Shown here one piece after another: positions 1-64,000 of a stretch of 64,000 nt of DNA; within the stretch, counting starts at the first letter, position 1; every line of letters begins with the position of its first letter. The notes under the pieces are model-generated. The model was given only the letters and a program-made list of their open reading frames with translations, searched no databases and had not been told where the DNA came from. This DNA comes from a virus: IMG/VR virus record IMGVR_UViG_3300001373_000002, positions 1 to 64,000 of that record, one strand, 5' to 3'. The position numbers and the translations under genes were made by a program.

Positions 1-1
1 T

Positions 2-970
2 GAGCGAAAGCTGATGAAATTCCCGTCAGAAATATCTAATGCATATAAATTATGGAGTGAGAGTAAGACTGGAAATCAGTGGTATGTAATTGATAACACA
101 AAAACTTTGGCGCACAAAATAAAGTCAAGCAAAAGCGAACCATGGGGAAGACCTTATGCTATAGGTTCGATTCTTGACATATTGTATTCAGAAGATTTTC
201 AAAATACTAAAGCTAACGTATTAAAGGAAATGAATAATAAATTTGTATTTCAAACATTTCCAGAAGGCAAAGATAAAGGAAGTAGTTCACTTGGAGCTGA
301 CGCACAAAGAGTACAACATGAGGCTGTGAAGTCTGCATTGAATACTAAGAATAATTATGGTGGCACAAGCTTTGCGAGTGTTGCTGCTGGTACTAAATTA
401 GATAAATTGGATATATCTAGTACAGATATTTTTGATTCTAAAAACGAAACTAACTTGCAAGATAAAATAGCTCAGTCTTGTGGAACAATAACATCACTAA
501 TTGGCGGAAGTGGAAGTGGAACTTATTCTTCTCAGCAAAACAATTTGGCGTTACTATTTTCTCAAGTATATAGTTGGGTTAAAGAAATACAAGATGAATT
601 AGTTTATCTAATAAATACAAATATAATTAAAGATACCAAAAATAAAGTAGAAGTATTTTATCTTCCTACATCATTAGTTAATAGAAAAGAGTTTTTCACT
701 ATGATGAAAGATTTATACACATCTGCATCTGGAAGTCTTACATTTCTCGTTGCAAGTTCTGGAGTTTCTCCCGATTCTTACTTCTCTGTTCTTGACGAAG
801 AGATTGAAAATGGAATATATGATAAATATAAACCACATCAAACAAGCTACACTATGTCAAAAGAGCAGCAATCAGAAAATAATGGAAGACCACAAAGTGA
901 TAGTCTTAATGATAACACTACAAAATCTCAAGCTCTTGGTGGAAATAAACTTCCTAGAGCCACAAAATAG
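2..970 (+). CDS. Portal protein, C-terminal part (cut by window edge)
   Basis: The reading frame is open to the left edge, so the ATG at 14 is probably internal and the gene begins outside the window. About 320 residues remain. The fold signature is that of the wing/stem/crown part of a phage portal: a Ser/Gly-rich stretch around residues 150-175 (LIGGSGSGTYSSQQNN), followed by a long helical segment (LLFSQVYSWVKEIQDELVYLIN) and a polar, disordered C-terminus. The portal is the twelve-fold ring through which DNA enters the head. Its place directly before protease, scaffold and capsid genes fits the usual order of tailed phages. Assignment rests on order and general sequence character, not on a catalytic motif. 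Confidence 0.75.
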   Translation, partial: ERKLMKFPSEISNAYKLWSESKTGNQWYVIDNTKTLAHKIKSSKSEPWGRPYAIGSILDILYSEDFQNTKANVLKEMNNKFVFQTFPEGKDKGSSSLGADAQRVQHEAVKSALNTKNNYGGTSFASVAAGTKLDKLDISSTDIFDSKNETNLQDKIAQSCGTITSLIGGSGSGTYSSQQNNLALLFSQVYSWVKEIQDELVYLINTNIIKDTKNKVEVFYLPTSLVNRKEFFTMMKDLYTSASGSLTFLVASSGVSPDSYFSVLDEEIENGIYDKYKPHQTSYTMSKEQQSENNGRPQSDSLNDNTTKSQALGGNKLPRATK

Positions 971-984
971 TTGGATGGTAAATT

Positions 985-1929
985 ATGAACAATATTAAAG
1001 TTTCAGTAATAATCCCAATATATAACGTAGAAAAGTATCTTGATAGATGCTTAAGCTCGGTAACAAATCAAACGCTAGAAGAAATAGAAATTATATGTGT
1101 AAACGATGGATCTACTGACTCTTGTATGGATATTATATCACGGCACTCTGACAAAGTCAATAACATTAAAGTTATTTCTAAAGAAAATACTGGATACGGA
1201 GATAGTGTTAATATTGGAATTGAAAATGCTATGGGAGAATATGTATGCATATTAGAATCGGACGATTACGCAAAAATCAATATGTGCAAAGAAATGTACG
1301 AGAAAGCTAAGTCTAATAATCTCGATATATTACGTGCTAATTATTATGCGAATGACGAAAAAATGGGTGCTATGTATCAATCTATATGTGATGTGATTGG
1401 ATATGAAAATGTATTTTGTCCTATCGATAACTTAAACATATTCTTGCTAACTCCATACGTATGGTCTTATATCTACAATCGTAAATTTATAATGGATAAC
1501 AATATAAGGTTTACAAGAACTAAAGGAGCTTCGTATCAAGATGTAGCTTTTAATTTTAAATGCTTATCTTTGGCTAAACGAATGATGGTATTAGATAGGG
1601 CTTATGTTTATTATACCATAGACAATCCAAATTCTTCAATAAGATCTAAGGATAAAGTTTATTGCATATGTGATCAATATTCAGAAGTAGAGTGTTTCTT
1701 AAATAACAATATATATTTGAAAAAATGTTTATGGGAAGTTAAAAATATAATAAAACTAAGTGCATACAAGTGGAATTATCGTAGGTTGTCGGATGAATTA
1801 AAACCTATGTTTAGACGTATATTTGTGGCGCAGTTTATGCGTGAAATAGAAGATGGTACACTTACAAGTACTTATGTAGATGAATTATATTGGAGTGAGT
1901 TATATAGGTTTTGTGGAATAAATAAGTAA
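985..1929 (+). CDS. Family 2 glycosyltransferase
   Basis: A 314-residue GT-A fold glycosyltransferase. The N-terminus has the family 2 opening VSVIIPIYNVEKYL (residues 6-19), the nucleotide-binding VNDGSTDS (39-46) and the metal-binding DXD-like ESDD (91-94); a QDVAFNFK motif near residue 187 matches the acceptor-side acidic motif of the family. It lacks a signal peptide or membrane segment, so it should act in the host cytoplasm and transfer a sugar from a nucleotide sugar. It lies between portal and protease, 14 bases after the portal stop, and is co-transcribed with the virion genes. That context suggests that it glycosylates a virion protein, but the substrate is an inference. A role in changing the host surface is the alternative. 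Confidence 0.9.
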   Translation: MNNIKVSVIIPIYNVEKYLDRCLSSVTNQTLEEIEIICVNDGSTDSCMDIISRHSDKVNNIKVISKENTGYGDSVNIGIENAMGEYVCILESDDYAKINMCKEMYEKAKSNNLDILRANYYANDEKMGAMYQSICDVIGYENVFCPIDNLNIFLLTPYVWSYIYNRKFIMDNNIRFTRTKGASYQDVAFNFKCLSLAKRMMVLDRAYVYYTIDNPNSSIRSKDKVYCICDQYSEVECFLNNNIYLKKCLWEVKNIIKLSAYKWNYRRLSDELKPMFRRIFVAQFMREIEDGTLTSTYVDELYWSELYRFCGINK

Positions 1930-1988
1930 TAATAGTGATAATTGCTATTAATATAAATTATGGGTATATCCCAAAAGGAGGCTACCAA

Positions 1989-3152
1989 ATGCTAAATCGT
2001 ATCCTCGAAATTTCTAAACGAGCTTCAAAGGGTGGTAGAAGAAAAATAAAACTAATACTGCTTACAATTGGCGAGGTTAACAAAAATGGACTTTTATGGA
2101 CGGAGGAAAACGTAAGAAGGAATTTAGACTCATTAAAACTTATCTCTATAGTTGCAGAGCTAGATGACGAAAAAACTGTTCCTAATGGACATGGACTTAC
2201 TGGCATATACAAATCTGATATATCTGGAAGGGTAGATGCATTTTTTGAAAATTCCGAAGTTGTAGGTGCGTTAGAAAAAGGTGAAATTGAAGATGCTGAA
2301 ATAGATGGTGTTATGAAAAGGGTGTTGGTTGGATATGGATATATATACTACCAAAGATATCCTAAATTCTTCGAATGGTTAAAAAAGAATATATTATTGT
2401 CTAATATTGATTCGTCCATTGAGATTGTTGGATTTGAAGAGAATGATGGTGAGATAATATATGAAGAAGGAGATAACATTACTGATGAGTTAAGAACTCC
2501 TAGAGATTTTGATTTTTCAGCTACAGCAATACTATCAGTTCCCCCAGCCGATGACAATGCTATCGTTTTGGAGGTTGCTAACAAATTAAATAAGGAGGAA
2601 ACAAAAAAAATGGATGAATTAGAAATGAAAACTATGATTGCTGAAATTAAAGCTGCTATTGCAGAGGTTATATCAAAAAATGACGTATTGCTTGCTAAAA
2701 TCGACGAGTTAAATGTTACCGTAGAAGAGAAAGATACTGCTATTGTAGACTTGGAAGCTCAGTGTGGGATGGTTAAGGAAGAAATGTCAGCTAAAGATGT
2801 GCGTATTAGCGAACTTGAGGCAGAAATGGTTATTAAGAAAGACGAACTAGATAAAGTAGCTATGGCTTCAAAAGTTACTGAAATGGAATCAGCTATTAAA
2901 GATTTCACAAAAGACGAAGTAGAGGTTGCTAAAGAACTTATTGAAAAGTTTAAAGAAGCTCCGCTTGTGAGTGAAGTTAATGAAATTGTAGCGAAGATTA
3001 ACGAAGGAATTGTTGCTAAATTAATTGAAGATAGAAAGAAAGTATCAGAAGTTAATAGTGATAAAGACACAAAAGATATCGACATTTTTTCAGAGATTTG
3101 CGAAGCTGAAGCTGACGCAAACGAAGATTATGAAGATATTAGCATTTACTAA
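1989..3152 (+). CDS. Prohead maturation protease with C-terminal scaffold domain
   Basis: The start is set at ATG 1989 because AAAGGAGG precedes it by a good distance; the frame is open further upstream to 1935 but without a ribosome site. The product is 387 residues. Residues 1 to about 205 look like a prohead serine protease: a conserved NGHGLTG carries the candidate catalytic His and a DSSIEIVG segment the candidate Ser, followed by the DFSATAILSVPPAD strand typical of these proteases. From about residue 208 the protein becomes a long acidic, Glu/Lys-rich coiled coil, as in scaffolding proteins. The protease would cut scaffold and capsid subunits during head maturation. A second start inside the gene (2610) probably makes the scaffold on its own. 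Confidence 0.8.
   Translation: MLNRILEISKRASKGGRRKIKLILLTIGEVNKNGLLWTEENVRRNLDSLKLISIVAELDDEKTVPNGHGLTGIYKSDISGRVDAFFENSEVVGALEKGEIEDAEIDGVMKRVLVGYGYIYYQRYPKFFEWLKKNILLSNIDSSIEIVGFEENDGEIIYEEGDNITDELRTPRDFDFSATAILSVPPADDNAIVLEVANKLNKEETKKMDELEMKTMIAEIKAAIAEVISKNDVLLAKIDELNVTVEEKDTAIVDLEAQCGMVKEEMSAKDVRISELEAEMVIKKDELDKVAMASKVTEMESAIKDFTKDEVEVAKELIEKFKEAPLVSEVNEIVAKINEGIVAKLIEDRKKVSEVNSDKDTKDIDIFSEICEAEADANEDYEDISIY
2610..3152 (+). CDS. Head scaffolding protein from internal in-frame start
   Basis: A perfect TAAGGAGG at 2591-2598 lies 11 bases before an ATG at 2610 that is in frame with the upstream protease gene. Translation from here gives a 180-residue acidic coiled-coil protein (MDELEMKTMIAE...), exactly the part of the long product that looks like scaffold. 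Such nested genes are known from lambda (C/Nu3). A ribosome site this strong, spaced this well, is unlikely by chance inside a coding region. The short form would be made in excess over the protease fusion and form the inner core on which the capsid assembles. The short product itself is inferred; no experiment is visible here. Confidence 0.7.
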   Translation: MDELEMKTMIAEIKAAIAEVISKNDVLLAKIDELNVTVEEKDTAIVDLEAQCGMVKEEMSAKDVRISELEAEMVIKKDELDKVAMASKVTEMESAIKDFTKDEVEVAKELIEKFKEAPLVSEVNEIVAKINEGIVAKLIEDRKKVSEVNSDKDTKDIDIFSEICEAEADANEDYEDISIY

Positions 3153-3176
3153 AAAATCAATAGGAGGATATAAAAA

Positions 3177-3641
3177 ATGATTAAGCCAAAATTAATTGGA
3201 CAAACAGTTAAATATAATAATGGAAAGTCAGTAACAGCTGGTGGAAGCTACCAAAACGGAGCTATCGGCAATGTATCAAACAATGTATTTACAGTATCAA
3301 GTACTGCTCTTGAATATATCTTAGTTCAGGAACAAGTAGGTGATGACGAGTATGATTCAGCTTATGTAGTAGCAAGTGGTGCTGACTGTAGAGTTTACGC
3401 ACTTGACACATGGGATGGTTTTGAATTACAAGCAACTCCAGAAAGCTATGAATTTGCAACTAGTTCAGATTATGATGATTTTGCAGTTGGAACTACACAT
3501 TTCACAGTAAATTCAACTAACGGAAAATTGTTACAAGTTACGGCTACAGCTACAAATACAGATTACTTCAAGCTTACTAAGAAAATTATGTTTAATGGTA
3601 AGGGAATCGAAGTTACAAAAGTACACACAGCAAATTCATAA
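3177..3641 (+). CDS. Head decoration-like protein
   Basis: A 154-residue protein, rich in Thr, Val, Gly and Asp, with beta-strand character and no enzymatic motif. AGGAGG stands before the start. It sits between scaffold and major capsid genes, the classical place of head decoration (gpD-like) proteins that stabilise the expanded capsid. The central DWDGFEL/DYDDFAVGT segments are acidic. Function is inferred from position, size and composition. Confidence 0.55.
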   Translation: MIKPKLIGQTVKYNNGKSVTAGGSYQNGAIGNVSNNVFTVSSTALEYILVQEQVGDDEYDSAYVVASGADCRVYALDTWDGFELQATPESYEFATSSDYDDFAVGTTHFTVNSTNGKLLQVTATATNTDYFKLTKKIMFNGKGIEVTKVHTANS

Positions 3642-3674
3642 TAAAAATAATTTAATAAAGGAGGAAGAGAAATA

Positions 3675-4799
3675 ATGAAATATACATATGAATTAAACAA
3701 CGCAAAAAGAGATACTGATTTCGTTGATGGAAGATTGAATGAAAAATCACCAGTAGCAGAAGTATTCTCTGCTTTGGTTAATGGTAAAGAGTTAAGTTCT
3801 TTAAAGATTGGGGCAAAGCAAGCTGACGCATGTGAAAAATCAATCAGAGAAATGAATAGAAATGCTGGCGAGGGAGATTTTAAATCAAGAGCAGAGCTTA
3901 ATACAATTAGAAAATTTGTTTACGAGCCAATCATCTTAAAGGATCTACAATTACTAGGACTTTTTGGTTCTATGGAAAGAATTGGTTTTGGAGAAACAGC
4001 TGAAATCGATGTATATGAAGCAGTTGGCGTTGAAGCAAGACAGCAAGCAGCTGGTACTGATGTTACTTTTGGTCAAGTTGTTAAAGGAACTACTCCAATC
4101 GCTACACAAATGATTTCAAGTGGTTATAAATTGAATTACAGAAAAGCACAAATGGGCGATATGACATTCGAAAATACTGCAATGAATAACACAAGAACTG
4201 AAATCAGAAACAAAGCTTTACAGTACGTTGTTAAGACAATTTACGATAGAATTAAAAATGCTACATCTCCAGTAACTAACTTCGAAGAGGCTTCAACTCT
4301 TACTAAGTCTGGTGTTGATGCAGTAATTAATAGTATTCGTAGATACGGAAAGCCATCATTAACTGGTGATTATGCAGTTCTTTCACAGTTGACTTCATGG
4401 GCTGGATATTTTGGCACAAACGGAACTACTACTTTTGGCAACTTAGCTCCGTCAGCACTTGAGTATTTTGCTGTTAACGGTTTGTTAGAATGGTACAACG
4501 GATGTCCTATGATCGAAGCTTCTGCTGGATATGATTTCAACGCTCTTAATACTGCTGGAACAAACTTTGAATTACTTAGCCCAGCTGGATTGTTATTCGT
4601 TACTCCTAGTGGCGTTCAATCTCCAGTTAAGACAGTTATTCGTGGAGATTTAACTACATTCTCTGGTAATGATGTTATTAATGGAGAAATCGCTTCAAGA
4701 TTCGATATTGAAATCGGTGCAGAAGTTGCTCGTGGTCGTGAGCACATGATCGGCGTAATTAATGATTCAGACGCTGAGGGAAGTGCTATCTTAGCATAA
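3675..4799 (+). CDS. Major capsid protein
   Basis: A 374-residue protein with a strong ribosome site (AAAGGAGGAAG). Features fit an HK97-fold major capsid protein: a helical N-terminal part (residues 1-90), a central region with a GFGETAEIDVYEAVGVEARQ strand, a helical spine around residues 160-200 (TRTEIRNKALQYVVKTIYDRI) and a C-terminal domain with LLSPAGLLFVTPSG and an RFDIEIGAEVARG strand. It is preceded by protease/scaffold and followed by connector genes. Codon use is noticeably smoother than in the neighbouring genes (GCT, ACT, GAA), as expected for a highly made protein. A hairpin follows the gene at 4815-4843. Confidence 0.88.
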   Translation: MKYTYELNNAKRDTDFVDGRLNEKSPVAEVFSALVNGKELSSLKIGAKQADACEKSIREMNRNAGEGDFKSRAELNTIRKFVYEPIILKDLQLLGLFGSMERIGFGETAEIDVYEAVGVEARQQAAGTDVTFGQVVKGTTPIATQMISSGYKLNYRKAQMGDMTFENTAMNNTRTEIRNKALQYVVKTIYDRIKNATSPVTNFEEASTLTKSGVDAVINSIRRYGKPSLTGDYAVLSQLTSWAGYFGTNGTTTFGNLAPSALEYFAVNGLLEWYNGCPMIEASAGYDFNALNTAGTNFELLSPAGLLFVTPSGVQSPVKTVIRGDLTTFSGNDVINGEIASRFDIEIGAEVARGREHMIGVINDSDAEGSAILA

Positions 4800-4814
4800 T
4801 AAAATATAAAACAA

Positions 4815-4843
4815 AAGGGAGCATATTAATAGTATGTTCCCTT
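4815..4843 (+). other. Intergenic hairpin after capsid gene
   Basis: Arms 4815-4825 and 4833-4843 pair over 11 bases with a single G-U pair and a 7-base loop. No uridine run follows on the plus strand, so this is not a standard terminator; it could slow polymerase, protect the 3' end of the capsid mRNA, or act as an incomplete terminator that lowers downstream expression. Confidence 0.6.
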
Positions 4844-4866
4844 AATAGTTAAAAGGTAGGTACATT

Positions 4867-5067
4867 ATGGCTGAAAATGAAAACAATATTTTTTATTGCT
4901 ATTCGTATAGGATGTTCTTATTTCTAAAAAGTCTAAGATTTTATTATATTTCAGAAGGTGTTAATAAGAACACAAATAATAAGTATTGGACTTTCAGTAA
5001 AAGTGACGTGTTAGACATGGCAATAACTACTTGGAATGATATAAAAAATTTAAATAATAATAGTTAA
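4867..5067 (+). CDS. Small hypothetical protein, DUF5659-like
   Basis: A 66-residue protein that I do not firmly recognise. Its layout (Y-x-L-FLKSL-x-FYYISEGV ... KYWTFSKSDVLDMAITTW) resembles small phage proteins of the DUF5659 type, which have two strands and two helices. The product of 9794-9994 has the same pattern around its Trp/Lys-Ser/Trp motif and may be a paralogue. It is placed between major capsid and connector genes. Function unknown. Confidence 0.55.
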   Translation: MAENENNIFYCYSYRMFLFLKSLRFYYISEGVNKNTNNKYWTFSKSDVLDMAITTWNDIKNLNNNS

Positions 5068-5090
5068 AATAGTTGATAAGGAGATATAAA

Positions 5091-5666
5091 ATGGCAAATA
5101 CAACAAGTACTAAAAAGGTAGAAACTAAAACTGTAGAAGTTACAAATATTGACGAATTGCAACCAGTAATTGAAGTTGCTAAAGAAATTAGAATGGAAGA
5201 CAAAGTTACAATCAGAAGTATTGCTCCTTGGTATACATCTACTCCTAGAGTTACATCTGTTGGCGATATTAGAATTCCACCAAGAGGAACAATGAGAGTT
5301 ACAAGAGAAGAAGCTATCGCACTAGGACAGAGCAGAAGAAAATTAATATGTGGACTAGACGGACGTGGAAGCCATGCTACTTGGTATATCGAAGATGATT
5401 TTACTAGAGAAGAGCTTGATTTTGAAAACAAACAAGAAGGAAGATTACAATCTTTTCTTACTGTAGGAATTATTAAAAAGATGTTTGAAATTCCAAGCAT
5501 ACAACAATTCAAAAATAAATTAGAAGATTTGGTTGCTACAAGAGCAGAAGGAGTAATGCTGCTTGAGGTTATTAGGGATTCAAAAATTAACGATTATGAT
5601 AAAGTTAGAACTTGTGAGTCTCATACAAAATGCAGAGTTCCAGAAAAAATTGTAGCTCGTAGATAA
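5091..5666 (+). CDS. Hypothetical head-associated protein
   Basis: The start is placed at ATG 5091, six codons into the longest frame, because AAGGAG lies 6 bases before it. The 191-residue product begins with a polar Thr/Lys-rich tail, has a central beta-rich region (VTIRSIAPWYTSTPRV ... IPPRGTMRVTREEAIAL) and a helical, charged C-terminal half. Its place directly before the gp6-like connector suggests a head-completion or minor capsid role. I recognise no family. Confidence 0.6.
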   Translation: MANTTSTKKVETKTVEVTNIDELQPVIEVAKEIRMEDKVTIRSIAPWYTSTPRVTSVGDIRIPPRGTMRVTREEAIALGQSRRKLICGLDGRGSHATWYIEDDFTREELDFENKQEGRLQSFLTVGIIKKMFEIPSIQQFKNKLEDLVATRAEGVMLLEVIRDSKINDYDKVRTCESHTKCRVPEKIVARR

Positions 5667-5683
5667 TAGAAGGCGGTGATATT

Positions 5684-6073
5684 TTGGCAACTACTTATGA
5701 AGATGTTGAAAAAGTTTTTGCTAGCATTTTTGCAGACAAGCAAGTTGTGTCTGATGAACTTGTTAGTCAGTGGTTTGATATGGCTCTAGGTGAGTATGAG
5801 CTTGAAATTGAACCTCTAATATATGATAATGTAACAAAAGAATTTGATTCTGATTTGGCTAGACCAGTGATAAATGTACTAGGATATATAGTTAAGAAAT
5901 TTTATCAAGAGAGACTAATATCTCTTACTAATAAAAGGAATAATATAGTCACGTCCGATATATCAATGACTGGAACAGATAGTGCTAAATCGCACATGGA
6001 AACTGAATTAAATCAAATAAAGGAAAGCATACGTTCATATTATGCCAACCTTAAAACTCCAGCTTATAACTAA
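5684..6073 (+). CDS. Head-tail connector, gp6-like
   Basis: A 129-residue, mainly helical and acidic protein, started by TTG at 5684 behind AAGGCGGTGAT. The pattern (YEDVEKVFASIFADKQVVSDELVSQWFDMALGEYELEI) and length fit the phage gp6-like/gp15-like adaptor that docks onto the portal ring. Position after capsid and before stopper and terminator genes supports this. Evidence is size, helix content and order. Confidence 0.65.
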   Translation: MATTYEDVEKVFASIFADKQVVSDELVSQWFDMALGEYELEIEPLIYDNVTKEFDSDLARPVINVLGYIVKKFYQERLISLTNKRNNIVTSDISMTGTDSAKSHMETELNQIKESIRSYYANLKTPAYN

Positions 6074-6085
6074 GAAAGGATTACT

Positions 6086-7078
6086 ATGAAAGATTGGTAT
6101 TTAGTTGGTTCAAGACCAGTGTATTTATCTGGGGATGAGTCTGATATATTTAATGAATATGCTACAGACGGATTTTCTGAATTGATAGATAGTCCAGTCG
6201 GAAGTAGTGTAGTCTTGTATAGTGACGACTTGTCGAATTACAAAAGCGTAAGATGTATTATAAAAGGAAAGACAAAAGATGGACAAGACGCATCTTTGAA
6301 GTTAGATATATTAACAGAATTAAATGCTATGAATGGATTTTCTTATGTACAATATGACGGATATTTCTGGCTAATAACAAGTAGAAAAAGCAATAATATG
6401 ATAAATCAAAAGGCTTCGCTAGAGTTATGCAATTATGAAATAAAATGGCAAAATGCAAGTGGTCAAATAGTACAAAGAAAAGCTATTGTGACATCGGCTT
6501 CTAAGTATGCAGATGGTGAAGACAAAGGAAAGCAAATGATATTAGGAAGCGACCAATTAGGTATAAATATTCCAATTGATAGCGAATCTCTTAATATTGA
6601 TCATGGTAAAATGTTTATTATAGATAATGGAACTTTAAAAGATACTGTATATCAGTTGACAAGTCCTAACAATGTAGTTAATACATATAATGGATATGGT
6701 ACTACGGCATGGATAGTTCAAGAAATGCAATACGAATTAACCGCAAATGATATATCATATGGAGTAGTTGGATATGTAGAGCCTACTCAAGAAAATCCTA
6801 CTGTTGGAAAATACTCTGTGATAACTGGAAACCAACACATGAAATTAGACAGAACTAGAAAATATTCCGTAGAGTTTTATGATGGTGAAGCATTGCAAAA
6901 TATCACAGCTAATTGGGTGCTAGATGGGCAATATAAGAACTACGTGACAAAAGGTATATCTGGAAATACTATAGAACTCATACTGTATAATGAAGATGCT
7001 ATAGGAAGCACATTAACTTTGTCTGTCACTAATAGTAATTATCAGAGCGAAATTTCAATATTAGTTGAAGGGATTTAG
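6086..7078 (+). CDS. Neck/head-closure structural protein with Ig-like end
   Basis: A 330-residue beta-rich protein. The N-terminal 110 residues (starting MKDWYLVGSRPVYLSGDESD) resemble a head-closure or stopper-like domain in its usual slot. The C-terminal 90 residues (from about 240, with YSVITGNQHMKL, ANWVLDGQ and LTLSVTNSN) look like a bacterial Ig-like domain, common on phage virions where they may bind carbohydrate weakly. It is larger than ordinary stopper proteins (about 110 residues), so a fused decoration function is likely. Role inferred from order. Confidence 0.55.
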   Translation: MKDWYLVGSRPVYLSGDESDIFNEYATDGFSELIDSPVGSSVVLYSDDLSNYKSVRCIIKGKTKDGQDASLKLDILTELNAMNGFSYVQYDGYFWLITSRKSNNMINQKASLELCNYEIKWQNASGQIVQRKAIVTSASKYADGEDKGKQMILGSDQLGINIPIDSESLNIDHGKMFIIDNGTLKDTVYQLTSPNNVVNTYNGYGTTAWIVQEMQYELTANDISYGVVGYVEPTQENPTVGKYSVITGNQHMKLDRTRKYSVEFYDGEALQNITANWVLDGQYKNYVTKGISGNTIELILYNEDAIGSTLTLSVTNSNYQSEISILVEGI

Positions 7079-7086
7079 GTGATTGA

Positions 7087-7560
7087 ATGATTAAAGAGTT
7101 GGGATCATATAAACAAAAGATTATTTCATTACTGTACGATTCTGAATTAATAAAACACTCTTTGCTTGGAAACTTATATATAGGCAAGACAGATGAGCAA
7201 GTAGAATCTATGTTAGCTTCGCAGATATTCAATAGGTTATATATAGATGGATTTGTAAGTGAGCCAAAATGCTATATATTTGTAGAAACTATAATACCAA
7301 GACTCCATACTAATGTAAAAGATTGCAAGGTAATGATTCAAGTATTATGTCACAAGCAAATAATGAATTATAGCAAATCTGGGTATATTGGTACTAGGGT
7401 AGATATTGTATGCGAGCAAATCGAAGAGATATTAATACAGAACAAAATAAATGCTAATAAATTTGGAATAGGGGAAATAGTTTTGACTGGAGTAGACGTT
7501 ATGGGTGACGTTAATTATTATGGAAGAAAATTGGAATTAACAGTTCCTAATTTTAGGTGA
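7087..7560 (+). CDS. Tail terminator/tail completion-like protein
   Basis: A 157-residue protein with AGGTGATTG before its ATG. Alternating strands and helices (KCYIFVETIIPRLHTNVKDCKVMIQVLCHKQ, then VDIVCEQIEEILIQ) match the general plan of tail terminator proteins, which cap the tail tube and join it to the head. It sits between the closure protein and the tail tube region. No catalytic motif is visible. Confidence 0.55.
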   Translation: MIKELGSYKQKIISLLYDSELIKHSLLGNLYIGKTDEQVESMLASQIFNRLYIDGFVSEPKCYIFVETIIPRLHTNVKDCKVMIQVLCHKQIMNYSKSGYIGTRVDIVCEQIEEILIQNKINANKFGIGEIVLTGVDVMGDVNYYGRKLELTVPNFR

Positions 7561-7564
7561 TTTT

Positions 7565-8356
7565 ATGGAAGATTTGATAACAGACTTTTCATATGATGAT
7601 CTAGTAAATCCATATCCGATATACGTCGAAAGCGTAGGAACTATAAGAAGTCCAAAAGTTGATGATATATTCAAGTTAAGCATAGGAGAGTATAATCAAT
7701 ATATATGTTTTCTTACGATGACACCAAAAGATTACTATAAAAATGTTGGAGAAATAGACGTTTATAATAGTATGGACGATTCGTATAAAATGTCTATAGA
7801 CATGTATGATATTTTAACAAGTGAAGACTTCGTTATGTATCTAAGCGATATACTGTCTTTTTTTATTATAGAAGATTGTGTCTGGGATAAAACAAGCAAT
7901 TCTTTTAATGTTTGCAGATACAATTCGGATAATGAATCGGATGGAATAATTGTTGGAAATATAAACAGAGATAATTTCTTTACTGTTAAAAAACTTATAC
8001 TTGCTAGAAATAATATAAAAATTAAAAGCAATATAATAGATGCTAAAAAGTTTAAAAAGAAACGTGCTATGAAAATAATGGCTAAACTTACAAAAGCTAA
8101 CGAAGAATTAAAAACTACTTCTAAATACAATAAAGATTTGGAACTAGGAAACATAATTTCTAAAGTATGTGCTAGACACAGTAGCATAAACTATATAAAT
8201 GTGGGAGATCTTACAATATACCAACTGTATGATATTTTTTACAGTATGATAGGCAATATAAGATATGATATATATGGAAGGATATTGGCACAGCATGGTG
8301 GTAAGGCAGTACCAGATTTTAAAGATACCGATTGGTATAAAAATACGAATACTTAA
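7565..8356 (+). CDS. Hypothetical protein next to the tail tube gene
   Basis: A 263-residue acidic, helix-rich protein with a basic patch around residues 150-180 (KKFKKKRAMKIMAKLTK). It starts 4 bases after the preceding stop and ends 18 bases before the tail tube gene, so it is translated together with tail genes. I do not recognise the family. A tail-assembly or neck role is possible from position only. Confidence 0.5.
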   Translation: MEDLITDFSYDDLVNPYPIYVESVGTIRSPKVDDIFKLSIGEYNQYICFLTMTPKDYYKNVGEIDVYNSMDDSYKMSIDMYDILTSEDFVMYLSDILSFFIIEDCVWDKTSNSFNVCRYNSDNESDGIIVGNINRDNFFTVKKLILARNNIKIKSNIIDAKKFKKKRAMKIMAKLTKANEELKTTSKYNKDLELGNIISKVCARHSSINYINVGDLTIYQLYDIFYSMIGNIRYDIYGRILAQHGGKAVPDFKDTDWYKNTNT

Positions 8357-8374
8357 AAATAAGGAGGAATAAAA

Positions 8375-9391
8375 ATGTCAGATTTGAATATGGCTAACAG
8401 ACAGTGTTGTGACGTTGATATAAGGGAATATTCTACAAACAGACCTTGGGGATTCTATGACAGTGCTAACGTAACTACAGTTGGATTTACGGCTGATACA
8501 ACTTTTGCGATGGAGAAAGGTGCTAAATCTATTGCTTTCGCTAATCCAATGGAAGGCACAATGACTATGGAACTACAAGTACATCCTTTCAAACTTTACT
8601 CATTATTCTCTGATGGAACAATTGGTACTTCAACAGTACTTCCTAAGAGAGAAAGAATTCAATGTGCTGTGGCTGGACAAGTTACTGCTACTGGTACTCC
8701 AGTTAGTGGAACAATGTACGTGTATGCTGATAACGATTATGCTGGAACTGCATTAGTAGGAACAGTTGCTGGTTCAGTATTTACTGCTACAACTCCAGCT
8801 CATGTTGCATTGAACAGCTATTATGAAGTTACTTACTTAGAGGCTATTACAAGTGGAATCAAGTCTATTTCATTTGATAACACTAAGGCTCTTAAGGACT
8901 TTAGAGTAACAATGGAAACTTTAGACAAAGACGAGAATGGCGATTTAGTACCAGTTAAGATTACGGCTTTCAAGGCTTCTCCAAAAAGAAATATGTCATT
9001 ATCTTTTTCATCTGAAGGAGATCCTGCTACACTTACAATTGAATTTGATTGTTTGGTTGATAGCGATCAGAGAGTATTAGAAATGGTAGAAATTGATGAC
9101 GTTGATTCAGATCAGTTTACAAAGATTTTTGCATCTCCGTCAATTATAACATTGGCTAATTCTGGAACAAGACAAATCACTACTTACGGTTTGCTTGGCG
9201 ACGATTATGTGCCAGCTTTACTAGATACTGCTGATTTAACATTTTCAGAAATCGCTGATACTTCTGGAGCGTTTACAGTTAGTTCAACTGGATTAATCAC
9301 AGCTCATGGAAGTACAGATGGTTCAGGACAGATCTTAGTTACTCTTACAGGAACTTCTGTTACATGTGTAGTTCAAGTTACAGTAGCGTAA
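8375..9391 (+). CDS. Major tail tube protein with C-terminal Ig-like (BIG2) domain
   Basis: A 338-residue protein with AAGGAGG before its start and capsid-like smooth codon use, pointing to high expression. Residues 1-245 have the plan of a siphovirus tail tube protein (FTADTTFAMEKGAKS, MTMELQVHPFKLYSLFSDG, VPVKITAFKASPKR, LTIEFDCLVD). The last 85 residues form a BIG2-type Ig-like domain (SIITLANSGTRQITTYGLLGD, FTVSSTGLITAHG, ILVTLTGTSVTCVVQVTV) that would stand out from the tube surface. Residues 100-145 may be a further inserted beta domain. Identity as tube protein rests on position before the tail module and on this architecture. Confidence 0.75.
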   Translation: MSDLNMANRQCCDVDIREYSTNRPWGFYDSANVTTVGFTADTTFAMEKGAKSIAFANPMEGTMTMELQVHPFKLYSLFSDGTIGTSTVLPKRERIQCAVAGQVTATGTPVSGTMYVYADNDYAGTALVGTVAGSVFTATTPAHVALNSYYEVTYLEAITSGIKSISFDNTKALKDFRVTMETLDKDENGDLVPVKITAFKASPKRNMSLSFSSEGDPATLTIEFDCLVDSDQRVLEMVEIDDVDSDQFTKIFASPSIITLANSGTRQITTYGLLGDDYVPALLDTADLTFSEIADTSGAFTVSSTGLITAHGSTDGSGQILVTLTGTSVTCVVQVTVA

Positions 9392-9408
9392 TAAATATGT
9401 AACAATAT

Positions 9409-9432
9409 GGGAAGGTTGAGATATATCTTCCC
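9409..9432 (+). other. Intergenic hairpin after tail tube gene
   Basis: GGGAAG (9409-9414) and CTTCCC (9427-9432) pair over a 12-base loop. It lies between tail tube gene and the next small gene and is comparable to the hairpin after the capsid gene. No uridine run follows. Confidence 0.45.
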
Positions 9433-9453
9433 TATAATTTACAAGGAGGTACT

Positions 9454-9684
9454 ATGGAAGAAACAAATGATATTGTAAAGAAAAGTACTAGAACTAAAAA
9501 GAAGTATATAACAGAAGATGTAAAAGTAGTATCTTATAACAAAGATATGAAAATTATATGCATATATATATTAGATTGTGGCATAAGTCTTAAATGCGAA
9601 GATGATTTTGTTGGTGAATTTATAAAGGTAAAATACTATGGAATCCCTAGCGATAAAGACTTTGAAATTGAGTGGATAAAATGA
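9454..9684 (+). CDS. Small tail-associated hypothetical protein
   Basis: A 76-residue protein behind a strong AAGGAGG. It has a basic N-terminus (KKSTRTKKK) followed by a small beta domain with CGISLKCEDDFVGEFIKVKYYG. Short proteins of this kind are often found right after the tail tube gene in clostridial phages, from my recollection of such genomes. Function unknown. Confidence 0.6.
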   Translation: MEETNDIVKKSTRTKKKYITEDVKVVSYNKDMKIICIYILDCGISLKCEDDFVGEFIKVKYYGIPSDKDFEIEWIK

Positions 9685-9712
9685 TGATTGATATAGAGTG
9701 TGATTCAAAAAC

Positions 9713-9766
9713 GGACGGACAACTCTTAATCTTAATCAGATTTTGAATTATTCTGTCCTATTTTTT
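9713..9766 (+). terminator. Rho-independent terminator
   Basis: GGACGGA (9713-9719) pairs with TCTGTCC (9752-9758) including one G-U; an inner AATCT/AGATT hairpin (9728-9732/9738-9742) fills the loop, and TATTTTTT (9759-9766) follows. This is the best terminator inside the structural region and closes the head and tube genes. Alternative pairings exist: ATTCAAAA (9703-9710) with TTTTGAAT (9741-9748), and CTATTTT/AAAATAG (9758-9764/9769-9775), so the region may fold in more than one way. Confidence 0.6.
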
Positions 9767-9793
9767 ACAAAATAGAGTTTAGGAGAATCATGT

Positions 9794-9994
9794 ATGGATG
9801 ATAAAAGAAAGAAAGTGTTTGATAAAGAGTATAAGACTCAATATCAGTTAGAAAATTTGTTTTTAAAAGAGAGTGGAATAAGATATGAATTTGTATATTC
9901 AGAAGACGGAATTACCACTTGGAAATACAAAAAGAACTCAGAATTATTCGAAAAACTTTTAGAGTTTTGGAAGATGCTAGAGAAAAATAATTAA
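9794..9994 (+). CDS. Small hypothetical protein, DUF5659-like
   Basis: A 66-residue charged protein with AGGAG upstream. Its C-terminal half (TTWKYKKNSELFEKLLEFW) matches the layout of the same part of the 4867-5067 product (YWTFSKSDVLDMAITTW), so the two are likely distant paralogues. It lies just after the terminator at 9713-9766. Function unknown. Confidence 0.5.
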   Translation: MDDKRKKVFDKEYKTQYQLENLFLKESGIRYEFVYSEDGITTWKYKKNSELFEKLLEFWKMLEKNN

Positions 9995-10045
9995 GTTGAA
10001 AATAAAAACTAGTTTAATATATATAACAATTAAGGAGGTATAAAT

Positions 10046-10381
10046 ATGTTTGAATATAAAAATGTAGACTTGTTAAAAGATTCTGTGCAAAATATTATAG
10101 AGAATTTAGATGGTAAATGCTCTACTTTAAAAGTACAAGTTAAGATACCAACTGGAAGTTTGAGTATGCAGATTCAAGGTAGACTTAGACCAGATTTTGA
10201 TTACGTTTCGATAAAAGGAATTATGATTTCTAGTACCGATGGTTATAGTACAGTTTACAATATAACTACAGATGGAATATATGAATTTGATATTACTGGG
10301 TATAGCGACATAAAAATGTATACTACGTCAGTAATTACATCAAGTATGCAAGTGTACGCAACTGCGTTGGCAGAAAGATAG
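10046..10381 (+). CDS. Hypothetical virion-associated protein
   Basis: A 111-residue beta-rich protein with AAGGAGG upstream (KVQVKIPTGSLSMQIQGRL, then YSTVYNITTDGIYEFDITGY). It precedes the large fibre gene by 8 bases and is probably translationally coupled to it, which suggests a fibre-anchoring or baseplate role. No family recognised. Confidence 0.5.
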   Translation: MFEYKNVDLLKDSVQNIIENLDGKCSTLKVQVKIPTGSLSMQIQGRLRPDFDYVSIKGIMISSTDGYSTVYNITTDGIYEFDITGYSDIKMYTTSVITSSMQVYATALAER

Positions 10382-10389
10382 GTGATAAA

Positions 10390-13356
10390 ATGATATCTAC
10401 ATATAGATTGAACAATGATAAAACATTTTCAAAATCTAGCCAAAATATTAATTATGTAGGCGAAAACGATGTAGAAATATTGAGATTTGTGATACATAAA
10501 GATTATAATGGGCTAGACATGTCAACTTCATCAGTTCTTTTGTTTGTAAATGACACAGAAGGCATATTGAGTACAAGTTATGAATTATCAAAAGAAAATA
10601 CTTTGTATTCAGATAGTTACTATGTATACAATTTTAGTATACCTAACAATTTTACTACGTCAAGTAATGTGTTAAATATATGGCTTAGCATACTTACTAC
10701 TGATAATGAACTGTTAAAAACAGAGGATATTTCTCTTATTGTGATTGATAAACCTATAGGACAAGATTTAATACCATCAGAAGATATGTCAGCTTTCGAA
10801 CAAATGGTAGTAGATGTTGACTATTTGTTGTCACAAGGACTTACTACAGAGAATATAGACGAAGCTGTTTTTGATTATATTGAAACACATCCTACTGAAT
10901 TAGTAAATAATACAGAATTAAGTACTATACTTGACGATTATGTAACTGAAACAGTTCTTGGAACTACATTGAATGGATATACGACTGATTCAGAATTAAC
11001 TACTACATTAGGCGACTATGTTACTGAAACTGCGCTCAGCACGACGTTAGGTGGTTACGTAGAAGAAAGTGCGTTAACAACTACTCTTGGAGATTATGTG
11101 TTGGAATCAGATTTGACAACTACTTTAAGTGGATATACGACAGATACCGAACTTGGTACTATTCTTGGAGATTATATAACCGAGACTAATCTAGGAAATA
11201 CACTTGCAGATTATCCAACAGAAACAGAACTTGGTACTGTATTAGGAGATTACGTTACCGACACACAACTTTCTACTTCTTTGGGCGATTATGTGCTAGA
11301 GTCTGATTTAACTACTACATTATCTGGATATACTACTGATAGCGAATTATCAACTGTTCTTAGTGATTATGTCACAGAAACTTCATTATCTACAGAACTT
11401 GGAAATTATCCTACCGAAACCGAGCTTGGGAATGTATTAGCTGACTACGTAACTGATACTGAATTAGGAACTGCGTTGGGCGATTATCAAACAGAAAGCG
11501 GTTTAACTACTATACTTGCTGATTATCCTACAGAGACTGAATTAGGAACGATATTAAATGATTATGTTACAGAAACAAGCTTAGGTACGACTTTGGGCTA
11601 TTACGTTACTGACACAGAATTGGGCACAACATTGTCCGACTATGTAACCGACACGTCACTAGGAACAACGCTAGCTGATTACGTTACTGAAACCAGTCTT
11701 GGAACAACATTAGGAGATTATACTACGGACACAGAATTAACAAATACTTTAGCTGATTATCCAAAAAGAAGTGAGATAAGTAGTTCTGGTGGATACGAAG
11801 GAAATATATATTTAACTGCCTCTGCGTCAATTGTAAATCCGTCATACTATGCACTTAGCTATACAAACGATTTAACTGCTACGATATCAGATATTATAGT
11901 TACAAATACATCAGAAGTGTTAGTAAAAACTTATATTTCAGACTTGCAAATAGGAGTAACAACTATAGATTCTGGAACTTGGAAATTTACTTTTTATGTC
12001 AAACAAACAGCTAACAACAAAGATACTAGAATGAGAGTCGTAGCGTTTAAAAGACATGCTAATGGAGTAGAAGAAAATTTATTTGAGGCATCAAGTTACA
12101 ACATAGTAAATACAGATTTCGAAGTTATAAAGATGGAAATGTATCAACCGACGTTGTTAATACTAGAAACTGATAGGCTTGGATTTAGATTTTACATAAG
12201 CACAACCGCAGCTACAAATACAGTCACATGTAGTGTTGGAGATGGATATGGATGTTATGTAAATACTCCACTTTCACTACGTCATGATTTGCTAAGGGAT
12301 AAGAATGGTAATTTATCTTTTCAACATGTGACTAGCGACAAAGTAGGTGTGTTATCAAAATTATCTGTAACTGACAACATAATGTATTTAGATAGTAATG
12401 TATTACGTCCAGTGCCAAACGCTCCCACTACTAATCCACAGGATTATATATTAGATGGAAGTTACTCGTTTGTTCCGAAGTCATCTATGGCGTATATAGG
12501 CGGAGGAGGAATGTATCTTACCAATGAAGATTCCACTATAGTTGTCGGTTATGATAAATTATCTTATACCAATAGCGCTGCTGTTACTGAACATGAAATA
12601 GTGGTTAATAATAACGAGGTTTTAGGCGATATTCACTTATTTGAAAACGTGATTAATACAACTCAAATAGACTCTGGTAATTGGGCGTTTAGTATATATT
12701 GTAGAGTAAGCTCTGCTTCGGGTGTCACAAGGATAAGAGGTGAAGTTTTTGTAAGAACAAACGGTGGCACAATAGTTCCTTTGTTTAGCGTGTATAGTCA
12801 AGAAATAAATAATTTGTCAAGCACACATATAAAAATGGAATCATATCAATCACAGTTTTCAGTAAATGCAGATGATAGATTAGGGTTTAGATTGTATGCG
12901 ACCACAACTCATAATGCAAACATATCAGTGTTTTATACAGAAGGTGGTGTAAATTCTTCATATATAGTAACACCGTTGCATTTAAGACATAGCCAACTTA
13001 GGGCACTTAACGAAGATGTTAATTATCAGCACATTAACGCAACAGATAGGAATGTATTAGATAAATATCCAGCAGAAGTTATAGATTGGGGTACAACATA
13101 TACTGCTACGATTTTGCCAAATAAATTTAATTTGTGGGGAACTTTGACAAACGCAAATACGTTAGCCATAACGTTAGGCTCGACTACTAGTGGAATAGTA
13201 AATCAATATATGTTTGAGTTTAAAACTGGTGCGTCAGTCCCAGCGTTTTCTGCAATTAGTGGAGTTACATGGATAGGATCTAATCCTACTTTGCAAATAA
13301 ATAAAACATATCAGTTTTCAATCATAAATGGAATTGGAGCGTGGGCTTATGCTTAA
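10390..13356 (+). CDS. Long tail fibre with 13-residue repeat stalk
   Basis: A 988-residue protein. Residues 1-150 are a beta-rich attachment domain resembling BppU-type N-termini of Gram-positive phage receptor-binding proteins. Residues 184-456 are 21 tandem 13-residue units of the pattern Y-x-T-[ED]-[ST]-x-L-x-T-x-L-x-[DG], a triple-stranded stalk candidate. The rest contains two related beta domains (TIDSGTWKFTFYV near 530 and QIDSGNWAFSIYC near 760), each followed by a TPLxLRH motif, and a final domain (VIDWGTTYTATILPNKFN ... GIGAWAYA) that is repeated almost unchanged at the end of the 17223-18095 product. The stop overlaps the start of the LamG gene by 8 bases. It should form the side or tip fibres that touch the host. 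Confidence 0.85.
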   Translation: MISTYRLNNDKTFSKSSQNINYVGENDVEILRFVIHKDYNGLDMSTSSVLLFVNDTEGILSTSYELSKENTLYSDSYYVYNFSIPNNFTTSSNVLNIWLSILTTDNELLKTEDISLIVIDKPIGQDLIPSEDMSAFEQMVVDVDYLLSQGLTTENIDEAVFDYIETHPTELVNNTELSTILDDYVTETVLGTTLNGYTTDSELTTTLGDYVTETALSTTLGGYVEESALTTTLGDYVLESDLTTTLSGYTTDTELGTILGDYITETNLGNTLADYPTETELGTVLGDYVTDTQLSTSLGDYVLESDLTTTLSGYTTDSELSTVLSDYVTETSLSTELGNYPTETELGNVLADYVTDTELGTALGDYQTESGLTTILADYPTETELGTILNDYVTETSLGTTLGYYVTDTELGTTLSDYVTDTSLGTTLADYVTETSLGTTLGDYTTDTELTNTLADYPKRSEISSSGGYEGNIYLTASASIVNPSYYALSYTNDLTATISDIIVTNTSEVLVKTYISDLQIGVTTIDSGTWKFTFYVKQTANNKDTRMRVVAFKRHANGVEENLFEASSYNIVNTDFEVIKMEMYQPTLLILETDRLGFRFYISTTAATNTVTCSVGDGYGCYVNTPLSLRHDLLRDKNGNLSFQHVTSDKVGVLSKLSVTDNIMYLDSNVLRPVPNAPTTNPQDYILDGSYSFVPKSSMAYIGGGGMYLTNEDSTIVVGYDKLSYTNSAAVTEHEIVVNNNEVLGDIHLFENVINTTQIDSGNWAFSIYCRVSSASGVTRIRGEVFVRTNGGTIVPLFSVYSQEINNLSSTHIKMESYQSQFSVNADDRLGFRLYATTTHNANISVFYTEGGVNSSYIVTPLHLRHSQLRALNEDVNYQHINATDRNVLDKYPAEVIDWGTTYTATILPNKFNLWGTLTNANTLAITLGSTTSGIVNQYMFEFKTGASVPAFSAISGVTWIGSNPTLQINKTYQFSIINGIGAWAYA
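10939..11757 (+). repeat. Tandem 39-bp coding repeat, 21 units
   Basis: Twenty-one consecutive 39-bp units, each beginning with a Tyr codon (TAT/TAC), encode the 13-residue stalk repeat. Units differ at many third positions, so the protein pattern is kept under selection while the DNA has drifted. Two unit sets recur as blocks (YVLESDLTTTLSG followed by YTTD appears twice), which suggests growth by unequal recombination. Confidence 0.9.
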
Positions 13357-14050
13357 CCGACACATAATGCTTTCTAAGCCAAAATTTGATGCCAATACTT
13401 CATTATTATTGCATTGCAATGGATCAAATAATTCGACTAATATAGTTGACGAAGCTGGGAAGATTGTAAATATAGGAGGAAGTGCTATTCTATCTACTAC
13501 TCAATACAAGTTTGGCGGTGCATCATTAAAACTAAATGGTACAACAGACTATATTTATATTGACGATAGTGAAGATTTTAGCTTTGGCAGTGGAGACTTT
13601 ACGATTGATTTTTGGGTATATTTTAATAGTTTATCAACTACGACTGGTTTATTTGCACAGAGAAATGCTTATAACGCAAATCTGTCTGTGTATTCATATA
13701 TAAATCCATCTGATAAGAAAATATATTTTTACTATAGTATAAATGGAACTGCAAATGTGGGAGGGGTTTTCAATACTGTGCTTGCTACTGGGCAATGGTA
13801 TCATGTTGCTATAGTTAGGAATAGTACTGAAATTGCATGTTATATAAATGGAAATAAAGAAACTACGACATTAAATATATCTACGTCTTCTATATATAAT
13901 AGTACTAGACCATTTTCTGTTGGAGCTATGTATGCGTCTACTACGTTTGCATCATTTACTAACGGGTATTTTGACGAGTTTAGGATATCCAAAGGGATTG
14001 CTAGATGGACGAGTAATTTTACGCCAAAATCCGCAGAATATTACGAATGA
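13349..14050 (+). CDS. LamG/concanavalin-like carbohydrate-binding protein, copy 1
   Basis: The start is put at ATG 13349, not the earlier 13328, because the same overlap (TATGCTTAA) joins the second copy to its fibre and GGAG precedes it. The 233-residue product is a jelly-roll lectin-like domain of the LamG/Laminin_G_3 type: GGASLKLNGTTDYIYIDDSEDFSFGSGDFTID, then WVYFN, the VLATGQWYHVAIVRN strand, and the closing NGYFDEFRISKGIARWT. Such domains bind glycans or proteins on the host surface. It lies between fibre and GH5 genes and is likely part of the same adhesion device. Copy 2 is at 18088-18801. Confidence 0.85.
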   Translation: MLNRHIMLSKPKFDANTSLLLHCNGSNNSTNIVDEAGKIVNIGGSAILSTTQYKFGGASLKLNGTTDYIYIDDSEDFSFGSGDFTIDFWVYFNSLSTTTGLFAQRNAYNANLSVYSYINPSDKKIYFYYSINGTANVGGVFNTVLATGQWYHVAIVRNSTEIACYINGNKETTTLNISTSSIYNSTRPFSVGAMYASTTFASFTNGYFDEFRISKGIARWTSNFTPKSAEYYE

Positions 14051-14066
14051 TAATTTGATTATATAG

Positions 14067-14085
14067 TGTAATAAATTATATTACA
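14067..14085 (+). other. AT-rich hairpin before GH5 fibre gene
   Basis: TGTAATA (14067-14073) pairs with TATTACA (14079-14085) over a 5-base loop. It occupies the same place between LamG and GH5 genes as the stronger hairpin at 18807-18834 in the second cassette. Confidence 0.4.
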
Positions 14086-14111
14086 TGTTACAAGAAAGGA
14101 GTGATTTTTTA

Positions 14112-17100
14112 ATGGCAAGTGATAACATTGCTAGAGGTCTTGCGATAAAAGGGCTTTTAGATGCTAAGAGTTACGTGGACGAGAAAATAGAGTTAGTTGC
14201 TCAAGGAGCTTTTGTTCATATTAAATATGCAAGCAGCGAACCTACACAAGATAGCGATATAAGCGATACCCCTAATTCTTGGATGGGAATTGCAAGTACA
14301 TCCAATCCTACAGCTCCTACTAGTTATTCAGCATATGAATGGAATTTAATTAGAGGTAATGGAGTATCTTCAATTGATTTAATAAATACACAAGGTTTAG
14401 TTAAAACGTATAGAATTAGTTATGATGATGGGTTGTATGAAGATTTTAATGTAACAGATGGCGCTCAAGGTATTCAAGGTATTCAAGGGCTTAAAGGCGA
14501 TAAAGGAGACACTGGTGCAACTGGTCTTACTGGAGCGCAAGGAATTCAAGGATTGCAAGGTATTCAAGGACTTAAAGGTGACAAGGGAGATACTGGTTCT
14601 GCTGGTGCTCAGGGCGCTCAGGGTATTCAAGGCGTAAAAGGCGATACTGGTGCAACTGGAGCTGCTGGTGCAACTGGGGCGCAAGGCATACAAGGTATAA
14701 AAGGTGATACTGGTTCTCAAGGAGTTCAAGGTATTCAAGGTTTGCAAGGAATCCAAGGCGAAAAAGGAGATACTGGTTCTCAAGGTATACAAGGACTTCA
14801 AGGTGAACAAGGTATTCAAGGTGAGAAGGGTGATACTGGAATACTTACTACATCTAAAGATTTCGAGTATACCGATGATAATTTAACCTTGGCAGATAGA
14901 GATAAACTACAAAATAAGTTGAATGATTATAATTTCAAGTCTATGTATACACAGTGGAATGTGGCTTATTCATATGACGTATTACAAGTTAAAGTAAATG
15001 AAAATTATACAACACTTACATCTTCTGCAACTACAAATAAACAAGCTTGGAAAGGTGTAAATATTGCTAATGGTCATACATATTTCTGCTTGCTAAATTG
15101 TAGAGTAAACGATAGTGGAGCTGGAACTTTTAAAGTAAAACTTAATCTTCAAGCGTCACCATATACAGAATATGCGTACGAGTATATTGCTATTTCTGAA
15201 AGTTTTGCGAATTATGGATTTACATATACTAATGAAACTGGAACTGATAACTATTGTCAATTTAGTTTGCAAGATGCTAGTACTCATGCATTAGATGTAG
15301 ATTTAGCGTATGCTGTGATTTTAGACATAACTGGAACAGATTTGATTAATATGAGCAGAACAGATGTTATAAATAGTTACATTAACAATATTGACGTGTT
15401 TAAAGATAATTATATTTACTTCGACATTAAGAAAAAGTTGGAATATTTATACGACGCTCCATATACAGAAGAGTGGAATAGAATGAATACTTCAAGATAT
15501 ACTAAAAACTTTTTACGCACACAAGGAACTAGAATTGTAGATGCTTATGGAACTGAATATTTTATCAAGGGTATAAATGTTGGTAATGATTGTACTAATG
15601 TTAACAGTATAGCTGGTTCTGATTTGATAGTTTCTACTGATGGATATCCAGAGGATCATGACGAAGACTCATACAGAGAGTTGGCTGAGTTAGGATTTAA
15701 TTGTATGAGATTTCAATTCGCATATACATTTTTTGAAGGAGCTAACAATAGAGTAATAGATCCTACATATCAAGGACTGCCATCACAATACCAAGATGGA
15801 GTATGGGAATGGTTAGACAGAGAAATAGCTATGGCTAGAAAATATAACATAAAGTTGCTATTTAATATGCATGTATATTGCGGACAAGGCGGATGGGAAA
15901 TTGCTACTAACGAAATATGGACTACTTTATCTAGCAGGCAAAGACTTATAAATATGTGGAAGGCAATCGCTCGTAGATATGCAAACGAAGATGTTGTATT
16001 GGGCTATGGACTAATCAACGAGCCAGTTATAACCTTCCAAACAGACAATGCTACGACTATCGGAGTTTACCAAACTCTTGTAAATGATTTATGTACAGAA
16101 ATTAGAAAAGTAGATACCAATCACATACTTGTAGTAGAAAATGCACTAAGGGCGTCAAATGGAACTACTGCGTTAAACTCTAACAACAACTTTGTTGAAG
16201 TTTTAAACAATGGTGTAACTGACACTAATTATCTATACGAGGCTCATATATATCAAAATATGGCGATTACTCATGAAATGTCAGCGTCAAAACATCCATC
16301 AATAAACTATCCTAACGAGTTTGCAGTGTTTAATTATGGAGGAACATATGATTGGATTGCCAACAACTCTGTATATGTAAGCATCCCAGTAGGAACAGCT
16401 GATCAAACTGCTTGGACTGATTATATAACGCCGATAGTAACACCTAATGCATTGACTAAGTTGATATATCCTTGGATAAGAGTTCGTGATGCTAATGGTG
16501 GTGAAATTCTTCAAATGTGCGACTATAAAATAAATGTATATGATTCAAGTGATAATTTTATCGAAAGTATATTTGTGGACGATGGACAACATGGAGCTAT
16601 ATTTTCTGGAGGAGGTCTTGGAACAATGACAAACCCTCAGTTGCCATCTGCTATCGGTACTGGATATATGCAGTTAGTTGCTAATGCGTTAAGTGGGTAC
16701 GCTACTACAGTTTCAATGTCTAGTGTGCCAGTTTCTACAAGATATAGAATACCAACTGGATTAAAGTATAGCATAAGTGCAAAATATAGAGTGAGCAATA
16801 TTGCTAGTTCTGGAGTTGCTTTCAGATTTTATATTGGATGTGACGAAATTAATAGTGCTTGCTGTGCTGATACAGAAGAAAGATTTAAATACAACATAGC
16901 ATTGTATAAAGCTTCTGCTGATGCTAAAAACGTTCCGATTCATATTGGAGAGTTCGGTGTTAATTATTTATCATTTCTTACATACGAACGTGGTGGAGAA
17001 TTGTGGGTTAGAGATGCCTTGAAGGTTCTTAGAGATAATTTAATCAGTTATAGTTACTTTTCATATTGTGGTGCTACTTTTTCATTATACCCAAATATTA

Positions 17101-17207
17101 AAAGATTCGATGCTAGACAAAGAAAATTATATGATGCAATAATAGGACATTTCAAAGATATACCTCACGAATCGATAGATACAATAATAGAAAAAGCATT
17201 TATGTAG
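14112..17207 (+). CDS. Collagen-stalked tail protein with GH5 glycoside hydrolase domain
   Basis: The start is ATG 14112 behind AAAGGAG. The 1,031-residue product has a virion-attachment N-terminus (1-116), a collagen-like stalk of 42 Gly-x-y triplets (117-243), a beta domain (about 250-430) and a glycoside hydrolase family 5 TIM barrel. Visible GH5 marks are [30 protein letters not shown], acid/base Glu637 in LINEP and nucleophile Glu947 in HIGEFG. The two catalytic Glu are 310 residues apart, far more than usual; about 180 residues of beta-rich sequence are inserted between barrel strands 6 and 7, perhaps a carbohydrate-binding module. It would cut a beta-glycan on the host surface during adsorption. 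No signal peptide, consistent with a virion enzyme. Confidence 0.88.
14460..14840 (+). repeat. Collagen-like Gly-x-y repeat, 42 triplets
   Basis: An unbroken run of 42 Gly-x-y triplets plus one Gly, dominated by GIQ, GLQ, GAQ, GDT and GEK. The DNA is made of near-identical 9-bp words (GGTATTCAA variants) and is prone to slippage. Collagen-like stalks are common in phage fibres and form a trimeric helix; the K/D/E triplets would supply the interchain salt bridges. Confidence 0.92.
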
Positions 17208-17222
17208 AAAGGAGGAAGCAAA

Positions 17223-18095
17223 ATGAATAAAATGGATGAAATAATTGCAAGAATAGTTACTAAGTTGAAGGCGTTTAATGACGCTACGTCTCATTCGGTT
17301 CAAACAAGACCGACATATCTATCAAACACGGCAGATGCGGTAATTAGTGGATATAAGACTTTGTCAAAATCTAACGATTCTTCGCTTACTACAATTACAA
17401 CTACTGTAAAGCAAACGGATGGAGAAAAACTTTTATATGCGTTTTTAATGCCATCAAACATGGGAGTGACTACTATAGATGCTGGCACTTGGACTTTCGA
17501 TTTGTGTTGTGGTATTAGTTCTAATATGGCTACAACAAAATACAGATATGTAGTATTTAGACGTGATACTGGCGGAACTGAAACTACACTTTTTAGTGTA
17601 TATTCAAATCCTATATCAAATGTTACTGCAAATGGATTAAGAATGTTAAAAACAAGAAGTACGCAACCTCCTTTTACAGTGACTGCTACAGATAGGATTG
17701 GAGTAAAAGTTTATGTTTTAACAAACAGCCAATCAACATTAACATTGTCTGTCGGAGTCGGAGGAACTGCCACTACTAGTTATATAAGCACGACTTTACC
17801 ATTGGATATAGTTGATGTCGTAGATTGGGGCACAACATATACTGCCACGATAGCTCCTAATAAGTTTAATAAATGGGGAACATTGACCAGTGCGAATACA
17901 TTAGCTATAACTTTAGGCGTAGAGAATAGTGCTGTGATGAACAACTTTGTATTCGAGTTTAAGACTGGTGCAAGTGTACCGACGTTTAGTCCTATTAGTG
18001 GTGTTACTTGGTCTGGTTCTAATCCTACTTTAGCTATAAACAAAACGTACCATTTCTCGATAGTTAACGGAATTGGGGTGTGGTGTTATGCTTAA
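17223..18095 (+). CDS. Short tail fibre tip protein (paralogue of the long fibre end)
   Basis: A 290-residue protein behind AAAGGAGG. After a 55-residue helical N-terminus it carries one copy of the beta domain seen twice in the long fibre (TIDAGTWTFDLCC) and then the same terminal domain (VVDWGTTYTATIAPNKFNKW ... GIGVWCYA). It lacks the 13-residue stalk. It is the first gene of the second fibre-LamG-GH5 cassette, and its stop overlaps the next start exactly as in the first cassette. A role as alternative or accessory fibre tip is likely. Confidence 0.8.
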   Translation: MNKMDEIIARIVTKLKAFNDATSHSVQTRPTYLSNTADAVISGYKTLSKSNDSSLTTITTTVKQTDGEKLLYAFLMPSNMGVTTIDAGTWTFDLCCGISSNMATTKYRYVVFRRDTGGTETTLFSVYSNPISNVTANGLRMLKTRSTQPPFTVTATDRIGVKVYVLTNSQSTLTLSVGVGGTATTSYISTTLPLDIVDVVDWGTTYTATIAPNKFNKWGTLTSANTLAITLGVENSAVMNNFVFEFKTGASVPTFSPISGVTWSGSNPTLAINKTYHFSIVNGIGVWCYA

Positions 18096-18801
18096 TGCTT
18101 TTAGAAGAAGCTTAATGTCTAAACCAAAATATGATACCACTTACGATGTACTATTTACTAACTTAAATGGTTCAAATGCGTCTACTGTATTCGTTGACGA
18201 AACTGGAAAAACTATTACAAGAGGTGGAGAAGCTTTTCTCGATAAGGATATATATAAATATGGTGGAGCGTCTTTGAAATTAAACGGATCTACCGATTAT
18301 ATATCTCTAGCTGATACAGACGACTTCAACTTTGGTAATGGGGATTTTACTATCGAATATTGGGTGTATTTTAACGTATTTCATGCAACTAACGCTAACG
18401 GAATGATATCTCAAAGAACTACAAGTGGTACTAATGTGGCTTTTTATAACTACATAGCACAAGCAGACAAGAAGATGTATTTCTACTACTCTGTCACTGG
18501 TACAGCTACAATAGGCGGAGCATTTAATACTGTATTTCAAACTGGTCAATGGTATCACGTTGCTATAGTTAGAAATGGAACTGAAATTGCTATGTATTTA
18601 GACGGAGTTAAAGAATCTAACACAATAAATGTATCGACCGATACTTTTTTTGATAGTACAACAACAATGACTATAGGTTGTATGAAAACCGCTGCTAGTA
18701 CATATTCTCATTATACTAATGGATATTTTGATCAGATAAGGATAAGCAAAGGAATAGCAAGGTATACGAGTAATTTTACACCAACAGAAATAACGTATTA
18801 G
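18088..18801 (+). CDS. LamG/concanavalin-like carbohydrate-binding protein, copy 2
   Basis: Start at ATG 18088, overlapping the fibre stop (18095). The 237-residue product is clearly homologous to the 13349-14050 product along its full length (KYGGASLKLNGSTDYISLADTDDFNFGNGDF, FQTGQWYHVAIVRN, NGYFDQIRISKGIARYT). The near-identical GQWYHVAIVRN core against more varied loops suggests that ligand specificity has changed after duplication. Confidence 0.85.
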   Translation: MLNAFRRSLMSKPKYDTTYDVLFTNLNGSNASTVFVDETGKTITRGGEAFLDKDIYKYGGASLKLNGSTDYISLADTDDFNFGNGDFTIEYWVYFNVFHATNANGMISQRTTSGTNVAFYNYIAQADKKMYFYYSVTGTATIGGAFNTVFQTGQWYHVAIVRNGTEIAMYLDGVKESNTINVSTDTFFDSTTTMTIGCMKTAASTYSHYTNGYFDQIRISKGIARYTSNFTPTEITY

Positions 18802-18806
18802 AAATA

Positions 18807-18834
18807 TCCCTAGTGGTAGAAATATTGCTAGGGA
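18807..18834 (+). other. Strong hairpin with GAAA tetraloop before GH5 gene
   Basis: A 12-bp stem (18807-18818 with 18823-18834, three G-U pairs) is capped by a GAAA tetraloop and followed by ATTTT. It could be a weak terminator or attenuator that reduces expression of the GH5 enzyme, or an mRNA-stabilising structure. Confidence 0.6.
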
Positions 18835-18860
18835 ATTTTACTATATAGAAAGGAGAAAAT

Positions 18861-20405
18861 ATGTTACCTACAACTTATACATCTGCATCTAACTTAGTTA
18901 GTAACATAAAAGTTGGATGGAATTTAGGAAATACTTTCGAAAGCGGAAGTACTACAGTTCCTTATGAAGTAGATATATACAAAAAATCATCATATAAAAC
19001 TTGGTTATATTTAGTAGATAGTTATAGTGGGTTTCAAATAATAGGAAGTTCTTCTCAGTCAGTATCATCTGCTGGATTGGCGAATATTTCAACTACAATA
19101 ACATCGATAGACGTAAATGAAAGAACGAGAACTCCATTAAGGTTTAGTATAAGACTTGCAAATTACGCAATCGGTAGCTGTGGAACTAATGAAATAAAGT
19201 TTACAATTTCTAACTTTGTTATAACCAGAGCTGATTCGGTGGTTATTCCAATAAATGAAATGAACGCTAGTTTTACTGGCACAATTTCAACTGGAGGAGT
19301 AGTTTCCGTAGAAGTTCCAGTGTTGAATTTTAGTGCTTATGGACTTGGAACTTTGGCTAATTTTGTTAACGCTACAGTTACATATACATTGCAAATCACG
19401 CAATGGTTAGTGCCTACAAACCCGATAAGTAAAGAAGATTGGACTGAAAGATATTATGGAAATCCAGTAACTACAAAAGCTATGCTACAAAAAGTAAAAG
19501 ATAAAGGTTTTAATGCAATCAGAGTTCCTATAACATGGATATCACATTGGAATAATGCCAATAATACATTCGATACAGAATGGCTAAGAAGAATTAAACA
19601 AATTGTTGATTGGGCGTTTGAAATAGATCTGATAGTTCTTATAAATATTCATCATGATGGTCAGTCTTCTTGGTGGATTAAAGCTTATTTAGACACATAC
19701 AATAAAGATATAGTAAAGGCTAGATTATCAATGTATTGGAATAGAATAGCTTATATGTTTAAGGATTATGATCACAGACTTGTGTTTGAGGGAATGAATG
19801 AAATTTTAGATAGTAGTGGATCTTGGTCTGCGCCTACGCTTGATGAACAAACGTCTTTAAATGAGTTATATCAAGTATTCTTAAACTCGGTGAGAGCAAC
19901 TGGTTATAAAAATGCAGATAGAATATTATCTATAAATACATATGGAGCTGCTACGAACTATAATTATATACAAATGCCTACTGATTCGGTTGCTAATAGA
20001 CTTCTGGTTCAAGTTCATTATTACAGTCCACAAGATTTTTGTTGGTATACTGGAAGTGGTAGTGGAAATACTGCTATGGTTAATTATGACGCAGTTACGC
20101 ATGGAGCTTTATTAGACGGCTTATTTAATGACTTAAAAGTTAAATTTATAGATAATGGAATCCCAGTAATAATCGGAGAGTTTGCTTCGTATTCTAAAAA
20201 TAACACAGCAGAACGAGTTGAACATGCTACTGCATATATATCAAAGACTAAAGCTATTGGAATTAAATGTTTTTGGTGGGATGTTGGTGGCGATGGAACT
20301 AGAACTGAATCTCAAATAACAAGTGGAGCTTTGCTTAACAGACACAATCTTACTTGGTGGTTCGAGTCTATTCCTAATGCTTTGGTCGCTGCTGCGAATA
20401 GTTAA
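18861..20405 (+). CDS. GH5 endoglucanase-like enzyme (tail-associated)
   Basis: A 514-residue glycoside hydrolase family 5 enzyme behind AAAGGAG. It opens with the subfamily mark VGWNLGNTFE (residues 18-27), then has GFNAIRVPITW (226-236), INIHHDG (271-277), acid/base Glu314 in GMNE, HYYSP (396-400) and nucleophile Glu440 in IIGEFA. It resembles clostridial endo-beta-1,4-glucanases. Residues 30-200 are a beta-rich insertion between barrel strand 1 and the next helix, at a different place from the insertion in the other GH5 protein. There is no signal peptide or dockerin, so it is not a secreted bacterial cellulase taken over unchanged. Lying in the fibre block, it is probably a virion or cell-surface glycan depolymerase. 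Confidence 0.9.
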   Translation: MLPTTYTSASNLVSNIKVGWNLGNTFESGSTTVPYEVDIYKKSSYKTWLYLVDSYSGFQIIGSSSQSVSSAGLANISTTITSIDVNERTRTPLRFSIRLANYAIGSCGTNEIKFTISNFVITRADSVVIPINEMNASFTGTISTGGVVSVEVPVLNFSAYGLGTLANFVNATVTYTLQITQWLVPTNPISKEDWTERYYGNPVTTKAMLQKVKDKGFNAIRVPITWISHWNNANNTFDTEWLRRIKQIVDWAFEIDLIVLINIHHDGQSSWWIKAYLDTYNKDIVKARLSMYWNRIAYMFKDYDHRLVFEGMNEILDSSGSWSAPTLDEQTSLNELYQVFLNSVRATGYKNADRILSINTYGAATNYNYIQMPTDSVANRLLVQVHYYSPQDFCWYTGSGSGNTAMVNYDAVTHGALLDGLFNDLKVKFIDNGIPVIIGEFASYSKNNTAERVEHATAYISKTKAIGIKCFWWDVGGDGTRTESQITSGALLNRHNLTWWFESIPNALVAAANS

Positions 20406-20414
20406 AGGAGTTTT

Positions 20415-20870
20415 ATGCCTAAAAGAGAAAGTAAATTTAATATAAGTAAAGACAAATCTAAAAGAACATACAATGGAATAGTTTTTGATAGTGTAATAGA
20501 AATGCTATTTTATATAGACTACATAGTTCCAAGATTAGAAAGTGGAGAAATTTTAAGTGTGAATAGGCAAGCAGAGTATGAGTTGCAACCTAGGTTTGTG
20601 CATAACAATAAAAATTGTAGCGCCATAAAATACATCTCGGATTTCGATGTAACATATAGCGACGGAAAGATTGTAGTTATTGATATAAAAGGTATGGTTA
20701 AGCCTATGGATTCTATAAAAAGAAAGATGTTTAATTACAGATATCCAGATATAGATTTAAGATGGATTAATTTTTCTAAACTAGATGGAGGATGGGTTAG
20801 TCTTGACGTTATAAAAGAAGGAAGAAGTAAGCGCAAGAAAATAAGAGAAGATAAAATAGCTAAAAAGTAG
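20415..20870 (+). CDS. DUF1064 family nuclease-like protein
   Basis: A 151-residue protein with AAAGGAG upstream. It fits the phage DUF1064 family, which has a PD-(D/E)XK nuclease-like core: YNGIVFDSVIEMLFY (Glu in the helix), then ISDFDVTYSDGKIVVIDIKG with the D...DxK pair. The basic C-terminus (RSKRKKIREDK) may bind DNA. It lies at the right edge of the fibre block, an odd place for a nuclease; it may be a free-standing endonuclease linked to movement of the block, but this is inference. Confidence 0.75.
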   Translation: MPKRESKFNISKDKSKRTYNGIVFDSVIEMLFYIDYIVPRLESGEILSVNRQAEYELQPRFVHNNKNCSAIKYISDFDVTYSDGKIVVIDIKGMVKPMDSIKRKMFNYRYPDIDLRWINFSKLDGGWVSLDVIKEGRSKRKKIREDKIAKK

Positions 20871-20877
20871 ATTAACT

Positions 20878-20940
20878 ACCGTTGAGGCTAGCAACGTAAA
20901 AACTTAAAATATAGACTGTGATTAAGCACATAAACTAGCC
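20878..20940 (+). ncRNA. Putative pseudoknot leader RNA
   Basis: CGTTG (20880-20884) pairs with CAACG (20892-20896). The 7-base loop contains GGCTAG (20886-20891), which is fully complementary to CTAGCC at 20935-20940, 7-10 bases before the ribosome site of the next gene. A further CTTAA/TTAAG helix (20903-20907/20922-20926) lies in the connecting loop. The fold is an H-type pseudoknot with an embedded helix, a plan used by several small riboswitches, but it fits no class that I can name. Confidence 0.45.
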
Positions 20941-20961
20941 AATTTATAAGGAGTTGATTAT

Positions 20962-21147
20962 ATGGTATATAGATTTAATTGTGAAAAATGCAATGATAAG
21001 AAATTATTAAAAATTCCAATGAGTGAATATGATGGAAGTAAAGAATATTTATGCGAAGATTGTGGAGAAGTTATTAAAAGAGACATTAATGATTTTTGCA
21101 GCAATAATACATGGAAGTGTGATGGTGCTTATGGAAAATCTAGTTAA
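20962..21147 (+). CDS. Small zinc-ribbon protein
   Basis: A 61-residue protein with AAGGAG upstream. Four Cys in two CxxC pairs (FNCEKCNDK at 7-10 and LCEDCGEV at 36-39) form a treble-clef or zinc-ribbon site; two more Cys follow. The family resembles FmdB-like small ribbons. It is the first gene after the pseudoknot leader and precedes the tail chaperone. Function unknown. Confidence 0.65.
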   Translation: MVYRFNCEKCNDKKLLKIPMSEYDGSKEYLCEDCGEVIKRDINDFCSNNTWKCDGAYGKSS

Positions 21148-21164
21148 TAGTTAAGGAGGTTTAT

Positions 21165-21356
21165 ATGTATTCGTATGAAATCAAGCAGTTGTTAGATTGT
21201 AAAAATAATGAAATAAGCGTGAGTGAGTATATTAATATTCTAGGAAACTCGCCACAGATAAATTTTATAAAATTTGATCCATATAGCAATACGTTTAAAA
21301 TTACAACGAGCGATAATTATAATTTTGAGTTAAGAGTGATACTAGATGCAAAATAA
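21165..21356 (+). CDS. Small hypothetical protein
   Basis: A 63-residue protein with AAGGAGG before the start. The sequence has a helical N-terminus and two or three strands at the end (FIKFDPYSNTFKITT, YNFELRVIL). It immediately precedes the tail chaperone. No family recognised. Confidence 0.55.
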   Translation: MYSYEIKQLLDCKNNEISVSEYINILGNSPQINFIKFDPYSNTFKITTSDNYNFELRVILDAK

Positions 21357-21375
21357 AATAAGTGGAGGGTTTAAA

Positions 21376-21996
21376 ATGAAAATTACATTTAATGAGAAAG
21401 AGATTAATGTTAAAGATAGACTTACATTTACCGAGTCAGTAGAATTTGTAAGTAGAGTGGCTAATAATGTTTCAAGTATAGAAGATATGTCATATATCCC
21501 AACAGTAAAAGATTTGTATATTGTTTTTGGATTTTACAATATGTATGTCGAAGGTGGTGATATTTCTGAAGAGTTGGACATAGAGAAATTATATCATGAT
21601 CTTGATTTACATTTGGAAAATATTGACAAGTTTAAACTAGAAAATTTACAATTCAGAAGATTGCTTAACGACATAGATTTATTAATTGAACATAATAATA
21701 ATGTAATAGTTAGTAATAGCAAAAAAGATTCATTGTCTGAATTTATTGATAATGCAAGCGAACTGCTAGACATGGCTAAAGATAAACTCGATGGTATTGA
21801 CAAGAATTCTATAGAGACTTTATGTGGAGTTATGGGAAAATTGAATCTAATGGATGAAAAAGAGATACTTAATACTATAGTAGAAACTTTTAGAAAAGAT
21901 GACAAAGAAAAAGAATCTAAACCTCAAAACTTTGTGTCAAAAGAAGATGAGCCAAAAATAGAAGATATATTACAAGATATGTTTAAGGAAGTGTAA
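21376..21996 (+). CDS. Tail assembly chaperone-like protein
   Basis: Start set at ATG 21376, behind GGAGGG, rather than the earlier ATG at 21346. The 206-residue, strongly acidic helical protein lies where tail assembly chaperones (lambda gpG type) always lie, before the tape measure gene. I looked for a slippery site and an overlapping minus-one extension (gpGT) near the end and saw none: the next gene starts one base after the stop. Assignment is by position and composition. Confidence 0.55.
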   Translation: MKITFNEKEINVKDRLTFTESVEFVSRVANNVSSIEDMSYIPTVKDLYIVFGFYNMYVEGGDISEELDIEKLYHDLDLHLENIDKFKLENLQFRRLLNDIDLLIEHNNNVIVSNSKKDSLSEFIDNASELLDMAKDKLDGIDKNSIETLCGVMGKLNLMDEKEILNTIVETFRKDDKEKESKPQNFVSKEDEPKIEDILQDMFKEV

Positions 21997-21997
21997 T

Positions 21998-22414
21998 ATG
22001 AAAACTTTCGCCACTACATTTGAACTAGAAAGATATATAAGACCAAGAGTAAGAATAGCATTGGAAAAAGCTTCGATAGAGATAACGCTTAAACTTAGGG
22101 ATTTTATACAGTCAGAGTTTTATGACAAATATGAGCCAGAAGTATATGATAGAACTTATAAGTTTTTAGATTCTGCGTTATATAATATGATATCTTATAA
22201 TAAGTCTGAGGTCTTTATAAATAAAGATTATGACAATGATTACAAAACGATAGACAGTTCACAGCAGGCAGGATATGCATACAAAGGGCTTCATGGTGGA
22301 TTTATATTTAGAGAAGGATATTTTTGGGAATCATTTATGGAGTGGGTTGATATTAATTGGAAGACCATAATTAAATTAAAACTAGTAGAACAAGGTCTGA
22401 AAATAGTTAAATAA
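21998..22414 (+). CDS. Hypothetical tail protein between chaperone and tape measure
   Basis: A 138-residue mixed-fold protein with a helical start (ERYIRPRVRIALEKASIEITLKLRDFI) and a conserved-looking GYAYKGLHGGFIFREGYFWESF segment. The layout recalls HK97 gp10-like minor tail proteins. In this slot it may be the second chaperone gene or a tail-completion protein. Position-based only. Confidence 0.5.
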   Translation: MKTFATTFELERYIRPRVRIALEKASIEITLKLRDFIQSEFYDKYEPEVYDRTYKFLDSALYNMISYNKSEVFINKDYDNDYKTIDSSQQAGYAYKGLHGGFIFREGYFWESFMEWVDINWKTIIKLKLVEQGLKIVK

Positions 22415-22444
22415 AGTTTTGCTATGAAAAGAGGTGATATTTAT

Positions 22445-23478
22445 ATGGATGAACAATTAAAGATTTTGCTTGGGGTTGCTTTTGATACTGCTCAAGCTAA
22501 AATACAAGTAAATGCTTTGACTGAAAGATTAAAAAAAGATGCAAAACTAAAGCTTGGAATAGATTTATCAGATAAAGATGCTAATAAAATTGTAGATAAA
22601 TATCTTAAAGATACGCAACGTAAGCAAGAGTCTATGATTAGTTATGTTACCAACAAAAAATTGTCAGACATTAGAAAAGTGGAACAAGCAGAAAAACAAT
22701 CTATAGAGAGTAGAAAAAGAAGTAATATATCTGCTATAGATTTGGAAATAAAAAAGCGTGAAGAAGCAAGTAAAAGATTTTCGTCTCAATTAAAAGAGCA
22801 AATAGTTCAGTCTCAAAAGGATTCGGAATCCGCTCTTAGTATGACTAGCAAAAAGGATAAAGCCTTTTCTTCTATAGATTCGTATATGAATAGCAACACT
22901 AAACTTACAAGAGCGTCGAGGAATGAGTTTGAAGGGTTGAGAAGGCAAATTGCTTTAACTGGAGACGGTAAAGAATTGTCTAGGCTTACAAGCAAGATAT
23001 CAATACTGAAAGATAAGACTAAGTCACTCGGTCAAGTTGGTAAGAGTTCTTTTGACGAAATGAAGAATAATCTTGGGAAAATGGCAACATGGTTAGTAGC
23101 TGGAACTGTTATATTCGGAAGTCAGCAAGCGATACAAAGTATGGTTGATAATGTATTCGAACTTGACAAAGCTATGATTGAGCTTAAGAAGGTAACAGAT
23201 GAAACAAGCAAAAGCTATAATAGTTTTACAGATAATGCATTTGATACCGCAAAGAGACTTGGAACTGGAGTTGCTACATTTGTAAATCAAACTGCTGAAT
23301 GGGCAAAAGCTGGATATAACCTCAAAGAAGCTGCTAAGTTGGCTGAATCAAGTACTGTATTCCAAAACGTAGCAAATATAGACAGCTCTGAATCTGTAGG
23401 AGTTATGATTTCAGCTATGAAGGCTTTTAATATAGAGTCTGAAAAATCTATAGATATTGTGGACAAATTAAATGAGGT
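22445..23478 (+). CDS. Tape measure protein, exon 1
   Basis: Start at ATG 22445 behind GAGGTGAT; the earlier ATG 22424 has no ribosome site. Exon 1 encodes residues 1-344 and two bases of codon 345. It is a long Lys/Ser-rich coiled coil followed by the conserved tape measure core (WLVAGTVIFGSQQAIQSMVD, KATDETSKSY-like segment, GTGVATFVNQTAEWAKAGYNL). The conserved KLNEV motif is cut by intron 1 after GAGGT. After removal of both introns the gene is 6,048 bases and encodes 2,015 residues, with every junction in frame. The product sets tail length and enters the host during DNA delivery. Confidence 0.9.
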
Positions 23479-24966
23479 AAACGCAAACTGCCTCCTCGTA
23501 TAGTAATATATGTAGAAAAAGCTAGCTCAAATAAGGGGAACTCCAGAGATGGACAATCCTTAGGGTAAGAACTGTAATGATAATGTCGATGTACTTTGGG
23601 GGTACAAAAAATAAAAATGGAGATATGTAATATTGAATGATAATTTAGATATAAAATATTCATACTGTATTAAGTGTGATAAGACAATGGATATAAATGT
23701 GTTTTATACTAACAAACAAAATATAAAAAACAGTTATACTAAATGTAGAATATGTACTTGGAAAAATAATAATAAGGGATATAACATAAAAGGGTGGAAT
23801 AGTGTAGATATAGATGATTTTATATATTTTATATTTAAAAATGATATGTGCATTTTAAATAACTTTATAAAAACGCATACCCATATATCTCTTCGTGACG
23901 CAGTAAATGGGTTCTCTGAATTAGCCATTGGTAACAGAAAGACAAGAGTATTTTGTAAATGCGATAGTTGCGGGTGTAATATATTAAAAAAGCCATATTT
24001 ATATAATGACTTATTTAATTATTGTTCTAATAAATGCTATCATGACAATAAAATAAAAACGTCCAAAAGAGGCTCTGAGTGTTATAATTATAATAGTATT
24101 AATTCTAAGTGTTGCAATTGTAATAAAGATATAGTAGTTAAAAAATATAATTATGACAAACTTAATTCTTTTGGAGATAGAAATAATTTCTGTTCACACA
24201 AGTGTTATTATAAATATAGGTCTAAATATTATATAGGTATTAAAAACCATAATTATGGACGAAAACTAAGCGAAGAAGCTAAAAACAAACTTAGAATCAA
24301 CATGATCAATGGCGGAAGACTTGCAAGTAGACTTAATAGTAAAATACAATTAAAAGTAAACAGTATACTTGATGATAATAACATAAGATATATAAGAGAG
24401 TATGTTATTAAGTATTATGCAGTAGATAATTACTTAGTAGATAGTAGACTTATAATAGAGGTTATGGGAGATTATTGGCACTCAAATATTAATATTTACA
24501 ATAACGATGGATATAATATAAATAAAATGCAACAAAAGGGTATCATAAAAGATAAGGCTAAAAATACTTATATAAATAATTATATAGGGACAAATATACT
24601 TTATCTATGGGAACGAGATGTAAATAAAAATATAGAGTTATGTAAACTTTTAATACTTGAGTATATAAAAAATAATGGAGTATTAGATGATTACAACTCA
24701 TTTAATTATAGTATATACAACAAAGAATTATGTATAAATAAAAACATAATAAAACCATATCATGAATATCGACAAAACGAACAAACCCAAATGTTCGAAT
24801 CATTACTAAATCCCTCAACGACCACAGCTATATAGGCGACTATGTAGCGTATGCTAGCCTCATAATAATGATGAAGGTATGGTCTGGACTGCAAATATAA
24901 TCTAAAAATAAAATTGCAGAGATAAGCAGAAATGACTTATCCCCTTGAAAAAGGAGTAACAAAACG
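23479..24966 (+). ncRNA. Group I self-splicing intron 1 in the tape measure gene
   Basis: A 1,488-base intron. The exon end GAGGT pairs with internal guide GCCTC (23490-23494), giving P1 with the required U-G at the splice site. GGGGAACTCC and GGACAATCC (23537-23562) match the P4/P5 region of phage group I introns, and AAGGTATGGTCTGGACT (24874-24890) the P7/S segment. The 3' end has an ATAAG...CTTAT hairpin, a CCCCTT/AAGGAG hairpin and a terminal G at 24966. Joining 23478 to 24967 restores NEV-DNLFSV, matching the usual length of this conserved tape measure segment. The endonuclease gene fills a peripheral loop. Confidence 0.88.
23633..24835 (+). CDS. Intron-encoded homing endonuclease, EDxHD/Vsr-like
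   Basis: A 400-residue protein inside intron 1, started by TTG at 23633 behind GGAG (an ATG nearby is out of frame). The first 190 residues hold several Cys-based zinc sites (CIKCDKT, CRICTW, CDSCGCN, CSNKCYHD, CCNCNKD, CSHKCYY). A NUMOD3-like DNA-contact motif (NYGRKLSEEAKNKLR) follows, then a nuclease core with LIIEVMGDYWHSN, KDKAKN and ILYLWERDV, matching the EDxHD homing endonucleases (I-Bth0305I-like) related to Vsr. It would cut an intron-free tape measure gene so that the intron is copied into it. Base composition is even richer in A+T than the host gene, as usual for such invaders. Confidence 0.82.
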   Translation: MNDNLDIKYSYCIKCDKTMDINVFYTNKQNIKNSYTKCRICTWKNNNKGYNIKGWNSVDIDDFIYFIFKNDMCILNNFIKTHTHISLRDAVNGFSELAIGNRKTRVFCKCDSCGCNILKKPYLYNDLFNYCSNKCYHDNKIKTSKRGSECYNYNSINSKCCNCNKDIVVKKYNYDKLNSFGDRNNFCSHKCYYKYRSKYYIGIKNHNYGRKLSEEAKNKLRINMINGGRLASRLNSKIQLKVNSILDDNNIRYIREYVIKYYAVDNYLVDSRLIIEVMGDYWHSNINIYNNDGYNINKMQQKGIIKDKAKNTYINNYIGTNILYLWERDVNKNIELCKLLILEYIKNNGVLDDYNSFNYSIYNKELCINKNIIKPYHEYRQNEQTQMFESLLNPSTTTAI

Positions 24967-25153
24967 TGATAATTTGTTCTCGGTAAATGCATCTGGAATT
25001 GGACAAGGTTTACAAGTATCGGCTTCTGCTATGGCTATGGCTGGAAACGATATAAATAAAACGATAGCGCTCTTAACTGGTGGTTCTGAACTAACTCAAG
25101 CGCCAGTGGAAATGGGCAACGCAATAAAAATTTTATCTTTAAGGCTTCGAGGT
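24967..25153 (+). CDS. Tape measure protein, exon 2
   Basis: A 187-base exon encoding residues 345-407. It contains the most conserved stretch of tape measure proteins (NASGIGQGLQVSASAMAMAGNDINKT, then GNAIKILSLRLRG). It is bounded by the intron 1 end (G24966) and by GAGGT at 25149-25153. As it is not a multiple of three bases long, skipping it would shift the frame. It is not an independent gene although it has an ATG upstream in the intron at 24932. Confidence 0.88.
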
Positions 25154-26770
25154 AAACACTACATGCCTCCATATCACGAAAGCGATATGCTATGTGCCTA
25201 ACATAGATAACAACTATATAAGTTAAAGCTCTGGGAAGAGTAAGACTTAGGAAAGACTTATAATATTATAATTCCATATAATAAATAAATTAATAAAATA
25301 TGATAAGAGAAGATTACAATAAAGTACTTGAAGAATTTGGACTAATTCCTATAACAAATTGTACTAGCACGTCATGCAAAACTGCGTGCATAAATAAAAA
25401 TGGACTTACCGTAATTGCATGTATTGACAAAGTTAGAAATTCAAACAAAACTCCAAAAGAAATACATGTATGCAATCCATATACTATTGATAACATAAAT
25501 AAGCTTATATTGCGAAACATATCTGATGAATATAAATGCGTATCAGATACGTACACAGACAATAAAACACTTTTAGATATATTACATATTAAATGTGGGA
25601 CTTTATTTAAAATATCTTGGACTAATATTCAAAAAAGAGTAAGCAGAAATGGTTGTGGAGAATTGATATCATGTAATAAGTGTAACACAAAAAGAACAGA
25701 GTCAATGCACGCATTGGTTTTAAAACAAGTAATGTTAAAGGAATTATGTGGTACTGTGGTAGAAGATACATCTTGTATTAACCCTTTGACTGGGAAATGC
25801 CTTCCTACGGATATAGTTAATCATAATTTAAAAATATCAATAGAAATACAAAGCTGGTTTCATGAAAGACCAGAGCAAAAGATAAAAGATGTTATAAAGA
25901 AAGATTATTGGATAAATAACGGATACGAGTTTATAGAGATAGACCATAGAGATGTATCGATAATTGATATGATTAATATATTCATTCCTCATGTAGATAG
26001 TATACCACATTATATAGACACTAACTATTCCAATAAAGTAGATCTGAATGCTGTAAAAAAACTTCTAGACAAAGGCACTAAAATAAAAGATATAGCTAAC
26101 AGATTAGGTGTTAAAATACATAGAATTTACGACTGTATATATATTAATAGTTTAAGTTATCCAGACGATTATGTTAAAATGGGAGAAATCGGTGTCGTGC
26201 AACTAAACTTAAATGGAGAGTATATTAATAGATTTGATTCTATTAAAGATGCCAGTAGGTATAATAATATTAAGTACCACAATATATCTCATGCTATGAA
26301 TAAAAAAAGAGTGTATTCATCTGGATACTTATGGGTAAAAGAATGTGAATACGATAAAAATTTTAGTGATTATTATGTTAAGAATATAAACTATGATGTA
26401 AATGTGCATAAATACAGTTTAAAAAATGAATATATATGTTCGTACGATAGTATATTGGAAGCAGAAGTTGACACTGGAATAAAAAAGAATATGATATATG
26501 CAGTAGCGTTTAAGAATAAAAGAAAAACTACAGGAGGATTTATATGGAAGAATACTCTTGTATAATATTATAAGAATCCTCAGAGACTGCGGGATGTATA
26601 TGGTAACATATATATTGAAGTTGTTTTCCCTGTCGCAAGACGAGAATAATATACAGTCCGAACCTCATGCAATAATCCGATATAAAAAAGAAACATGAGA
26701 ATAAGCCAGAAATGACTTATCGCCATACTTAGTATGGTCAGTAGCCAGTCATGGCGAAAGTAACAGAATG
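25154..26770 (+). ncRNA. Group I self-splicing intron 2 in the tape measure gene
   Basis: A 1,617-base intron. Exon 2 ends in GAGGT, which pairs with GCCTC (25165-25169), the same P1 as in intron 1, and both introns begin AAAC. AATATACAGTCCGAACCT (26647-26664) matches the conserved P7/S segment, with GACTG at 26585-26589 as its likely partner. Towards the 3' end an ATAAG...CTTAT hairpin like that in intron 1 and a CGCCAT...ATGGCG hairpin precede GTAACAGAATG; the terminal G is 26770. Joining gives RLRG-MKGELDKLGE, the expected tape measure sequence. Confidence 0.88.
25300..26565 (+). CDS. Intron-encoded homing endonuclease with NUMOD1 repeats
   Basis: A 421-residue protein in intron 2. The nuclease core around residues 175-235 (ISIEIQSWFHERPEQKIKD, KKDYWINNGYEFIEIDHRDVS) carries the acidic and HD residues of the EDxHD group. 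A helix-turn-helix follows (VDLNAVKKLLDKGTKIKDIANRLGV), and the end has two NUMOD1-type modules (FDSIKDASRYNNIKYHNISHAM and YDSILEAEVDTGIKKNMIY) with GYLWVKE and GFIWKN closings. It differs in layout from the endonuclease of intron 1. No clear ribosome site precedes ATG 25300, so translation may be weak or limited to unspliced RNA. Confidence 0.8.
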   Translation: MIREDYNKVLEEFGLIPITNCTSTSCKTACINKNGLTVIACIDKVRNSNKTPKEIHVCNPYTIDNINKLILRNISDEYKCVSDTYTDNKTLLDILHIKCGTLFKISWTNIQKRVSRNGCGELISCNKCNTKRTESMHALVLKQVMLKELCGTVVEDTSCINPLTGKCLPTDIVNHNLKISIEIQSWFHERPEQKIKDVIKKDYWINNGYEFIEIDHRDVSIIDMINIFIPHVDSIPHYIDTNYSNKVDLNAVKKLLDKGTKIKDIANRLGVKIHRIYDCIYINSLSYPDDYVKMGEIGVVQLNLNGEYINRFDSIKDASRYNNIKYHNISHAMNKKRVYSSGYLWVKECEYDKNFSDYYVKNINYDVNVHKYSLKNEYICSYDSILEAEVDTGIKKNMIYAVAFKNKRKTTGGFIWKNTLV

Positions 26771-29700
26771 ATGAAAGGCGAACTAGATAAATTAGGCGAA
26801 GAATCTGCTGGAGTAGAGTCGATTAGTAAAATGCAGACTCAAATACTAAACCTTACCAAAGGACAAGTAAATATTTTTAAAGATAACGGAGATTTTAAAG
26901 ACACTTACACTATAATGGAGGGTATATCAAAGGTATTCTCAGATTTAAGCCAAACAAACCAAGCAGAGTTATTAGAAACTGTATCTGGAAAACAAAGAGC
27001 AAATCAGATAGCAGCCATAATACAATCTTTTCAATCTGGTCAAGCACAAAAGGCGTATCAAGCATCGTTAAATTCGACTGGTTCGGCTATGAAAGAAAAC
27101 GAAGAGAGAGCCAAAGGTTTAGAATATAAAATGGCTCAATTAAAAGCTACCATAGAAAAACTGTCTTCTGTTGTGATAGATTCTGATTTCTTAAAAACTC
27201 TTATGGATTCTGGAATAGGAGCTTTAGATGTAATTACTAAATTAATTGATAAATTTGGACTTATGAATATCGCTCTAGTGACATTAACATCAGTACTTAG
27301 CGCTAAAGGAATTGGGGTTGCTCAATTATTTAGTGGATTAAGTGGTGGAACTAAAATCGGCTCTGGTATGTTCGAAGATATTAACAAATCTATCAAAGAA
27401 TATAATAATAGCTTATCAAAATCAATAGATATACAGAATAAAAGCATAGACTCGATATCGATAGAAAACGAATCTCTTGGAAACTACCTAAGAACTAAGA
27501 ATGGTGCAACTGCTAGTACTGGTGAATATGTAAAAGGTATGGCAAAAGCTAGAATAGCTACAATAAAAATGGCGGCGGCTACAATGGCTATGAATGTTGC
27601 GATGACTGTGGCTGTGTCTGCGATAATTGGATTGGCAGTGTCTGAATTTCAAAAACTTACAACAGCGACTACAGAATCTCTTGACAAGTTCACCGAAATG
27701 ACTGATAAGCGTAAAGAAGAATCTGCTAGTTTAGACAAACAGATATCAAAATATAAAGAACTTAGATCTATAATCGAGAGCAATGCATCTACAACTGAAC
27801 AAGTCAATACTGCCAAAAGTCAATTGTTGGAAATACAAGACAACTTATTAAGCAGTTATTATGACGAAGCAGATGGTATTGATTTAGTTAATGGCAAAAT
27901 GGACGATCAAATAGCTAAGATGAAAAAGATATCGGTAGAAGCTTCAAGAAAATATACTATATCTAATTTTGATAGTTATGAAAAGTCAAGAAAGTATTTG
28001 GAAGAAAACAAATGGTATAGTGCAATTCCTGCATTTTCAAAAACTGGAATAAAGAAAGATGCTGCCGACATAGGCGAAGACTTCTTTAAAAAGCAAGGAT
28101 TTACAACTGAAAAATATACTGCTTGGGATAAGAGTAACCAAAGTTTAAAAAATCCTATGGGAACAGCAGAGATGTTGAAAGTGTACCTTCCAGCTTCGAC
28201 TAGAGAAGAGGCTATAAAGAAGTTTAACAACTTGTTCGACGCATTAAACAAAGAGTTCGGAAGTAATAATCCTAAGATAGCATCGCTTAAAAGTGCCATA
28301 TCTAAACAGTTGGAAGATTATGGTCTTGACGAAGAGGCTATAGGAAAACAAAGAGCTAATATTGAAGAATATCTTAAGAATGTAGTAATATCTGATGATA
28401 GGCTCAGACCTATATACCAAAAGGCTCTTGACGCAAAAGATGCTTACGATACTGCTGTTAAAGCTGGTGACGCAGAAGCTATAAAATCAGCTCAGAATAA
28501 TATAAAGGCTGTTAAAGAAGACGCTAAGATAGCAGAAGGTATTATAGAAGGATCTGGAAAAATATTTTCTAATTTATTTAGTGGCTTAGACTTATCAACT
28601 AAAGTTTTAGAAGAATTTAATGTAGTAGCAAAAGATACGTCGTTTAATATGTCAGAAGACGATGTTAAGCTATTAGAGACTTATAATACCAAGCTTAAAG
28701 ATATTTATGACAAAATGCAATCAATGGACAAACTTAGTCAGTCTGATGCATTAGCTATAATAACACAATATAGTGACTTTGATTGGAACTCTGTAGGAGC
28801 TATTAACAAAGACGGATCTATAAACGTCGAAAATATGGCTACTGGAATGAGTAAATTATACAATTCCACTCTTAAGTTGGCACAAGAAGCATTTCCTAAT
28901 TTATCAAGTGCTATGAACATATTTAAAAGCGAGGCTTCAAATCAAGACTCTATAATAAAATCTTCACTTGACGACATAAAAGAACTTGAAGACGTAAGTA
29001 AGAAATTGGCATCAAAGCAATCATTATCTGGTGAAGAAATGGCTGCACTCATAAGCAAATATCCGACACTTAATAGTCTTATAAAGAAAACATCAAAAGG
29101 TTATTCATTGGAAGAAGATGCTTTAAACGAACTTATACGTGCTAGAGGTTCTGAGGGCAATACTGCTATCGCTTCAAGAGTTAAGGCTTCTAAGGCTATA
29201 ATACTTACTGCCAAAGCCAATATAGATGCTATAAATAAAGAATTGAAAGCTATTCATAATGCTACTGTGGGATTATGGAAATATGCCGAAACTGCTTACT
29301 CTGTATTTGCAATGTTAAATAATGGTAAATTCGTAGATTGGGATACTCTAGTTGATAGAATTGGTAAGAGAATGATAGATACTAACCAAAAAGAAATATC
29401 TAAACAAAACAAAGAGTTAGATAAATTATATGGCGAAATGTCTGATATTGCTACATCTACCGATAAAACTAAAAAAGACAAGACTAAGAACACAGCTACG
29501 CTATTTGATTGGATTGCTAAAAAGCTTGATATAATGGCTAAGGCTACAGAAAATGCTAAGAATAAAATCGAAGATTTCTATAGTTTAGTTAATAAGAATA
29601 AAGCTACAAAAGATGCCATATCTAGTATACGAAAAGAGATTGACGCAAATAAAAGAGCTATAACAGAATATGGTAAATTGGCTGGAAAGGTCAGTCTTAG

Positions 29701-31597
29701 CAAAGGATGGAAAGATAAAGTAAAAAATGGCGGATATTCTATTTCTAGTGTAAGTGACGAAAATACTATAAAGAAAATTCAAGAATATCAAGAATATTAT
29801 GACAAGATAAATCAATCAAAAGAAAAGATATCGCAATTAAAGAAAGAAGAGTTAGAACTTTATAGACAAAGACTTGAAAATATAAAGACATTCTACAATC
29901 TTCAAAAGTCATATCGTTCGGCTAGCACAGATACTATTCAGTCGAGAATAGATTCAAGGTCTAATTTGGGAGCGTCTACTACTTCGGCTAGCTACAAGAA
30001 AGACTTAGAGAATCTAAGAAATTCACAACAAAAAGAGTTAAAGATTATAAAAGAAGAGCGTACTAAGTATAAAAAGGATTTGGACGTACTATATAAATCT
30101 GGAAATATTAGCGGAACTGCTTATGTAGAAGGATTGACATATGTAAAAGAATTAGATTCTGCTATAATAAACATGAACTCTTCGATTGCTGATACGCAAA
30201 ACTCAATAGATAACATTAATTATAATAAGCTAATAATTGCTAACGATTCTCTTGACAATAGTATAAACAAGCTTAATAATAGTTTAGACGTGAAACTTAA
30301 AAAGGGAATGAAACTTAGTACATCTGATTATACTAGCATAATATCTCAATATGAAAAAGTAGGAAGCAATATAAAGTCTCAGATTTCCGAAGCTAAAAGG
30401 TTGCAATCTAAAGAAAATGTAAATTCAGATATATGGTTAAAGTATGCAAGTGATATATCTTCGCTAGAGAATGAACTTACCGATGTTCAGATATCCATAA
30501 TTGATACAAAGACAGCGATGTTTGAATCATTAATATGGCAACCGATAGAACGTGCTAATCAAAGTGCTGAAACGTTAAGAGGTAATCTGTCCTCTTTGGC
30601 TAATCTTATAGACGATTCTGATATGTTTGATAAGAGTGGCAATATAACAGCTTTGGGTGTAGCTAAACAATCATTGTTACAACAAGAATTTGATAACTCT
30701 AAGAAGTCTGTTAATGAATATGTTAAAGAAATAGATAAGTTAAATACTGCATATAAAGGTGGCAAGACTGGACTTACTAAAGATCAATATACTGAAAAGT
30801 TGCAATCTTTAAGAAGTGGATTATTGTCTACTGCATCTGAAACCAAGTCTTTATATGAACAACTTAATAAACTTGAAAAAGATAGAAGTACAAAAGAGAT
30901 AGAAAGCTTAAAAGAGTCTATTGCTTTACGTGAAAAGGCTTTGCAGAAAAAGAAAGATTATTATGACTACGACAAACAGATTTCAGAAAAGACAAAAGAT
31001 ATAAGGTCGTTGCAATCACAAATAATTTCTCTTGAAGGCGTTACTACGGCAGAAGGTAAAGCTAGAAGGGCTAGACTTAGATCTGAATCAGAAAGGTTAG
31101 GATCTGAACTTAAGGATATAGTAAAAGATCATCAAATACAAGTTATAACTGATGGATTTAATAATCTTAGCGAAACATTAGATACTCAACTAGAAGAACT
31201 TAATAATTCATCGTCTATATCAGCAGAAATGCTTATGCAAATAAAAGATTCTATACTTGGCGGAACTGGCAATTCTTTAGATATTAGTAGGAATAGCTTT
31301 CAACAAGTGGGCGATATAATAAATGACAGTTCTATGTCAAAACGAGATAAGACTTCTCAATTAAAAGGTATAAAGGGGACTTTTAGAAATTCACTTCCGT
31401 CTTCTTTAAGCAATTCAATAGACTCGTCTAAATTATCAAGTTCTGGAGCTTTGCAGAATATAAATATAGATAATAGTATTACTGTTCAAGGAAGTATGGA
31501 TAGTGCAACAATGTCACAACTCAAAGGTCTTAAAGGACAAATAGTGAATGATACAATTAAAGAAATTAAGAGAAATTTAGAAAGAGCTGGTTATTAA
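26771..31597 (+). CDS. Tape measure protein, exon 3
   Basis: Encodes residues 408-2015. It begins MKGELDKLGEESAGVES, the standard continuation of the tape measure core, followed by a hydrophobic region (residues about 650-700, MAMNVAMTVAVSAIIGLAVSEF) that may cross the host membrane, and about 1,300 residues of Lys/Ser/Asp-rich coiled coil with a KDYYDYDKQI-type repeat near 1,830. With the common ratio of about 0.15 nm per residue, 2,015 residues predict a tail of roughly 300 nm. The end is followed by a strong hairpin (31605-31634) and Dit. Confidence 0.92.
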   Translation: MKGELDKLGEESAGVESISKMQTQILNLTKGQVNIFKDNGDFKDTYTIMEGISKVFSDLSQTNQAELLETVSGKQRANQIAAIIQSFQSGQAQKAYQASLNSTGSAMKENEERAKGLEYKMAQLKATIEKLSSVVIDSDFLKTLMDSGIGALDVITKLIDKFGLMNIALVTLTSVLSAKGIGVAQLFSGLSGGTKIGSGMFEDINKSIKEYNNSLSKSIDIQNKSIDSISIENESLGNYLRTKNGATASTGEYVKGMAKARIATIKMAAATMAMNVAMTVAVSAIIGLAVSEFQKLTTATTESLDKFTEMTDKRKEESASLDKQISKYKELRSIIESNASTTEQVNTAKSQLLEIQDNLLSSYYDEADGIDLVNGKMDDQIAKMKKISVEASRKYTISNFDSYEKSRKYLEENKWYSAIPAFSKTGIKKDAADIGEDFFKKQGFTTEKYTAWDKSNQSLKNPMGTAEMLKVYLPASTREEAIKKFNNLFDALNKEFGSNNPKIASLKSAISKQLEDYGLDEEAIGKQRANIEEYLKNVVISDDRLRPIYQKALDAKDAYDTAVKAGDAEAIKSAQNNIKAVKEDAKIAEGIIEGSGKIFSNLFSGLDLSTKVLEEFNVVAKDTSFNMSEDDVKLLETYNTKLKDIYDKMQSMDKLSQSDALAIITQYSDFDWNSVGAINKDGSINVENMATGMSKLYNSTLKLAQEAFPNLSSAMNIFKSEASNQDSIIKSSLDDIKELEDVSKKLASKQSLSGEEMAALISKYPTLNSLIKKTSKGYSLEEDALNELIRARGSEGNTAIASRVKASKAIILTAKANIDAINKELKAIHNATVGLWKYAETAYSVFAMLNNGKFVDWDTLVDRIGKRMIDTNQKEISKQNKELDKLYGEMSDIATSTDKTKKDKTKNTATLFDWIAKKLDIMAKATENAKNKIEDFYSLVNKNKATKDAISSIRKEIDANKRAITEYGKLAGKVSLSKGWKDKVKNGGYSISSVSDENTIKKIQEYQEYYDKINQSKEKISQLKKEELELYRQRLENIKTFYNLQKSYRSASTDTIQSRIDSRSNLGASTTSASYKKDLENLRNSQQKELKIIKEERTKYKKDLDVLYKSGNISGTAYVEGLTYVKELDSAIINMNSSIADTQNSIDNINYNKLIIANDSLDNSINKLNNSLDVKLKKGMKLSTSDYTSIISQYEKVGSNIKSQISEAKRLQSKENVNSDIWLKYASDISSLENELTDVQISIIDTKTAMFESLIWQPIERANQSAETLRGNLSSLANLIDDSDMFDKSGNITALGVAKQSLLQQEFDNSKKSVNEYVKEIDKLNTAYKGGKTGLTKDQYTEKLQSLRSGLLSTASETKSLYEQLNKLEKDRSTKEIESLKESIALREKALQKKKDYYDYDKQISEKTKDIRSLQSQIISLEGVTTAEGKARRARLRSESERLGSELKDIVKDHQIQVITDGFNNLSETLDTQLEELNNSSSISAEMLMQIKDSILGGTGNSLDISRNSFQQVGDIINDSSMSKRDKTSQLKGIKGTFRNSLPSSLSNSIDSSKLSSSGALQNINIDNSITVQGSMDSATMSQLKGLKGQIVNDTIKEIKRNLERAGY

Positions 31598-31604
31598 TTA
31601 TTTT

Positions 31605-31634
31605 GGTACGTGTAGTAATATTATTATGCGTACC
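31605..31634 (+). other. Strong hairpin between tape measure and Dit genes
   Basis: GGTACG (31605-31610) pairs with CGTACC (31629-31634), and the pairing continues with G-U tolerance to a 13-bp stem around an ATAT loop. AATTTATT follows, not a uridine run. It may be an attenuator or RNA-stability element, as for the other late intergenic hairpins. Confidence 0.55.
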
Positions 31635-31659
31635 AATTTATTAGAAAGGGGGATTTATT

Positions 31660-32469
31660 TTGGTAACTTTTACTTATAATAGCGTAAGTTTATCTTCTAT
31701 GTTAACTGATAGTATGACAGTCTGTAGGCTCGATGCGTCACAAGATTATCCAAGTTTTCTAGGAAGAGAAATTATCAAAGGAGAGGTTAGAGCAAGCAGA
31801 CCAGTTGCTAACTTTTACGGAACAAAAAATGCAAATGTAATCGAATTTTCTTTTACAATTGTAAAGTCTAATAAGACAGCGTTTAGCGCAACAGATATAA
31901 GAACTTTAAACAGACAATTAACATCTACGAAATATCCAAGATTTATGGTGTGGACTGACACTCCAAATACAATAACGTATCGTGGATTAATAGATACAGA
32001 ATCATACTTGGTGCTTGGAAAGAATGTGTATGGAATAACTTACAAGTTTACATCAAATTCTCCATATGTATGGTCTGATATAACTACGTCAACTACAATA
32101 GTAACGACTACTAGTAACGTGTCTATAAGCTATCCTACTGACGAAATGTATAATTATGGATATCCGTCAATAACATTAAATAATTCTAGCGTAACTGCTA
32201 AAACATATACGATAACAAATACAACAGACAATAACAGAAGTATGACAATAACCGTTCCTCCTAGCACTACATATTATATAGATACCGAATATAATCGAGT
32301 TTTAGATGATTATGGTTCTATATCGTTCGAGGATTTAGGATGGGAAAATTTGACAAATCTACAATGGATAAGATTGGTATATGGGGCTAACGCATTTGTA
32401 TTGACTGGAGCTGGAACTATAACATTTTCTTTTAGATATCCAATGAAAGATATAGGGGTGATTATTTAA
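31660..32469 (+). CDS. Distal tail protein (Dit)
   Basis: Start is TTG at 31660 behind AAAGGGGG. The 269-residue product has the two-domain plan of siphovirus Dit proteins: an N-terminal ring domain with RASRPVANFYG and NVIEFSFTIVKSNKT, and a C-terminal galectin-like beta domain (SPYVWSDITTSTT, NYGYPSITLNNSS, ITVPPSTTYYIDTEYNRVL). Dit forms the hexameric hub at the tail tip that carries Tal and the adhesion devices. It lies between tape measure and Tal, the usual order, and its last base is the first base of the Tal start codon. Confidence 0.85.
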   Translation: MVTFTYNSVSLSSMLTDSMTVCRLDASQDYPSFLGREIIKGEVRASRPVANFYGTKNANVIEFSFTIVKSNKTAFSATDIRTLNRQLTSTKYPRFMVWTDTPNTITYRGLIDTESYLVLGKNVYGITYKFTSNSPYVWSDITTSTTIVTTTSNVSISYPTDEMYNYGYPSITLNNSSVTAKTYTITNTTDNNRSMTITVPPSTTYYIDTEYNRVLDDYGSISFEDLGWENLTNLQWIRLVYGANAFVLTGAGTITFSFRYPMKDIGVII

Positions 32470-35400
32470 TGGCTATTTATAACTTTTTGGAAGGATTATT
32501 AATAAAGAAAAATGGAGCGTTCGGAAGGCTTAGACTTAGTCAAGAAGAAATACTATTATCCAAGAATACATATCTATTAACTCCTAGTAAAATATATCTG
32601 TGTAAACCCAATAGAAAGCCTATATGCGTCTTAAATGGAGTTGATATAAATAGTGTACAAACAAGCGTTAGACTACAAGATATATGCAAACTATCGTTTT
32701 CTGTTGATAAATATATAACAATAGGTGATTCTGAAATTGTAAGTGATGGATATGATATACTTCATGCTTATATGGAAGTTTATGTTGAGAATATTGGATA
32801 TTTTAAAATACAAGAGCCGTCAATAATGATAGAAGATGGAAGAGAATATAAAACTGTAAGCGGAGAGTCTGTAGATAAAGAGCTTATAGACAAAGATTTG
32901 ATTGGGCTATCTATAAATATGGGAACAGAAGATTCGCTAGAAATGTTAGTTGATGGCAACGTTAGTAATGCTGGATTTAGAATAGAGCCTATTACATTTT
33001 ATAATGAATTCAGACCAGAGTTGTCGCTTCTTGATATAGTAATGGAAAAGATTTCTGGATGGAGTATAGCGTTCGTAGACGAAAGTTTAAAGAATAGAGT
33101 ATTTAATTTTGAAATAGATTCTAAAAATATATATGCATTTTTAACACAAGATGTTTCTGGTTCTGCTGAATGTATATTCTTCTTTAACACAATAGACAAA
33201 ACTATAAGTGTTTATGCCAAAGAAAATATAGGCGAAGATACTGGAATATTTATATCACAAGAAAACCTAATGAATACTGTTGACATAAATTGCGACTCTG
33301 ATAGCATATATACGAGACTTAATGTTAGAGGAGAAGGCGAATTAAATTTATCAGCTGTTAACTTTGGTGACTTAAGGATATTTAATAGAGATTATTTTAT
33401 GACTACAGACTATGTGTCTCAAGATATAATAGATAAGCATACTTATTGGAAAAATTACAGAGAACTACAAAGATCATTGTATATACAAAAATTCAAAGAT
33501 TATACTACACAATCTGAAATAGTGGACGAAATAACATATCGTGTACCCAATGATGGATGTAATACTTACCAGTGGAATCAGTTAACTCAACTTGAACTAA
33601 ATGCTAATCTAGTATATTACCAAGCCGAACTTACTACAATGCAAATATCAGTAGACACTACGCCACAATATACCACAGATGGTAATTATATAGCATGGAC
33701 TCTTAATGGAAGCATAAATCATCAAGCATATATGAATTTATTGTTATCTCAAAACAAAGGATATTACACATATTACGAAATACTTAATTATATAATGCCA
33801 AATATAGAATTAGCGATTGGTAATTATGGTTTATCAGAAGAAAACAAAACGCCTTATGTGGAAGATTGGGATACTAACTTTGACTTATATGGAACTGTGG
33901 AATTATCGACAAAAAGGGAAGCTTACAAAGAACAACTAATGATACTTTCAAATGTGGTAATCTTAGATGTGAATAGATCTCCCATATATTTCGCATCATT
34001 AACGGCTTCACAGAAATCACAAAATGGTATTAACGAGTCTACGTATGACAACTATTGCAACACTTACGCTAGTACAAAATTGAATCTTGACAATTGTGAG
34101 ATATCGCTAGAAGAAAGACAAATAGAACTTAATGATGCTACGGATTTGATGAATACATATATATCTGATTTAGAGAATATGCGAAATGACGTTGATATTT
34201 CTAATGTACAATTTGGATTTACTACTGACGAATTAAACACAATTAATATTTTAAATATAGATACAGATTACGCAAATGATAATATATTGGTAACAGAAAC
34301 TAATACGAGTATTGAAGCTATAGATGTCGCAAATGATTTATATCTTGACGCTACTGAAAAGTTAATATCACTATCTCAGCCACAATATAATTTTTCTACC
34401 ACAATAGATAATTTATACAACATGATAGAATTTTATGATTGGAAAATAGATTTCAAAGTTGGTAATTTTATAAGAGTAGCTATAAGAGATGGTTATGTAG
34501 TAAAGTTTAGGCTTTCAGACATTACATTTAATCCTTGTGATGCAGAAAGCGAATTATCGGTAACATATACAAATATGGTAAGATCTAAAAATGGGCTTAA
34601 TGATTTTACGACTTTATTTGATTCTACAATATCAGCACAGAAAAACAGTATATCTTATGCGTCAACTAAAGCTACTGGACAAATAGAATTGACTGCTGAA
34701 TTGCTACAGAAAATATCAAATTCAAGTCAGATATCAAGCAAGATTTCTAATAGTCAAAGCGCCACATCTACAGATACAGAGCTCAAAACTAGCACAGTTG
34801 TAGGCGACGTTATTGGAGCTAGAAAAGTGGACGCTGAAATAATGACTGTTACAAAAGCCAATGTTAATGAATTATTTTCTGGAGACATAACATTTACTGG
34901 AACTATAACTGGTGGATCTTATGATGGCGGAGTTGACAATGGAGTTATAAAAAGTTTGAATTATGTTCCTAATACAAGCGGAACTAGATTGGACTTGGTT
35001 AATGGAAGTTTCGAAACTAGTAGTGCATTACTTCGTGGAGATATTTATGCTGACAATGGATACATTGGTGGAGTAGATGGATTTACAATAGATACTAACG
35101 CAATCAGAAATGGGAAAACGACGTTCGCTGACTACGTAAATCAAGGTGTGTATATTTCTACTTCTGGAATTAGTATAGGTGATGCATTGGGTGGATGGAT
35201 AGGAATAGATATAGACGGAACTATGGAGTTAAGAAGATATAATGAACTAGGTGTGTTACTTTCTTCTAATCGAGTAGAACCAGATTTAATAAATATCTAT
35301 ACAGATGATACATATTTTACAACCATATCAGATGGGTTAGTTTTATGTAGCGGAGATATTTTGGCTAATTACAATCCTACTACTACAAATGGTATATCAT

Positions 35401-35765
35401 TAGCTACGATAGGTTACGATTCTGGGTGGATTGCTCCTACGATATTAGCATCATTTCAGAATTCCGATGTGGCAATATCTTACAGAAAACTAGGCAAACA
35501 TATTGAATTAAGAGGATCATTTTCGTTAATCAGTGGGACATTATCTGGTTCGAGAACAATATTTACACTTCCAGATGGATATAGACCGACTACAACTAGA
35601 AGATATGTAGCAAGAACAAGTACGCCAACGACAATGTTAGCAATAACAGTCAACACAACTGGCGTGGTAACTATACAAGCACAATCAGTTACAACAACTC
35701 CTACGTACATTAATTTTACGACAGGTGTAGTGTATTATTTAGATCAAGTATCGTTTTTGATTTAA
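32469..35765 (+). CDS. Tail-associated lysin/tail fibre hub protein (Tal)
   Basis: A 1,098-residue protein. The N-terminal 370 residues have the gp27-like hub plan of prophage endopeptidase tail proteins (SVRLQDICKLSFSVDKYI, AYMEVYVENIGYFKIQEPS, GRVFNF-type strands, SIYTRLNVRGEGEL). A long helical and coiled-coil region follows (QIELNDATDLMNTYISDLENMRND), a conserved IEFYDWKIDFKVGNFIRVA strand pair, and a C-terminal beta-rich part with DGGVDNGVIKS and repeated TTTPTYINFTTG-like strands. I see no clear peptidase motif. It forms the cap of the tail tip below Dit. Confidence 0.8.
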   Translation: MAIYNFLEGLLIKKNGAFGRLRLSQEEILLSKNTYLLTPSKIYLCKPNRKPICVLNGVDINSVQTSVRLQDICKLSFSVDKYITIGDSEIVSDGYDILHAYMEVYVENIGYFKIQEPSIMIEDGREYKTVSGESVDKELIDKDLIGLSINMGTEDSLEMLVDGNVSNAGFRIEPITFYNEFRPELSLLDIVMEKISGWSIAFVDESLKNRVFNFEIDSKNIYAFLTQDVSGSAECIFFFNTIDKTISVYAKENIGEDTGIFISQENLMNTVDINCDSDSIYTRLNVRGEGELNLSAVNFGDLRIFNRDYFMTTDYVSQDIIDKHTYWKNYRELQRSLYIQKFKDYTTQSEIVDEITYRVPNDGCNTYQWNQLTQLELNANLVYYQAELTTMQISVDTTPQYTTDGNYIAWTLNGSINHQAYMNLLLSQNKGYYTYYEILNYIMPNIELAIGNYGLSEENKTPYVEDWDTNFDLYGTVELSTKREAYKEQLMILSNVVILDVNRSPIYFASLTASQKSQNGINESTYDNYCNTYASTKLNLDNCEISLEERQIELNDATDLMNTYISDLENMRNDVDISNVQFGFTTDELNTINILNIDTDYANDNILVTETNTSIEAIDVANDLYLDATEKLISLSQPQYNFSTTIDNLYNMIEFYDWKIDFKVGNFIRVAIRDGYVVKFRLSDITFNPCDAESELSVTYTNMVRSKNGLNDFTTLFDSTISAQKNSISYASTKATGQIELTAELLQKISNSSQISSKISNSQSATSTDTELKTSTVVGDVIGARKVDAEIMTVTKANVNELFSGDITFTGTITGGSYDGGVDNGVIKSLNYVPNTSGTRLDLVNGSFETSSALLRGDIYADNGYIGGVDGFTIDTNAIRNGKTTFADYVNQGVYISTSGISIGDALGGWIGIDIDGTMELRRYNELGVLLSSNRVEPDLINIYTDDTYFTTISDGLVLCSGDILANYNPTTTNGISLATIGYDSGWIAPTILASFQNSDVAISYRKLGKHIELRGSFSLISGTLSGSRTIFTLPDGYRPTTTRRYVARTSTPTTMLAITVNTTGVVTIQAQSVTTTPTYINFTTGVVYYLDQVSFLI

Positions 35766-35812
35766 TTAATTATAGATATAATAAATAGAGAAAGTACGAA
35801 GGAGGAAATGAG

Positions 35813-36247
35813 TTGAATCACGAGTGTATAAAACTAGATAAGATAGAAGCTATTGATGACAAGGTAAATAAATTATCAGACAATTTAAAGAATTCAGAAT
35901 ACAGACTTGATAGATTGTTTGAAATTACTGGATGTATGCAAAAAATGGAATCATATGTTATTATGCTTATCGACGCAGCTGACGTGCAGAACAAGTTTAA
36001 TGATGGATTTGTAGATTCTGTCAACCAGATATCACACACATTAAGAGCTATATCTGACACTAGCAATATCGCAATAATTGGGATGAACAAGTTAACAGAG
36101 AAGATTTTAAAAGTAGAGGAAGATTCTAAGATAACAATAGAAGCTACCAATATAATACCTTTTATCAAGAAACATGGTGGTAAAATTATTACTGGAATAA
36201 TAGTAGGAATAACAGCTATAATTGCAAAGCTACAAGGTATTTTTTAA
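35813..36247 (+). CDS. XhlA-like coiled-coil membrane protein
   Basis: Starts with TTG at 35813 behind AAGGAGG (an ATG at 35808 is out of frame). The 144-residue product has a charged coiled coil (residues 5-110) and one C-terminal membrane segment (KIITGIIVGITAIIAKL, about 124-140). This plan resembles XhlA-type proteins that work with holins in Gram-positive phage lysis. It is the first gene of the lysis module, before a small membrane protein and the endolysin. Confidence 0.6.
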   Translation: MNHECIKLDKIEAIDDKVNKLSDNLKNSEYRLDRLFEITGCMQKMESYVIMLIDAADVQNKFNDGFVDSVNQISHTLRAISDTSNIAIIGMNKLTEKILKVEEDSKITIEATNIIPFIKKHGGKIITGIIVGITAIIAKLQGIF

Positions 36248-36260
36248 GGAGGAGTTTAGG

Positions 36261-36458
36261 ATGAGGAGTAAAGTTATTAAGTTGCTAACAGTTAAATCTA
36301 TTACTACATTAATGATGATGGCTGTATTTTGTTACTTATCAATAACGCAAGCAGTAAATACGCAGCAATTCTTAACAGTGTTTACAATGGTTATATCATT
36401 TTATTTTGGTACTCAGGCAAACAAAACAGATGGAAAAATAGTTAGAGAGGATGAATAG
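36261..36458 (+). CDS. Holin-like small membrane protein
   Basis: Start at ATG 36261 behind TAAGGAGGAG. The 65-residue protein has two membrane segments (residues about 10-30, LTVKSITTLMMMAVFCYLSIT, and about 34-52, FLTVFTMVISFYFGTQ) and a short charged tail. Size, topology and location directly before the endolysin fit a class II holin that opens the cytoplasmic membrane. Experimental support would be needed to separate it from an antiholin. Confidence 0.65.
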   Translation: MRSKVIKLLTVKSITTLMMMAVFCYLSITQAVNTQQFLTVFTMVISFYFGTQANKTDGKIVREDE

Positions 36459-36460
36459 TT

Positions 36461-37240
36461 ATGAATCAAAAAGGATTTGAATTATTAAAAGTTTTAGAAG
36501 GGTGTAGTCTTAAGGCTTATAAACTTGAAGGCGAGAAATACTTTACAATTGGATACGGTTATAGCTTTGACGAGTCAATAACAGAAGACACAGTTTGGAC
36601 ACAAAAACATGCAGAAGAGATGTTAATGAAATCTGTTGGCAAATATGAAGATTATGTTCACATACACGCTGGAAGATATGGATTTAATTTCAACGAGAAT
36701 CAAATATCAGCATTAACTTCATATTGTTACAATCGTGGCGAAGGTGGAATCATAGAACTTTTGGGCGTAAGCAAAACAATCGAAGATGTATCAGAGAATA
36801 TCGTTGAGTACTGGGGGCGTTCTTACAGATATAAAAATGCGCTAATCGAAAGACGTAAAAAGGAAAAGATTTTATTTGACACAAAAGTAAATAGTGATAC
36901 CAAAGTAAATATAGTAAAACATACAACAAAAGTATCAAAAGGTGATATCGTTAAGTCTATGCAAAATGCTCTGAATTTAAGCTATGACAGTAAATTAGCG
37001 GTTGATGGTAAGATTGGAATGAAGACATTGAAAGTATTAAAATCTACATTTGTAAAAAATAGAACTGAAAACGAATATGCAAAATGGGTTCAATCAAGAC
37101 TTAAAGAACGTGGGTATTGCATTAAAGTTGACGGAATTTTTGGCGATGAAAGCGAGAAGGTACTTAGGTCATTCCAAAGAAATAATAAAATTAAAGTAGA
37201 TGGTATCTGCGGATATTATACAGTTACTAGATTAGTATAA
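36461..37240 (+). CDS. Endolysin: GH24 muramidase with peptidoglycan-binding domain
   Basis: A 259-residue protein. Residues 1-145 are a T4-type lysozyme (GH24): catalytic Glu13 in LEGCSLKAYKLEG, then FTIGYGYS (28-35) and NENQISALTSYCYNRGEGG. Residues 165-259 hold one or two PG_binding_1 modules (KSMQNALNL ... AVDGKIGMKTL; WVQSRLKERGYCIKVDGIFGDES). It should cut the glycan strand of peptidoglycan at the end of infection. It lacks a signal peptide and needs a holin, which fits its upstream neighbours. Confidence 0.93.
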   Translation: MNQKGFELLKVLEGCSLKAYKLEGEKYFTIGYGYSFDESITEDTVWTQKHAEEMLMKSVGKYEDYVHIHAGRYGFNFNENQISALTSYCYNRGEGGIIELLGVSKTIEDVSENIVEYWGRSYRYKNALIERRKKEKILFDTKVNSDTKVNIVKHTTKVSKGDIVKSMQNALNLSYDSKLAVDGKIGMKTLKVLKSTFVKNRTENEYAKWVQSRLKERGYCIKVDGIFGDESEKVLRSFQRNNKIKVDGICGYYTVTRLV

Positions 37241-37245
37241 ATAAA

Positions 37246-37273
37246 AGTGCCATATCTTAATTGGTGTGGCACT
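37246..37273 (+). other. Hairpin between endolysin and esterase genes
   Basis: AGTGCCATATC (37246-37256) pairs with GGTGTGGCACT (37263-37273) over a 6-base loop, with two G-U pairs. No uridine run follows. It separates the lysis module from the last late gene. Confidence 0.55.
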
Positions 37274-37314
37274 ATACTTATGATAAAAACAAACATTAAA
37301 AGGGAGGACATAAT

Positions 37315-39654
37315 ATGTACGCAGAAATCAATGATTTAGAAAATATATCTGGAAGTGTACAAACTACAGATTTAATAGTAATAGACAGAAATGATGGGCA
37401 AGACGCAAAAAATGCAAACATGTCACAAGTAAAAGAATATATGTGGAGAGATTTAGTACAAAGCGGAGGTGCTCCTACAAATCTTGCACTTGTATACGAC
37501 ACAGTTGACGACATGAAAGATTCCACAGCTACAGTTGGAACTAAGGTTAAGACTTACGGTTATTATGTATTAGGCGACGGAGGTGGTGCTGATTATGTAA
37601 TTTATGCATCTACATCAGAAGGGACTAGTTTCTATATAACACTTAATAATGGCAATAAGGCTGTTTTGGCTGATAGAGAAGTACATCCATTACAGGTAGG
37701 ATTTAGAACTAACTTAACAGATTTAGATACTATTGTAAAAGTTGATGCTAACTGGTTAATATTGAAAAATTTAATAGCAGACTTGAAAACAAACAAGACT
37801 AGAGATATGGTAAAATTTGACAGATTACTTAGCCTTAACAGAGTTTATACCGAGTGGATCAGTAACAGAAATTGTCCGATTGGCTTTTATAGTGACAGTA
37901 CAACAGATGGAGCTACTACTACTGGTCATGTAAAAAACACTTATAGCGATGCTACATTTAAAGTTACAATAAACGATTCTCCGAACGCATATCCTACAAA
38001 ATTGGTAGACTATATAAAAATGGCAAGCAATAAGCCTTCGATTCCAGTATCATGTTACAATGGTGGATTTGATGGTATGTCATTTGTTAGCGGATTCGGT
38101 CTTAGATATTGGTATAATACTTGGTTTAGAGGATTGTTAGGAAGTAACGTAGATTATTCAGATGTAAGAATGATTGTGATAGGATTCGGAACTAATGATA
38201 TTAAAAATGCTGGAAATACTGCCCCAGTTGTAGATTCGTTTTCAAGAGACTTAGAGTGTGCTATAATTGACAGTTTTCTGCGTGGAGTTCAGCCAGTAAT
38301 TCAGTCTCCAGTTATTAATAGTAGACGTGTTGGATCTACGGTAAATTCTATCAACGGCGACGAAACAATTACTATAATAGAAAGTGTAGAAAAGGAGTTA
38401 TGCTTGAAATATAATCTTGAGTATATAAGTATGAGAGATCCTCTTGATAATATACTAGATATGTATACAGTTCTTAATTTTGGAGATTTCATGTCTGCTA
38501 CAGATATGCTACATCCGACAGATATGGGACATAGACTTCATGCTGGATATCTTTGCACTTTGTTAAATCCTAATATTGCCAAGATAGACGAGAATAAATC
38601 ACTTAAAACTTTATGGGCTGGACATCCCAACTTTGTAATGAATCCAACAGAAATAATTGCACCTGTAGTATGGGATGGAACTGTACTTAAAGAGATTCCA
38701 GATCCATATAATGCACCAGAAACCTATTATTATGATTGGGCTGCGTCTGAAGGCAATACTAAAGTTTATGGCGATTTATTAATGCAATTTCCATGTTGGT
38801 GCGATAGACCTACTGCTTTATATTATAACAAGATAGACAATGATGATACCACTGGCAGAAATATAGATGTATATTCAACAATAGTAAATACCACTGAGAC
38901 GCTCACAGTCGTTCAAGAAAGCTATGTTCAGCCAGAGACTACTTACTATTCAGATAAGACATTTGTGTGCCTTCTACCAGCTGGATTAAGCCATATAAAG
39001 GTATATGCTAACCATAAAGCTTCTAATCAGAGAGTTGGATCGTTTTATTTAGCCGAAGTTAACGAACAGTTCTTATTCGAACTTGGACGTGGAAGTTCTA
39101 CTTCTAACTACTATACAAAGCTTATAAACTTTCATCCAGTATTCAGCACATATACTAGCAAGATGACGAGACGTAAAAATTCTTTAATTGAATATTATAA
39201 TGGAGCAGACGGAACTGCCGTTAACATAAGTTTTAAGTTGATAACTCCGCTAGACACTGTTACTAGTTATGTAGTTTATAGTCATTTTAACGATGTTCAA
39301 GCATATAAGGATTGTTATAATAGTATTGTAATTCTTAATAATACAGTAACTCTTAGAACTAGGACATTGGCTGCGACAAATATTATAAACACACAAACAA
39401 TAGCTGGATTAAATGCATTGTTAGTTTCTGGAGCGGAAGTTCTTATAACTTATATATCAAACTTTTCTGGAGGCGGAGGAGTTTCTGTGAGAATGTATGT
39501 AGACGGAACTCTTAAGTATACGTACACATCAACAGTATTGGGACAGATATGGACAGAAGGATATGATTTGGCTATACCTTCAATACTAGCTAAAGATTTA
39601 TGCATAGCTACCAAAGTTCCAGTTGATGGATTTGATTTGATTTATTTAATATAA
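37315..39654 (+). CDS. Tail spike with SGNH/GDSL esterase domain
   Basis: A 779-residue protein behind GGGAGG. Residues 50-115 have the GDGGGADYVIY segment common at the start of phage tail spikes. Residues 185-430 are an SGNH hydrolase: block I GFYSDS with Ser195, block II YNGGFDG, block III GFGTND (290-295), block V DMLHPTD with Asp397 and His400. The rest is beta-rich, probably glycan binding. Such enzymes remove acetyl groups from surface polysaccharides, which would complement the two GH5 enzymes. There is no signal peptide. It stands after the endolysin, apart from the other fibre genes, and is followed by a strong terminator. Confidence 0.85.
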   Translation: MYAEINDLENISGSVQTTDLIVIDRNDGQDAKNANMSQVKEYMWRDLVQSGGAPTNLALVYDTVDDMKDSTATVGTKVKTYGYYVLGDGGGADYVIYASTSEGTSFYITLNNGNKAVLADREVHPLQVGFRTNLTDLDTIVKVDANWLILKNLIADLKTNKTRDMVKFDRLLSLNRVYTEWISNRNCPIGFYSDSTTDGATTTGHVKNTYSDATFKVTINDSPNAYPTKLVDYIKMASNKPSIPVSCYNGGFDGMSFVSGFGLRYWYNTWFRGLLGSNVDYSDVRMIVIGFGTNDIKNAGNTAPVVDSFSRDLECAIIDSFLRGVQPVIQSPVINSRRVGSTVNSINGDETITIIESVEKELCLKYNLEYISMRDPLDNILDMYTVLNFGDFMSATDMLHPTDMGHRLHAGYLCTLLNPNIAKIDENKSLKTLWAGHPNFVMNPTEIIAPVVWDGTVLKEIPDPYNAPETYYYDWAASEGNTKVYGDLLMQFPCWCDRPTALYYNKIDNDDTTGRNIDVYSTIVNTTETLTVVQESYVQPETTYYSDKTFVCLLPAGLSHIKVYANHKASNQRVGSFYLAEVNEQFLFELGRGSSTSNYYTKLINFHPVFSTYTSKMTRRKNSLIEYYNGADGTAVNISFKLITPLDTVTSYVVYSHFNDVQAYKDCYNSIVILNNTVTLRTRTLAATNIINTQTIAGLNALLVSGAEVLITYISNFSGGGGVSVRMYVDGTLKYTYTSTVLGQIWTEGYDLAIPSILAKDLCIATKVPVDGFDLIYLI

Positions 39655-39655
39655 C

Positions 39656-39700
39656 AAAATAGGATAGTTGAGATTGGTTTTCTCTTCTATCCTATTTTTT
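39656..39700. terminator. Bidirectional terminator between late and early regions
   Basis: AAAATAGGATAG (39656-39667) pairs perfectly with CTATCCTATTTT (39687-39698), with an inner GAGA/TCTC pairing (39670-39673/39681-39684). A T-run (39695-39700) serves the plus strand and the A-run on the other side serves the minus strand. It lies exactly between two converging transcription units. Confidence 0.9.
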
Positions 39701-39705
39701 ACATT

Positions 39706-40251
39706 TTATCCAATTATATAACTTTTGTTAAACATTGCTCTTCTTGGGCATTTTATTTCGATATATTTCCCGTCTACGTATTGCCACCACTCTCTGTCTG
39801 ATATCTTAGAGTACAATCCCTCTTCTATTTTTTCAACTACAACATACTTATATGCTTCGTCGTGAAGGTCGCTTACTATGTCATGTGCACATTCCGCTAT
39901 GTCGTCAAAGAATCCAAAACATTTTCTTGTAGAATCATTTACGTCGTCAATATCTTTAAGCCCAATAACTAAATATATATATGGTATCGGTGGAGATTCT
40001 GGTTCTTCTGGTGGACAATACTCTTTAAAATCTCTGTCTATAGATCCTTTTATTACTATTGATGTGTTACAATTAGTGCATTTATACACTCTACTTCCAT
40101 TTCTAGTTACGCTTGATTTAGTTAACGGAGAATCACACATATAGCATTTTCCGCCATTATACTTTAAATCTACCAACTTATTTATTCTAGTTCCAAATAA
40201 ATATATTATTACACAAAATATAGTTAAATACATAATAGCTTCATATTGCAT
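39706..40251 (-). CDS. Membrane-anchored zinc-ribbon protein
   Basis: A 181-residue protein with AGGAGG upstream. Residues 4-21 form one membrane segment (EAIMYLTIFCVIIYLFG); next comes a zinc ribbon with CYMCDS and CTNCNTS (about 36-62), a Pro-rich linker (PPEEPESPPIP) and a C-terminal cytoplasmic mixed domain. It is the last gene of the leftward region. Function unknown. Confidence 0.65.
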   Translation of the reverse strand: MQYEAIMYLTIFCVIIYLFGTRINKLVDLKYNGGKCYMCDSPLTKSSVTRNGSRVYKCTNCNTSIVIKGSIDRDFKEYCPPEEPESPPIPYIYLVIGLKDIDDVNDSTRKCFGFFDDIAECAHDIVSDLHDEAYKYVVVEKIEEGLYSKISDREWWQYVDGKYIEIKCPRRAMFNKSYIIG

Positions 40252-40277
40252 ATCAAATCCTCCTAATTAAATCTTTC

Positions 40278-40592
40278 TCAGTCTTTATTTAAAAAATTTT
40301 CATGTATCTTTCTTGTACTTTCAATGCCACACTTGATAAAATCGGTAAATCTATTTATCTTATCTAGTGCAATGTCTACTTGTTCAATATTCCTACTTAA
40401 ATTCCATTTTTCAATTTCGATTAAATCCTTAAATCCGTCACTTAAATTTTCGACACTTTGTTCCATTGTTATCTGTAGTTCTTTGCTTGCCTTCTTTAAG
40501 TCTGACAAAGTATTCAATGCAACATCTAAATCCTCGTCAATCATTTTTTGTATTCTCTTCCCAGTATCTACTATATCGTCTAACGTACGCAT
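40278..40592 (-). CDS. Coiled-coil hypothetical protein
   Basis: A 104-residue, fully helical, charged protein (KASKELQITMEQSVENLSDGFKDLIEIEKWNLSRNIEQV) with AAAGGAG upstream. No membrane segment. It follows the SleB-like gene, separated from it by a strong hairpin (40622-40657). Function unknown. Confidence 0.6.
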   Translation of the reverse strand: MRTLDDIVDTGKRIQKMIDEDLDVALNTLSDLKKASKELQITMEQSVENLSDGFKDLIEIEKWNLSRNIEQVDIALDKINRFTDFIKCGIESTRKIHENFLNKD

Positions 40593-40621
40593 TATAGCCT
40601 TTCTCCTTTTGTTTTTTTATT

Positions 40622-40657
40622 TTCACAAGCAGCCATATATAATCAACCACTTGTGAA
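40622..40657 (-). other. Hairpin after the SleB-like gene
   Basis: TTCACAAG (40622-40629) and CTTGTGAA (40650-40657) pair perfectly, and the stem can continue inward with G-U pairs. In the direction of minus-strand transcription no uridine run follows, so it is more likely an RNA-stability or attenuation element than a full terminator. Confidence 0.5.
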
Positions 40658-40664
40658 TTTAGTA

Positions 40665-41450
40665 CTACTTATAAAACTTCTGTCCACTCGAATTTACATA
40701 TGTACAGTTCAAACTATTCCACCATCTCATGTCTCCGACTAGACTTGGCTCACAAAAATATACTGCTCCATTCGTGAAGTCTTTTGAATATAAAGCTTTA
40801 TTAACAGCATTCTTAGTAGATTCTGTAACTTTTACGCTATAATATCTACCATCTGAAATTGGAGAAAACTGACTTCGTTGAAACACAACACCTTTTATAG
40901 TGTCTGGAAATTGATTGCTTTTAATCCTATTCAATACAACAAAACATATTGACATTTTTGCATTAATATTGCCACCAGTTTCTTCGGCTTCAACTATCCT
41001 ATATAGAATATTCAGATCGTTTTGTGAAAATTTCCAACCATTACTGTTACTCTCCTTTTTAACAACCCTCTTAGACTTTTTAATTACTTTTTTCTTAACT
41101 GGTTTAGCGGTAGCATGTACTTTATGACTTCTTACAATCTTTGGCTTTTTAACAACCTTGCTCTTTCTTACTACTGGAGTATGGGTTTTAGTTACCACAT
41201 TTTTAACTATTTTCTTTACCACTAAACTTTTTGTGGGGGCTGGCAATGAATCAGAATCTTCGCTACCCTCCTTGTTGTCTTTTTTTTCGATACCTAAGCT
41301 TTTATGTTCTGCTGACATTAATACTTTATCAGTTTTTACGAACTTTGTATTAGAACGAGTACTTGATTCAGAATAACAAATCATTGGTGTAGATAATACT
41401 CCAACTAAAACAGTTAACGCAAAGGTACGACTTAGTCTCCTCTTTTTCAT
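40665..41450 (-). CDS. Exported SleB-type cell wall hydrolase
   Basis: A 261-residue protein with AAAGGAG upstream. Residues 1-27 are a Sec signal peptide (basic KKRRLSRTF, hydrophobic ALTVLVGVLSTPMI). A long Lys/Val-rich linker (about 75-130) follows, then a SleB/Hydrolase_2 domain: LYRIVEAEETGGN with the candidate catalytic Glu, ICFVVLNRIKSNQFPDTIKGVVFQ, QFSPISDGRYY and AVYFCEPS. SleB domains are lytic transglycosylases for peptidoglycan. It is encoded with early/middle genes rather than with the lysis module, and it would be secreted without a holin. Roles in wall remodelling, exclusion of other phages or helper lysis are open. Confidence 0.85.
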   Translation of the reverse strand: MKKRRLSRTFALTVLVGVLSTPMICYSESSTRSNTKFVKTDKVLMSAEHKSLGIEKKDNKEGSEDSDSLPAPTKSLVVKKIVKNVVTKTHTPVVRKSKVVKKPKIVRSHKVHATAKPVKKKVIKKSKRVVKKESNSNGWKFSQNDLNILYRIVEAEETGGNINAKMSICFVVLNRIKSNQFPDTIKGVVFQRSQFSPISDGRYYSVKVTESTKNAVNKALYSKDFTNGAVYFCEPSLVGDMRWWNSLNCTYVNSSGQKFYK

Positions 41451-41494
41451 ATACTATCTCCTTTTGTTTTTATAGCATTTACACAAACACTATA

Positions 41495-41647
41495 TTATTC
41501 TTCCAATATAAGGTCTAGCGTACATAGATAGCATATCTGGGAGTCTTCTAACAACACATATATATCTTTACCATTTAAACTAATTATACTTCTTACTTTC
41601 CCTTTACGCTTTGTTATAGTCTCTACGTAATCGCCAATTTCGACCAT
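41495..41647 (-). CDS. Small SH3-like hypothetical protein
   Basis: A 50-residue protein (MVEIGDYVETITKRKGKVRS...) too short for usual gene cut-offs, with GAGGAGGAAT before its ATG at 41647. The pattern GDYVETITKRKGKVRSI ... DIYVLLEDSQICYL is a small five-strand barrel (SH3 or KOW-like). It lies between the 107-residue protein and the SleB-like gene and is downstream of an internal promoter. Confidence 0.6.
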   Translation of the reverse strand: MVEIGDYVETITKRKGKVRSIISLNGKDIYVLLEDSQICYLCTLDLILEE

Positions 41648-41651
41648 TGGA

Positions 41652-41972
41652 TTATTCCTCCTCGGTTACAATACTTATTTTGTTAGATATAATGTTGTCC
41701 ATTATTTCCTTTCCGATTTCTTGTATTGTGAACCTTGTATTAATAATAACATAGATATTGCATAATGTCAATAGTATTTTTGAAATTTTTACAATATCTT
41801 CTATAAAAAATATAACATCGGTGTCATTAGCGTTGGAATTAAATGTTGCAATTTTAGTATCTGACGATATAATATCTTTAGACAAGTCTAATTCGTCTAC
41901 ATAAAATCCGTCTCTTAGGCTTAAAAATATAATATACTCTTTATTGGTTAGATAAATACTTTTGGCAAACAT
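41652..41972 (-). CDS. Hypothetical protein
   Basis: A 106-residue protein. Its ATG overlaps the stop of the metallophosphoesterase-HAD gene (TGATG), showing translational coupling. The sequence is mixed alpha/beta (IIFLSLRDGFYVDELDLS, DVIFFIEDIVKISKILLTLCNIYVIIN). A promoter lies within it at 41743-41771. No family recognised. Confidence 0.5.
   Translation of the reverse strand: MFAKSIYLTNKEYIIFLSLRDGFYVDELDLSKDIISSDTKIATFNSNANDTDVIFFIEDIVKISKILLTLCNIYVIINTRFTIQEIGKEIMDNIISNKISIVTEEE
41743..41771 (-). promoter_or_regulatory. Sigma-A type promoter (leftward)
   Basis: Reads on the minus strand as TTGACA (41766-41771), 17 bases, TATTAT (41743-41748). It lies inside the 107-residue gene and would drive the SH3-like gene and the SleB-like gene independently. 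Confidence 0.5.
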
Positions 41973-43093
41973 CACTTAATCCCTTTGATGGTAGTATATA
42001 AATCATCGTACGATTCACATCTTATCCCATCCCAATCGCTATTAAATGCATATTTCTTACCAAAACAAATATCAACATCTGCGTTAGAAGTCTTAAGATT
42101 AGAACCAAGATCGTCTATAAAAATACCATTCATCATATTTATAGAAGATTTATCCTTGTATTTGTTCTCGTCAAGTAAAATTAGATTTGCATATGGAAAA
42201 ATTCTTCCTAGTAATTCCGACTTACCTTTTAGATTTTTGTCAGTACCAATAGTTACAAAATTAATTTCATATCCATCGTCGTACAACTTGTTAATTACCT
42301 CTTCTGAATTTTCAAAGAAATGCATATTTTCTTTATTAAAAAACCTGTCATCGTTGAAATATCCTTTTATGGTTTCCATTTTACAATTTACTTCTTCAAA
42401 ATCCCAACTCACAACAATATTAGGATCAATATCTGTATCAAAGTCTTTGTTGTACATTCCAACTACAGTTTTAAATGTATCGTTTAATGTTCCGTCAAAG
42501 TCAAAGAATAGTCTTTTTAGATATCTTTTATCTGTAGACCACTTATCGATTATCTCGTCTAGCGTAACTGGAGCGTAATCATAAAACATGCATCCAACAT
42601 TATAAGCATTACACTCATATCCGTTATTATTTAAATCCCTAATCATCTTAAGAGCTACATCGTGCTCTGGGGTTTTGTGAAAATGTCCATATAGATGAAT
42701 TCCACCATGATAATGACCGTCATAAAATGGCATTAAGTAATGTGAAAGCACAACTTTCTTTGTTTCTCCATTGTTTAACGTAACAGATATTTTGGAATAG
42801 TCTGAAATCCCATTGAAAGCTTTTTTGTTAGTTCCATTGCTTAGGAATTTATCATGATTTCCAGTTACTATATTAATCTGTCCGTTAAGTTTCTTTAAAA
42901 GACTAGGGACATCGTCGTGTCTCCAAATCATATCGCCAAGAACATATACAACTCCATCTTTTGGCACTTTTTCATTCCATCGTCTTATAAGCTCGTTTTC
43001 CATTTCTTCTGTGTCTCTGAATGGTCTGTCATCGAATCCTATACAGTTATAATGTCCTATGTGTAAATCTGATGTAAAAAAAACTTTGCTCAT
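41972..43093 (-). CDS. Metallophosphoesterase fused to HAD-type 5'-nucleotidase
   Basis: A 373-residue two-domain enzyme. Residues 1-185 are a calcineurin-like phosphoesterase with all metal motifs: DLHIGH (9-14), GDM (near 53), GNHDK (near 78), SHY and GHFHKTP. Residues 192-373 are a HAD phosphatase: FFDFDGTLND (motif I), a cap region, VTIGTDKN and IFIDDLGSNL. The HAD part resembles 5'(3')-deoxyribonucleotidases. Fusion of these two phosphatases is unusual. It may act on nucleotides or on RNA/DNA ends; the neighbouring kinase, phosphatase and ligase genes make end processing possible. Confidence 0.85.
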   Translation of the reverse strand: MSKVFFTSDLHIGHYNCIGFDDRPFRDTEEMENELIRRWNEKVPKDGVVYVLGDMIWRHDDVPSLLKKLNGQINIVTGNHDKFLSNGTNKKAFNGISDYSKISVTLNNGETKKVVLSHYLMPFYDGHYHGGIHLYGHFHKTPEHDVALKMIRDLNNNGYECNAYNVGCMFYDYAPVTLDEIIDKWSTDKRYLKRLFFDFDGTLNDTFKTVVGMYNKDFDTDIDPNIVVSWDFEEVNCKMETIKGYFNDDRFFNKENMHFFENSEEVINKLYDDGYEINFVTIGTDKNLKGKSELLGRIFPYANLILLDENKYKDKSSINMMNGIFIDDLGSNLKTSNADVDICFGKKYAFNSDWDGIRCESYDDLYTTIKGIK

Positions 43094-43096
43094 CTA

Positions 43097-44071
43097 CTAA
43101 TCATCCTCCTCTTCTGGAAATGTTGCTATGTCATCCCAATTGCTTGTATCAAATGGTATATCGTCACATATGAAATTAGACATCCGTTCGCTAAGCGTTG
43201 TCGGTGTTATAGCACGATGAATAGCATCAATAGCACTATCGAGTCCAACGACGTGAGTCGGACTATTATATGTCGCACCTGCCAACGAATCTACTACATT
43301 GCCATTATTAAACATAATTGTACGAACATCATTAGTTGTAATATTAGAATCAACATAACCACTGCCATAATTACTGCTGAAATAACTATTAAAACTACTA
43401 GGCATATTATATAGTATATACTCTTCAAACTTAGACATATTAGTGTATTCTTTTGGAGACCTAGGTAATGTAGGTATACAGTTATATATCTTATTACTTA
43501 AATTTGAAAGTCTTCCATTCATATATTCTGCACAGTCAACAACGTTATTAATAACAGTATCTATTAAAATATCTACATGGCATGAATTGATGTTATAAAA
43601 ATCATAATTATCAGCTGTCATCCTTCTTTCAATTTCTTCTTGAGAATCTCCTCTTGACAACAATCTAATTTTGGTCTCTTGGTCGGTACATTTAACTAAT
43701 ACAGACGCAAAATTTATACTAGTATTATTAGATACCGCACGAAGACCGTCTGGGTTAAGAATCAAAACATTATTCATTCCAGAAAGCATCTTGGTCAAAG
43801 GAGTTCCATAAAAGCATTTTCCAAACGAAGCATCATAACTTGTAGTTTCTAAAAACACACCTTTGTGATTCATATTATCAAATTCTTCTTCCGATACAAA
43901 ATGATAATCAACTCCGTCAACCTCACCTTCTCGCATAGGTCTTGTCGTACAAGTAACCACTTTGTTCCATCCAAACTTGACCAACTCATTGACGATGGTC
44001 GTCTTACCGCTTCCACTTCTGCCGATTATTACACAGTTAAAGTTATTATTTTCACTTAAATTTCTAGGCAT
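43097..44071 (-). CDS. Guanylate kinase with C-terminal extension
   Basis: A 324-residue protein. Residues 1-185 are a guanylate kinase: P-loop IIGRSGSGKTT (15-25), the GMP-binding TCTTRPMREGEVDGVDYHF and the FLETTSYDASFGKCFYGT segment. It would convert GMP or dGMP to the diphosphate for phage DNA synthesis. The C-terminal 135 residues have no recognisable domain and are polar and Asn/Ser-rich. Typical guanylate kinases have about 200 residues, so the extension is phage-specific. AAAGGAGGG precedes the start. Confidence 0.85.
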   Translation of the reverse strand: MPRNLSENNNFNCVIIGRSGSGKTTIVNELVKFGWNKVVTCTTRPMREGEVDGVDYHFVSEEEFDNMNHKGVFLETTSYDASFGKCFYGTPLTKMLSGMNNVLILNPDGLRAVSNNTSINFASVLVKCTDQETKIRLLSRGDSQEEIERRMTADNYDFYNINSCHVDILIDTVINNVVDCAEYMNGRLSNLSNKIYNCIPTLPRSPKEYTNMSKFEEYILYNMPSSFNSYFSSNYGSGYVDSNITTNDVRTIMFNNGNVVDSLAGATYNSPTHVVGLDSAIDAIHRAITPTTLSERMSNFICDDIPFDTSNWDDIATFPEEEDD

Positions 44072-44085
44072 TAAAACCCTCCTTT

Positions 44086-44193
44086 CTATTTTTTATTTTT
44101 TCTTATCATACTTATAAATACAAGCAATATTCCAGTTGCAATAATTACTTGCGAAAATACAAGTGTAGAGTTAAAAAATCCTGCAAAATCCAT
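44086..44193 (-). CDS. Tiny membrane protein (35 residues)
   Basis: MDFAGFFNSTLVFSQ... with a single membrane segment (VFSQVIIATGILLVFISMI) and a basic C-terminus (RKNKK). AGGAG lies 8 bases before the ATG at 44193. It is one of three consecutive single-pass mini-proteins. Function unknown. Confidence 0.55.
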   Translation of the reverse strand: MDFAGFFNSTLVFSQVIIATGILLVFISMIRKNKK

Positions 44194-44194
44194 A

Positions 44195-44338
44195 CTATCT
44201 TCTCCTATTCTTTTTATTTTCCTTAATACACTCTTGAATCGTTTCTATTATTACAACTACAGCTCCTAGCGAAACTGCTACAGATAAAGCTACTACTATG
44301 CTTAAGAATAATTCTGTAAAAGTAGCTTTGTTTATCAT
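44195..44338 (-). CDS. Tiny membrane protein (47 residues)
   Basis: MINKATFTELFLSIVVALSV..., with one membrane segment (LFLSIVVALSVAVSLGAVVVII) and a basic tail (KENKKNRRR). The stop lies one base before the next ATG. There is no clear ribosome site, and the start codon overlaps the -10 box of a strong promoter (44337-44365), so its expression is uncertain although its composition matches its neighbours. Confidence 0.45.
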   Translation of the reverse strand: MINKATFTELFLSIVVALSVAVSLGAVVVIIETIQECIKENKKNRRR

Positions 44339-44365
44339 TGTAGCGTAATTAAATATATTTGTCAA
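44337..44365 (-). promoter_or_regulatory. Sigma-A type promoter (leftward)
   Basis: Minus strand: TTGACA (44360-44365), 17 bases, TACAAT (44337-44342). The -10 box ends on the first two bases of the 47-residue ORF start codon. It would drive the 35-residue protein and the guanylate kinase genes. Confidence 0.6.
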
Positions 44366-44516
44366 ATTTAGTTCCCTTGCCTTTCTCTGTGTCTTTATAT
44401 TTCTTTTCTTTTTCTTTCATTCCTCTTAAAGCCATCGTTAGTATAGTAGCTGGAATAATCATTGCGAATATTACAACTACCAATCTTGACGACATTTCTA
44501 ATAAATATTCTTGCAT
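44349..44516 (-). CDS. Tiny membrane protein (55 residues)
   Basis: MQEYLLEMSSRLVVVIF... with one membrane segment (LVVVIFAMIIPATILTMAL) and a Lys-rich cytoplasmic tail (MKEKEKKYKDTEKGKG). AAAGGAGGG stands right before the ATG at 44516. It follows the 77-residue gene. A longer open frame on another register in this interval is a shadow. Function unknown. Confidence 0.6.
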   Translation of the reverse strand: MQEYLLEMSSRLVVVIFAMIIPATILTMALRGMKEKEKKYKDTEKGKGTKFDKYI

Positions 44517-44531
44517 AAACCCTCCTTTTAA

Positions 44532-44765
44532 TTATCTTTCTAGTTCTACGATATTTGAAACTACTATCGTTATGTCGTCTTCGCAATTTTCAAAACAGCT
44601 TTTCTTTATTTCTTTAGGCAGCATCTTTACATATTCAATATTTATTGGAACATACATATTTCTTAGGAATATATTTCCGTCGCCGTTAATCATTTTTGTA
44701 TTATTTTTAAATGTGTAGTGTACAAGAAAATTTCTTCCTTTGTCCTGTTTACTCGTATCGTTCAT
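44532..44765 (-). CDS. Small hypothetical protein
   Basis: A 77-residue soluble protein with AAAGGAG upstream, first gene behind a perfect promoter (44800-44828), so it should be made strongly and early. The sequence (FLVHYTFKNNTKMINGDGNIFLRNMYVPINIEYVKMLP) suggests a small beta domain. No family recognised; a host-directed role is plausible from promoter strength only. Confidence 0.6.
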   Translation of the reverse strand: MNDTSKQDKGRNFLVHYTFKNNTKMINGDGNIFLRNMYVPINIEYVKMLPKEIKKSCFENCEDDITIVVSNIVELER

Positions 44766-44790
44766 TTTTTCTATCTCCTTTTTGTTTATT

Positions 44791-44828
44791 TATAATACTA
44801 TTATACATACTCTTCTTAGTATTGTCAA
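44791..44828 (-). promoter_or_regulatory. Perfect consensus promoter with palindromic -10 region
   Basis: Minus strand: TTGACA (44823-44828), 17 bases, TATAAT (44800-44805). The -10 box is part of a perfect 15-bp palindrome (TATAATAGTATTATA, 44791-44805), and the spacer contains ATACT-N6-AGTAT. This is the strongest promoter in the window; the two dyads are candidate operator sites. Confidence 0.85.
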
Positions 44829-44837
44829 TACCTAATT

Positions 44838-45200
44838 TTATAAAAATACACTTTTATCTGGTAGCGCCAAAGGGTTGTATTTGTTTAGTTTATTTATTGA
44901 TGTAACTTCGTAAAAAGTGCTGCCATCAATCGAAAACGTAATATTGATTATATCATCTGCACCATTTTCAAAAACGCTATATATTGATATTTTACCACTT
45001 TTCATTTTACCTATTGTCGCACTATCCACTTTCTTAACTATCCATTCTTGGGATTTTCTATATTCATAACATAAGCATATATACTCTACGTTATTGGCAT
45101 TTCTACATATAAACAATATAGGATGGTTGTCGTATTCCATAAGTGTTTCTGCGATATACAAATCTCCTATGTTATGAATACTTTCGAAATATTTCTTCAT
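44838..45200 (-). CDS. Hypothetical protein
   Basis: A 120-residue mixed protein (IGDLYIAETLMEYDNHPILFICRNANNVEYICLCYEY) that starts 7 bases after the phosphatase stop. The sequence looks like a single compact alpha/beta domain. No family firmly recognised. Confidence 0.55.
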   Translation of the reverse strand: MKKYFESIHNIGDLYIAETLMEYDNHPILFICRNANNVEYICLCYEYRKSQEWIVKKVDSATIGKMKSGKISIYSVFENGADDIINITFSIDGSTFYEVTSINKLNKYNPLALPDKSVFL

Positions 45201-45206
45201 TTACTA

Positions 45207-45848
45207 TTAATCCCTTTCGTCTTTATTTTTGTATTCAAATCTTATACTCGAAATTTCGTTATCGTCCATAATAATAGCACATAATCTACCACCAAATACA
45301 CATCCGTTATCAATACATATACAATTGTACTTAATATTAACTAAATTGTCTTCTACTGTAGTATGCCCATGCATGGTAAGACATTTGCGCTTAGAATCTA
45401 CATTTCTACTCCATAAAATATCATCTTTTGTATTTTCTTCTATATCTGGTTTTGATAGTGACGAGTGACACCAAACAATATCGCCATCTTTGAAATATAA
45501 AGGTAGACTTTTAATCGTGTGATACATCGCTTTATAACTCTGTCCGTTTTTATAAAAACTTCTCTTCGTTTTGTTACCGCCATTTGAAATCCAAGACTTA
45601 TCCACTTCGTTTACATAATCCAAAAACATCTGTTCGTGATTTCCTAACAGCCATATAAATTTGTCACTTTTGGCAATAATTCTAGTATTTATGATAAAAT
45701 TAAAAAGTTCATAACTATTACGTCCTCTGTCTATTACATCTCCAGTAATTATAAGTCTATCTTGTTGTGGATCATAATTTATTTTATCTAACAATGTCAT
45801 AAGTGTATAATAACATCCATGTATATCTCCGACTGTTATAGTTCTCAT
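45207..45848 (-). CDS. Lambda-type metallophosphatase (calcineurin-like)
   Basis: A 213-residue enzyme with every motif of lambda-type protein phosphatases: TVGDIHGCYYTL (6-17), GDVIDRGRNS, GNHEQM, WCHSSLS and MHGHTTV. These enzymes bind two metal ions and remove phosphate from Ser/Thr; members of this superfamily, including lambda phosphatase and the middle domain of bacterial Pnkp, also act on 2',3'-cyclic and 3' phosphates of RNA. Directly downstream of the kinase-HD gene (16 bases apart) and in the same operon as an RNA ligase, a role in RNA end healing is a serious option. AAAGGAG precedes the start. Confidence 0.88.
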   Translation of the reverse strand: MRTITVGDIHGCYYTLMTLLDKINYDPQQDRLIITGDVIDRGRNSYELFNFIINTRIIAKSDKFIWLLGNHEQMFLDYVNEVDKSWISNGGNKTKRSFYKNGQSYKAMYHTIKSLPLYFKDGDIVWCHSSLSKPDIEENTKDDILWSRNVDSKRKCLTMHGHTTVEDNLVNIKYNCICIDNGCVFGGRLCAIIMDDNEISSIRFEYKNKDERD

Positions 45849-45864
45849 ATTCTCTCCTTTTATT

Positions 45865-46791
45865 TTAATGCGAATTTACATCAGCGTCGTGTAATGTCAT
45901 AAGTTGTCTATATAAATCATAGCCTAACATATCTTGATACTTTTTATACGTTTTTTTATACTTCCAAGAATAAGGCATCATGTGTAAATTTACCAATGTA
46001 GATATATTAATTATTTCGCTATCAGAATATCCATCACGCAATTGCAAAATATCATAAGCTCCTACATTTTCATGGTTGTAATAGTGAGCATCACTGTCAA
46101 CTTCTCCTAAATGATTCAAAAATGTCTTAGTAAATGGTTTTCCGATATCATGCAACTTCGCAGCAACCACGACTAAATCTGAATCTTTTAGTAAATCACG
46201 ATTAGCGTACTTATTAATTACTTGCCATGACGTGTTGTACATATGCTTTCCAAGCGTGTCTTTGTGGTGTGAGTTTTCTTGGTCAAATCTGCATATCTCT
46301 TCTGTAAGAAAGTCTTTAATAGTTTTAGGCTTAAACGATATAGGCGTATGTATTTTAATATCATTCCACCCTTCATACATAGATGGAGTATTCCAATTAG
46401 TATACATCTTTTTTATTACATATTCTGGTACAATTCTATCTCTATTATTGTTATTTTTGATGCATTCTTCATAAGTATTATAGGCGATATGACATTCTTT
46501 GAATACCTCTAAATTATTTTTTCTAGCAAAAGAATCTAACTCTAACAAGAAAGCCATTCTCTTTTTTCTACAAATATTAGTTGCGTCATATACCACGTCT
46601 TTGCCATCTAATAATGTATTAAAAGTTCTTTCTTTCATAATCCTGAACACTTCTGTAGCATCTTTCTGCACCCTTTCGTCGCCATATAATTCTTCTCTTA
46701 TACTATCTGACGAATGAACGATTCCAGTAGCAGATTTAGCCAATGTAGACTTTCCACTAGCTGGCAATCCTACTAACATAGCAAATTTCAT
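45865..46791 (-). CDS. Polynucleotide kinase-like P-loop domain fused to HD phosphohydrolase
   Basis: Start at ATG 46791 behind AAAGGAGG. The 308-residue product has an N-terminal P-loop kinase of the T4 Pnk/AAA_33 type: GLPASGKST (8-16), SSDSIREELYGD, VVYDATN (67-73) and RKKRMAFL with the lid Arg. Residues 175-308 are an HD domain: LGKHMYNT, KLHDIGK with His214-Asp215, HYYNHE and LHDADV. The kinase would phosphorylate 5' ends of RNA or DNA; the HD domain may remove phosphates or cyclic phosphates. In T4 the partner domain is a HAD phosphatase, so the HD fusion is a different solution. It lies between C5 methyltransferase and phosphatase genes, in the RNA ligase operon. Confidence 0.85.
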   Translation of the reverse strand: MKFAMLVGLPASGKSTLAKSATGIVHSSDSIREELYGDERVQKDATEVFRIMKERTFNTLLDGKDVVYDATNICRKKRMAFLLELDSFARKNNLEVFKECHIAYNTYEECIKNNNNRDRIVPEYVIKKMYTNWNTPSMYEGWNDIKIHTPISFKPKTIKDFLTEEICRFDQENSHHKDTLGKHMYNTSWQVINKYANRDLLKDSDLVVVAAKLHDIGKPFTKTFLNHLGEVDSDAHYYNHENVGAYDILQLRDGYSDSEIINISTLVNLHMMPYSWKYKKTYKKYQDMLGYDLYRQLMTLHDADVNSH

Positions 46792-46824
46792 AATCAATCC
46801 TCCTTTAAACATCTTTTTATTTCA
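46789..46824. repeat. 36-bp direct repeat, copy B
   Basis: Matches 47769-47804 in 33 of 36 bases. It covers the start codon and ribosome site of the kinase-HD gene and the last codons of the C5 methyltransferase. Both copies encode the ending LKED-stop followed by the same ATG context. Confidence 0.85.
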
Positions 46825-47771
46825 ATAGCTATCCCTTTTATTACAGGTACGCATACAGAGTTTCCTGCTTGTTTATACAATCTAGCATCACTCATATCAT
46901 CTGGTAAAACATAATATTCAGGAAATCCTTGTGCATTAAAACATTCTCTTGGTGTCATTTTTCTAATACCATGCTTAGTCTTTATTAAGCAAACGTTATG
47001 TCCGCCTTCCCCTTGATTTGCCGTAAGAGTTGGCACAACTCCTGATCGATTTTTTCTTACATACTTCCTTCTCCACTGATATATTGCTGGATTTTCTGGT
47101 TCATCATTTTTCATCCCATCCACTAAAGCATCGTATATTTCGCCTTTATACTTACCTAATGTATAATAATACTTTTCGTCAACCTTGTTATTAAAATCGA
47201 TAATATCTTTTACTGTAGTTGTCAAATGGGTAGCAAGCGGCCAATGAAATTTTTCATAATCTTCTTCATCTCTAAATGCCACAATGTAAATTCTTTCTCT
47301 GTTCTGTGCTATGTTTCCATAATTCATCGCATTTAATACTTGATAAGTGTATTTATATCCAAGTATATCTAGTTGTTCACAAATCACTCTGAATGTATTT
47401 CCGTTATCATGTCCAACAAGATTTTTTACATTTTCAAAAAAAGCAAATCTTGGTTTCTTATCCTCTAGTATGCGTGTTAATTCAAAAAACAGCTCTCCAC
47501 GCCCTTTTTCATCTTCAAATCCTTTTCTGTATCCCGCAATAGAAAAAGACTGACATGGAAATCCAGCTAGCATAATATCAAAATCAGGTATTTCTTCACT
47601 TTTTACATCGCATATATCTCTCATGTCTACTTTTATATCAAAATTAAGTTCAAATGTCTTTGTTGGGTATAGATCGATTTCATTTGCATAAATAGTTTTA
47701 AAAATTTCTGCGCTTTCAAATCCACAGTCGATACCTCCTACGCCAGCAAAAAAAGATGCACACCTTAACAT
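46794..47771 (-). CDS. DNA (cytosine-5) methyltransferase
   Basis: Start at ATG 47771 behind AAAGGAGG. The 325-residue enzyme has the C5 methyltransferase motifs: FFAGVGGIDCGFE (I), GFPCQSFSIAGYR with the catalytic Cys (IV), FENVKNLV (VI), QNRERIYIVAF (VIII), a variable target-recognition region and the closing GNSVCVPV (X). It would methylate phage DNA against host restriction or change gene control. It has no restriction partner nearby. The gene is bordered on both sides by the same 36-bp sequence, as if inserted as a cassette between ligase and kinase genes. Confidence 0.95.
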   Translation of the reverse strand: MLRCASFFAGVGGIDCGFESAEIFKTIYANEIDLYPTKTFELNFDIKVDMRDICDVKSEEIPDFDIMLAGFPCQSFSIAGYRKGFEDEKGRGELFFELTRILEDKKPRFAFFENVKNLVGHDNGNTFRVICEQLDILGYKYTYQVLNAMNYGNIAQNRERIYIVAFRDEEDYEKFHWPLATHLTTTVKDIIDFNNKVDEKYYYTLGKYKGEIYDALVDGMKNDEPENPAIYQWRRKYVRKNRSGVVPTLTANQGEGGHNVCLIKTKHGIRKMTPRECFNAQGFPEYYVLPDDMSDARLYKQAGNSVCVPVIKGIAIEIKRCLKED

Positions 47772-47804
47772 AATCAATCCTCCTTTAAATACTTTTTTAT
47801 TTCA
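47769..47804. repeat. 36-bp direct repeat, copy A
   Basis: Matches 46789-46824 with three mismatches. It covers the end of the RNA ligase gene and the ribosome site and start of the C5 methyltransferase gene. Confidence 0.85.
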
Positions 47805-49051
47805 GACATCTTTATGTATTTTGGTGACTTGGTGTTTTCGTTTTGCTTTATATAATTAACGCTCTTCCCAAGATGTCTTCTTATTACATATTTTGCAATG
47901 CTTTTATCTACATTATTTCTTACATAAATCATAAAATCTTTAGTGTTGTCAGTGCTGCGAATTGCATCGGTGATACTTCTATCCACATCTTCGTTTATTG
48001 TATAAAGATATCTAAACACAATGTCTGATATATATCCAACTCTATGCTTATACGCCGCTGGTACTTTACTTATAAAATCGTCAAAATTGCCATCTCCTAT
48101 ACATTTAATTATAAGATTTACCGAAGATGACTTGTCTAGTATCTTGTGGATATTAACATAATCGTCATACTTTATCTTAACCTTAAATCCATCAATGTCT
48201 AGCACGAATCCTTCTGCTTCATTTGATCTTACATCTTTTAATGAATTAAAGACTTTATCTAATGTAGTATCAAAGAGTCTAGTAGACTTAACACTATATT
48301 GAGTTGCGAAACCTATTACGTCTTCATAAGAAAATTCTATTCCATTATTATTGTCTCTTATTCCGATTAAATACATTCCTTCGTATTCTTTCTTATAAAC
48401 AACTACATGTTGATCTTTTAATGATATATATTCAAATATAAACGTAAGACCAATGTTGCTTTTAATCATCTTCAAATAATTGTTGTCATTTTCAATCATA
48501 CTGTAAGCGTCTTCAAGTCGCCAAGAAGTCTTCCTATTTATGCTCATACTGCTTGCCATAACTAAATTATCATTATACCAAGTTGCAGTCATCATAGATC
48601 CGTCAAGCTTATCCGAGAATTCTACACTGTTAGCGTTTTCTATCATAGCTGAAATATTCTCATAACTAGTTTCGTCGCTCTCGTTGAGATTCCTAAATTT
48701 TCTAAATGGACAAAGTACAATTTCGTCAGATATTAAGTTTATAACTACTCCTCTACACTCTTTGTAAAATCCTCCATAAGAATCCCAGAATTTATCATAC
48801 TTATTTACTTCTTCTGAATTATTGAATACACTTGAATAATTTCCGTATCTTATAATCGCCAAATTATGATGATATGAAATTTGCAAATCTCTAAACAAGC
48901 AACGATATTCTTCTAAACCAAGTCTCTCTATCCAGTTCTCTATTATGGTATTACCTTCTAATGCTTTAAAATCAAAAGCATAGCCAAACCTTTTTACATA
49001 TTCATCTTTTATTTCTACTACTTTATTTAAAACTGCGTTCCAAGACTTCAT
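47774..49051 (-). CDS. T4 Rnl1-type RNA ligase
   Basis: A 425-residue nucleotidyltransferase of the RNA ligase family. Lys148 in SDKLDGSMMT is the predicted site of AMP attachment (motif I, KxDGS); further motifs are ECRGVVI (98-104), FIFEYIS (IIIa/IV region), EAEGFVLDIDGFKVKIK (IV-V). The C-terminal 110 residues are helical, as in Rnl1. Rnl1 enzymes seal 5'-phosphate to 3'-OH RNA ends, for example tRNAs cut by host anticodon nucleases. It is the first gene after a perfect promoter (49080-49108) and heads the operon with kinase-HD and phosphatase genes. Confidence 0.85.
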   Translation of the reverse strand: MKSWNAVLNKVVEIKDEYVKRFGYAFDFKALEGNTIIENWIERLGLEEYRCLFRDLQISYHHNLAIIRYGNYSSVFNNSEEVNKYDKFWDSYGGFYKECRGVVINLISDEIVLCPFRKFRNLNESDETSYENISAMIENANSVEFSDKLDGSMMTATWYNDNLVMASSMSINRKTSWRLEDAYSMIENDNNYLKMIKSNIGLTFIFEYISLKDQHVVVYKKEYEGMYLIGIRDNNNGIEFSYEDVIGFATQYSVKSTRLFDTTLDKVFNSLKDVRSNEAEGFVLDIDGFKVKIKYDDYVNIHKILDKSSSVNLIIKCIGDGNFDDFISKVPAAYKHRVGYISDIVFRYLYTINEDVDRSITDAIRSTDNTKDFMIYVRNNVDKSIAKYVIRRHLGKSVNYIKQNENTKSPKYIKMSEIKKYLKED

Positions 49052-49079
49052 AATTAACCTCCTTAATTATCATAAACAT

Positions 49080-49108
49080 ATTGTATCACATCACCGATGG
49101 TATGTCAA
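49080..49108 (-). promoter_or_regulatory. Strong sigma-A promoter of the RNA ligase operon
   Basis: Minus strand: TTGACA (49103-49108), 17 bases, TACAAT (49080-49085) with an extended TGA before the -10. ATGTGATACAATAT is shared with the promoter at 56617. CATC-ggt-GATG in the spacer is a possible small operator. Confidence 0.85.
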
Positions 49109-49118
49109 CACTTTATTC

Positions 49119-49158
49119 AAAAAAAAGATAAGAAAGCCAATTAAAACTTCCTCATCTT
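49119..49158 (-). terminator. Rho-independent terminator (leftward)
   Basis: On the minus strand a 12-bp stem (arms 49147-49158 and 49125-49136, two G-U pairs) with a 10-base loop is followed by eight U. It ends the NrdD-acetyltransferase unit just before the RNA ligase promoter. Confidence 0.88.
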
Positions 49159-49173
49159 CTATTTATACACTTA

Positions 49174-49668
49174 TTAGTAGCGATTAACATAATCTAATCT
49201 TGTAACTTCAAATACTTTCTTATCGTGAAATTCTCCATCGAGTAAGATATCTTCGTTTTTATAAACTCCAACAACTCTACCTCCAAAATTATTAACAATT
49301 CTTTCATATTTTTCTATAGCTGGATTTCTAGTGTAACATCCAAAATTAAGCTTATTAAACTTGAACTTCATAAATATATCATCAAATAATTTTAGTAGAT
49401 CTAGTCCAAACATAGGGTTGTCTGAAAAGTTTATAATAGACAATCCACTTGCATTATTTGTAGTTCTATCAATTTCATACGAAAAATATCCTATTACATT
49501 ACTATCTTTATCTATGCTTACAAATTCATGAGAACTCCATGTGTTTTCGCTGCATGTATATGACTTTCTGTAATTGCCACAAAACGCAAACATATATTTC
49601 AAATCTAGTCCAATATTTGTAAATAAATCTTTTAATTCTGATTCATATTTAGCAGCTATGTCAATCAT
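49174..49668 (-). CDS. GNAT-like acetyltransferase
   Basis: A 164-residue protein whose plan fits the GNAT fold: HEFVSIDKDSNVIGYFSYEID (strands 2-4), a central strand and GLDLLKLFDDIFMKFKFNKLNFGCYTRNPAIEKYERIV, where the NPAI-YER segment resembles the acetyl-CoA side helix, then NFGGRVVGVYKNEDILLDGEFHD. Target unknown; phage GNAT proteins often modify host proteins or toxins. It overlaps the zinc-finger gene by 8 bases, so the two are coupled. Confidence 0.7.
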   Translation of the reverse strand: MIDIAAKYESELKDLFTNIGLDLKYMFAFCGNYRKSYTCSENTWSSHEFVSIDKDSNVIGYFSYEIDRTTNNASGLSIINFSDNPMFGLDLLKLFDDIFMKFKFNKLNFGCYTRNPAIEKYERIVNNFGGRVVGVYKNEDILLDGEFHDKKVFEVTRLDYVNRY

Positions 49669-49873
49669 TATTGTCTCCCAATTCTATTTTATTTCTTTGT
49701 GCGATATTATAATCGTTAGCATGTTGAGAAAACACTTCTTTCCCACAACTATTACACAAGCAGATTTTACCATGATAATTATACTTTTCGCCATCGACCA
49801 CTGTATACATAAGTTTCCATATAGTAACATGCGTAACATCTTTTTTGCAATTACCACAAAATACTTTTCTCAT
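49661..49873 (-). CDS. Small zinc-finger protein
   Basis: A 70-residue protein with CGNCKK (6-9) and CNSCGKE (near 40) forming one zinc site, like the N-terminal ribbon of YgiT/MqsA-type proteins but without the DNA-binding half. AAGGAG precedes it. It is coupled to the acetyltransferase gene. Confidence 0.65.
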   Translation of the reverse strand: MRKVFCGNCKKDVTHVTIWKLMYTVVDGEKYNYHGKICLCNSCGKEVFSQHANDYNIAQRNKIELGDNND

Positions 49874-49886
49874 AAAAGTCTCCTTG

Positions 49887-50111
49887 CTATTTTATTTCAT
49901 TGAGTAATTTTAGTTTAATATGGCGCAACGCAAGGTCATATATTCCAAGATTCTTACATTCTTCAATTGGTATAGTTTTATATCTATCTCGCATTATGTT
50001 AACTCCAAGCCTAGTATTCCAGTTTTTATGACCGCCAGAAACTTTATCTTCTACATATATTTCGTATGCAACATCATATTCAACTCCATCGTGAAGTATT
50101 TTAATTTTCAT
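49887..50111 (-). CDS. Hypothetical protein
   Basis: A 74-residue protein started at ATG 50111 behind AGGAGG. It has an N-terminal strand-rich part (KIKILHDGVEYDVAYEIYVED) and a helical end (NLGIYDLALRHIKLKLLNEI). It lies between NrdD and the zinc-finger gene. No family recognised. Confidence 0.55.
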   Translation of the reverse strand: MKIKILHDGVEYDVAYEIYVEDKVSGGHKNWNTRLGVNIMRDRYKTIPIEECKNLGIYDLALRHIKLKLLNEIK

Positions 50112-50121
50112 ATACATCCTC

Positions 50122-52260
50122 CTATAAATGCAACTTTCTTTCTTTTATCTCTTTTGTCTTGCCTAGATTCCAGAAATTAGTTCCGAGATATCCACAAGTT
50201 CTTCTAGTTATAGTCAGCTTAGATTCGTCACGATTATTACAATTAGGGCAATACCATTTTATATTTTCATCTATCAACATTTCGCCTTCAAATCCACATA
50301 CTTGACAGTAATCACATTTTGTATTAAATTCTGCATACTGAATTGTATCGTATATAAATTTTATTCCAGATTCTACAGCCTCGATATTATGCATCATATA
50401 TGGGATTTCTGCGTAACTTATACATCCTCCGTTAGATATTGGCTGAAACTGCGACTCAAACATGAACTTACTAAACATGTCTATTTTCTCTCTTACGTCA
50501 ACATGATAAGAATTGGTGTAATAACCTTTATCAGTTACGTTTTCTATAATTCCAAATTGCTCTGTGTCTATTTTGGCAAATCTGTAACATAAAGACTCAG
50601 CTGGAGATCCATACAATCCAAATCCTATAGTGGTATCGTTCTTCCATCTTTCAGTAGTTTCCCTTAGTTTATTCATAACTCTTAAAGAGAACTTAAGTCC
50701 GTCTGTTTCTGTGTGGCTTTTACCAGTCATAAGTATTGATAGTTCGTATAAACCAATATACCCAAGCGAAATTGTGGAATATCCATTATATAAATACTTA
50801 TCTATAACCTCTCCTTTGTCTAGCCTTGCTATAGCGCCGTCTTGCCAATGTATAGGACTTGCGTCTGAAATAGTTCCTTTTAATAGTTTATGCTTACACA
50901 TCAACACTTCGTAACACATTTCTAGTCTTTCTTCCAATATTTTCCAAAACGTATCTTCGTCGCCATTACTTACAATTCCTATTTGTGGTAGATTAATACT
51001 GACAACTCCTTGATTAAACCTTCCTTCCCACTTATAATTACCATCTTCATCTTTGAAATTAGACAAGAAACTTCTACATCCCATACTCGAAAATACTTCT
51101 CCGTCATAAGCCTCTCGCATCTTTTTGGCAGAAATATAGTCTGGGTACATTCTTTTAGCACTGCATTTAGCACACAACTTTGTTATGTAATCGAACTTAC
51201 CACCGCTAAGATTGTTATTCTCATCAAGTACATATATCAACTTTGGGAAAGCTGGAGTTATATTAGCATCTTGCTTATTCGTGATTCCTTCATATCTTTG
51301 TTTGATGATTTCGTATACAATCATTTGAATCTCGTCTATATATTCGTCTGACTCATCGAGGTGTAAAAATATTGTAACAAAAGGGGATTGTCCATTAGTC
51401 GTCATAAGTGTATTAATCTGGTACTGAATCGTCTGTACACCAGACTTTAAATCATCCATCATCCTATCTATCGCCAAAGTGTTTGATAAACTCTCGCCAA
51501 ATCCTAAATCGTTATGATAGTGGCAAAATGCTTTAATGCGTGTCTTTCTAAGATATTTTCCAAGATGTTTTATGTTTACAGATTGTCCACCAAACTGACT
51601 ACTTGCTACTGCTGCCATAATTTGCGTCATTACTGTACATGCCACTTGAAAACTTTTTGGACTTTCAATTTTAATCCCATTTATAGATGTCCCATTGTCT
51701 AACATATCTTTTATGTCGATTAAACAACAATTAAACATTCCTTTTTGCATAGAATAGTCTAAGTCGTGAACATGGTAAATTCCTTTGTCATGAGCATCAA
51801 TCACATGTTGTGGAAATAAAATTCTTCTTGCTATATCTTTAGACGTTTCGCCAGCAATCAAATCTCTTTGTGTAGAATTTAGAATAGAGTTTTTATTTGA
51901 GTTATCATAAGACACTTCATTTTTTTCTCTGTTGATTAGTTGCATAATGCTATCGTCGGTAGTATTTGATTCTCGTATCATACTTCTTTTATATCTATAT
52001 AGCATATAATTCTTAGCTAAATCTTTATTTGGCAAATTCATCAATGCATTTTCTATTTCGTTTTGGATATCCTCTACGGTTATTAATCCATCTTCTAAGC
52101 ATATATAGTTGGCAACTTGACTTGTAATGTCTTCTGCCAATTCTAAGTCTTCGTCGTCTAAATCTGTCTTATATAATCCCTTCATGGAACTGCATATTGC
52201 GTTAAAAATCTTGCGACTATCAAACTTTACCTCTTCGCCATTTCTTTTAATTATAATCAT
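50122..52260 (-). CDS. nrdD: Anaerobic (class III) ribonucleotide reductase
   Basis: A 712-residue enzyme. Residues 1-90 are an ATP-cone regulatory domain (IKRNGEEVKFDSRKI). The barrel has KGIYHVHDLDY, SQFGGQSVN and FHYHNDLGFG-like segments. The C-terminus carries the zinc site (CQVC at 652-655 and CPNC at 671-674) and the glycyl-radical motif RTCGYLG with Gly690. It reduces ribonucleoside triphosphates with formate as reductant and is destroyed by oxygen, so the host must be an anaerobe. The activating radical SAM partner NrdG is not seen in this window; the host enzyme or a gene elsewhere must do it. Confidence 0.97.
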   Translation of the reverse strand: MIIIKRNGEEVKFDSRKIFNAICSSMKGLYKTDLDDEDLELAEDITSQVANYICLEDGLITVEDIQNEIENALMNLPNKDLAKNYMLYRYKRSMIRESNTTDDSIMQLINREKNEVSYDNSNKNSILNSTQRDLIAGETSKDIARRILFPQHVIDAHDKGIYHVHDLDYSMQKGMFNCCLIDIKDMLDNGTSINGIKIESPKSFQVACTVMTQIMAAVASSQFGGQSVNIKHLGKYLRKTRIKAFCHYHNDLGFGESLSNTLAIDRMMDDLKSGVQTIQYQINTLMTTNGQSPFVTIFLHLDESDEYIDEIQMIVYEIIKQRYEGITNKQDANITPAFPKLIYVLDENNNLSGGKFDYITKLCAKCSAKRMYPDYISAKKMREAYDGEVFSSMGCRSFLSNFKDEDGNYKWEGRFNQGVVSINLPQIGIVSNGDEDTFWKILEERLEMCYEVLMCKHKLLKGTISDASPIHWQDGAIARLDKGEVIDKYLYNGYSTISLGYIGLYELSILMTGKSHTETDGLKFSLRVMNKLRETTERWKNDTTIGFGLYGSPAESLCYRFAKIDTEQFGIIENVTDKGYYTNSYHVDVREKIDMFSKFMFESQFQPISNGGCISYAEIPYMMHNIEAVESGIKFIYDTIQYAEFNTKCDYCQVCGFEGEMLIDENIKWYCPNCNNRDESKLTITRRTCGYLGTNFWNLGKTKEIKERKLHL

Positions 52261-52278
52261 TTACTCTCCTTGTCGATA

Positions 52279-52464
52279 TTATTTATTTTCATTACTATTT
52301 CCGAACTCTTTCAGATTATCAAACATAAGACCATCTTCAATGTAAAAAATATCATATCCATATGAACATATTGATACAATTTGTCCTAGCCTTAAATCTG
52401 GGTTGTCTTTCCAAATATCTCTAAGCTTATCAACTATAACATCTATTCTTGATTCGTCTCTCAT
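52279..52464 (-). CDS. Small hypothetical protein
   Basis: A 61-residue protein with the pattern RIDVIVDKLRDIWKDNPDLRLGQIVS ... FYIEDGLMFDNLKEF. Short proteins of this pattern occur in many Firmicutes phages and mobile elements, to my recollection, without known function. The start overlaps the stop of the preceding gene (ATGA). Confidence 0.6.
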   Translation of the reverse strand: MRDESRIDVIVDKLRDIWKDNPDLRLGQIVSICSYGYDIFYIEDGLMFDNLKEFGNSNENK

Positions 52465-52709
52465 GCACAGTCTCCCATAACTTTAATAGATTCTATTTTA
52501 CTAGCCATAATAATTATAGAACTATTATTGTCTTCCCAATCTCTAAATTCTATCAACTTATCAGATCTAAGTATAAATGTTTTAATCTCTTGCGTAGTAG
52601 ATACTGCCGATAAATACATGCAGTTTAATACGTCACCAGAACTCATTACGATTCTTAGCTTGTACTTATAAAATACTCTGTCGTCTGTGACACTTTCTGT
52701 TTTTGTCAT
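52461..52709 (-). CDS. Small hypothetical protein
   Basis: Start at ATG 52709 behind AAAGGA, not the longer frame start at 52742, which lies in a hairpin. The 82-residue product is beta-rich (YKYKLRIVMSSGDVLNCMYLS, SIIIMASKIESIKVMG), of a type seen in small phage barrel proteins. It is coupled to the next gene by ATGA overlap. Confidence 0.55.
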   Translation of the reverse strand: MTKTESVTDDRVFYKYKLRIVMSSGDVLNCMYLSAVSTTQEIKTFILRSDKLIEFRDWEDNNSSIIIMASKIESIKVMGDCA

Positions 52710-52724
52710 ATTTAATCCTTTCGT

Positions 52725-52774
52725 ATACCTAAAACTCCACACAAGATATACTCATATGGAGTTTATTAAGGTAT
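52725..52774 (-). promoter_or_regulatory. Strong two-part hairpin in mRNA leader
   Basis: ATACCT (52725-52730) pairs with AGGTAT (52769-52774), and AAACTCCA (52732-52739) with TGGAGTTT (52757-52764): 14 bp with a small asymmetric inner loop and a 17-base end loop. It lies 16 bases before the start of the 52461-52709 gene, next to its ribosome site. There is no uridine run. Candidate site for translational control or protein binding. Confidence 0.6.
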
Positions 52775-52775
52775 G

Positions 52776-52994
52776 TTATTTTATTCTTTCTATCTTTAAA
52801 ATCTCGGAACTTCTAATAGCTATTGACGTGCTGTTTAGATTCACCACTCCGTCACTAATCTTAGATATTACTCCAATAAACGGATTGTGTTTAATCGTTG
52901 TGTATAATGCCACTTTGTCATCTTTTATAAATATTGTTTTCGCTTCGTTATATAATACATGCTGATTTGTACCAAGTTTCAAAGTTGAAATCAT
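52776..52994 (-). CDS. Small hypothetical protein
   Basis: A 72-residue beta-rich protein (LGTNQHVLYNEAKTIFIKDDKVALYTTIKHNPFIGVISKI) with AAGGAG upstream, its ribosome site lying in the end of the preceding 49-residue gene. The pattern suggests a small SH3 or Sm-like barrel. Function unknown. Confidence 0.55.
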   Translation of the reverse strand: MISTLKLGTNQHVLYNEAKTIFIKDDKVALYTTIKHNPFIGVISKISDGVVNLNSTSIAIRSSEILKIERIK

Positions 52995-52996
52995 AT

Positions 52997-53146
52997 TTAT
53001 GTCTCCTTATATTCTGCACATTTTATATCTTCGTGCATGTTATTTTGTATTTTTGACGCAGAGTGCTCGTCCTTTTGATATTTACACTTACAATCATTAT
53101 TCTTGAAATCGATATCATGATTTTTACAATTCCTGCAATTACTCAT
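52997..53146 (-). CDS. Cys-rich mini-protein (49 residues)
   Basis: MSNCRNCKNHDIDFKNN..., missed by usual length cut-offs. Cys at 4, 7, 19, 21 and 43 with His residues suggest a zinc site. It ends at TAA 52997 and starts at 53146, five bases after the previous coding region ends. No good ribosome site is seen, so translation may depend on the gene before it. Confidence 0.5.
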   Translation of the reverse strand: MSNCRNCKNHDIDFKNNDCKCKYQKDEHSASKIQNNMHEDIKCAEYKET

Positions 53147-53151
53147 TAATG

Positions 53152-53592
53152 TTACCATACGAAAGATATCGAAACGCTGTGTGTTTTAGGAGTTTCTCTT
53201 TCCCATAATAAATCTCTTGTATCTGCGTTAAATTTTAATTGATCAATTCCTACTTCTTTTGACAATCCATAAACTTTCATGATGTCGTATTTTTCATTTT
53301 TAGTATTGGTAAAATCTGACTTATATCTTCCAGCTCTAATAATTTCATTACCTTTTTGGTCTACTAGATTGTTATACTCGCTGCATGAAGAAACCATTAA
53401 AATTCTTCCATCTCTGATTTCTACCATCATAAATGGCTTTAAAGCTACTGGAGTATCTTGTCTGTAAGAGCCATTGAATAATTCACTATAATTAATATAT
53501 CTTTCATTCGTACTATCAACCACATAATCATTATGAACTCCAAATGGAGCATCTAACACTACAACGTCGCCAATTCTTAATCCTTTAATCAT
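53152..53592 (-). CDS. Hypothetical protein
   Basis: A 146-residue protein with AAAGGAG upstream. It opens GLRIGDVVVLDAPFGVHNDYVVD, a barrel-like strand pair, and continues with MMVEIRDGRILMVSS. No family recognised. It lies in a run of very small genes behind the promoter at 54053. Confidence 0.55.
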   Translation of the reverse strand: MIKGLRIGDVVVLDAPFGVHNDYVVDSTNERYINYSELFNGSYRQDTPVALKPFMMVEIRDGRILMVSSCSEYNNLVDQKGNEIIRAGRYKSDFTNTKNEKYDIMKVYGLSKEVGIDQLKFNADTRDLLWERETPKTHSVSISFVW

Positions 53593-53645
53593 AATATTCT
53601 CCTTTATTTTGTCTTATTTTATTTTTTTAACACACTTATTAACTA

Positions 53646-53819
53646 CTATCTTAGATCATTAATGTAACATTCCTTGTTATTTAGCTTGTCACATAATTCT
53701 TCCATGTCATTTTCTTTCTTAGATCTGATTCCAGTATAAGACTTAAGTCCATGCTCGCTTTCTGCTTCGAAAATGCAAAAATTACCATCTACTAACTTTG
53801 TACTATAGAATTTGTTCAT
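53646..53819 (-). CDS. Small hypothetical protein (57 residues)
   Basis: Product MNKFYSTKLVDGNFCIFE..., ATG at 53819 with AAAGGAG upstream and stop at 53646. It has two strands and a helix (NDMEELCDKLNNKECYIND). Below the usual length cut-off, but well-formed start signals support it. Confidence 0.55.
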   Translation of the reverse strand: MNKFYSTKLVDGNFCIFEAESEHGLKSYTGIRSKKENDMEELCDKLNNKECYINDLR

Positions 53820-53862
53820 TAATTTTCTCCTTTCTAGTTATTTTATTTATACTCCCCGTATA

Positions 53863-54021
53863 CTAACCGAATTTCTTCATTAATTTTTCTGCTTCACTTA
53901 TTGAAAGAGCTGGTATGCCTTTTTTTGGACAGTCATCATATAAAACGCATGATTTTTTTTCACATACTACTCTTTTACAGTAATTTTGTAAGCTAAGGAT
54001 ATTCTTTTGGTGCTTTGTCAT
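53863..54021 (-). CDS. Cys-rich mini-protein (52 residues)
   Basis: Product MTKHQKNILSLQNYCKRV..., ATG at 54021 with AAAGGAGG upstream. Four Cys (CKRVVCEKKSCVLYDDC) probably bind a metal, followed by a short helix (SISEAEKLMKKF). It is the first gene after a perfect promoter (54053-54081). Unknown function. Confidence 0.6.
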   Translation of the reverse strand: MTKHQKNILSLQNYCKRVVCEKKSCVLYDDCPKKGIPALSISEAEKLMKKFG

Positions 54022-54052
54022 TTTTCCTTCCTCCTTTCTTTATCATATACTT

Positions 54053-54081
54053 ATTATATCATATATCTTTTTGGTTGTCAA
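54053..54081 (-). promoter_or_regulatory. Perfect consensus promoter (leftward)
   Basis: Minus strand: TTGACA (54076-54081), 17 bases, TATAAT (54053-54058), with an extended TGA before the -10. It overlaps the end of the two-helix membrane protein gene and drives the run of small genes to the left. Confidence 0.85.
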
Positions 54082-54322
54082 TACTTTTTTTTACATTATT
54101 TAAATTATTTTTCTTTATTACTTTAGCTATAAATAAATCTATAAAGTATCTTGGAATGTAGTTTATAGAAAAACATGTAAATAAGCATATTGCAAATCTA
54201 TCAAGGGCTGAATCTACACATATTTCAAGCTTTATAGTTATTAAGAAAATCAATACTATAGACGACATAGATAGTATCATTGTTGATATAAATTCTGATA
54301 GGAACTTATCTAATTTATTCAT
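54059..54322 (-). CDS. Small membrane protein with two segments
   Basis: An 87-residue protein with two membrane segments (residues about 11-31, FISTMILSMSSIVLIFLITI, and 41-63, RFAICLFTCFSINYIPRYFIDLF) and a basic tail. Its ATG overlaps the stop of the preceding gene (TTATGA). Function unknown; could be a membrane-acting early protein. Confidence 0.6.
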   Translation of the reverse strand: MNKLDKFLSEFISTMILSMSSIVLIFLITIKLEICVDSALDRFAICLFTCFSINYIPRYFIDLFIAKVIKKNNLNNVKKSIDNQKDI

Positions 54323-54762
54323 AAGTTATCTGTTTTAATCATATATATAACTGCGTCAACACGATTGTCTTCGAGTTCTTTACGTATAATATCTATAAGG
54401 AAATTATATTTATCCTTATCTTCTAAGTAAAACGCAATAGAACATATGTTTCTGCGTGCCCAATCCTTAATATTACTTATATTTTTGCGAATAAATTCAA
54501 TATTTCCGTCATAATCATCATGTCCAATATATGTCAAGGCAGAACTTACAAAAACTCTGTCTGAAAATGTCCAATCATTACGCATTGATAAGAAATTTAT
54601 ACTAGATAGAAATCTTGCATAATCAGACTTGGCTGTCTTGTTAATACTAAAACACTCTTCTACTATTTTGTTATTCATTCCTTCTCCATCACGTCCGCTT
54701 ATAAAAAAATCCACACGTCTTTCTTCTTTCTTGTATTCTTCAATATCTAATACTTCTATCAT
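54319..54762 (-). CDS. Hypothetical helical protein
   Basis: A 147-residue helical protein (RNDWTFSDRVFVSSALTYIGHDDYDGNIEFIRKNISNIKDWARRNICSIA is HEAT-like in rhythm). Its ATG overlaps the stop of the nucleotidyltransferase gene (ATGA). No family recognised. Confidence 0.5.
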   Translation of the reverse strand: MIEVLDIEEYKKEERRVDFFISGRDGEGMNNKIVEECFSINKTAKSDYARFLSSINFLSMRNDWTFSDRVFVSSALTYIGHDDYDGNIEFIRKNISNIKDWARRNICSIAFYLEDKDKYNFLIDIIRKELEDNRVDAVIYMIKTDNL

Positions 54763-55811
54763 ACTTTCACTCCTTTGTTATTTTTTATATTTCCAACTAC
54801 AATTCTTTCGTTTACCGACATTGTAAAATCTCTTATTTTCTTATAGTCGGGCTTATCTGACAACTCTGTGTTTTTCTTTGCGTATTCTAACTTTTGTTCG
54901 TAATCTGCTATTATGTCGAAGAATTCTGTCACAACTTGCTTATTATCGTCTAAATATTTACCATTTCTTATATCCATTAATAGATCATGCTCAGCGTCTC
55001 TATAAGTTACTATCTTTTGTTTCTCAAGTATATCTAAGCACATAATATATAATCTTAATAGGTGGCACATATGCTTTCCAAGTTTATCATGTTTCGCAGC
55101 GTTTTCGTTACGCTTACCTAAAACTCCATATTCTTTTACAATCGACTGCATTTCTGACATCATCGACTTATAATCTCTTAATGGATAATTCTTAAAGTTT
55201 ACATCCATAAAAATTTCAGTATCATATTCTTCTTGTGCTGACTCGCCAATATACAAATTGATATTATCATCATCGTTGCTAAAATACCTATCTTTAAAAT
55301 AATATTTGGCATTATTCAGTGTATTTAATATATGCTGCTCTCTTTCAGAATGAGATACGTCACGTTTAGATTTGTTAGTAAGTCGTCTAAGCTGTTGATT
55401 GGCATATCCTCCAAATGAATGAATTGCTAGTTTTGATAAGAATAAATCGCTATTATCTAAAAGTTCTTGTCCAATATCGCTAACATGTAAATAATGTTCT
55501 TTGTTACATCCTAGAATTTCAATAGTGTTTGGATTGCAATTGGTTAAAAGTGTGATTATTTTGTTAAATGAATAAATTGTAGTGTCAGTTTCGTTGTTAA
55601 TAAATTGGTTAAAGTTACTATTTGTCAAGATATCTTCTTTTGAGTTTAAAGCAATTCCTCTTACATCTAGGTCACTGTCTTCGTTGTTAGTGCCATAAGC
55701 ATAACTTCCACCAAGTGTTAGTAATATTATATTATCTTTTAATCTTGGTTCATCTCTAAGAAAGCTATATTTATCCGAATTTACTAACTGTTTGATTTCT
55801 TCTAAATTCAT
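54759..55811 (-). CDS. YcgL-type nucleotidyltransferase (DNA polymerase beta superfamily)
   Basis: Start at ATG 55811 behind AAAGGAG; 350 residues. The catalytic motif GGSYAYGTNNEDSDLDVRGI (near 34-53) has the GS and D-x-D of the polymerase beta superfamily. A helical C-terminal half (LRRLTNKSKRD, KHMCHLLRLYIMCLDIL) completes the COG3541-like plan. These enzymes transfer a nucleotide to proteins or RNA; the target of this subfamily is unknown. It directly follows the DNA methyltransferase gene. Confidence 0.8.
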   Translation of the reverse strand: MNLEEIKQLVNSDKYSFLRDEPRLKDNIILLTLGGSYAYGTNNEDSDLDVRGIALNSKEDILTNSNFNQFINNETDTTIYSFNKIITLLTNCNPNTIEILGCNKEHYLHVSDIGQELLDNSDLFLSKLAIHSFGGYANQQLRRLTNKSKRDVSHSEREQHILNTLNNAKYYFKDRYFSNDDDNINLYIGESAQEEYDTEIFMDVNFKNYPLRDYKSMMSEMQSIVKEYGVLGKRNENAAKHDKLGKHMCHLLRLYIMCLDILEKQKIVTYRDAEHDLLMDIRNGKYLDDNKQVVTEFFDIIADYEQKLEYAKKNTELSDKPDYKKIRDFTMSVNERIVVGNIKNNKGVKV

Positions 55812-55836
55812 GACTCGCTCCTTTCTAAAACACATA

Positions 55837-56592
55837 TTAACCATTATTCCAAACTTCTATTTTAGTGTCTATACACGCAATGTGATTATTAATTCTTTTA
55901 TTTGATATGTTGTAATAATTCCTATCTAGTTCGAATCCTATGTATTGTCTATTAGTATTTATACATGCTATAGCGGTACTCCCGCCCCCTATGCAATTAT
56001 CCATCACAACTTCGCCGTCGTTTGTATACGTTTTAATTAGGTATTCTAATAGAGCTACTGGTTTTTGTGTTGGATGTACCGTATTTTTATCACGCTTAAA
56101 TTCTATAACCGACAAAGGATATCTTTCACCTTCACTTTTTGAAATATGTCCACCGCAGCTTTTATCGTAATTATAACTCTCGCTTCCGCTTCCTTGTTTG
56201 CAAATATACGGTTTAAATCCCAATCTCATTTGTGGGTTATATGTAGGAGTTTTCTTGTAAAATACTAATATATTCTCATGATTTTTTAGTGGCATCTTTT
56301 TAGCGTTAAGAAATCCAGTTCCATTCTCTTTTTGCCATATCCATTCATACTTTAGGTTTTTTATGTTGCTACATCCCAATACTTTGTCAAATGGAGATTG
56401 TGCAAATAGTACGATAGCTCCATCGTCTTTTATTACTCTATTATAAGCGTTCCACAACTCTTGTAAATCGATAACAGTATCCCACTTGTTTCTAGTAGTT
56501 CCATATGGCAAATCACATAAAATCATATCAATTGATTTGTCATTTAATTTTTTCATTCCTTCTATGCAATCTTCATTATATATTTCATTCAT
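55837..56592 (-). CDS. DNA adenine/N4-cytosine methyltransferase (beta class)
   Basis: A 251-residue enzyme. It opens NEDCIEGMKKL, then has catalytic motif IV as DLPYG (a DPPY variant, near 27-31), the target-recognition middle, HPTQKP (motif X-like) and motif I as MDNCIGGGSTAIAC with ECIGFELD-like YIGFELDRNYY. Order IV before I marks the beta class. It methylates an exocyclic amino group in DNA, probably against restriction. It is the first gene behind the promoter at 56617 and has no restriction partner. Confidence 0.93.
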   Translation of the reverse strand: MNEIYNEDCIEGMKKLNDKSIDMILCDLPYGTTRNKWDTVIDLQELWNAYNRVIKDDGAIVLFAQSPFDKVLGCSNIKNLKYEWIWQKENGTGFLNAKKMPLKNHENILVFYKKTPTYNPQMRLGFKPYICKQGSGSESYNYDKSCGGHISKSEGERYPLSVIEFKRDKNTVHPTQKPVALLEYLIKTYTNDGEVVMDNCIGGGSTAIACINTNRQYIGFELDRNYYNISNKRINNHIACIDTKIEVWNNG

Positions 56593-56616
56593 ACAATAGC
56601 ATTCTCCTTTTAATAT

Positions 56617-56645
56617 ATTGTATCACATATTTTGTCAAAAGTAAA
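56617..56645 (-). promoter_or_regulatory. Extended -10 promoter (leftward)
   Basis: Minus strand: TGATACAAT with -10 TACAAT at 56617-56622. TTTACT stands 17 bases before it; a TTGACA is present but only 10 bases away. The 14-base ATGTGATACAATAT also occurs at the 49080 promoter. Confidence 0.55.
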
Positions 56646-56668
56646 TAAAGATTAATAATGTAATTGCT

Positions 56669-57133
56669 TTATAAGGTTGCAAAATATGGTATATCTCTAT
56701 TCTTCCACGAAAATATATGACTTTTACACTTATTGTAGTAATTGATATACGAATTTTCTACATCTAACAACTTTACTTCTTCTGGCATACATTTTGGAGG
56801 AGTTGTAAATCCTATGTCTGCTATATTCGGCTCTGTCATATCTTCCATTATCTGTTGGCATTTATGAACTTTGCCATATCTGTAAGTATATTCTTTTGAT
56901 ATCGCAATTCCCAACTCTCTAAGATATTTCCAATTAGATAACGATTCTCTTGCCCATATACAACTAGGATGATTTTTATGAGTAAGTTTATAATTAGCTA
57001 ATTCTGATTGTTCACATACGTGATAAGTGGAACATAATATTTGAGCTGTTTCTGTTGGCATTTTAACTACATGTTTGTCTACATACATTTTTACATTGTT
57101 TTCTATATCATAGTCTAGTATAAAAATATTCAT
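56669..57133 (-). CDS. Pyrimidine dimer glycosylase-like conserved phage protein
   Basis: Start at ATG 57133 behind AGGAGG. The 154-residue protein opens MNIFILDYD, then DKHVVKMPTETAQILCSTYH and KNHPSCIWARESLSNWKYL, a pattern shared by a widespread family of phage proteins often named pyrimidine dimer DNA glycosylase. If the name is right it removes UV-damaged bases. The biochemical role of this branch is uncertain. A perfect promoter (57165-57193) stands directly before it. Confidence 0.7.
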   Translation of the reverse strand: MNIFILDYDIENNVKMYVDKHVVKMPTETAQILCSTYHVCEQSELANYKLTHKNHPSCIWARESLSNWKYLRELGIAISKEYTYRYGKVHKCQQIMEDMTEPNIADIGFTTPPKCMPEEVKLLDVENSYINYYNKCKSHIFSWKNRDIPYFATL

Positions 57134-57155
57134 AAAAATCATCCTCCTATTTGTA

Positions 57156-58043
57156 TTATTTACTATTATACACCTTTTTAAACATTGTGTCAATACTATC
57201 TTCTAAATTATATCTAATTTCTGACGTGGAGTTATTTGCATACTTGCCGTCTACTAGATCGATATAAAATGTAAAGTTTCCATCATCTCCCATATAGAAA
57301 GACTTCCAATCTTTTTCGTCCATCTTGTTTTTTAAGTCTAATTGCTTCAATGCTAAATTGTCAAAACTTACAACTTTAAAGTGCGTAAATATATCTATTA
57401 TATTGTCACTCATAAACTTCTTTCTTGCTTCAATCAATTCTTCGTTATTTTTAAAATTATCAACACCACGTCTAAATTGCTTATATCCCAATACTAAAAT
57501 CTTTAAATCATTATTAGCTAAAGCTTCTATATCTCTTTGACTTACGATTCCATTAATTATATGTATAACCGCATTGTCGAACTTCTTGATATCGGCTATA
57601 AACTTACTAGTCGGATTGCTTAATGACACTCCTAGCCCATTAATAAGTTTTTGTTCGTATAAGTATCTTATCTTGTCAAAATATCTATCGAAATGAACTT
57701 GGTTTACTGTCATGCTTACGATTATACTTTTACTCTTCATAAGCTCTAAAAATTCTACGATGTCTGGATGCGAAATTGGATTGCCTCCACCAATAGCAAG
57801 TTCTGTATATGGATGCAGCGAATTATAAAAAGTTGGATTCAATATATCTCCGTGCAACCCTTCGATACTGCTATTTTCATGACACATAGGACAGCTTAGA
57901 TCGCAGTAGTTGGTAATTTTGACATCGCAACATTCACTAAACTCTGGAATAAACTCGTCATCTTTTGTTTGTCTTATTTTTGTTCCATTATCTAAATCTA
58001 ATAGCACATTAAAGTTTCCATTTTTATAAGTAACAAATTTCAT
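57156..58043 (-). CDS. Radical SAM protein
   Basis: The start is best at ATG 58043, which lies just after the preceding stop with GGAAGGG upstream. The 295-residue product has the 4Fe-4S binding CDLSCPMC (CxxxCxxC, near 47-54), AIGGGNP for SAM binding and a TIM-barrel-like series of strands (IIVSMTVNQVHF, GLGVSLSNP, AVIHIINGI, LKILVLGYKQ). The substrate is unknown. The motif CPMCHENSS and GGGNPISHPDI point to a SPASM-less enzyme like those acting on peptides or nucleotides. It is not NrdG-like in size or sequence. Needs an anaerobic host, in line with NrdD. Confidence 0.88.
   Translation of the reverse strand: MKFVTYKNGNFNVLLDLDNGTKIRQTKDDEFIPEFSECCDVKITNYCDLSCPMCHENSSIEGLHGDILNPTFYNSLHPYTELAIGGGNPISHPDIVEFLELMKSKSIIVSMTVNQVHFDRYFDKIRYLYEQKLINGLGVSLSNPTSKFIADIKKFDNAVIHIINGIVSQRDIEALANNDLKILVLGYKQFRRGVDNFKNNEELIEARKKFMSDNIIDIFTHFKVVSFDNLALKQLDLKNKMDEKDWKSFYMGDDGNFTFYIDLVDGKYANNSTSEIRYNLEDSIDTMFKKVYNSK
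57165..57193 (-). promoter_or_regulatory. Perfect consensus promoter (leftward)
   Basis: Minus strand: TTGACA (57188-57193), 17 bases, TATAAT (57165-57170). It lies inside the last codons of the radical SAM gene and drives the glycosylase-like gene. Confidence 0.85.
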
Positions 58044-58047
58044 ATTA

Positions 58048-58389
58048 TTAGTCATCCCTTCCATATACTCCGAATATATGAATTACTTCTCCAGATTTTG
58101 TAGTATAGGTATCTTCGTAGCCTTCTACACTGTAATTATCTTCGCTTTCAAGGAAATCTTCGAGTGTGTATATGCACAACTCTTTTAACGCTTCGTCTAA
58201 ACTCATTTCGTGTACTTTATACTTTTTAATAAGATCTGCAACTTCTTGTTTTTCGTATATATTACCACCACTATCGACAAACGCCTCTTTGTTTAATAAT
58301 CTTTGATACACGTCGTCCTCGCATACTGTAAGAGAGTGTGTGCTGCTTGAGTTTGTTTCGAATACATTTCTTCTAATTTGAATTTTCAT
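58048..58389 (-). CDS. Conserved phage protein with FETNSSSTHS motif
   Basis: Start at ATG 58389 behind AAGGAG; 113 residues. It opens MKIQIRRNVFETNSSSTHSL, a motif found in many phage proteins of unknown role. The rest is acidic and helical (ALKELCIYTLEDFLESEDNYS). It has its own promoter (58419-58447) and precedes the radical SAM gene by 4 bases, so the two are co-transcribed and may be functionally linked. Confidence 0.7.
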   Translation of the reverse strand: MKIQIRRNVFETNSSSTHSLTVCEDDVYQRLLNKEAFVDSGGNIYEKQEVADLIKKYKVHEMSLDEALKELCIYTLEDFLESEDNYSVEGYEDTYTTKSGEVIHIFGVYGRDD

Positions 58390-58418
58390 AATTAATCTCC
58401 TTTTTTTATTTAATATAA

Positions 58419-58447
58419 TAATACCACAACATTTTATATACGTCAAC
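58419..58447 (-). promoter_or_regulatory. Sigma-A type promoter (leftward)
   Basis: Minus strand: TTGACG (58442-58447), 17 bases, TATTAT (58419-58424), with TGG before the -10. Drives the FETNSSSTHS gene and the radical SAM gene. Confidence 0.65.
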
Positions 58448-58449
58448 AA

Positions 58450-58932
58450 CTATTTTAAAATAGATTCGTCTAAGCAATTTTTGCATATTTCGAATATCAA
58501 TCTTCCAATATTTGCCTTTTTTATAAAGTACACATACATACCATTCCTTTTCTGCCATGTAAGTATAGTTCTAAGAAACGCAATTTCGTTAAGTTTAGAC
58601 TTGTATTTATGTGCGAATATATCGTCTAGCGAATCCTCTTCTATTAACAAGTAAACATTTGGTATATTTATAAATCTGTTAAACTCCATAAATATTCTTC
58701 CGCTATCATCTACGATATTGCCAGAAATCTCACTTAGACTATTTTTGCGTTCTATACATAGTTCGTCGGTAAAATATGTATCTATTGGAAACCCTAGTTC
58801 TGGACAAGCGTTTATCCTGAACGAGTAATCACCAGTTTTCATAAGTCTATTTTCATATACTATTCCGCAGCTATCAAAATAATTAGTTATATGACCATTT
58901 ACATTTTCACGAGTGTCTAAAAGTATAACCAT
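58450..58932 (-). CDS. ERCC4-type nuclease
   Basis: A 160-residue protein with the ERCC4/Mus81 nuclease core: LLDTREN (4-10), GDYSF (33-37) and ERKNSLSEISG (near 59-69), the metal-binding D...GD...ERK set. It cleaves branched DNA such as flaps or forks, most likely as a stand-alone repair or recombination nuclease. It follows the DnaE gene, in line with a replication role. A good ribosome site is not obvious. Confidence 0.85.
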   Translation of the reverse strand: MVILLDTRENVNGHITNYFDSCGIVYENRLMKTGDYSFRINACPELGFPIDTYFTDELCIERKNSLSEISGNIVDDSGRIFMEFNRFINIPNVYLLIEEDSLDDIFAHKYKSKLNEIAFLRTILTWQKRNGMYVYFIKKANIGRLIFEICKNCLDESILK

Positions 58933-58980
58933 ATTGCTTAGTAACTTTTCATAATTCTTTTTGGTGTAATAATATTTGAT

Positions 58981-61900
58981 CTAAATCGCCACCTTTCTAT
59001 ATTTTGTAATCCACATTTCTTTAGTGCCTACGACCGAAACATAACTATTGGTAGCTTCATCAAACGTACTCTGTGGCTTAGTTTCATATCCGTCAACATA
59101 TATAACATCGCCTATTTCTAGTTTGCTTCTGCTAAAGCTTCTCTTATTTATTTTAACCATCATAGATTTTCCGTTGGATAAAGAATATATGCTTAGTTTT
59201 GGTGAATATTTTGTGTCTACACCAGTTATTAATATCATTTTAGCATACTTCAAGTCTTTAATATCCACATATCCCATAAACTCCATCTGATAGTCTATTA
59301 GCTCTCTTAAAGTAATAGATTTTATAGCTGGTATCTTGGATATAATTTTTTTTATCAACTTACCCACATCTACATTACTATAAGTCTTTTCAGAAACTTT
59401 GTTGCACAATTTAGCCATCTCTGATTCCGAAATTCCTAATTTATCAAGTTCGCTTTTCTTAAATTGAGATCTGTCACATACGCTATTAAATATGTCAACT
59501 ATTTTTAACAATCTATTAACATCTCCAAACTCGTCGAAGAAGTTTATCTTTATAAGTATCGATAATTGTTTGCTGTTTAGCGACGTGCTATTTTTTATAC
59601 TCCATAACAAATCCACAAAATCATCAAATTTGCAATCTCTTAAATTATAAAGTTCGGTACAAGATAGTTCATTCATATACTTTACCGATCCAATTCCCCT
59701 ATATACAACCTTATTGCTTATCATATATTTGTAGTTGGAATGTCTGAACTTTATTCCATTTATAGAAATTTCTTTCTGTTTAGCCAATAATTCTCCACTC
59801 ACAATATCTTCTTCTGTATCGGAATTGTTAAGATATGCCATTACAAATAATTCTGGATGGTAAAATCTTAGCATAGCACATAAATATCCAATCATGGAAT
59901 ATCCTACTGTATGGTTATATCCGAACTGATAAGCACTAGAACTTTCTATTATGTCTAAAAATTCCTTAGCTTCCTTTTCAGCAATATGTCTTGGTTGAGT
60001 AGATTTTGAACAATATCCTTCTAGTATAGACGGCAGTGCATCGTTAAGTCTATCTACTTGTTTTCTTCCTATCGCACGTCTTATATTGTCAGCTTCACTT
60101 CCAGATAGTCCACATATCTCTATTAGAAATCTACTCGTATCTTCTTGGAAAGCTAAATATCCTCTACTTCCTTTAAGCAATTCGTCTATTAATGGCGATG
60201 GATTTTTGTTTATTATTCCACTAGCAAGCCGATCTCTGTATATTTTCCCAGACGGTCTTATCGCAGCGTTAGTAAGTGAAATATGAGATATCTCTGTAGG
60301 TTTTATTCTTTGAAGCATATCAAAAGCAAATTTACTTTCGAACTGAAAAATTCCAACAGCATATTTTATCATATCATCCCATACTTTCATATCGCTCCAG
60401 TCTATCTCATAAGATTTAGGATATTTCTTGCCAAGACATCTATATACATCTTTTATTATCTCGATATTTTTAAGCCCAAGAATATCATACTTTACCAAAC
60501 TAATCTCGTGTATTTCGTCCATATTTATAGACATACATCTTTTATTATCTTCCCAAAAAGTGCCATAGTTGTCATTCAACGTCGTCGGAGAAACAACTAT
60601 TCCAGCTGGATGTATTCCTTTAGAAACAACTACGTTTACCATTCCTTTATAGTAGTAAAATATGTCGCTATATTTTTCAATACATTTATCCTTGTCGGTA
60701 GAAAACTCTTCTTTCACCTTTTTGGCAAAATCTAAACTTAAATTGTATGGAATTTTAACATTTTTGTCTTTAAGGCTATATCCATTATCTAACATCCACT
60801 TATTTCTAAATCCTCTTACAATCCCATCTATAGCAGCTTTATCTCCCATTGTGCCAGTAACAAGTATGTATGACGTATATTCAATTCCGAATCTATCTAT
60901 TATATATTCATAAACTTTACATCTATCTGATGGAGCAAAATCTAAATCAATATCTCCGATCTCTTTTCTGTCTTTATTGGCAAATCTTGAGAAAACAGTA
61001 TTCCATCTTATAGGATCTACGTCTGTGATATCTGTAATAAATGCTATAATAGAACCTCCTACAGAACCTCTGCAAAATCCAATTGGTATATCGTTTTCCC
61101 AACACCAACAACATAACTCAGACATAAATAATATAAATCCAATCATTCCAATTTCTTTAAATACTGCCAACTCTTCTTTAATGCCATTTATATAATCTTC
61201 ATATTTTTCACTAACCAAATGTCCGTTATTATACTTGGTTTTTAGCATATCATTTATTCTAGTTTCCAATATACAATATTCATCTTCGTACAACTTGGGA
61301 TATTTAAAGCTTAAATCTAACTCGAAACCATCAACGCTATCAGCCATAACATTTGTATTTTCTACAGCCAATTCATAAACTTCTTTATCTAATGAACCTT
61401 GAAGCCTAAACATATCTAAGACTTCTTCGTAGGATTTACATGTCAGATCAAAATCGTCTTCGTTGGAAAATAACATCCCTTTAGAATATTGAAGCATAGT
61501 TCTACACTCTGCTTTATAACCATCTAATGAATGAGTGTCAGTTCCAGCTATCAACGGTTTATTTGTTATCTTGGATAGTTCGTACAGATGACTATTATAT
61601 TCAATCTGTTCCTTGCAATTAGTGTGAGGTTGAATTTCGTAGTAATCATATGCATAAATAAGTCTGCTATAATAATTATTAATTCTGTTAACTCTCGACG
61701 CTGCTTCTTCGTTTAAATTTTCATTTTTTGCAAGTTCTTCTTTTAATTTTATAAGTTTATTAAGAGGAGATGCCAAGCAGGCTGAAATTTTTATTACGTT
61801 GTCAGATATATTCAAGAACTCGTCAAATGTGAGTCTAGGTTTGTAGTGTACATGATCCTTTTGTGTAGACAGATCTATTAGCGAATTAACCTCTTTAAAG

Positions 61901-62292
61901 CCTTCTGGATATGTCTTAGCTATCAATATACTATGATAATTATCTCTTATATTTTCATCTAAAGTTTCAGTAAGATATATTTCAACTCCATGAATATATT
62001 TTATTGGTTTGAGCTCCAAAACTGAAACATCGCTAATTCCAGAAAGTATTTTATCCAGTCCATTCTTCTCTACATATATTGGACTTTTTAAACTTCCGCC
62101 ATAAACTTTATATTGTGTCGATTCGCAGTACATTTTTTTATCAACCCAATCGTAGGTATTACCATGTTCGGTGAAGCATATTGACGTATGTCCTAGCTCT
62201 TTGGCTCTATGAATATAATCTTTGTAATTAGTAGTACTATCAAGTAAACTTAATTCGGTATGCACATGAAACCATGTAATATTTTTGTCCAT
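58981..62292 (-). CDS. dnaE: DNA polymerase III alpha subunit (DnaE type)
   Basis: A 1,103-residue replicative polymerase with GGAGG upstream. Residues 1-290 are the PHP domain, with metal-site residues kept (FHVHTELSLLD, TEHGN, AGTDTHS), so it may be an active proofreading or pyrophosphatase unit. The catalytic palm has GFCRGSVGGSIIAF and DIDLDFAPSDR, and KYDILGLKNI follows. Fingers and the helix-hairpin region follow (GIFQFES, EDTSRFLIEICGLSGSEADNIRRAIGRK, YQFGYNHTVGYSMIGY). An OB fold at the end (MILITGVDTKYSPKLSIY) completes the DnaE plan. It copies the phage genome. Confidence 0.97.
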   Translation of the reverse strand: MDKNITWFHVHTELSLLDSTTNYKDYIHRAKELGHTSICFTEHGNTYDWVDKKMYCESTQYKVYGGSLKSPIYVEKNGLDKILSGISDVSVLELKPIKYIHGVEIYLTETLDENIRDNYHSILIAKTYPEGFKEVNSLIDLSTQKDHVHYKPRLTFDEFLNISDNVIKISACLASPLNKLIKLKEELAKNENLNEEAASRVNRINNYYSRLIYAYDYYEIQPHTNCKEQIEYNSHLYELSKITNKPLIAGTDTHSLDGYKAECRTMLQYSKGMLFSNEDDFDLTCKSYEEVLDMFRLQGSLDKEVYELAVENTNVMADSVDGFELDLSFKYPKLYEDEYCILETRINDMLKTKYNNGHLVSEKYEDYINGIKEELAVFKEIGMIGFILFMSELCCWCWENDIPIGFCRGSVGGSIIAFITDITDVDPIRWNTVFSRFANKDRKEIGDIDLDFAPSDRCKVYEYIIDRFGIEYTSYILVTGTMGDKAAIDGIVRGFRNKWMLDNGYSLKDKNVKIPYNLSLDFAKKVKEEFSTDKDKCIEKYSDIFYYYKGMVNVVVSKGIHPAGIVVSPTTLNDNYGTFWEDNKRCMSINMDEIHEISLVKYDILGLKNIEIIKDVYRCLGKKYPKSYEIDWSDMKVWDDMIKYAVGIFQFESKFAFDMLQRIKPTEISHISLTNAAIRPSGKIYRDRLASGIINKNPSPLIDELLKGSRGYLAFQEDTSRFLIEICGLSGSEADNIRRAIGRKQVDRLNDALPSILEGYCSKSTQPRHIAEKEAKEFLDIIESSSAYQFGYNHTVGYSMIGYLCAMLRFYHPELFVMAYLNNSDTEEDIVSGELLAKQKEISINGIKFRHSNYKYMISNKVVYRGIGSVKYMNELSCTELYNLRDCKFDDFVDLLWSIKNSTSLNSKQLSILIKINFFDEFGDVNRLLKIVDIFNSVCDRSQFKKSELDKLGISESEMAKLCNKVSEKTYSNVDVGKLIKKIISKIPAIKSITLRELIDYQMEFMGYVDIKDLKYAKMILITGVDTKYSPKLSIYSLSNGKSMMVKINKRSFSRSKLEIGDVIYVDGYETKPQSTFDEATNSYVSVVGTKEMWITKYRKVAI

Positions 62293-62305
62293 ACGTCAAC
62301 CTCCA

Positions 62306-63082
62306 TTATTCTTCTATATTATATTCGCATGTATATCTGAAATCGCATAATCTTTGGCATTGTATAAAATCTTTATTTGCAACAAAAGTCTTGTCTTTAT
62401 ATATTTTCTTTATAGTATCTTCTGCCCATAAAATACTGTTATTATATTCCTCTTGGTTGAATGGTATTGTGTAAAACTTACTATCCCTAAAATGCAACCA
62501 TGTTATTTCGCTAGGATATGATCCATATTTGGTATATATATCTTTGCAGTATAAATACATTTGCTTTTTATACGATTCAAAGTTGTTCATGCAACTCTTT
62601 AATATTCCACCTTTTACCTTTTCTGGGAATTGAGAACTTTTAAAGTCTAACACAGTAATCTTGTCTTCGTTTTTATCCTTAATTACTAAGTCGATAAATC
62701 CTCTAAATTTATACTTATCAACCATAAAATCGCACTTATCTTCAATTCCTATAATTTCGTAGTTGTCAAACCAATCAAAATCGAACTCGGAAAGGAATTT
62801 GCAGCAATCGTAATAACCTTTGTCCATAGTCGAAGATTTCGTTACGTATTCTATACTTTTGTAATTTTTAATGTAGTATTCAGTAATTTCTTCTATAGTT
62901 AGTTCTTTTTTGAAATACATCTCCAACGTCTTATGGATTAACTTACCATTTTCAGCCCACCAATTTCCAGAACCGCATCTCTCTTCTATATATTTTAAAT
63001 AAAATGAGTATGGGCATTGCTCGTAAGAATGTATTCTACTATAAGAAAACGTCATCTTATCTAATTCTTTTTTATAAGACAT
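62306..63082 (-). CDS. Cas4/RecB-like PD-(D/E)XK exonuclease
   Basis: The start is put at ATG 63082; an upstream TTG at 63091 is possible. The 258-residue product has the RecB-type nuclease core: SRIHSYEQCPYSFYLKYIE, NGKLIHKTLEMY, FRGFIDLVIKD with Asp, TVLDFKSSQ with the DxK pair, and a QMYLYCKDI helix. One Cys near the start and three near the end (CQRLCDFRYTC) fit an iron-sulphur cluster like that of Cas4 and AddB. It would process DNA ends in replication or recombination. It lies between primase-side genes and DnaE. Confidence 0.88.
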   Translation of the reverse strand: MSYKKELDKMTFSYSRIHSYEQCPYSFYLKYIEERCGSGNWWAENGKLIHKTLEMYFKKELTIEEITEYYIKNYKSIEYVTKSSTMDKGYYDCCKFLSEFDFDWFDNYEIIGIEDKCDFMVDKYKFRGFIDLVIKDKNEDKITVLDFKSSQFPEKVKGGILKSCMNNFESYKKQMYLYCKDIYTKYGSYPSEITWLHFRDSKFYTIPFNQEEYNNSILWAEDTIKKIYKDKTFVANKDFIQCQRLCDFRYTCEYNIEE

Positions 63083-63101
63083 ATGCTCCAACTTCCTATT
63101 C

Positions 63102-63212
63102 TTATTTTTTGTAAAACATAAACGATATTACCATCCTTAATTTTTGATACCATTTAATTTTAATTCCATGATGTAGCTCCATCTTATTTATCATTTTTAG
63201 CATATTAATCAT
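63102..63212 (-). CDS. Possible mini-protein (36 residues)
   Basis: A short frame (MINMLKMINKMELHHGIK...) that begins at ATG 63212, nine bases after AAGGAGG, and ends at 63102. It is basic and partly hydrophobic (MVISFMFYKK). Good start signals, but the length makes it uncertain. Confidence 0.4.
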   Translation of the reverse strand: MINMLKMINKMELHHGIKIKWYQKLRMVISFMFYKK

Positions 63213-63229
63213 CTTGCTATACATCCTCC

Positions 63230-63553
63230 TTATTTTAACTTTTTCTCTGCTCTTCTTTTTCTCTGCATCTCCATCTGTCTTTCTTTATTTTCAGCATACC
63301 AGTTAGATGCTTTGGTTATATTTTTATTTCTAAACTCTTCGTCATTATGATATCTTTCTCTTTGATAGTTAGCATAGTACTCTTTATTCTCTTCTCTATG
63401 CTTTGCACTTCTTTCTAGTTGCTTCTTGTCAGTCTTAAGTCCAGAAAACTCCTTGTCTCTTGCATTAGCCTTTATCTTTTCTTCTGTAGATATAGAATCG
63501 TTGATACAGTCTGAAAACTTACACGCAAAACATTTCATATCACATATAGCCAT
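63230..63553 (-). CDS. Basic Cys-containing hypothetical protein
   Basis: A 107-residue protein with AGGAGG upstream. Four Cys near the start (DMKCFACKFSDCIND) suggest a zinc site; the rest is strongly charged and helical (RSAKHREENKEYYANYQRERYH, NKERQMEMQRKRRAEKK), typical of nucleic-acid binding. It lies between primase-like and nuclease genes. No family recognised. Confidence 0.6.
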   Translation of the reverse strand: MAICDMKCFACKFSDCINDSISTEEKIKANARDKEFSGLKTDKKQLERSAKHREENKEYYANYQRERYHNDEEFRNKNITKASNWYAENKERQMEMQRKRRAEKKLK

Positions 63554-63569
63554 TTCAAAATCCTCCTAG

Positions 63570-64000
63570 TTATATAATTTTTGTTTTATTTTTATATAGT
63601 GAATTCCAAATATCTATCCCTTTGTCTATTGGAGAACATTTAGAATCTTTACCACCTAATAATTTATTACGGTCTTCTATTATATATACATCTAAAAATC
63701 TCTTTAATGTATCGATATCTTTTCTTACTCTTCTTTCGTTGTAATCAACATCAGAATCATAACAGAATACAACTTTGCATCCTAGTTTTATCAATATTAC
63801 AATCTGCTCATGAGTAAGCGTATGTTTCTCTGCTGCTACCGAATCTTTTACATCATTCCCATAAAGTTTCATTACGCTCTTTATACTTTCAAATATTTTA
63901 ATCTCTCCACTTTCTTTTATAAATGGAAGAGTATGATTTATTCCTTGAAAGTAGTCTAATGTTCCTATCGGATAGTAATTGGTATATTTTGACAATCCTA
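63570..64000 (-). CDS. TOPRIM-domain primase-like protein, C-terminal part (cut by window edge)
   Basis: The frame is open to the right edge; the TTG at 63995 is probably internal. The visible 140 residues contain a TOPRIM core: IKIFESIKSVMKLYG with the Glu, then LIKLGCKVVFCYDSDVD with the DxD pair, and a following KRFLDVYIIED strand. This is the catalytic part of a DnaG-type primase, which makes RNA primers. It is near DnaE, which supports the replication role. The remaining domains lie outside. Confidence 0.75.
   Translation of the reverse strand, partial: GLSKYTNYYPIGTLDYFQGINHTLPFIKESGEIKIFESIKSVMKLYGNDVKDSVAAEKHTLTHEQIVILIKLGCKVVFCYDSDVDYNERRVRKDIDTLKRFLDVYIIEDRNKLLGGKDSKCSPIDKGIDIWNSLYKNKTKII

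Follow-up and report, generated by a model that had tools for sequence, protein, structure and literature searches.

Introns in phage tape-measure protein (TMP) genes, and paired introns within a single phage gene, are already known. In phage ICP1, the TMP gene consists of four exons and three introns with HNH endonucleases (PMC10448857). The ribonucleotide reductase gene of phage Twort carries two group I introns (Landthaler 2002, as cited in PMC3984707), and paired group I introns are found in the terminase and DNA polymerase genes of phage Moonbeam (PMC4299906). Introns also interrupt TMP in the Staphylococcus phages Quidividi, Terranova and Twillingate, where their boundaries could not be placed (PMC6597688).

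We analyzed a window of 64,000 bases, which are bases 1-64000 of a 113,327-base IMG/VR virus record. The phage TMP gene in it very probably carries two mobile group IA introns, each of which arrived on its own. Like ICP1, the window phage has a TMP gene with several introns, which in ICP1 are spliced from the mRNA, and in both systems the junctions stay and the endonuclease content varies (PMC10448857). It differs from ICP1 in phage, host and endonuclease families (PMC10448857). Splicing in ICP1 was demonstrated by RNA-seq and RT-PCR (PMC10448857), whereas splicing in the window is predicted from the sequence; two ribozyme lineages are resolved in the window. Twort, as far as the citing account describes it, and Moonbeam resemble the window in that a single essential phage gene carries a pair of group I introns. 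The target gene differs, and the intervening exon in the window is just 187 nt. Unlike in Quidividi, Terranova and Twillingate, the intron boundaries in the window can be placed, thanks to a copy at the same site and to relatives whose sites are empty. Our analysis adds the exact junctions, the rejection of the hypothesis that one intron is a copy of the other, and a map in which sites, ribozymes and endonucleases are separable. The parts of the gene are as follows.

22445-23478, plus strand: TMP exon 1, 344 codons and 2 nt, last bases ..AATGAGGT
23479-24966, plus strand: intron 1 (1,488 nt), assigned to group IA, at TMP codon 345, ending ..AACAAAACG, omega G at 24966
24967-25153, plus strand: TMP exon 2, 187 nt, final bases CGAGGT
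25154-26770, plus strand: intron 2 (1,617 nt), assigned to group IA, after TMP codon 407, ending ..AACAGAATG, omega G at 26770
26771-31597, plus strand: TMP exon 3, 1,608 codons and the stop

Joining 22445-23478, 24967-25153 and 26771-31597 gives 2,015 codons with zero internal stops. As the preliminary description had claimed, the joins 23478/24967 and 25153/26771 restore this 2,015-residue frame together with the KLNEV-DNLFSV and RLRG-MKGEL motifs. Without splicing, the exon 1 frame reaches a stop after seven intron codons (..KLNEVNANCLLV). A ribosome-binding-like sequence, AGAGGTGAT, lies immediately 5' of the ATG at 22445. The tape-measure family phrog_4211 of PHROGs matches exon 1 with an E value of 6e-43 and exon 3 with 3.7e-37. 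PF10145 covers both junctions of the spliced protein and scores 71.1 bits, compared with 30.8 bits for exon 1 by itself.

Relatives with empty sites support the same junctions. A spliced stretch of 364 residues has matches in 93 annotated phage records, 80 of which cover at least 80% of the query in one place and are therefore intronless there. The alignment with uninterrupted viral relatives, at 46-52% identity, is continuous across both junctions, and about two dozen viral and prophage loci likewise lack a break at either one. At the 3' splice sites, the introns of relatives also finish AACA(A/G)..G, which supports the window 3' splice sites.

The strongest evidence for the second junction is an occupied relative. 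In what follows, L-numbers are labels of related loci compared in this analysis. The prophage-like contig L130, part of a bacterial MAG, carries an ORF-less intron of 398 bases at exactly the second TMP site. Its TMP reads CGTATTCGAGGT, followed by an intron beginning AAACTTTTATGCCTCC and then by ATGAAAGATGAACTG. Spliced in frame, it encodes MRIRGMKDEL, with the junction between RIRG and MKDEL, aligned to LRLRGMKGEL in the window. The L130 intron has the same GAGGT exon end, AAAC start and GCCTC guide as intron 2, and is 73% identical to intron 2 minus its ORF. L022 has a 5' site and guide identical to those of intron 2 at the same codon, and the codon 407 site is occupied in L022, L023 and L130. 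No other phage was confirmed to carry an intron at the exact position of intron 1; the closest ones, in L014, L072 and L081, lie 4 nt downstream. An intron of another type in L074 is close to the intron 1 codon, at a position placed only approximately. By these comparisons the predicted junctions are more than chance. The open frame, the intronless relatives and the same-site intron of L130 bear out the claim that TMP is split by two ORF-bearing group I introns at exact junctions.

Two further genes in the window lie close to TMP. A GH5 cellulase gene at 18861-20405 (Pfam Cellulase, E 9.2e-50; no PHROG) lies immediately 5' of TMP, amid tail genes. It may be either unusual cargo or a tail-associated depolymerase. 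A gene resembling DUF1064/Holliday-junction resolvases is found at 20415-20870, inside the structural region.

Each intron contains a complete predicted core composed of P1, P3, P4, P7, P7.1 and P9. The elements located are listed below.

23490-23494, plus strand: intron 1 guide GCCTC, pairing with exon GAGGT 23474-23478 (P1)
23521-23526, plus strand: intron 1 P3 5' strand GCTAGC, partner 24853-24858
24820-24884, plus strand: intron 1 P7 GACCA/TGGTC, 24820-24824 with 24880-24884
24921-24941, plus strand: intron 1 end hairpin GATAAGCAGAAATGACTTATC, a generic P9-type element
25165-25169, plus strand: intron 2 guide GCCTC, pairing with exon GAGGT 25149-25153 (P1)
25209-25215, plus strand: intron 2 P3 5' strand AACAACT, partner 26619-26625
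26585-26658, plus strand: intron 2 P7 GACTG/CAGTC, 26585-26589 with 26654-26658
26701-26720, plus strand: intron 2 end hairpin ATAAGCCAGAAATGACTTAT

P7 of intron 1 encloses the P7.1 hairpin (24827-24848, with a GCGA loop), the P3 3' strand and P8. P7 of intron 2 encloses P7.1, the P3 3' strand and P8 (GUC-GCAA-GAC). In both introns the 5' exon U is paired as G-U in P1 (GAGGU/GCCUC). The stems covary among the introns compared, with 7 different sequences in 11 introns for P1, 13 in 16 for P3, 10 in 16 for P4, 5 in 13 for P7 and 7 in 8 for P9. The stem tables contain one non-standard pair in 346, in P1, and all pairs in P3, P4, P7 and P9 are standard. The tables were compiled manually once the sequences had been inspected, a step from which only the RNAalifold-based models are free. 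A P10 was looked for in intron 1, and no convincing one was found.

Both introns are assigned to group I, subgroup IA, because P7.1 is present. P7.1 is a feature of IA, and the assignment also leans on general knowledge of group I introns. P7.1 also appears in the RNAalifold consensus of R1, a covariance model described below. The class features of subgroup IA were taken from PMC3984707. A search with Rfam RF00028 reported neither intron, at gathering or at relaxed thresholds (up to E 5). The same model scores relatives without an ORF, from Lysinibacillus and Brochothrix phages, at 26-58 bits, some of them below 50, and the intron ORFs of about 1.2 kb split it in the window. A threshold score with RF00028 is no defining property of group IA introns. 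A blastn search with the intron 1 5' end gave chance matches only.

The likeness between the two introns in one gene raised the question of how they are related. Maximum-likelihood trees were built from the 3' halves (P7 to hairpin) of TMP introns and of a broad hairpin-defined set. Intron 2 groups with introns of L022 and L023 (codon 407), L072 (codon 346), L019, L018, L087 (codon 323) and others. Intron 1 groups with introns of L023 (codon 289), L072 (codon 289) and L074 (codon 407). Forcing introns 1 and 2 to be sisters costs 68 log-likelihood units and is rejected (p-AU 0.0005). When 3' halves are ranked, each window intron has, among 20, 12 relatives closer to it than the other window intron, which comes 13th of 20. 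The comparison of cores to which the preliminary description had pointed, made here on 3' halves, places the two introns, both assigned to IA, in different clades and not as each other's closest relatives.

Covariance models built without the window introns separate them in the same way. R1, the intron-2-type model, scores the 3' half of intron 2 at 123.9 bits (E 7.5e-30) and that of intron 1 at 65.8 bits (E 5.7e-15). R2, the intron-1-type model, scores the 3' half of intron 1 at 120.6 bits (E 3.9e-26) and that of intron 2 at 25.0 bits (E 5.5e-4). Scanning the 113-kb record with R1 and R2 revealed no further credible copy. The TMP intron of Thomasclavelia phage TR-TP1 (L018, PQ571309) has an intron-2-type core and scores 124.9 bits with R1, which was built with it. 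It differs from the window introns in position and endonuclease, and was deposited as split genes with no intron annotated. The TR-TP1 deposit splits both DNA polymerase and TMP (L017, L018) into separate genes on either side of HNH endonuclease ORFs, and both interruptions look like group IA introns. In a related record, the exons of an intron-split gene were deposited as separate 'subunit' CDSs. In Lysinibacillus phage LysYB1 (L016), we observed an unannotated group I intron at 1715-2047. It lies within the major capsid gene or immediately 3' of it, and an HNH remnant follows downstream.

Introns 1 and 2 are, as judged from these trees and models, relatives in one broad class and not mutual copies. 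An older connection is possible, although we consider it rather unlikely: both TMP intron clades may descend from one ancient entry into TMP followed by spread among sites, which would make them deep paralogs older than this phage. Both clades are found at several TMP sites, and a tree that unites the TMP introns in a single clade survives the AU test (p-AU 0.344). However, the non-TMP introns L075, L076, L079 and L084 are placed among TMP introns in one tree, support for the deep branches is weak, and the P4-P6 regions are unlike.

The preliminary description had proposed that one intron probably arose from the other by spread to a second GAGGT. Such a copy would be recent; reverse splicing or ectopic homing would have carried it 187 bases, and it would have received a new endonuclease afterwards. 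The proposal drew on features that are all present in the window: GAGGT paired with an identical GCCTC guide, AAAC directly after GAGGT in both introns, and an ATAAG..CTTAT hairpin near each 3' end, all within one gene. Both introns also fall within a larger supported group (98/96). As evidence of copying, however, the guide and the hairpin do not hold. Exon end and guide covary in relatives (GAGGU/GCCUC, CGGGU/GCCCG, UAGGU/GCCUA, GUCGGU/GCCGAC and UUCGGU/GCCGAA). Almost every relative to which a guide was assigned has GGU at the exon end and GCC in the guide; the other guide bases track the exon (UC, CG, UA, GAC, GAA). Since GGU/GCC is near-invariant in this set, the identical guides in the window agree by just two free bases, and we rejected the view that an identical guide is improbable. 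The exact 21-mer of the intron 1 hairpin recurs in 44 viral contigs; there it marks the ends of group I introns, mostly outside TMP, and L030 alone among these loci matched TMP. We rejected the end hairpin as a sign of copying, as it is generic. The rejected sisterhood, the 12 closer relatives of each intron, the separation by held-out models and the relatives that share the intron 2 site in L022, L023 and L130 also stand against recent copying, which we regard as very improbable. The endonucleases point the same way, since the nearest relative of each is found in another phage, at an identical TMP site or one 4 nt away.

It is equally hard to credit that the interruptions are decayed or non-splicing, with TMP broken or made from fragments: splicing of the window introns is predicted from DNA sequence and Rfam misses both, but the catalytic stems are all intact, the guides are matched, the omega G is present, the three exons are open and the flanking residues are conserved.

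The ORFs within the introns were analyzed separately.

23633-24835, plus strand: intron 1 ORF, 400 aa, TTG start after GGAG, 3' end overlapping P7
25300-26565, plus strand: intron 2 ORF, 421 aa, with a NUMOD1/I-HmuI-like DNA-binding region, an HTH and a putative nuclease region

The intron 1 ORF contains CxxC zinc-binding-like segments, a weak NUMOD3-like match and a C-terminal Vsr-like/EDxHD domain. Its predicted catalytic domain resembles I-Bth0305I (PDB 3r3p), a Vsr-like EDxHD enzyme, with a Foldseek E value of 3.9e-5, a TM score of about 0.7 by target length and a profile E value of 0.0012. The pLDDT of this domain is about 70-89 in most blocks and 44-47 at residues 281-300. The modeled catalytic fold and the location in an intron are as in I-Bth0305I; identity over the domain is 25%, and the DNA-binding arms differ, being CxxC segments in the intron 1 ORF. 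It therefore resembles an EDxHD/Vsr-like homing endonuclease with an I-Bth0305I-type catalytic fold, and is putatively one. At 83640-83700 of the same virus, beyond the window, a 60-bp stretch matches the DNA of the zinc-binding-like part of this ORF at 74%, possibly marking another endonuclease gene. In the intron 2 ORF, NUMOD1 (PF07453) scores 41.1 bits against a cut-off of 22.8, and parts of the ORF match PHROG HNH endonucleases with E values of 1e-9 to 1e-8. Its AlphaFold model has a pLDDT of 36.5, too low for a confident catalytic fold. The two ORFs had been said to encode different endonucleases, which agrees with a profile comparison that found no similarity between them.

The closest relative of the intron 1 ORF is the ORF of the codon-346 intron of L072 (38% over 350 aa, E 2.5e-63), followed by the ORFs that L030 and L012 carry in introns near codon 396; the cores around all three are of the intron 2 type. 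For the intron 2 ORF, the nearest relative is the ORF in the codon-407 intron of L023 (39% over 311 aa, E 2.5e-70), which shares its site and core type. Viral scans with each intron ORF as a single query found nothing, and tblastn of the ORFs in phages gave weak relatives only. These patterns suggest that each endonuclease is tied to its target, and that the ribozyme around the intron 1-type endonuclease differs between phages.

TMP introns are also frequent in relatives, at approximately codons 289, 323, 345/346, 396, 407 and 450. In L074, three introns fall inside a span of about 190 coding bases, at codons ~345, 396 and 407 (2876-5206 of L074), and its codon-407 intron has an intron-1-type core. 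Two TMP introns each are present in L022, L023, L072 and L087. In two exon-motif searches, about 8 of about 34 distinct TMP loci were interrupted between codons 230 and 600; as the searches began from an exon motif, these loci were not chosen for introns. Further interruptions in them lie near codons 380, 492, 511 and 526. Some of these interruptions are candidate introns, among them those of L102 and L127; the one in L108 is a group I intron near codon 492 (6249-6628; RF00028, 53.2 bits). Two other RNAs were observed at these loci, a RAGATH-18 RNA upstream of the L108 intron (5360-5430) and a Clostridiales-1 RNA (RF01699, 105 bits, minus strand) at 1457-1616 of L131, set into the P9 loop of a TMP intron of the intron 1 type. 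Where the host gene was identified, intron-2-type cores are all in TMP, including L021 and L026 near the TMP C-terminal end, whose exons were judged TMP-like by eye; this exclusivity is provisional because the sample was partly selected by hairpin patterns.

With independent arrival of the two introns as the preferred reading, each ribozyme would bind guanosine in P7, cut after the U of GAGGU and ligate the exons in the transcript, so that full-length TMP would come from spliced RNA only. The intron ORFs would be homing endonucleases whose targets are two conserved stretches of TMP coding sequence in co-infecting phages that lack the introns; repair would then copy the intron into the cut TMP. 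The two residents would come from two lineages, both with TMP as a home. Endonuclease genes would have moved between the lineages, as the intron 1 endonuclease has a relative in an intron-2-type core in L072, four bases off the intron 1 site. More generally, and at somewhat less than an even chance in our estimate, TMP in large phages of Clostridia and Bacilli may serve two group IA lineages as a dedicated home within which they shift between numerous positions, with endonucleases that are tied to sites but switch ribozyme lineages, and with separate histories of site, ribozyme and endonuclease.

Exact junctions have now been placed for TMP introns, at which earlier annotations failed for some phages. 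TMP genes in such phages are at risk of being mis-annotated as two or three shorter proteins. The loci compared here form a natural experiment, in which the same target sites hold, depending on the phage, one ribozyme lineage or another, related endonucleases housed in different ribozymes, ORF-less introns, or nothing. This set makes it testable whether endonucleases invade existing introns, introns are swapped at a fixed target, or introns move between nearby sites.
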